From the IMG/VR virus record IMGVR_UViG_3300017720_000094, positions 1-20,199 of that record: 20,199 nucleotides of DNA; one strand, 5' to 3'. The notes beneath the pieces were generated by a model. The model made no database searches. It was not told the DNA's origin and was given only the letters and a program-made list of their open reading frames with translations. How positions within the stretch are numbered: the first letter of the stretch is position 1; every line of letters begins with the position of its first letter. Of the stretch, positions 1 through 20,199 are shown one piece after another. This DNA comes from a virus. Position numbers and translations under genes: made by a program.

Positions 1-1234
1 ATCTTAAATAACCAGCAGCTGGGCTACCATCTCTTTGAGCTGTAGTGCCTGATGGTATATAAGCTGAACCAGTATTGCTAGATTTTTGAACTAGAGTAGT
101 GCCAGGATTAACAGCTATACCTAAAGTTTCGTTACCACCATCATTGTTTTCTGTAAGAGTAATGTTAGTAGAAGCTACTAACTTACCATTTAAAAATCCA
201 GCAGTTGTATCATTTGCTGATACAGAAGTCTTAACATCAGTATCTGCTGTTATATTATTCCATGATGATCCATCATAAAACTTTAAATTATTATCTGTAG
301 AGTTATAAAACAAATCACCCTCATCTAATGAAGAAGTGGGATCAGATGAACCTATTCTATAGATACTCGCAAATGAATTAACATCTGAAATGTTATTTGA
401 TACTGTATTAACATTGCTAATTGAACCAGCAACTGTATTAATGTTAGATGCGTTACCAGCAACACTATTAATATTTGTAGCATTACCAGCTACTGAATTT
501 ACATTTGATATGTTTGATGCAACTGTTCCAATATCGGTAGCATCACCAGCAACTGTAGTAACATTTGAACTTATTCCAGCGACTGTCGTAACATTCCCTG
601 AGATACCAGCAACTGTTGTTACATTTGAATTGTTAGCACTTACTGTGGTAATTGCATTAGTGGCTATTGTGCCATCTTGAATGTCAGCAAGTAGTGCAAT
701 ATCAGCAGTAATAGCTGATAAGGTTGATACATCAGCTATATTTGGCCCAGCCTCTGGGTTTCCTGATGTTGCATTAAATGCTAATACTCTACCTTTTCTA
801 TTATCTTTAGATGGGATCTCCATGTTGCCATCTGCATCAGACTGTGATTGTCTTAACGCTCGATCAAATTTTTCATCTAACTGTTGCACCATGATTACAT
901 TTGAATCAAGTTGCTCATTAATACTAGATGCTAATAAATCACCACCGGTAGTAAAATCTGTTGTTCTTGCTAAACTTCTGCCACCCACAATTGTCAACAG
1001 ATCTGTTGCCACTAAAGCTGTACCATTACCTGATCCTGTTAATGTAATTGTTCCTGTGCCATTTGAAGCAGTAGAAATTGTATATTCACTTGTAAGATTT
1101 AGCTGTGTATCGTTTTTAAAAACAACAATATCTGAATCTGCTAGTATGTTAAATGTAAAAGCAAATGGGCCTAGCCCTGTATTACCAGTAAACTGTACTC
1201 GTCTTACAACTGCATTGATTGCTACATCAGCCAT
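1..1234 (-). CDS. Tail fibre protein, N-terminal part (partial at window edge)
   Basis: Receptor-binding tail fibre of a T7-type short tail. The reading frame is open from an ATG at 1234 to the window edge (411 codons, no stop), with AAGGGG upstream as ribosome binding site. Residues 1 to about 130 resemble the T7 tail-fibre N-terminal tail-attachment domain: a beta-rich start (MADVAINAVVRRVQFTG), then a GPFAFTFNIL stretch, ending in a helical EQLDSNVIMVQQLDEKFDRA segment. Residues 201-290 are nine decapeptide repeats of the NxSNVTTVAG type. After residue 290 comes a GDLFYNSTDNNLKFYDGSSW segment, and the visible part ends in the IPSGTTAQRDGSPAAGYLR motif common in phage fibre shafts. The receptor-binding C-terminus lies outside the window. 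It follows the ejection-protein genes after a 60-base gap. The family call is from recalled similarity. Confidence 0.88.
   Translation of the reverse strand, partial: MADVAINAVVRRVQFTGNTGLGPFAFTFNILADSDIVVFKNDTQLNLTSEYTISTASNGTGTITLTGSGNGTALVATDLLTIVGGRSLARTTDFTTGGDLLASSINEQLDSNVIMVQQLDEKFDRALRQSQSDADGNMEIPSKDNRKGRVLAFNATSGNPEAGPNIADVSTLSAITADIALLADIQDGTIATNAITTVSANNSNVTTVAGISGNVTTVAGISSNVTTVAGDATDIGTVASNISNVNSVAGNATNINSVAGNASNINTVAGSISNVNTVSNNISDVNSFASIYRIGSSDPTSSLDEGDLFYNSTDNNLKFYDGSSWNNITADTDVKTSVSANDTTAGFLNGKLVASTNITLTENNDGGNETLGIAVNPGTTLVQKSSNTGSAYIPSGTTAQRDGSPAAGYLR
365..634 (-). repeat. Nine-copy 30-bp repeat array coding for decapeptides in the tail fibre
   Basis: Nine in-frame 30-base units encode residues 201-290. 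Read in order they start NNSNVTTVAG, ISGNVTTVAG and ISSNVTTVAG, then drift to units such as NATNINSVAG and NASNINTVAG, ending with NISDVNSFAS. The preceding ten residues (ATNAITTVSA) may be a decayed tenth unit. Regular Asn/Val/Gly repeats of this kind form fibrous trimeric shafts in phage tail proteins. The first three units are nearly identical in protein sequence, which suggests recent duplication at that end. Confidence 0.9.
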
Positions 1235-1294
1235 TTATTTTTCCCCTTATCGCCTTATAATACATAAATTAAATAAAAATGTTGCATATTTTTT

Positions 1295-3736
1295 TTAAAA
1301 TTGTGGCTCTGTTTTACCAGGCCTCCACCAATATTTTTGATTTTGCTCTCTTTTTAGTTTTTTTTCATGCTGTCTAAATTTTTTCTTTGCTTTATCATCA
1401 GCCCACATTTCAGCTTGATTTACTATTAATCTTTCAAATGCAAGTCTTGAATACCATATTGAAGATGCTGGATTGTATTTTGAGGCAAAATCAATTAAAT
1501 CAGAAGCTATTTTTGGATCATCACCTTTCATAACTTCCTGAATGTTTTTTTGTGTTAAGTTAATTATATCAACACCAAGCCCAACAACCGGCCCAGCGAT
1601 TGATTGTGCTATTGGATTTCTTCCATAAACAGTATGGTCAACAAATAAATAATCACCAAAAATTCCAAAACCACCACCTTGAAATGTTGCGGCCATCCAA
1701 AACTCTGGACTATTCATTTCTCTAGGCTCTCTGCCTTTTGATATTTCTTTCATCTGTAAAGCAAACGCACCCATTAATGTGGTAGATATTATAAAATCAG
1801 CCATGTATGCAGCTCTACCTTTTGATTCAGGCGCATACATTCCTCTCGATAAATGAGTATACAATAAAGTAGTGCCAAAACCTTTATACATTCCAAAACT
1901 TCTTGCAAGTTCCCCACTTAAAGTACCTGGAGTGGTTTTTGCTTTTAGAAGATATTGACCTCTTACACTAGATGACGGAACAGCAAAATTTGTTTCAGTA
2001 TTAATCATTTCCAAATATCTTGTGGCTAGATCTCTTCTTACACCTTTATTTAAATTTATGTTGTTTTCAATATCTACAGCTCGTAAAATCTTAACGCCAT
2101 CTACATCCTCTAATTTAGATTTTCTAATAAGATCCCATTTGTAATCAGTAAAGCCATATCTTATTAAAGCGTCTTTTAAAGGTTTTTGTAAATCATTAAA
2201 TTTTACATTTGCGTTTCTTCCTAAAGTTGTCATAAAATCCATGCCAAAAGAAAATCTTCCGGCTTGAGTAAATGGCGATAACAAAGATGCTCGTAGTGTA
2301 AAATCAGCAACTCTTCGACTTAAGTTAGATCCATTTATTTCACCATTAAATCTCATTAAAGCAGATGATGTTGACAGAAATCCTTCAGCATTTAGTCCAG
2401 CAGCTAATGCAATTTGATTTCTTTCTTTTGCCCCTAAAGGCATTATATAATCAAAATATCTTTTTATAGTTGAAGTTTGAGGTAAACCATTAAATTGTCT
2501 TGTAATTCTTTGAAAATTAACATCAGTAACAGCAGTAACAAATGCTCCACCTAATTGAAAGCCTGTTAAATACTGTCTTGACGCTGCTAAATTTTTACCC
2601 AATGATGTAACTGCTATATTATATGATCCAAGAATATGCCCGTAAAAGCCCTCTAATCTTCCTTCTGTTTCTAAAGATTTTGTAATAGCATCTGGCACAT
2701 CTGTTTTACCTTCTAACGCTTGTTTTTTTAAATACTGTTGCAACTTTATTATTGTTGATTTTGGGTTTGGGCCAAGCACTTCCATTAACCCAATATCTCT
2801 TGACATGCTTTGTATATGACCTGTCATTATATCAAATGGATCTGATTTTCCAAATCGTTGATTATATTCAAGCCACTTCTCTGGACTTTTAAAAATTAAA
2901 AATCTATGGTCTGTTCTTCTATTAGCAACTGATTTTCCAAATGCTGCACCACTTGGTTCAAGCTTATTCATTCCCTCTGTAGATATAGTTTCGTATACGT
3001 TTTCTAATTCTTTTCTTAAAGATTCTTTTGTAAATGGTTGATTAGTTCTTTCATCAATCATTTTATTTTCATCTAACTTATCAATAGTGTACTTAACCCA
3101 TTCGTGACTTTTTACTTTTCTCACCTCTAAGGAATCATGTTGTTGAGGCATCCCCCAACCTTTATTTTTTTGTATAGCTCCACCAGCAGCATTAAATCTT
3201 TCTCTTAAATATTCGGAAGCCTCTTTCCAGCCTTGAGCTAATTCTTTTGCATTTTGGTTATTTGTTTTGCGACCAAATACTTCATGCACCATATCATTTA
3301 ATGTAGCTTTGTTTCTTGTATTGCCAATTAAATTTTTTTGAAACGTTATTAAAACTTGATTAAGTCTTGCAGTAGCCAAACCTCTTATTGCATCTATTTT
3401 TTGATCAACATTTGAATATTTGGCAAACCTATCTTCTACCAATAATGCTTCTGCTGCTTTAAAAATATTATTGCCATCTGGACTTCTATAATTTTTTAAT
3501 TTTTGTTCTATAGATCTCCACGCATTTATTTGCAATAATTTTTGTCTACGCTTTAACATAGCCTCATAAGCAGCACTATCAAATACTTCTTTTGCCGCCA
3601 AAGCGGCAGCTTGAGATTCGCTCATTATTTTTTCATATTGTTTGCGTTTTTCACCAAACAAATCAGTAAGCTTCTTAAGCTGATCTTCTGTTACTTTATT
3701 TTCTTTTCTAGCGTTTTTAAGACAATCATCAAACAT
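1295..3736 (-). CDS. Internal virion (ejection) protein, second half of a split gp16-type protein
   Basis: An 813-residue protein in the position of T7 gp16, between the other internal virion proteins and the tail fibre. The first 190 residues are highly charged and predicted helical. A GWGMPQQHD motif at residues 193-201 matches a motif I recall from large gp16-like ejection proteins of marine podoviruses. The remainder is mostly helical with moderately hydrophobic stretches (for example around TGFQLGGAFVTAVTDV and FIISTTLMGAFALQM), suitable for a protein that threads across the host envelope. I see no transglycosylase or other catalytic motif. The start at 3736 lies two bases after the stop of the upstream gene and has an AAAGGT ribosome site inside that gene's end. 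The tight coupling suggests equimolar production with the upstream protein. Precise function is inferred from position. Confidence 0.68.
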   Translation of the reverse strand: MFDDCLKNARKENKVTEDQLKKLTDLFGEKRKQYEKIMSESQAAALAAKEVFDSAAYEAMLKRRQKLLQINAWRSIEQKLKNYRSPDGNNIFKAAEALLVEDRFAKYSNVDQKIDAIRGLATARLNQVLITFQKNLIGNTRNKATLNDMVHEVFGRKTNNQNAKELAQGWKEASEYLRERFNAAGGAIQKNKGWGMPQQHDSLEVRKVKSHEWVKYTIDKLDENKMIDERTNQPFTKESLRKELENVYETISTEGMNKLEPSGAAFGKSVANRRTDHRFLIFKSPEKWLEYNQRFGKSDPFDIMTGHIQSMSRDIGLMEVLGPNPKSTIIKLQQYLKKQALEGKTDVPDAITKSLETEGRLEGFYGHILGSYNIAVTSLGKNLAASRQYLTGFQLGGAFVTAVTDVNFQRITRQFNGLPQTSTIKRYFDYIMPLGAKERNQIALAAGLNAEGFLSTSSALMRFNGEINGSNLSRRVADFTLRASLLSPFTQAGRFSFGMDFMTTLGRNANVKFNDLQKPLKDALIRYGFTDYKWDLIRKSKLEDVDGVKILRAVDIENNINLNKGVRRDLATRYLEMINTETNFAVPSSSVRGQYLLKAKTTPGTLSGELARSFGMYKGFGTTLLYTHLSRGMYAPESKGRAAYMADFIISTTLMGAFALQMKEISKGREPREMNSPEFWMAATFQGGGFGIFGDYLFVDHTVYGRNPIAQSIAGPVVGLGVDIINLTQKNIQEVMKGDDPKIASDLIDFASKYNPASSIWYSRLAFERLIVNQAEMWADDKAKKKFRQHEKKLKREQNQKYWWRPGKTEPQF

Positions 3737-3738
3737 AT

Positions 3739-6195
3739 TTATTTACCTTTAGGATAAGCACAAGGTCTTAATCTATCTAACATTTCTTGCTCTTGATCTA
3801 ACTCTTTTTTTACCTCACCAATTGTTGTTAATGTTTCAACTCCTTCATCATTAAATTCAGGTATTGGCTTGTTTGTAACGTCAGGCGCATCATTGCCAAA
3901 AAGATCTTCATATAATTGATCTGATTGTCTAGCATATGCTGCGCTTGTTGGATCGTTAAAATTATCTAAGACATCTGTTGTATCTGTAACCTCGCTAATT
4001 TCCTCTGCACTAGAGATAGTGCGCCCTGATTCGCTAGGTAAATCCCCATAGATATCGCCCTCGCTTGCTCTTGCTCTGATAGCTTCGACAAATCCTTTTG
4101 TAGCCTCTGTAAAGTTGTTTGTGTCTTTGGCTGTTTGCGCTGCTTTACTAAGCGCTTCTGAGATTTGACCTTCGTAGTTTGCAAGTTTTTGAATAAGTTC
4201 GATTGCTCTCTCATCTTCTGTTGCTCTCCTTTGGTTAGCTGCTTTTGCAATTTGATTCCCTTCTGATTCTATTTTAGATACATTATCAACTAATGATTTA
4301 AAAACAGTTTTATCTCTTTGTAAAGTTTTAACAGCCAAATCAATAATTTTAGCTCTTTCTTTATACAATGTTTCAGCAAACATTTGCTCCCCAAACAAAT
4401 CTACTTGCTGTCTAAGCTCAACTCCAGATTTGCCTTGCGCTAATATTTGTCGCACTATTGCTTCTGCTTGTGTTGCATTTTCAGGGGCAGCTTCTTTTAT
4501 TGTTTTAATTATTGCTTGTTGCGTTAAATCATCATCTGTTAATCTACCTATAATAGATCCATAATTAGTAGGAATAACTCCATTCATAACTGCTTGCAAA
4601 TTTGCATCTGATAGTTTTGATAAACCATTTGCTTGCCTAACTAATTCAGATCTTAAGTTTAAACCCTTAATTGCATCAGGATCTTCTTTTAATATTCTTG
4701 CTGCTGACAACTTTCTATCAGTTGATGATTGCTCTGTAATGTTTTTTATTGCAGCTTTTACTCTTATTTCGCCCGGAGTATATCCATCTTTTTCTCTAAA
4801 CACAGCAGCTATTAATTCTATTTTCTGGCCTGGATCTTTTGCTTGTATTCTTTTAGCAAGCGCAAATCTTTGATGGCCATCTGCAACAACTTTTTTGCCA
4901 TTAGCATATTCGTATACTATTATTTGATTAGATAACTCTGGCTTCCATGTTTCAACATTCCTTAAATCTGCTGACACACCAAATTCATCAACATCATCTT
5001 CTATTTTATATTGAAATGTTTTTGGCTCTACTTCTAATTCTTTAGGGTTAAATTTAGAAACAGATGTTCCAAGATTTTCATTTTGATATATATCTTTACT
5101 TTTTTTCTTAGACGCCGGACTAGTAGATATATTAGGAATGTCGCCATTAGCTACAGCATTATACGCTTTATTAAGTCTTGATTCATGTTCAACAACATCT
5201 TCTAAAGGATTGTCTTTTAATATTTCGTCTGAATTATCAAAACTATTTTTAAGAGCATAATCATCATCTTTTAATTCTTTATTTTTGTTTTTAATTTTGT
5301 CAGTAATTTTTTTATCATAAAAAAGATCAAGGCCTTTTTTTATTTGTGCAGTTGTTAAATTAGCAAATACTTCTACTCCTTTTAAACCAGCTGGCAACAA
5401 CGCTCCACCAACGCCGGCAGTTACAATAGACTGCAAAAGACCTGGATAAGATTCTTCTAAACCTGTTTCTTCGTACCATTTCTTAACACCTGGCTGCAAT
5501 ATGGCCTCAGCTCCCATAGCTACCATAGCCTCTGTAAGCATAATTGTTTTTAAAGTATTTGCATAAAACCCTACTGGCAATAACATAGATTGCTGTATTA
5601 CTGGATCTTTTAAAGTAGCAGTTACATCACCCAAAAAAGATCCTGTGCCAGCTAAAAATCCTGATGATCTTTGTTGAGCATCTTTAAATTGCTCATGGTT
5701 TAATACAGCTTGTTCTTTTGCTAAACCTTCTATTGAATCTAATGTAATATCTTGATAATCCGGATATAATGTTTTGTTATTCCGTATATGATCTATTATT
5801 TTTTGCGCATCTGTTTTATATTGTTGCTGATAATCTGTAGTAATATATTCATAAGCAAAACTTGCAGCATTTACCAGTCCACCAAAATTAGAATGAGCAA
5901 ATGGTTTGTCAAAATATGCTTTACCCATCTCTAAAAATGGACTTAAATTTGTTATTAGATTATTTGCTGGATTTGCAAACGTTACATTTTGTTTGCTTTG
6001 TATTTCATCTATTAATGGTTTCCATTGCTCATTTAATAAATTTGCTTTTGATGAACTTAGCCCTAAACTCTCAAAGTTTTTTTTAGCAGCTTTAAAGTTT
6101 TCCGCAAAACCATAACCTCCATACAATAATGGCTTTGTTGTTTTTTCTTCAAAATTATATATTGATTCATCTGCTTTTTTTGTAAATAAAGGCAT
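3739..6195 (-). CDS. Internal virion (ejection) protein with a ParB/sulfiredoxin-fold domain
   Basis: An 818-residue protein in the T7 gp15-gp16 region. Residues 1-180 are soluble and helical. Residues 195-280 are hydrophobic and glycine-rich (PVIQQSMLLPVGF, SIVTAGVGGALLPAGLKG), which could insert in a membrane during ejection. Residues 300-385 are charged and linker-like. Residues 390-490 form a ParB/Srx-like domain with the signature VVADGHQRFALAKR at 436-449. This corresponds to the G-[EH]-x-R box II of ParB proteins and the DdrB-type ParB domains of phage polyvalent proteins. Residues 490-590 are helical, and the C-terminus is acidic. No canonical ParB helix-turn-helix is obvious. There is no ribosome binding site: the upstream stop codon lies five bases before this ATG, so translation is probably coupled. 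Codon use changes locally near 4000-4240. The ejection role is inferred from gene order; the domain call from the motif. Confidence 0.7.
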   Translation of the reverse strand: MPLFTKKADESIYNFEEKTTKPLLYGGYGFAENFKAAKKNFESLGLSSSKANLLNEQWKPLIDEIQSKQNVTFANPANNLITNLSPFLEMGKAYFDKPFAHSNFGGLVNAASFAYEYITTDYQQQYKTDAQKIIDHIRNNKTLYPDYQDITLDSIEGLAKEQAVLNHEQFKDAQQRSSGFLAGTGSFLGDVTATLKDPVIQQSMLLPVGFYANTLKTIMLTEAMVAMGAEAILQPGVKKWYEETGLEESYPGLLQSIVTAGVGGALLPAGLKGVEVFANLTTAQIKKGLDLFYDKKITDKIKNKNKELKDDDYALKNSFDNSDEILKDNPLEDVVEHESRLNKAYNAVANGDIPNISTSPASKKKSKDIYQNENLGTSVSKFNPKELEVEPKTFQYKIEDDVDEFGVSADLRNVETWKPELSNQIIVYEYANGKKVVADGHQRFALAKRIQAKDPGQKIELIAAVFREKDGYTPGEIRVKAAIKNITEQSSTDRKLSAARILKEDPDAIKGLNLRSELVRQANGLSKLSDANLQAVMNGVIPTNYGSIIGRLTDDDLTQQAIIKTIKEAAPENATQAEAIVRQILAQGKSGVELRQQVDLFGEQMFAETLYKERAKIIDLAVKTLQRDKTVFKSLVDNVSKIESEGNQIAKAANQRRATEDERAIELIQKLANYEGQISEALSKAAQTAKDTNNFTEATKGFVEAIRARASEGDIYGDLPSESGRTISSAEEISEVTDTTDVLDNFNDPTSAAYARQSDQLYEDLFGNDAPDVTNKPIPEFNDEGVETLTTIGEVKKELDQEQEMLDRLRPCAYPKGK

Positions 6196-6200
6196 AATTT

Positions 6201-8471
6201 TTACATTATATTAGGTGGCACGCTTGATGGCAATTTTTCCGGTAATGTGCGCTCTATTGTTTCATCATATTGAATAGTAAATTCTTCAAAGTCATCCGGC
6301 CTAAATTTAATATATTTACCATTACGATCTGAGTAAAAATGTTTTTGGTCATCTACTAATTCATATATATAATAAGTATTACCTTCATCTGCGGATTCAA
6401 TTTTTATATTGTCACTTGCTCTAATTCTTTTTGCAAAATCATTATTAAAATTAGAATTACCCATGTCTTCTAAATTTTTTGTTGTTAAAATATCAAGCAT
6501 TGCTGCTAATTTATTTTCTGAATATTCTCCAGTATATGTAATCTTACCTCTAACTTCGCCAATTCTATTTCCTGTTATTTGTTGTAAGATGTCTTTGTAT
6601 TTTTCATCATCAAACTCTTCATCCGACACATATCTTCGTTTGTATATAAACTTTGCTATTCTTCTGTATTGATTTATTTGAGCTGCATTTTGACCAGGAA
6701 ATGCTGCTACAAAAACATTATCAAATATTGGATTTGCATCCTCAGAACTCCAAGCTCTTTTGCCAAATTCTGGATCTTTTTCCGCTTCCTCCATGCCAAG
6801 AAAAGCATCTCGCAGCAATTCTTTGCTTGTGCCATCCCCAATTGTTAAAGCCATTGCAGCTATTGATGCTAACTCAGGATTTTCTTCAGCTATTTGCTCA
6901 ATTGCCACATCTGCATATTCTCCTGCATTTTTTACTATTGCTGTAACTAATGTAATTTTATCTTGAACATTATTGCGACTATAGGCCTCACTAATAGCTC
7001 TTTGCTCGGCTATTGTAAACACTTTAGGTTTATAACCAAAATATTCATTTTTTAAATTAGATATTTCATCTAATCTTTCTTTTGGAATAAAATTAATAGG
7101 ATCATCAAAATTTAATGGCGTAAGGGGAAACCCTGATGCAAGAGCATAATCTAAAGGATTTTTTTGCAATTTTGTATCTACAGCATTTCTTCTTTTTTCT
7201 AAAAAATTTACTACTTTAACTTCAATATCCGTATCCAGCCTGCCATCATCACCTCTTCCAGGTATGCCTTGCCGGCTTATAACTAACAGTTTATCATTTA
7301 TTTCATCTGTAGTTGCTCCTTTAGTTTGATTAGTTATATTGTTAAACAAAACCACATCTTCATACATGCCAATTATTGGAGTTAAATCAATAGGCAAACC
7401 ATCTGCGTTTTCAATTAATATATTAACTTGACTTGCAAGAGCTTGTATTCCAGATTCGCTAAAAGATCCATCATTTTTAAGAATATCAATACTATCGTTT
7501 AAAGTTTTTTTAACATCAGTTATTTTTGAGTTTATAACTTTTATTTGATGTTCATTTTTTTTTAATAATGAAGCCTTAAGATCGTCAATTTGGTTACTTG
7601 TAAAAGCTTCAAGAACAGTAGGATCTTTATCTAAATTTTCTACAAATTTTACTTTCCCACTATATGAGTTAATCCCTTTATATTGTGCATTTATTCTTCC
7701 AATTAAAGCTTCTTCATATATTTTTATTTTTGCTGATTCAATATCTTCCGCAGAATAATTCATAGCTGCGTAAGCGTCTGTTATATCTTTTACCTTTAAA
7801 TCAATAAGTTGTTGATCGTAAGTAAACGGATCATTCGCAATGTTTCTAACGTCAGCATACAACCCACTAACATATTCAAGAGTTTCTACTTTTTTTTGCT
7901 CAAAAATTTTACTTTGCGTGTGTTTGCTAAAATCAGTTTTATATTGAGATAAAGATGCTGCAATTTCTGTTCTTGCTTGTAAATATAATTCAGGATCTAT
8001 ATATTTACCATACTCAGATAAATATGCTGCTGACAAGCTATCAATACTATTATTAAATTCTTGTTGTGACAAGTTGTTTGCCACAGCGTCTTGATATAAA
8101 AACTTTGCATTTTTTGTTGTATGCGCTTTTGCATCGATGACTAAAAGCCGGCCACCTATTGTTTGCTGATATTTTTCAACTAAGTTTTCAGGCGGACCCT
8201 CACCTTTCATTTCTAAAACTTCTTTAAAACCTCTTTCTTTTATTAGCTCTGAAACTTGATATCTAGTATTTTCTTGCAATTGCTCAACTTGCTGTTTTTC
8301 TCTTTTAGCTTTTTGATCCATGCCACGACTATATAAAAAGTTAGACATACGATCTAAACTTGAAGCTATCTGTTGAAAACCTCTAGCCTCTTCTGATAAA
8401 GCAGCTTGCTGTGTCTTTCTTATTGTTGGGGCTTCTACTGCTCCACCTTGATATCTTACAAGTTTTGCCAT
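6201..8471 (-). CDS. Internal virion protein, T7 gp15-like ejection protein
   Basis: A 756-residue, predominantly helical and strongly charged protein without predicted membrane segments. It lies between the gp14-like and gp16-like genes, exactly where T7 gp15 occurs. Its N-terminus (MAKLVRYQGGAV, then an EEARGFQQIASSLDRMSNFL helix) resembles recalled gp15-type internal core proteins of marine podoviruses, which begin with a short conserved peptide followed by long coiled helices. In T7 the gp15 protein forms part of the periplasmic tube through which DNA passes. The start at 8471 is preceded by a short Shine-Dalgarno-like AGGAT that overlaps the end of the upstream gene; the stop of that gene is at 8475. 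No enzymatic motif was found. The function rests on synteny and size more than on recognisable motifs. Confidence 0.72.
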   Translation of the reverse strand: MAKLVRYQGGAVEAPTIRKTQQAALSEEARGFQQIASSLDRMSNFLYSRGMDQKAKREKQQVEQLQENTRYQVSELIKERGFKEVLEMKGEGPPENLVEKYQQTIGGRLLVIDAKAHTTKNAKFLYQDAVANNLSQQEFNNSIDSLSAAYLSEYGKYIDPELYLQARTEIAASLSQYKTDFSKHTQSKIFEQKKVETLEYVSGLYADVRNIANDPFTYDQQLIDLKVKDITDAYAAMNYSAEDIESAKIKIYEEALIGRINAQYKGINSYSGKVKFVENLDKDPTVLEAFTSNQIDDLKASLLKKNEHQIKVINSKITDVKKTLNDSIDILKNDGSFSESGIQALASQVNILIENADGLPIDLTPIIGMYEDVVLFNNITNQTKGATTDEINDKLLVISRQGIPGRGDDGRLDTDIEVKVVNFLEKRRNAVDTKLQKNPLDYALASGFPLTPLNFDDPINFIPKERLDEISNLKNEYFGYKPKVFTIAEQRAISEAYSRNNVQDKITLVTAIVKNAGEYADVAIEQIAEENPELASIAAMALTIGDGTSKELLRDAFLGMEEAEKDPEFGKRAWSSEDANPIFDNVFVAAFPGQNAAQINQYRRIAKFIYKRRYVSDEEFDDEKYKDILQQITGNRIGEVRGKITYTGEYSENKLAAMLDILTTKNLEDMGNSNFNNDFAKRIRASDNIKIESADEGNTYYIYELVDDQKHFYSDRNGKYIKFRPDDFEEFTIQYDETIERTLPEKLPSSVPPNIM

Positions 8472-8474
8472 ATC

Positions 8475-8936
8475 CTAACTCATTCCAGTTGTATTGGTAT
8501 TACCATATCCTAAGTCTTGTTGTTTAACATAGCCTTGACCTAAAGTAGCAAATGCAGATAAGTAAGCAGTTTGTTTCGCTCTTTTCCCAGCTCTTCTATA
8601 ATTATCTGCTTGGTAATCACCCATAGATTGTGATACAAGAGAGCTATCAATAGCAGTAATAAAATCTTTTCTACCTTCTTTTGCAGCATAATTTTGCAAG
8701 TTTAACGCTGATCCACTCAAAGCATTAACTCCACCAGCAGCAGCTCTAGCCACAGTTGCGGCCATAACTTCTTGCATTTTTACTAATTGTTGAACTGCTT
8801 GTTTTTTAAATTTTAAAGATTCAGATTTTGCGGCTATTTCCTCATCTTGAGCTTTAGCTTGATAATACATATTTTCTGATTGTCCAGCTCTTACTTGAGC
8901 AAAAGCTGATACTGCTGCGAACGCAATTTGTGCCAT
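8475..8936 (-). CDS. Internal virion protein, T7 gp14-like
   Basis: A 153-residue protein with the layout of T7 gp14. A short hydrophobic alanine-rich N-terminus (MAQIAFAAVSAFAQVRAGQ) is followed by a charged helix. A central segment, ARAAAGGVNALSGSALNLQ, carries the GxxxxSGSA motif typical of the family. A second helix ends in AKQTAYLSAFATLGQGY. In T7 the gp14 protein leaves the capsid first and forms the pore in the outer membrane. The ribosome binding site GGGGAA lies in the last bases of the tail tubular B gene, which ends at 8938. Its place, just after the tail tubular genes and before the gp15-like gene, supports the call. Confidence 0.8.
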   Translation of the reverse strand: MAQIAFAAVSAFAQVRAGQSENMYYQAKAQDEEIAAKSESLKFKKQAVQQLVKMQEVMAATVARAAAGGVNALSGSALNLQNYAAKEGRKDFITAIDSSLVSQSMGDYQADNYRRAGKRAKQTAYLSAFATLGQGYVKQQDLGYGNTNTTGMS

Positions 8937-8937
8937 A

Positions 8938-10950
8938 TTAATTCCCCACGCTTAATCTATATTCTAAACCTAATAATGTCATTTTTAAAGGTGCGCTCTG
9001 CGATACTGTAATCTGACCTGTAGAACTAAACCCTAAAAAACCATGCGCTGTTTTTGTTCCTGTAAATTCTTGCACAGGAATATCCAAAACGCTTTCCCCA
9101 AAATTTCTAAATGCTATTTCTTTACTATTAATAGTCATGTTTTGTGTTTCAAACACCAAAGCATCTATTTGTATAATTCTTTTTTTAATACCTTGCACAG
9201 ATCCACCAGCAAGATTTGGCTCTGCCGGCATTGTTTTAACTGTAACATCATAACTTAATCCTACCTCGAATGATGATGTTGCAGCTGAATCAAATACGAC
9301 TGTATATGGTGATACGCTAGGAACTAATTTATCAGCCTCCACTACGCCATCTCTTATAACCTTCACACCTTTGTTTGCTAAATGCTCCATAGCTACATTA
9401 GCGCCTGTTGTACCAGTTGTGGCGCTATCAGTTGTAAGTGTACCATCAAATCTTTCTAAATAATAATTATTTGCTCCGTTTACATTTCTTCTAACAATAA
9501 CAAATGTTTTATCTACTTCTACACCCACAGCTTTAAATAATCCATCAGTTGTAAACTTTGATGGGGCTATAACATTTTGACTTGCTAATATTGAGTAAAC
9601 TGTCATTGAGCCATCATCATCATTTACTATAAACAAACGATCTGTTTCATCAGTTGATGACGCTCTTCTAATTGCTAAGTCACTAGGCCCTTTAAGCAAA
9701 TGTGAACTAAACACAGACAATGGAGCTGACCCATAACTTGCTGTGGTATCTGAAAACTGAAAACTTATTAACGATTTACCTTGTCGCTGCACAAATATTG
9801 TTGCACCATTTAAATCTTCAATAGGCACTCCAGGCTTACTGCCAATTCTACTCTGTGGCTTAATTAAAAAGTTTGATGGCGTAATTGGATCTGACCCTGA
9901 TTGTTGAACGACAAATTCACCACCAGTTGTAAATATTTGCAAATCAACACCTGACTGTAAAAAATGTATACTATTTAATTGGCTAGTATTTATTGTAGCT
10001 TCAACGCTTTCATCATCTAACGCTGTGCCAATATCAAAATTAAAATAGTCAACTACTTTAGACCCCCATATAGTATTAGGCCTCGACTTTGCTCCACCAA
10101 AATATAATCTACCTTCGTGAAATGTTGATGACTTTGGCCAACCTCTAGTTGCGCTCCAGGTGTTTTCATACCCTGTTTCTAATTCCCAGTCACTATCATC
10201 AATATTATCAGCATTAAATAAAGGAACTTCTGCATAAACTTTTAATTTTGCGTTACTTACTTTATCTACAATTCTTAATCTTCCAAATGGACTAACATTT
10301 ATATATTGACCAATATAAGTTGATGCACCTGATGTAAAAATATTTAAAGCACCACCACCAGAATTATGCGCTTCAACAGTAAAATTTCCTGTTGATCCTG
10401 TTACATCTAAATGATCATGAGATCCAACAGACGACCCAGCTGTCGTTGTGATTGTATAAGCGTGTCTTGGTATATTTGTCAAAGGCAAATCACTTATTGT
10501 CCAGCTCGTATCAGAGTTTCTTACTATTCTTTTTGTAACTAAATCTTCATGTGCTAGAATTAAAGTATCAATTGCTTGCGTAAAGTTTAGGTCAGGGATC
10601 ATTGCGCTCGTAACACCTGTTGATGCTAAATAATCATTTCCTGAACTATTTATATTTGTTTGCAAAACAGAATCTTTAAAAATATACATTCTGTCATTTA
10701 CAAATACTAAAGTATACGAATCACTCGTTGAATACTCAAATGGAATAATTTTAAAATCAGTAAAAGAAGCGCCAAAGTTGTAAATAAACTTAAGGCCATC
10801 CCTACGCCTAACACCACCTTGAGGCTGGACTGTGACATTCGTCGCTTCCTCCAAAGCATTTTTATATTGCTGCAAATCAGTACGAGCTTTTAATAACGGA
10901 TCTAACTCTCCGGCGCTAAAATTAGTTTGGAATTGAACGATCTTTGTCAT
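8938..10950 (-). CDS. Tail tubular protein B (T7 gp12-like)
   Basis: A 670-residue nozzle protein of a podovirus tail. The N-terminus shows the family hallmark: FQTNFSAGELDPLLKARTDL, then a short helix and PQGGVRRRDGLKFI. Beta-rich segments follow throughout, including a WPKSSTFHEGRLYFGGAKSRPNTIWGS stretch typical of gp12-like propeller proteins. Length is close to the T7 protein (about 790 residues), a little shorter. It pairs with tail tubular protein A, whose stop lies one base upstream of this start. The ribosome binding site GAGGATAG sits within the last codons of that gene. Together the two proteins extend the portal into the tube through which DNA leaves the capsid. The domain identification is strong. 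Confidence 0.92.
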   Translation of the reverse strand: MTKIVQFQTNFSAGELDPLLKARTDLQQYKNALEEATNVTVQPQGGVRRRDGLKFIYNFGASFTDFKIIPFEYSTSDSYTLVFVNDRMYIFKDSVLQTNINSSGNDYLASTGVTSAMIPDLNFTQAIDTLILAHEDLVTKRIVRNSDTSWTISDLPLTNIPRHAYTITTTAGSSVGSHDHLDVTGSTGNFTVEAHNSGGGALNIFTSGASTYIGQYINVSPFGRLRIVDKVSNAKLKVYAEVPLFNADNIDDSDWELETGYENTWSATRGWPKSSTFHEGRLYFGGAKSRPNTIWGSKVVDYFNFDIGTALDDESVEATINTSQLNSIHFLQSGVDLQIFTTGGEFVVQQSGSDPITPSNFLIKPQSRIGSKPGVPIEDLNGATIFVQRQGKSLISFQFSDTTASYGSAPLSVFSSHLLKGPSDLAIRRASSTDETDRLFIVNDDDGSMTVYSILASQNVIAPSKFTTDGLFKAVGVEVDKTFVIVRRNVNGANNYYLERFDGTLTTDSATTGTTGANVAMEHLANKGVKVIRDGVVEADKLVPSVSPYTVVFDSAATSSFEVGLSYDVTVKTMPAEPNLAGGSVQGIKKRIIQIDALVFETQNMTINSKEIAFRNFGESVLDIPVQEFTGTKTAHGFLGFSSTGQITVSQSAPLKMTLLGLEYRLSVGN

Positions 10951-10951
10951 T

Positions 10952-11569
10952 CTATCCTCTTACATCAATTAATGAATAATCCTCTATAACCTGTGGCAAT
11001 TGGCCTCTACTATCTATATTAACAGATTCTCTAAATAAACCACCACGATTGTTTTCTGATGGCATGCCAAAAGCTATTCCCCTATAATAATCTGCTTTTG
11101 TAACTTGATCTGTTATAACCATTGCTAATTCTGCTGCTAACGCTGTTTTTAATAAATGCACAAAATAATTTGGCATTTTACTTTCATCTACACTAAATTG
11201 ATAATCAATATATATTTCTTCAAAATTAGTAAAGACTTGATCGCCATATATTTCCCAACCATATCTTAATGGTTTTACTCCAACATTGTCACTTTCAAAT
11301 AATGCTCTTACACCTGAAAGCATATCTCCTGGCAATTGATACGCATAATCCCACTCGTTTATTGGCGCAGTAGATAATCTAGCGAGTTGTAACTTTTTGT
11401 AACTCCAGCTCCATGAATATCTTGACAACACACTATCTTTTAAATCAGGATATAATCTATCACACGCTTGAGCAGCATCCGTTCCTTCAGTAAAAGAACT
11501 TATTGCAGCAGCGCCCATCATAATCAAAGCGTCTGAGCAAATTGAAATATCGGTATCACCAGCAGCCAT
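10952..11569 (-). CDS. Tail tubular protein A (T7 gp11-like adaptor)
   Basis: A 205-residue gatekeeper/adaptor protein joining portal and nozzle. The N-terminus IDISICSDALIMMGAAAISSF-type helix followed by AAQACDRLYPDLKDSVLSRY and SWSWSYKKLQLARL is characteristic of the gp11 family, as is the YAYQLPGDML segment. The length is close to T7 gp11 (196 residues). It is the first gene after a predicted terminator at 11583-11613, and an AAAGGGG ribosome binding site lies seven to twelve bases before the ATG at 11569. No separate promoter is visible between the terminator and this gene, so tail genes are probably expressed by readthrough from upstream. Confidence 0.92.
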   Translation of the reverse strand: MAAGDTDISICSDALIMMGAAAISSFTEGTDAAQACDRLYPDLKDSVLSRYSWSWSYKKLQLARLSTAPINEWDYAYQLPGDMLSGVRALFESDNVGVKPLRYGWEIYGDQVFTNFEEIYIDYQFSVDESKMPNYFVHLLKTALAAELAMVITDQVTKADYYRGIAFGMPSENNRGGLFRESVNIDSRGQLPQVIEDYSLIDVRG

Positions 11570-11582
11570 AAATCCCCTTTAG

Positions 11583-11613
11583 ATAAACAAAAGGGTAGCT
11601 GTGAACTACCCTT
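11583..11613 (-). terminator. Intrinsic terminator after the capsid block
   Basis: On the minus strand AAGGGTAG pairs perfectly with CTACCCTT across a seven-base loop (stem arms at 11606-11613 and 11591-11598). The stem is followed by TTGTTTAT. The T tract is interrupted by G, so termination may be partial. It lies between the decoration protein gene and the tail tubular genes, the same relative place as T-phi after gene 10 in T7. Confidence 0.78.
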
Positions 11614-11640
11614 GTTGTTGGTTTTAATAACAAAGTTATT

Positions 11641-11919
11641 TTAGTCTGAGTCAGTTGCTGTAATTGTAAGACCATCAGTCACATCAACAACTCCTGAAGC
11701 ATTACTTGCAACATAAACCCATGTTAAGGCTTGTGTGCCACCAGTTGATGTTCTACATAAAATAACATCACCAACTGATAATGTATCAGAAAGATCATTA
11801 AAATAACCCTCTGTGTTTACAGTAGCAATAGTGTCTGTTGTTGCGTATCCATATAAGGATTGCACATCTCCAGCCTTTGATGCTCCGTAAACAGTAAAGT
11901 TTGTTTTATCGAAAGCCAT
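11641..11919 (-). CDS. Small probable capsid decoration/stabilisation protein
   Basis: A 92-residue, acidic, beta-rich protein (MAFDKTNFTVYGASKAGDVQ at the start, Thr/Val/Asp-rich throughout) directly behind the major capsid gene. It has no signal peptide or membrane segment. Small proteins of this type follow the capsid gene in many marine podoviruses and are usually virion components. The gene has its own GGAGA ribosome binding site and is bracketed by the capsid gene and a terminator. It is therefore made from the same strong transcript as the major capsid protein, as expected for a stoichiometric capsid component. The decoration role is inference from position and composition, not a recognised domain. 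Confidence 0.62.
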   Translation of the reverse strand: MAFDKTNFTVYGASKAGDVQSLYGYATTDTIATVNTEGYFNDLSDTLSVGDVILCRTSTGGTQALTWVYVASNASGVVDVTDGLTITATDSD

Positions 11920-11930
11920 ATATATTCTCC

Positions 11931-12764
11931 TTATTCAGTACAAGAAATTTTAACGATACCTTCGTCATCAATAGCAACTGCTCCAGCACTAAACATAGAG
12001 CTTACTAAAAAAGATGTTTTCTCAGGTATATAATTAACCTCTGATTTTTGCGACATAGATTCTGCGTAACCCATAGAATCTTTATGCCAAGCAAAACAAC
12101 TTCTTGTACTTGGGATTGGAACACCACCTTCATCACGATCACCTATTGTTAAAATAGTGAATCCCATGAATGTGCTTATCTCACCCCTTACAAGGGCTTT
12201 GACTGCTGCAAAATCACTTGAAGTAGTTTCAGTTTCACTTAGTAACGCATCTAAGTTGTTAGCGTGCATTAATAAGTATCTACCTTCTGCTGGAACATTT
12301 TTTGTATTTAATGCTTTAGCTGCAGCTCTTAGTTTTGCAACATTCATGTTTGAGCTAGCTCCACCAACACTTGTAGCAACAGTTGATGGTGATGATGCAG
12401 CATTTAATGCGTCAATACAAATTTGATCCATTCTACGAGCAACAGACTTTGATACAACTTCTACTAGCTCTCTTCTCTCATCAAAGTTGATATGAGATTG
12501 ATGGAATACATCAGAATATTCAGCAGCAATGTAATCTGTCATTGTTGCAGTAATTTGTGAGTAAGTAACATTTAAAGGTGTTACATCTGTCTGTGGCAAT
12601 CTGACAGTTGCTGTACCCTTACCTATTTTTGGAAATTTTACTGTATTTCCTTGAACATTTGTGCGTGATCGCATAGTACCTCTTAGAACGCTCTCACCTT
12701 GATATGCTTGCTTGACTTCTGTATCAAACAGGTCAACAAAAGCACTTGTAACATTTTGAGCCAT
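11931..12764 (-). CDS. Major capsid protein
   Basis: A 277-residue protein with features of a HK97-fold phage capsid family. The N-terminal helical segment MAQNVTSAFVDLFDTEVKQAYQ is followed by VKFPKIGKGTATVRLP and VTYSQITATMTDYIAAEYSD, an extended loop that many such proteins share. Then comes a helix with DERRELVEVVSKSVARRMDQ leading into the core domain, and a C-terminal beta segment ending near YIPEKTSFLVSSMFSAGAVA. It sits immediately after the scaffold gene and before the decoration protein. It has a clear AGGAG ribosome site six bases before the ATG. A promoter and a structured 5' leader occupy the 176 bases upstream, consistent with high expression. Family identity is by recalled similarity and position. 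Confidence 0.9.
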   Translation of the reverse strand: MAQNVTSAFVDLFDTEVKQAYQGESVLRGTMRSRTNVQGNTVKFPKIGKGTATVRLPQTDVTPLNVTYSQITATMTDYIAAEYSDVFHQSHINFDERRELVEVVSKSVARRMDQICIDALNAASSPSTVATSVGGASSNMNVAKLRAAAKALNTKNVPAEGRYLLMHANNLDALLSETETTSSDFAAVKALVRGEISTFMGFTILTIGDRDEGGVPIPSTRSCFAWHKDSMGYAESMSQKSEVNYIPEKTSFLVSSMFSAGAVAIDDEGIVKISCTE

Positions 12765-12899
12765 GTTAATCTCCTGTAATTAAAAATATAAGTTTCGCAA
12801 AGCGTTAGCCATGAAAGTGGGCGCTTACTTGCAGATTATGTATCTACCACCAAGAGTTTCACTCTATAGATGGGCCTAAAAGGTTAGCCATCAATTGTA
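12765..12899 (-). promoter_or_regulatory. Structured 5' leader of the major capsid mRNA
   Basis: About 130 bases between the predicted transcription start and the capsid ATG. Three hairpins can be drawn by eye on the minus strand. Hairpin I (12869-12892) has GATGG/CCATC plus CTAA/TTAG, nine pairs with a two-base bulge and a CCTT loop. Hairpin II (12853-12865) is AGAGT-GAA-ACTCT. Hairpin III (12800-12826) has AAGCG/CGCTT enclosing a CCA/TGG pair. Hairpin I would lie at or within a base or two of the 5' end of the transcript, an arrangement known to stabilise phage and bacterial mRNAs. ATTACAGGAG before the capsid ATG remains single-stranded in this drawing. Confidence 0.55.
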
Positions 12900-12928
12900 G
12901 TTATATACCTTATTGATAGTATTTTCAA
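12900..12928 (-). promoter_or_regulatory. Sigma70-like promoter upstream of the major capsid gene
   Basis: On the minus strand TTGAAA (12923-12928) and TATAAC (12900-12905) are separated by exactly 17 bases. These match five of six positions of the -35 and five of six of the -10 consensus. It starts 12 bases after the scaffold stop codon. A host-type promoter here fits a phage for which no RNA polymerase gene is seen in this window. Confidence 0.7.
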
Positions 12929-12940
12929 GAGAATTTTTTA

Positions 12941-13723
12941 TTATTGTTGCGATTGAAACCACTTCTTCTCTTGCTGAGATCTCCATACAGGGTCACTTAA
13001 CCATCTTGGATCTGATACAGCGCTTTCTAAATCATCCTTATTCATACCTTGATTTTCAACAGCTGGCCTCATAGGAATGTTCTCATTTGTAATAGATTGA
13101 TGATATTTAAGAAAAGCATTTATAGAATCTGCGCTATTTAATGAAGCCGATAAAGCCTCCTTCTCTGAATCATTCATTGGCGCTTTATACAGCAACCTTT
13201 CAGCCATTGCTATTTTTTCTTTAGCGTTTTCGCCAAGCTTATTCATTTCAGATTTATAGTCTTGCTCCTGAATATCTTGCTGCTCATTTGAAACAGCAAG
13301 GATTTTACTTGCAAGATCTTCAAAAGCAGATTGCGAAATACCATTTTCTTTCGCCCACTCTTTGTAAACAGATAACGATTGATCATCATCAGCCAAGCCT
13401 TTCTCTTGTAAGTTGGAAACATCATACTCTTCAGGCGCTTTATGATCGCCATTTTTAAACTTCTTTTCTAATTCTCCATAAGCCTTTGCCATCTTTTCAA
13501 CATCAGGCCCATCTTCATCCCAAAATTTTTCAGGATAATAATCAGGTCTTGGTATTGCTTCATCATCTGCAAAATCAACAGGATCTTCTGATTTCTTTTC
13601 AGAATCTTCATGCAGAGGAACAGGCTCTTCCTTTACATCCTCTGGTGTATCTTCTTTTGCATTTTGTGGATTAATTAACGCTTGCTCTTCTTGAGTTTGT
13701 TCTTGCACTTGTTCTTCAGCCAT
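12941..13723 (-). CDS. Capsid scaffolding/assembly protein
   Basis: A 260-residue, strongly acidic and helical protein placed directly before the major capsid gene, as scaffolds are in podoviruses. The first 75 residues are Glu/Gln/Asp-rich and probably disordered. A conserved PDYYPEKFWDEDGPDVEKMAKAY-type segment follows, typical of T7-like assembly proteins. The rest is helical, with a basic, aromatic C-terminal tail (WRSQQEKKWFQSQQ) of the kind that contacts the capsid protein. A GTG six bases further upstream (13729) is in frame, but AAGGAG nearly touches it and lies five bases before the ATG at 13723, so I chose the ATG. The gene overlaps the end of the preceding gene by eight bases. Confidence 0.82.
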   Translation of the reverse strand: MAEEQVQEQTQEEQALINPQNAKEDTPEDVKEEPVPLHEDSEKKSEDPVDFADDEAIPRPDYYPEKFWDEDGPDVEKMAKAYGELEKKFKNGDHKAPEEYDVSNLQEKGLADDDQSLSVYKEWAKENGISQSAFEDLASKILAVSNEQQDIQEQDYKSEMNKLGENAKEKIAMAERLLYKAPMNDSEKEALSASLNSADSINAFLKYHQSITNENIPMRPAVENQGMNKDDLESAVSDPRWLSDPVWRSQQEKKWFQSQQ

Positions 13724-13970
13724 TTTCACTCCTTGCTATTCTTTTCTCAATCATCCTAACAATTTCTGCCATGCCTGTTCTTACATAACCATAGCTAGCA
13801 TCTTCGCCAGGATTCCATGATGGTTGCTCTATTGTTATACTCCTCAAATGATTTAAAACTTTCTGCCCTTCCTGAGTTTTAAACACTTGCCCATATAATA
13901 CATCTAAATCATTTAATTTGTTTGGTTTTTTGTCATCTTGGACCAAACCATCCCATCCATTATCAATCAT
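13716..13970 (-). CDS. Small conserved phage protein, Bbp19-like
   Basis: An 84-residue soluble protein between portal and scaffold genes. A segment reading VFKTQEGQKVLNHLRSI, then a short linker and a C-terminal helix GMAEIVRMIEKRIAR, matches the pattern I recall for the Bbp19 family of small podovirus proteins (F-x-T/S-x-x-G-x-x-V-L-x-x-L). Those proteins occur at this same position beside the portal gene, but their function is unknown to me. The start overlaps the portal stop codon (ATGA), and the end overlaps the scaffold start, so it is translationally coupled to both. Confidence 0.65.
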   Translation of the reverse strand: MIDNGWDGLVQDDKKPNKLNDLDVLYGQVFKTQEGQKVLNHLRSITIEQPSWNPGEDASYGYVRTGMAEIVRMIEKRIARSENG

Positions 13971-15538
13971 TGAATAGCGCCTTCAACTGCTCCACCATCT
14001 GTCGCCTGTGGTGGCTGACCTGGAGCTGCAGCCTGTTGTTGCATCTGCATCATCTGTTGCATCATAGCTTGTTGCTCTTCCGGTGAATTTAATAGGTTTT
14101 GATCTACTCCTAATCGTTCTGCAATAAACGACAATATTTTAGGAATATTTAAAGAAGCTTGACCTGTTGCGCCTGTTGCATTTGCAATTTGCATATATTG
14201 AATTATATCATTTACTTCTTGTAGCTTCTGAGCTTGAGCTAATGGCGATACCGGAGTGACCTTTACCTCAACTCCATTTACTTTAAGAGGCATATCAATA
14301 ATGCCTTGCTGATCTAAAACAAATAGCACTCTGCTAACAATAGGGATCATAGTTTCATTAATTAATCTACCAAATGCAGAGCCTAAGTTTGTTGCCAACT
14401 CTCTTGTTCTCTCTGCAATTTCAGTTGCAGATCTTGCGCTCATATTATCAGGAGGCAATGTGTCATCCATCAAGATTTTTTTAATATTCATCCTAAGGTC
14501 ATTCATAACAATTTGTGACACATTAAAATCACCAGCTCTCGGCAATGGCGTTAATGATGGCCCTTGTGGCCCACCATTTCTTGCAACACTAATAATACTG
14601 CCAGGCTGTATTTTTACATTTTGTGGATTTAAAACTCCATCATCACTAGCAGTATAAACCCCAGCAATTGTTAGACTTGCGTTTTTTAATACTAACTCTA
14701 AAGTTTTATTTAAAGTTTTTACATCACTTATTGCCGTTACAAGTGGACCTCTACCATAAACCTCTCCAGCTACTTTCATGTATCTTGAAACTATAAATGG
14801 ACTTGACTTCATCTCCCTGTATACAATCTCTGTCTTTTTGGCCGGCCATATCACATGATAATGAAACCTACCTATATCAGGATCATAAATAACGGCGTCA
14901 ACTAAATCAACTTCTTTACTTGGAGCTTGATCTATAACCTTTTGTAATTCAGCATTTATTTTGGCATCAGGAAACTCTATCATTATTGATTCTGCTTTAA
15001 GCCTTAGCTTCCTATAGACATTGTCAATATTCCCATATCCACCTTCTTCAATAGCAACTAAGTATTGAGGAATAGCATTAAATCTTATTGGCGTTGTTTC
15101 ATCTCCTGGAGTAATCATCATAACACCTGTGCCAACAGCAAGATCCAAAAGAAACTCTCCCATTGCTAAATCAAAATTTGTTTGACGCAATGATTCAAAA
15201 ACCCTAACTGTGTACTTATCTAATACTTCTTGGGCTTGTAACTTTTGCTCATCAGGAATACCTGATCCTGGCTCTAACCTAGCCCATTGTTTGTATGGTG
15301 GAAATAACCCAGCTTGCAGTCTATTCGCAAATCTTTGCGTAGCGTGAATTGCTGTAGAATCAAATACTCTAGCCATCTTGTTTTTGCCAGCAACTTTGCC
15401 TTCGTAAAATCCTGAATATAAATTTCTTTGTGGCAAAGCAAACTCGTAACAATCTTCATAAATAGAACGCCACTCATCCTTGCGTGCCTGTGCTTTTGCC
15501 TCTCTCTCCATGATACTTGTTACATTTAATTTTGGCAT
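13967..15538 (-). CDS. Head-to-tail connector (portal) protein
   Basis: A 523-residue portal of the podovirus head-tail connector family, similar in length to T7 gp8 (536 residues). The N-terminal segment EREAKAQARKDEWRSIYEDC, then ALPQRN and VFDSTAIHATQRFANRLQAGLFPPYKQW, is diagnostic. The centre has SRYMKVAGEVYGRGPLVTAI and later SARSATEIAERTRELATNLG, both typical of the stem and wing regions. The last 60 residues are rich in Gln, Met, Pro and Ala (a MMQQMMQMQQQ run), which is usual for the crown/barrel tail. Twelve subunits are expected to form the packaging channel where the terminase docks. An AAGGAAAG ribosome site precedes the ATG, immediately after the stop of the 102-residue gene. 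Confidence 0.94.
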   Translation of the reverse strand: MPKLNVTSIMEREAKAQARKDEWRSIYEDCYEFALPQRNLYSGFYEGKVAGKNKMARVFDSTAIHATQRFANRLQAGLFPPYKQWARLEPGSGIPDEQKLQAQEVLDKYTVRVFESLRQTNFDLAMGEFLLDLAVGTGVMMITPGDETTPIRFNAIPQYLVAIEEGGYGNIDNVYRKLRLKAESIMIEFPDAKINAELQKVIDQAPSKEVDLVDAVIYDPDIGRFHYHVIWPAKKTEIVYREMKSSPFIVSRYMKVAGEVYGRGPLVTAISDVKTLNKTLELVLKNASLTIAGVYTASDDGVLNPQNVKIQPGSIISVARNGGPQGPSLTPLPRAGDFNVSQIVMNDLRMNIKKILMDDTLPPDNMSARSATEIAERTRELATNLGSAFGRLINETMIPIVSRVLFVLDQQGIIDMPLKVNGVEVKVTPVSPLAQAQKLQEVNDIIQYMQIANATGATGQASLNIPKILSFIAERLGVDQNLLNSPEEQQAMMQQMMQMQQQAAAPGQPPQATDGGAVEGAIQ

Positions 15539-15847
15539 TTACTTTCCTTTTCTGGCTATACCGATTCTCTTGCTTAAATCTTTTGAATACTTTGTTGCTT
15601 CAGCTGGACTATCAAAACTAATAAAGTCTTTTCTCCTTATACTTTCACGATAGGCATCATCTTCATCCATCTTTACCAATCTGCCCATTTTCATCCTAAT
15701 TAAAGGAAACAAAATCTCTTTACCTTTGTATTCTCGTGATGTAGATAATATCTTATGCTCTCCACTTTCATCTTTAAGCACAGGACTATCTGAATCTAAT
15801 GCTCTTTTAACCCATGACGGATCTTTTAGATTTAATAGTTTTGGCAT
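15539..15847 (-). CDS. Small conserved phage protein of unknown function
   Basis: A 102-residue basic protein directly upstream of the portal gene. A central IRMKMGRLVKMDEDDAYRES segment is followed by a short strand (DFISFDS) and a C-terminal SPAEATKYSKDLSKRIG helix. This arrangement recalls small podovirus and siphovirus proteins encoded next to portal genes, for which I know no function. The ATG overlaps the stop codon of the upstream gene (TAATG), indicating coupled translation. No membrane segment, signal peptide or catalytic motif is visible. I call it a probable morphogenesis-associated protein only from its place. Confidence 0.6.
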   Translation of the reverse strand: MPKLLNLKDPSWVKRALDSDSPVLKDESGEHKILSTSREYKGKEILFPLIRMKMGRLVKMDEDDAYRESIRRKDFISFDSPAEATKYSKDLSKRIGIARKGK

Positions 15848-16146
15848 TATTTTTTCCTTGTTCCTTTATGTTTTTCACAAAATGCTCTAGCTGCTGCTCT
15901 ATTTCTAAATCCCCATGCACGCAATGCTAATAAATAACGTGTAGGTTTACCATCTTTGTCATACTCTGCTGCTTTCATTTTGCTGAACCTACAAGCAAAA
16001 GAAACTTTTCTCCAAAAGGCATCAGAATCTTTTGACGGAGTTTTTTTGACAGGTCTTTTTAAATTTAATCCCTCTGTTTTTTTATAATGATCTCTGCCAG
16101 CTTGATTTAATCCACCCTCTTTGTTCTGATGTTTTTTAAGTGTCAT
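15847..16146 (-). CDS. Small conserved phage protein, DUF6321-like
   Basis: A 99-residue, very basic protein. The segment EGGLNQAGRDHYKKTEGLNL followed by KRPVKK, then a SFACRFSKMKAAEYDKDGKP region and an ALRAWGFR segment, matches a short conserved phage protein that I recall as DUF6321. The match is by pattern only. Charge and aromatic content suggest nucleic-acid or capsid contact, but the function is unknown. It is unusual in lacking a ribosome binding site: the ATG at 16146 follows a run of nine T and an AAAAATTAA stretch, directly after a structured intergenic element. The gene ends by TAATG overlap with the next gene. Confidence 0.62.
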   Translation of the reverse strand: MTLKKHQNKEGGLNQAGRDHYKKTEGLNLKRPVKKTPSKDSDAFWRKVSFACRFSKMKAAEYDKDGKPTRYLLALRAWGFRNRAAARAFCEKHKGTRKK

Positions 16147-16155
16147 TTAATTTTT

Positions 16156-16216
16156 AAAAAAAAATTGACCCCAAGACACAAGTGTGAGTTCTGGAGGGCG
16201 TAATCTCAAGGCCAAT
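16156..16216 (-). terminator. Long stem-loop followed by nine T residues (possible terminator or structured RNA)
   Basis: On the minus strand ATTGGCCTTGAG (16205-16216) can pair with CTTGGGGTCAAT (16164-16175), twelve pairs of which four are G-T type wobbles. The stem encloses 29 bases that include a short ACACTTGTGT hairpin, and it is followed by nine T (16156-16164). CTCCAG inside the loop could instead pair with TTGGGG of the 3' arm, so two exclusive folds are possible. It occupies most of the 75-base gap between a small protein gene and the DUF6321-like gene. A simple terminator is one reading; the weak wobble-rich stem leaves it uncertain. Confidence 0.5.
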
Positions 16217-16221
16217 CTTTG

Positions 16222-16455
16222 TTATGTTAAAGTAGATCCACCACCAAGCTTTGTTTTTTGCTCTTGCTCGGCTACCCTTACAGGCGAAGTCAACATTCTT
16301 AAGCCACCTGTTCTTCTTGCAGCTTTTCTTGCTTGAATCTTCTTTTCTTCTTCAATCATTTGCTTCTCCACCTTTTCCTCTTCTTTTTTCTGCACCTTTT
16401 GAACAGGTTTTGGTGGTGGAGCTGGAGCTGCCGGTTTTGAAAATAGTCCACCCAT
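16222..16455 (-). CDS. Small MGGLF-type virion-associated protein (hypothetical)
   Basis: A 77-residue protein. It starts MGGLFSKPAAPAPPPKP, a Gly/Pro/Ala-rich head, continues with a Glu/Lys-rich helix (residues about 19-45) and ends with ARRTGGLRMLTSP and a KLGGGSTL tail. Short proteins of this plan (MGGLF start, proline run, charged helix, R-x-GG-x-x-x-L motif) are common between terminase and portal genes of podoviruses. Their function is not known to me. The gene begins immediately after the stop of the GNAT-like gene. It is followed by the structured 75-base gap, so it may be the last gene of the terminase transcript. Confidence 0.65.
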   Translation of the reverse strand: MGGLFSKPAAPAPPPKPVQKVQKKEEEKVEKQMIEEEKKIQARKAARRTGGLRMLTSPVRVAEQEQKTKLGGGSTLT

Positions 16456-16456
16456 A

Positions 16457-16933
16457 TTACGATATCCTTGTCATTAAATAATAATCTTCACCTTCAGGCC
16501 CAAATTTCTTCATCTTAGATTCAACTTTAAAATGCAGCGATTGAGCAAATTTAAAGGCAGTTTCATTTGAAACTCTAACAGCTATTTGTAATCTTTTCAA
16601 GCCAAATTCTTCAATAGAATCACTTAGCAATATCCTTGCCCCCTTTACTAATGATATCGCATTTTGCTCAATACCATGCCCTGTAAGTAGCCACGCTTCA
16701 GCAACACCTGTCCACATTGGCCTAACCCCAAAAATACAGATAACCTTTCCTTTTGCTATACCTGTCCAAGTAAGATCCTCAAGAGAATTATTAATTACAT
16801 AAGCTAGATAATCAGGAATACTCTCTATGTTATCTAATTCATGTTTTCTAAAATCAATTAAATTTAAATGATTAGGCTGAAACGGCACAATCTGTTGTTG
16901 CGCTGATGTTTTTATTCTTGCTATTTGTATCAT
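16457..16933 (-). CDS. GNAT-fold protein, T7 gp13-like
   Basis: A 158-residue protein with the outline of a GNAT acyltransferase fold. A central strand-rich part (GKVICIFGVRPMWTGVAEAW) is followed by a helix (GARILLSDSIEEFGLKRLQI), and AVRVSNETAFKFAQSLHFKV near the C-terminus is the familiar GNAT motif-B-like pattern with the N-x-x-A-x-x-F-x-x-x-x-x-F spacing. The acetyl-CoA pyrophosphate loop (Q/RxxGxG/A) is not evident, so catalytic activity is doubtful. T7 gp13, a morphogenesis protein, has a similar size and fold pattern. Here the gene follows terL by a TAATG overlap rather than lying with the other internal protein genes. The call is pattern-based. Confidence 0.68.
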   Translation of the reverse strand: MIQIARIKTSAQQQIVPFQPNHLNLIDFRKHELDNIESIPDYLAYVINNSLEDLTWTGIAKGKVICIFGVRPMWTGVAEAWLLTGHGIEQNAISLVKGARILLSDSIEEFGLKRLQIAVRVSNETAFKFAQSLHFKVESKMKKFGPEGEDYYLMTRIS

Positions 16934-18450
16934 TAGAAAATCTCAAAATCTGTGTTAGCTGTAAAGGTTTCACGTGAAACGTTCCTGTATTTACCTCTAC
17001 GCAAGCGTGTTTGCTCGCCACCACCTAACATTAGATACCCAAAAGCATCACCAATATGCGAATGTTCATTCTTTACCGGCGTGTCTTTGTATCGCTCTTG
17101 ACCAGCTCCCATGCTTTGTCTTTTAAAAAAATAGCCTCCAGATAAGCTTTTACGTAAACGTAAACAAGTTTTGTCAACTATAATACCTGGCTTACCACTT
17201 ACAAGCCTATTCATTGGGGATGCGCCGGCTTCTCTTCTAACTTGAAAGGCGTTAGTATCTGTTGGCTGCGCTTTAAACCCAAGAGATCTTAAATGATCAA
17301 AAGCTGTTACCTCATAAATCTCATCTCGTTTGTTACCAGCTGGGTCACCCCAGATTAATATATCATGTTTATTATATCGCTCTGCAATCCTGGCCATCAG
17401 CTCTCTACCAAAACGCTCTAATCCCATATCAAAGGTTACAATCTCATCTATAATCTTCCATGCGCCTGTTGTTGTTCTTTGCCCAAAAACAGCTGCTGGA
17501 GTTAAACCAAAGTCAACTCCTATTTGAACAGGATAATATGGGTCTAAACTTGTATCACCACTCATGATATCATCATCATATTCAGGCCATACTGGTCTAC
17601 CTTCTTGAACGAAAGTATATTTACCTTCAGCATAACAACGAATCCAATCTAAGTTTTTACCACCAAGCAACTGCTGATAATATCCGTTAGGTAAGTTTTC
17701 TTTGTTTTCTGCTTTTGTATTTTCTTGCCACCATTTGCCACCAGAAAAAATACAGCCATTTGCTTCAGGGCTTTTTGGCAACTTGTTTTTTAAAACCTCA
17801 ACTACGCCACCTGGCTGTTTATAAAAGTTCCAAGCAAATTGCCCTTTAATGGGAGTTTTCTCTGCCAAGTTATGCCACCAATGATCATTGTCCGGTGGGT
17901 TTGTGTCCATCCATATCCCATACCAGCTTGGCCCACCATCAGCTTTACTTGGATATCGGCCTACCCTATGGGTTAGCCCATCAATAACAGCCTTTGGTAA
18001 TTCTCTAGCCTCATTACACCATGCACCTGTTATCTCTAAAGATAATAATTTACGAACACTTTGTGGCGTATCAAGTGCTAAGAATATAACTTCACAATCT
18101 ATTCCAGCAGCATCTCCTCTGCTTGGTAACTTTAGATGATGTGTTATTGGTGGCTGCCACCTCATACCACCCCAGACTGCTTCAGGAAATAATTCTTGCC
18201 AGGTCTTAATTGTTGTTGTTCTTAATTCAGGATATGTATTTCTTACCACAACAAATCTGGAATATTTAATACCATCTCTAGGTGAAGGCTTTTGTTGTAC
18301 AGCTCGCAACATAATCTCAGCAGCACACGCATATGACTTGCCAGATCCAACTGGCCCAAGTATTCCACGCACAAAACCCTTGCTTTGTAAAAACTTCCAA
18401 ACAGTTGGACTTTTACTAAAATTTAAATTAAGAGATGGTGTTTCACTCAT
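16933..18450 (-). CDS. terL: Terminase large subunit (packaging ATPase and nuclease)
   Basis: A 505-residue packaging motor. Walker A is GPVGSGKS at residues 32-39, with catalytic acidic residues in WCNEARE (144-150) and a DTNPP coupling motif at 182-186. The nuclease domain shows GVDFGLTP (Asp313), WGDPAGN (Asp369) and HSHIGDAF with His465 and Asp468, the expected metal-binding acids. Length is normal for podovirus TerL. The start overlaps the DUF3310 gene by eight bases. The last fifteen residues, beginning VSRET at 491, are encoded over a perfect parS-like palindrome (16967-16980). The enzyme acts with the small subunit upstream and docks on the portal. Confidence 0.96.
   Translation of the reverse strand: MSETPSLNLNFSKSPTVWKFLQSKGFVRGILGPVGSGKSYACAAEIMLRAVQQKPSPRDGIKYSRFVVVRNTYPELRTTTIKTWQELFPEAVWGGMRWQPPITHHLKLPSRGDAAGIDCEVIFLALDTPQSVRKLLSLEITGAWCNEARELPKAVIDGLTHRVGRYPSKADGGPSWYGIWMDTNPPDNDHWWHNLAEKTPIKGQFAWNFYKQPGGVVEVLKNKLPKSPEANGCIFSGGKWWQENTKAENKENLPNGYYQQLLGGKNLDWIRCYAEGKYTFVQEGRPVWPEYDDDIMSGDTSLDPYYPVQIGVDFGLTPAAVFGQRTTTGAWKIIDEIVTFDMGLERFGRELMARIAERYNKHDILIWGDPAGNKRDEIYEVTAFDHLRSLGFKAQPTDTNAFQVRREAGASPMNRLVSGKPGIIVDKTCLRLRKSLSGGYFFKRQSMGAGQERYKDTPVKNEHSHIGDAFGYLMLGGGEQTRLRRGKYRNVSRETFTANTDFEIF
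16967..16980. other. parS-like palindrome (ParB binding-site core)
   Basis: GTTTCACGTGAAAC, a perfect 14-base inverted repeat with no spacer. It is identical to the inner 14 bases of the bacterial chromosomal parS consensus (TGTTTCACGTGAAACA). The outer two bases differ (G on both sides instead of T and A). It lies within the terL coding sequence, where it encodes residues VSRE plus the start of T495. No second CACGTG core was seen in the window. Confidence 0.7.
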
Positions 18451-18655
18451 TACTATGAACCTCGATTAATTTTTCTAAATAGTGCTTTGCTTTTTCAAGA
18501 TCAGTCACTTTGCCCTTTGATTTGTAGCGACAAATATATTTTATAATATTCCCTTCACAAAACGGCAAATTATTTTGAATTATAAAATCCCACACTTGTA
18601 TTTTTAATTTTTTATAATGATCACCATCAATTTGCTTACTGTTGATCTCTACCAT
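18443..18655 (-). CDS. DUF3310 family protein
   Basis: A 70-residue protein matching the pattern of DUF3310 phage proteins: a HYKKLKIQVWDFI start, then LPFCEGNIIKYICRY, then KSKGKVTDLEKAKHYLEKLI. These features, including the GN-x-x-KY-x-x-RY core and the DLEKAxxYL helix, are conserved in small phage proteins often annotated as nucleotide-kinase-like but without demonstrated function. The protein begins 20 bases before the end of the previous gene and ends eight bases into terL, so it is translationally coupled to both. Confidence 0.82.
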   Translation of the reverse strand: MVEINSKQIDGDHYKKLKIQVWDFIIQNNLPFCEGNIIKYICRYKSKGKVTDLEKAKHYLEKLIEVHSNE

Positions 18656-18845
18656 AACAAACGCTCCAGCATTTATAACAATAATTTTTATCCCTCATAC
18701 CAGCATACTTAACTGTTGTTTGATCTATTTTACCATTGCATCTTCTACAATACTGTTTTCCTAAGACATTGTCTAAAAACTCATTTATGTCAGCAGTAGT
18801 TGCGCTGTGTAAAAAATCAAGATCATGTCTACTCCTTCGACCCAT
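18636..18845 (-). CDS. Zinc-ribbon small protein
   Basis: A 69-residue protein with two Cys pairs, CRRC at 33-36 and CYKC at 56-59, plus Cys63. The CX2C-X19-CX2C spacing suits a structural zinc ribbon. The N-terminal 30 residues are helical and charged. It overlaps the preceding Cys-rich gene by 17 bases and the following DUF3310 gene by 20 bases. It lies between the small and large terminase genes. Nothing beyond zinc binding can be read from the sequence; a role in nucleic-acid binding is only an inference from the fold type. Confidence 0.65.
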   Translation of the reverse strand: MGRRSRHDLDFLHSATTADINEFLDNVLGKQYCRRCNGKIDQTTVKYAGMRDKNYCYKCWSVCYGRDQQ

Positions 18846-19008
18846 ATATTTCCCTCATTTCATCATAATCTAAATTATCATCAGATCCAGGCTCACGCAC
18901 AAAGTTATCACAATCAGTCCGAACAAACTTTTTATGAAATGCGCAATACGTTTTTTCTAATGACTTTTCAAAGTCAAAATACTGACAGTACCAGCATTTA
19001 GCCTTCAT
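18829..19008 (-). CDS. Cys-rich microprotein (59 aa), probable zinc-binding
   Basis: A short coding region of 59 residues starting at the ATG at 19008 and ending with TAG at 18829-18831. Cysteines at 5, 8, 22 and 33 (CWYCQYFDF, YCAFHK, DCDNF) match a small zinc-binding plan, C-x2-C-x-[YF]-[FY] then C-x2-H then C-x2-F, that I recall in many phage microproteins. The C-terminus is acidic. It overlaps the end of terS by eleven bases and the following zinc-ribbon gene by 17 bases. It fills what would otherwise be the largest gap in the packaging module. Overlap and the ordered Cys pattern make it very likely real despite its size. Confidence 0.7.
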   Translation of the reverse strand: MKAKCWYCQYFDFEKSLEKTYCAFHKKFVRTDCDNFVREPGSDDNLDYDEMREIYGSKE

Positions 19009-19402
19009 CTACCTCAATAACCTCTGGCGATTGTAAGTTAATCCCAACAATGCTAGGTTTATCTTCATTCTCAGGATTATCAAGCATGCCGGATGCTTTG
19101 GCCATTATACGCAACACAGAAACTTTATCATGCAGTTCAATGGAAATGCTGCCATCTTTTGTTACTGTTAGCTTTTTTATTGTTCTCAAAGCGTGTTCCG
19201 GTATCTCTTCAATAGGCTTTATAGTGCCATCTAAGTTTATTATATCTGTAATATTAGAAGTGCCTATAGCAATTAGCTCACTTGCTACATCTTCTTTGTG
19301 CCTAACCAAAGTTTCAGATCTTGATATTCTTCTTTGAACATTTCTGACACCTCCAAATCTAGCAATAGGTGGCCTTTTACTACTCGTTCTTGCCACAGTC
19401 AC
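18998..19402 (-). CDS. terS: Terminase small subunit
   Basis: A 134-residue DNA-recognition subunit. The middle resembles a conserved small-terminase region: ELIAIGTSNITDIINLDGTI, then EEIPEHALRTIKKLTVTKDG, SIELHDKVSVLRIMAKASGM, the last being the familiar K/D-x-x-x-x-L-x-x-L-x-x-x-x-G-M signature. The first 40 residues are basic (TSSKRPPIARFGG, RRISRSETL), with no clear helix-turn-helix, which these proteins usually have near the N-terminus. It overlaps short Cys-rich genes at both ends (23 bases at the start, eleven at the end). Three small genes separate it from terL. The call rests on the conserved region and the location. Confidence 0.8.
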   Translation of the reverse strand: MTVARTSSKRPPIARFGGVRNVQRRISRSETLVRHKEDVASELIAIGTSNITDIINLDGTIKPIEEIPEHALRTIKKLTVTKDGSISIELHDKVSVLRIMAKASGMLDNPENEDKPSIVGINLQSPEVIEVDEG

Positions 19403-19538
19403 TCACCCTTATATCACATTCTCGACACTCATAAACGTTTTCTTTTAACAATTCTAGTATTGCTCTACATTTTGGACATAACCCCATCTTGTAAGCATAA
19501 TCTAAAACATTGTTGTATTCTTCGTCATTACTTATCAT
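19380..19538 (-). CDS. Zinc-ribbon microprotein (52 aa)
   Basis: A 52-residue coding region starting at the ATG at 19538 and ending with TAG at 19380-19382. It has CPKC at 21-24 and CREC at 38-41, plus Cys48, a CX2C-X13-CX2C zinc-ribbon spacing. The N-terminal 20 residues are acidic and helical. It overlaps the upstream one-TM gene by eleven bases and terS by 23 bases, and fills the gap between them completely. The ordered Cys pattern and the overlaps support it as a real gene. Function is unknown; zinc binding is inferred from the pattern. Confidence 0.68.
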   Translation of the reverse strand: MISNDEEYNNVLDYAYKMGLCPKCRAILELLKENVYECRECDIRVSDCGKNE

Positions 19539-19743
19539 AAACCTTTAACTCCTCATATGTATTATCTCTATTTTTACTTATATATTCCTCTGAAAGCAAA
19601 TACTTTTTTACAGCAACCAGCTCATACGTTTTCTCCACCAACAACGGAAAACAAAATAACGCAACTAAATTCGTTGCAATTAACAATTTATGAAACCAAT
19701 CCAATTGTATTTCACACATAGCATCAAATATTTTATCAAACAT
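19528..19743 (-). CDS. Small protein with one predicted membrane segment (hypothetical)
   Basis: A 71-residue protein. A hydrophobic stretch of about 17 residues, LLIATNLVALFCFPLLV near 20-37, is followed by a charged C-terminal helix (KKYLLSEEYISKNRD). An AAGGGGATGAG ribosome site lies just before the ATG. It sits between rusA and the zinc-ribbon microprotein in the same polycistronic run. I do not recognise the family. A role at the membrane is all the sequence supports. A holin is conceivable from size and one segment, but it lies far from any recognised endolysin, so I do not call it one. Confidence 0.55.
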   Translation of the reverse strand: MFDKIFDAMCEIQLDWFHKLLIATNLVALFCFPLLVEKTYELVAVKKYLLSEEYISKNRDNTYEELKVYDK

Positions 19744-19752
19744 CTCATCCCC

Positions 19753-20160
19753 TTAATCTTTGATTATTGTTACTTTTAAATATGGGTTACCATATACCTT
19801 GACAACATTAAGTGAGCTGACCAAACTATCATCAACATAAATCACTTTGTTAAAAGCATCCAGTACAGCTTTAGCAATATTATCAATATCAGGCTTTTTT
19901 GGCGTTATTAAGTTATTTTGCGCTAATTCTCTTTTTTTCTTTGTCCAAGATTTTGGAATCTCAAAGCTGGCAAAAATAACCATAGAGCATCCACAGTCTA
20001 TAACATCAAGGTTTCTTCGATCCATTTCAGCTTGCGCCAAAGCTTTCAAAGAATCCTCATACTTCTTTGTCTTAGCTGGGGTAAAGACATGACCAGATCT
20101 TGTAAAGCGTGGCCTGCCTTTACCAATCACTAACCCATCTCTAGTGATCTCTATTTTCAT
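19753..20160 (-). CDS. rusA: RusA-type Holliday junction resolvase
   Basis: A 135-residue endonuclease that cuts four-way DNA junctions. The N-terminal GKGRPRFTRSGHVFTPAKTKKYE segment is the usual RusA start. The catalytic block reads KPDIDNIAKAVLDAF at residues 89-103, followed by VIYVDDSLV. Asp91, Asp93, Lys97 and Asp110 or Asp111 occupy the places of the metal-binding acids and essential lysine. Length is near the E. coli protein (120 residues). In phages this enzyme resolves branched DNA before packaging. Here it sits between a probable SSB gene and the terminase genes, which fits. The start codon overlaps the stop of the upstream gene by one base (TAATG). Confidence 0.94.
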   Translation of the reverse strand: MKIEITRDGLVIGKGRPRFTRSGHVFTPAKTKKYEDSLKALAQAEMDRRNLDVIDCGCSMVIFASFEIPKSWTKKKRELAQNNLITPKKPDIDNIAKAVLDAFNKVIYVDDSLVSSLNVVKVYGNPYLKVTIIKD

Positions 20161-20199
20161 TAGAATGGCAGATCATCTTTCAATGCATCTACTGTTACC
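20160..20199 (-). CDS. C-terminal tail of a probable single-stranded DNA-binding protein (partial)
   Basis: Only the last twelve codons and the stop are in the window. They read VTVDALKDDLPF and end in TAA at 20160-20162, overlapping the rusA start. An acidic tip ending D-D-L-P-F is the hallmark of bacterial and phage SSB proteins, which end in D-D-x-P-F to recruit other replication factors. Twelve residues alone cannot prove identity, so the call is tentative. The position just before a RusA resolvase supports a replication or recombination role. Confidence 0.5.
   Translation of the reverse strand, partial: VTVDALKDDLPF

Follow-up and report, generated by a model that had tools for sequence, protein, structure and literature searches.

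Noc and chromosomal ParB (Spo0J) are CTPase clamps in which a nucleotide-binding domain is followed by a helix-turn-helix (HTH) domain. DdrB-like ParB domains (DdrB of phage P1; PF18763) likewise belong to the ParB/sulfiredoxin (Srx) superfamily and are found in phage proteins that adjoin virion genes and are fused to effector domains (PMC5512222). ParB-type domains are absent from the proteins at the gp16 position of Salmonella phage epsilon15 and its counterparts (epsilon15 gp16, VP2p18, HTVC203P gp46), each of which has a lone cysteine close to its C-terminal end. A further relative is gene 21 of the Prochlorococcus podovirus P-SCSP1a, a single giant ORF (2571 aa). It was left unannotated in the respective genome paper, where an internal virion protein was guessed from its size and position (PMC9860041). 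Here, we describe a protein that holds the gene position and the lone terminal cysteine of epsilon15 gp16, has a core with the fold and domain order of Noc and ParB, and shares this core with P-SCSP1a gene 21 (E 4.8e-80).

The stretch of DNA that was analysed (the window) is a virus fragment of 20,199 bases whose minus strand encodes a podovirus structural operon. The operon order is terminase, portal, capsid, tail tube A and B, a gp14-like protein, a 756-aa protein, an 818-aa ORF, a phrog_684 protein and a putative tail fibre. Family scans assign the portal (13967-15538) to PF12236 and the capsid to PF19821. The 818-aa ORF (3739..6195, minus strand) is called IVP-C in the following, i.e., the gp16-position protein, and its neighbour IVP-D, i.e., the gp17-position protein. 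IVP-D is an 813-aa virion structural protein of phrog_684 (1295..3736, minus strand; E 1.1e-172), the family to which epsilon15 gp17 also belongs. On the other side of IVP-C lie the 756-aa protein, which by its gene position corresponds to gp15 (lytic transglycosylase; 6201..8471, minus strand), and the gp14-like internal virion protein (family match to phrog_418; 8475..8936, minus strand). The order of the ejection genes is that of epsilon15 gp14 to gp17 (synteny compared over gp13-gp17). The initial annotation had placed the ORF among ejection genes of the T7 gp14-gp16 type, which is confirmed by the series of tail tube A/B, phrog_418, gp15-position protein, ORF and phrog_684, i.e., by a location between tail tube genes and tail fibre as expected for podophage ejection proteins. 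Given synteny, the scaffold homology described below and the near-absence of cysteine, IVP-C looks like an ejection-type protein.

Some details of the neighbourhood are given for completeness. The PHROG label 'portal protein' (phrog_21) was rejected, as the profile match covers only 1019-1330 of 1362 and the true portal is encoded at 13967-15538. A GNAT-like protein at 16457-16933, which matches phrog_308 ('internal virion protein'), adjoins the terminase; the acetyltransferase gp13 of epsilon15 sits in the ejection operon. The gp14-position proteins of epsilon15, phiV10, YeP6, Piluca, BUCT711, T7 and P-SCSP1a start with a lone cysteine at residue 2 (MC...), which is not found in those of the window, VP2, Skadi-3 and YA3.

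The N-terminal part of IVP-C (residues 1-375; 5071..6195, minus strand) forms a predicted all-helical scaffold, supported by profile matches and by a structure model (pLDDT 73). No match stood out when this model was compared with the PDB. A profile of the same residues matches proteins of the Vibrio phages VP2 (4.9e-22) and K292 (1.4e-17) as well as of the Pelagibacter phages HTVC203P (1.6e-8) and HTVC035P (2.9e-7). The matched proteins, of 390-490 aa, share the gene position of IVP-C and lack the ParB core; some scaffold homologues of Vibrio and Pelagibacter phages are annotated as internal virion proteins. The scaffold is thus common to the window protein and the VP2, K292 and HTVC proteins, while epsilon15 gp16 shows no detectable similarity to it (E 0.27). 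Since the N-terminal scaffold is homologous to shorter proteins that lack the core, the ParB core is an insert between an ejection-protein scaffold and a C-terminal tail.

For the region behind the scaffold, the initial annotation had reported a ParB box II-like motif and a ParB/Srx fold at residues 390-490. The motif is present and, judged by its conservation in relatives (see below), far beyond chance: box II (P motif) reads VVADGHQRFALAKR at residues 436-449 of the 818-aa protein (4849..4890, minus strand). The fold was assessed with an AlphaFold2 model of residues 376-745 computed without templates (pLDDT 89.3, pTM 0.81). When the model is searched against the PDB with Foldseek, Noc and ParB come first (7nfu 1.8e-5, 6sdk 1.3e-4), and the best 31 PDB matches are without exception ParB, Noc, Spo0J, KorB or pNOB8-like ParB (31/31). 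The top alignments extend over about 229 columns and cover model residues 1-215, i.e., both domains. The fold as first proposed is therefore right, but it makes up only half of a larger ParB/Noc-like unit in which a helix-turn-helix domain comes next.

Domain-wise comparison gives the same picture. The predicted nucleotide-binding fold (residues 376-489; 4729..5070, minus strand; AlphaFold2, Foldseek and VIA-align) is aligned by VIA-align to 7bm8 with Z 9.2 at 2.8 A over 95 residues. The predicted DNA-binding HTH domain (residues 490-590; 4426..4728, minus strand; VIA-align and hhalign register) reaches Z 6.3 for the Noc DBD (6y93) and Z 5.4 for the ParB DBD (6s6h), values that alone are weak for a helical domain. 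Both domains together yield Z 8.5-8.6 over 177-192 residues for 7nfu, 6t1f and 5k5d, with Z 8.5 at 4.8 A over 191 residues against Noc. In profile alignments, which taken alone are far from significant, box II, box III and the HTH fall into the registers expected; for instance, the weakly scored hhalign register places model residues 132-171 on ParB 165-205. The alpha+beta fold with its conserved pocket arginine is that of the ParB/sulfiredoxin superfamily, and the predicted succession of nucleotide-binding domain and ParB HTH domain is that of the ParB/Noc CTPase family. That is, according to the model, residues 376-590 are a ParB/Noc-like unit, with a nucleotide-binding fold joined to an HTH. 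Residues 591-712 (4060..4425, minus strand) form a helical domain that is conserved together with the core (alignment and model).

Sequence similarity of the core to Noc and ParB is below Pfam detection. No domain was found in the 818-aa protein by Pfam, NCBIfam or a single-sequence PDB search, and none of the hhalign comparisons of the core (with ParB, plasmid ParB and DdrB) reached a significant score. A search of viral contigs with the single protein likewise found nothing; an alignment query, built from relatives in SI2, Ruegeria phage 45A6 and Prochlorococcus phage P-SCSP1a, was required. This query retrieved 336 related stretches from viral contigs and a further 24 from genomes of bacteria and archaea. 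The family with the ParB core is thus wide (336 viral stretches) and absent from Pfam.

Residue conservation was counted in 62 aligned members, where the relatives are 29-47% identical to the window protein. Invariant are D439, G440, H441, Q442, R443 and A447 in box II as well as Q395, G406, G433, D470, G471 and N485. R443 (62/62) is the GxxR arginine, and N485 is the asparagine of box III (ENxxR), whose position is taken by KNITE at residues 484-488 (4732..4746, minus strand; alignment and hhalign register). Residue 545 is Y or H in 47/62 members, as in the GHAR motif of ParB. Compared to Noc and ParB (Spo0J), the arginine and the asparagine are kept and both glutamates are replaced: canonical GERR reads GHQR (Glu to His) and ENxxR reads KNIxE (Glu to Lys, in 58/62 members). 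In ParB, the glutamates of GERR and ENxxR serve hydrolysis. With both of them replaced, hydrolysis is probably weak or altered, and the pocket suggests nucleotide binding with weak or altered turnover. The ParB-fold proteins that were tested depend on the GxxR arginine to bind NTP and lose binding upon its mutation, while in vitro no NTP binding was observed for 17/28 purified proteins of this fold (PMC12704722).

The loss of the catalytic glutamates could also be read as degeneration, such that the ParB fold is retained in the virion core purely for packing or as a spacer and binds neither nucleotide nor DNA. The nearly neutral charge of the HTH region (13 K+R, 12 D+E) and the absence of the core from the corresponding protein of several cultured phages are in accordance with this. 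A mere spacer has however no need for G440, H441, R443 and N485, which are invariant although the relatives are only 29-47% identical to the window protein, and we consider a solely structural role unlikely. Another reading takes the ParB fold as an NTP-regulated DNase or nickase that acts on host or phage DNA early in infection. A nicking or nuclease role was proposed for DdrB-like ParB domains by Iyer et al. 2017, several ParB-fold proteins have reported activity as nucleases or NTPases, and the same authors favour the sensing of NTPs as the main function (PMC5512222). Within the pocket of the window protein, the invariant D439-G-H441-Q-R443 could hold a metal. The nearest folds are on the other hand the Noc and ParB clamps rather than nucleases, and the attached HTH is a ParB/Noc feature, which renders a nuclease improbable, slightly more so than the spacer.

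The initial annotation had furthermore related the core to DdrB-type ParB domains, which the comparison does not bear out. PF18763 matches 0/62 members among the matches listed, while true PF18763 members score 117-127 bits; the signatures LQPRDR and ESGNGR are absent, and no significant profile alignment with the window core is obtained. Judged by model and signature, DdrB-type ParB is a different clade. The wider idea that the protein is akin to polyvalent proteins holds for its relatives: family members are multi-domain and 'polyvalent', with several unrelated effector domains next to late genes. A zeta toxin domain (PF06414; 5.2e-20 to 4.5e-13) follows the core in five relatives (L006, L056, L070, L096, L106), a Walker A motif is found behind the core in 29/107 ORFs, and a giant version (L083) contains LPD37, LPD38, MuF_C and ADP-ribosyltransferase (ART-PolyVal) domains. 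The copy in the window carries scaffold and core only, without further cargo, and family and motif scans find no polyvalent-protein metallopeptidase (HExxH) domain in it. A tail domain recurs at the C-terminus of L008, L016, L019, L029 and L047, for which one weak match to the (p)ppApp synthetase Tas1 is observed (E 0.023, L008). Given this weak match and no match in Pfam, a RelA/SpoT-like reading of some tails was set aside.

A parS-like site in the same genome had been noted as well, and a linked function was raised as a possibility. The site exists: a perfect palindromic 14-bp parS core, GTTTCACGTGAAAC, lies at 16967..16980, within the 3'-terminal part of the terminase gene. Among the 50 contigs of the closest terminase relatives, 10 have parS-like sites with at most 1 mismatch, compared to 0 for a reversed control pattern and an estimated chance expectation of about 0.14 sites, where the contigs are related and hence not independent. 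The sites shift among close relatives, some lying at the end of the terminase gene and others across a start codon located farther upstream (L235:698, L237:328, L233:2971). Only 2/48 contigs bearing the ParB core have a parS core within 2 mismatches. The occurrence of parS-like sites is thus not coupled to that of the ParB-core protein, although the sites may have a role in these phages, perhaps by way of host ParB.

In a further alternative, parS in the phage genome or in the host chromosome is the DNA target of the protein, which disturbs the ParABS system of the host or turns it to its own use. Such a role is compatible with the ParB/Noc-like HTH, the perfect parS core in the window and the sites among terminase relatives, which have no counterpart for the reversed control. 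The 46/48 core-bearing contigs without a site and the moving position of the site between genes speak against it, and so do the reading residues. R173, G201 and R204 of Caulobacter ParB, for which parS-reading roles are known (PMC7383237), are matched with S516, N544 and S547 by the hhalign register, which is weakly scored. In this register, S516 and N544 thus take the place of the residues that read parS or NBS (R173 or Q173; G201 or R201), and positions 516, 544 and 547 are mostly S, N and A across the family. In contrast to Noc and ParB (Spo0J), the window protein also lacks the ParA-binding motif (L/F/I)G(K/R)G(L/F/I), and family scans of the fragment's ORFs reveal no parA-like neighbour. 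We therefore regard parS reading as very improbable. In summary of what was claimed before, the ParB observation is upheld, but its interpretation in terms of DdrB and parS is not.

The other end of IVP-C is conspicuous for its cysteine. Cys812 (3760..3762, minus strand) is the sole cysteine of the protein and lies 6 residues before the C-terminal end, while Cys5 (3722..3724, minus strand) is the sole cysteine of IVP-D. The two ejection-type proteins upstream of IVP-C (756-aa and gp14-like) have none, and the cysteine content of the other window ORFs is 1.0%. The same arrangement is observed for relatives: 43/45 dereplicated IVP-C proteins have a cysteine within their last 10 residues and 40 of them no other (47,006 residues), while all compared IVP-D (phrog_684) proteins have their first cysteine by residue 16 (45/45) and 41 no further one. 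The pattern holds in 14 cultured podophages, namely SI2, epsilon15, phiV10, VP2, Skadi-3, YA3, YeP6, Piluca, K292, BUCT711, Acinetobacter 4316, HTVC203P, HTVC035P and Tr60_Ab31, several of which have gp16-position proteins without detectable similarity to that of the window. ZCVPP1 has the phrog_684 cysteine and no recognisable gp16-position neighbour upstream. Neither gp15/gp16 of T7 nor gp7/gp20/gp16 of P22 contain cysteine. No cysteine is found either in the giant single-ORF versions from 45A6, P-SCSP1a, L083, L088, L097 and L109 (up to 3,912 residues), while giants from bacterial MAGs (L096, L102, L106) have 3 to 5. An origin of the giants as IVP-C/IVP-D fusions is unsupported, as their C-terminal parts fail to match the IVP-D profile, though the giants without cysteine would fit the idea of a staple.

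These counts suggest a disulfide from the tail of one ejection protein to the head of the next as the simplest reading of the cysteine pair; it would form once both proteins are outside the reducing cytoplasm. A disulfide between the two proteins is not mentioned in the openly accessible papers to which our search extended. Alternatively, the terminal cysteines could act separately, i.e., in homodimer disulfides, in metal binding or in contacts to portal or membrane. Some gp14-position proteins have a lone cysteine at residue 2, too, which fits separate roles. The genes of the two proteins are however adjacent, and the paired cysteines are on the ends that face each other; both cysteines are retained jointly in phages without detectable relationship between their gp16-position proteins. 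We thus take separate action as a serious, if less probable, option.

Fold, domain order, pocket arginine and asparagine, scaffold homology, gene position and the single terminal cysteines are what the computational analysis observes. The preferred reading, to which we give about even confidence, is an ejection protein at the epsilon15 gp16 position with a built-in ParB/Noc-like nucleotide- and DNA-binding core that is cysteine-stapled to the next ejection protein. IVP-C would be carried in the virion head and exit via the tail. Its C-terminal cysteine and the N-terminal cysteine of IVP-D would form a disulfide in the oxidising periplasm or after release of the virion, such that the two proteins are stapled tail to head. 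The core would then bind entering or host DNA under nucleotide control, where DNA binding is deduced from the fold; its most likely role is that of a clamp or tether on DNA rather than of a parS-specific partition protein. For relatives, the region between core and cysteine tail would hold further cargo, e.g., zeta-toxin kinase domains. Extended to epsilon15-type podophages in general, i.e., two ejection proteins that are disulfide-joined tail to head, with the upstream partner as a scaffold for inserted cargo modules (Noc/ParB-like core; zeta-toxin kinases), the proposal is slightly more doubtful and falls just short of even confidence.

Podophages build their channel from largely unfolded proteins that are threaded through a narrow tail, and the cysteine pair offers a handle on how such parts find and hold each other; it occurs in phages that can be grown today. 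A core delivered at time zero would act on the entering genome, outside of chromosome partition, as a DNA-binding device under the control of nucleotides. Finally, a large family of marine phage proteins that was previously recorded as hypothetical gains an annotation through its ParB/Noc core.
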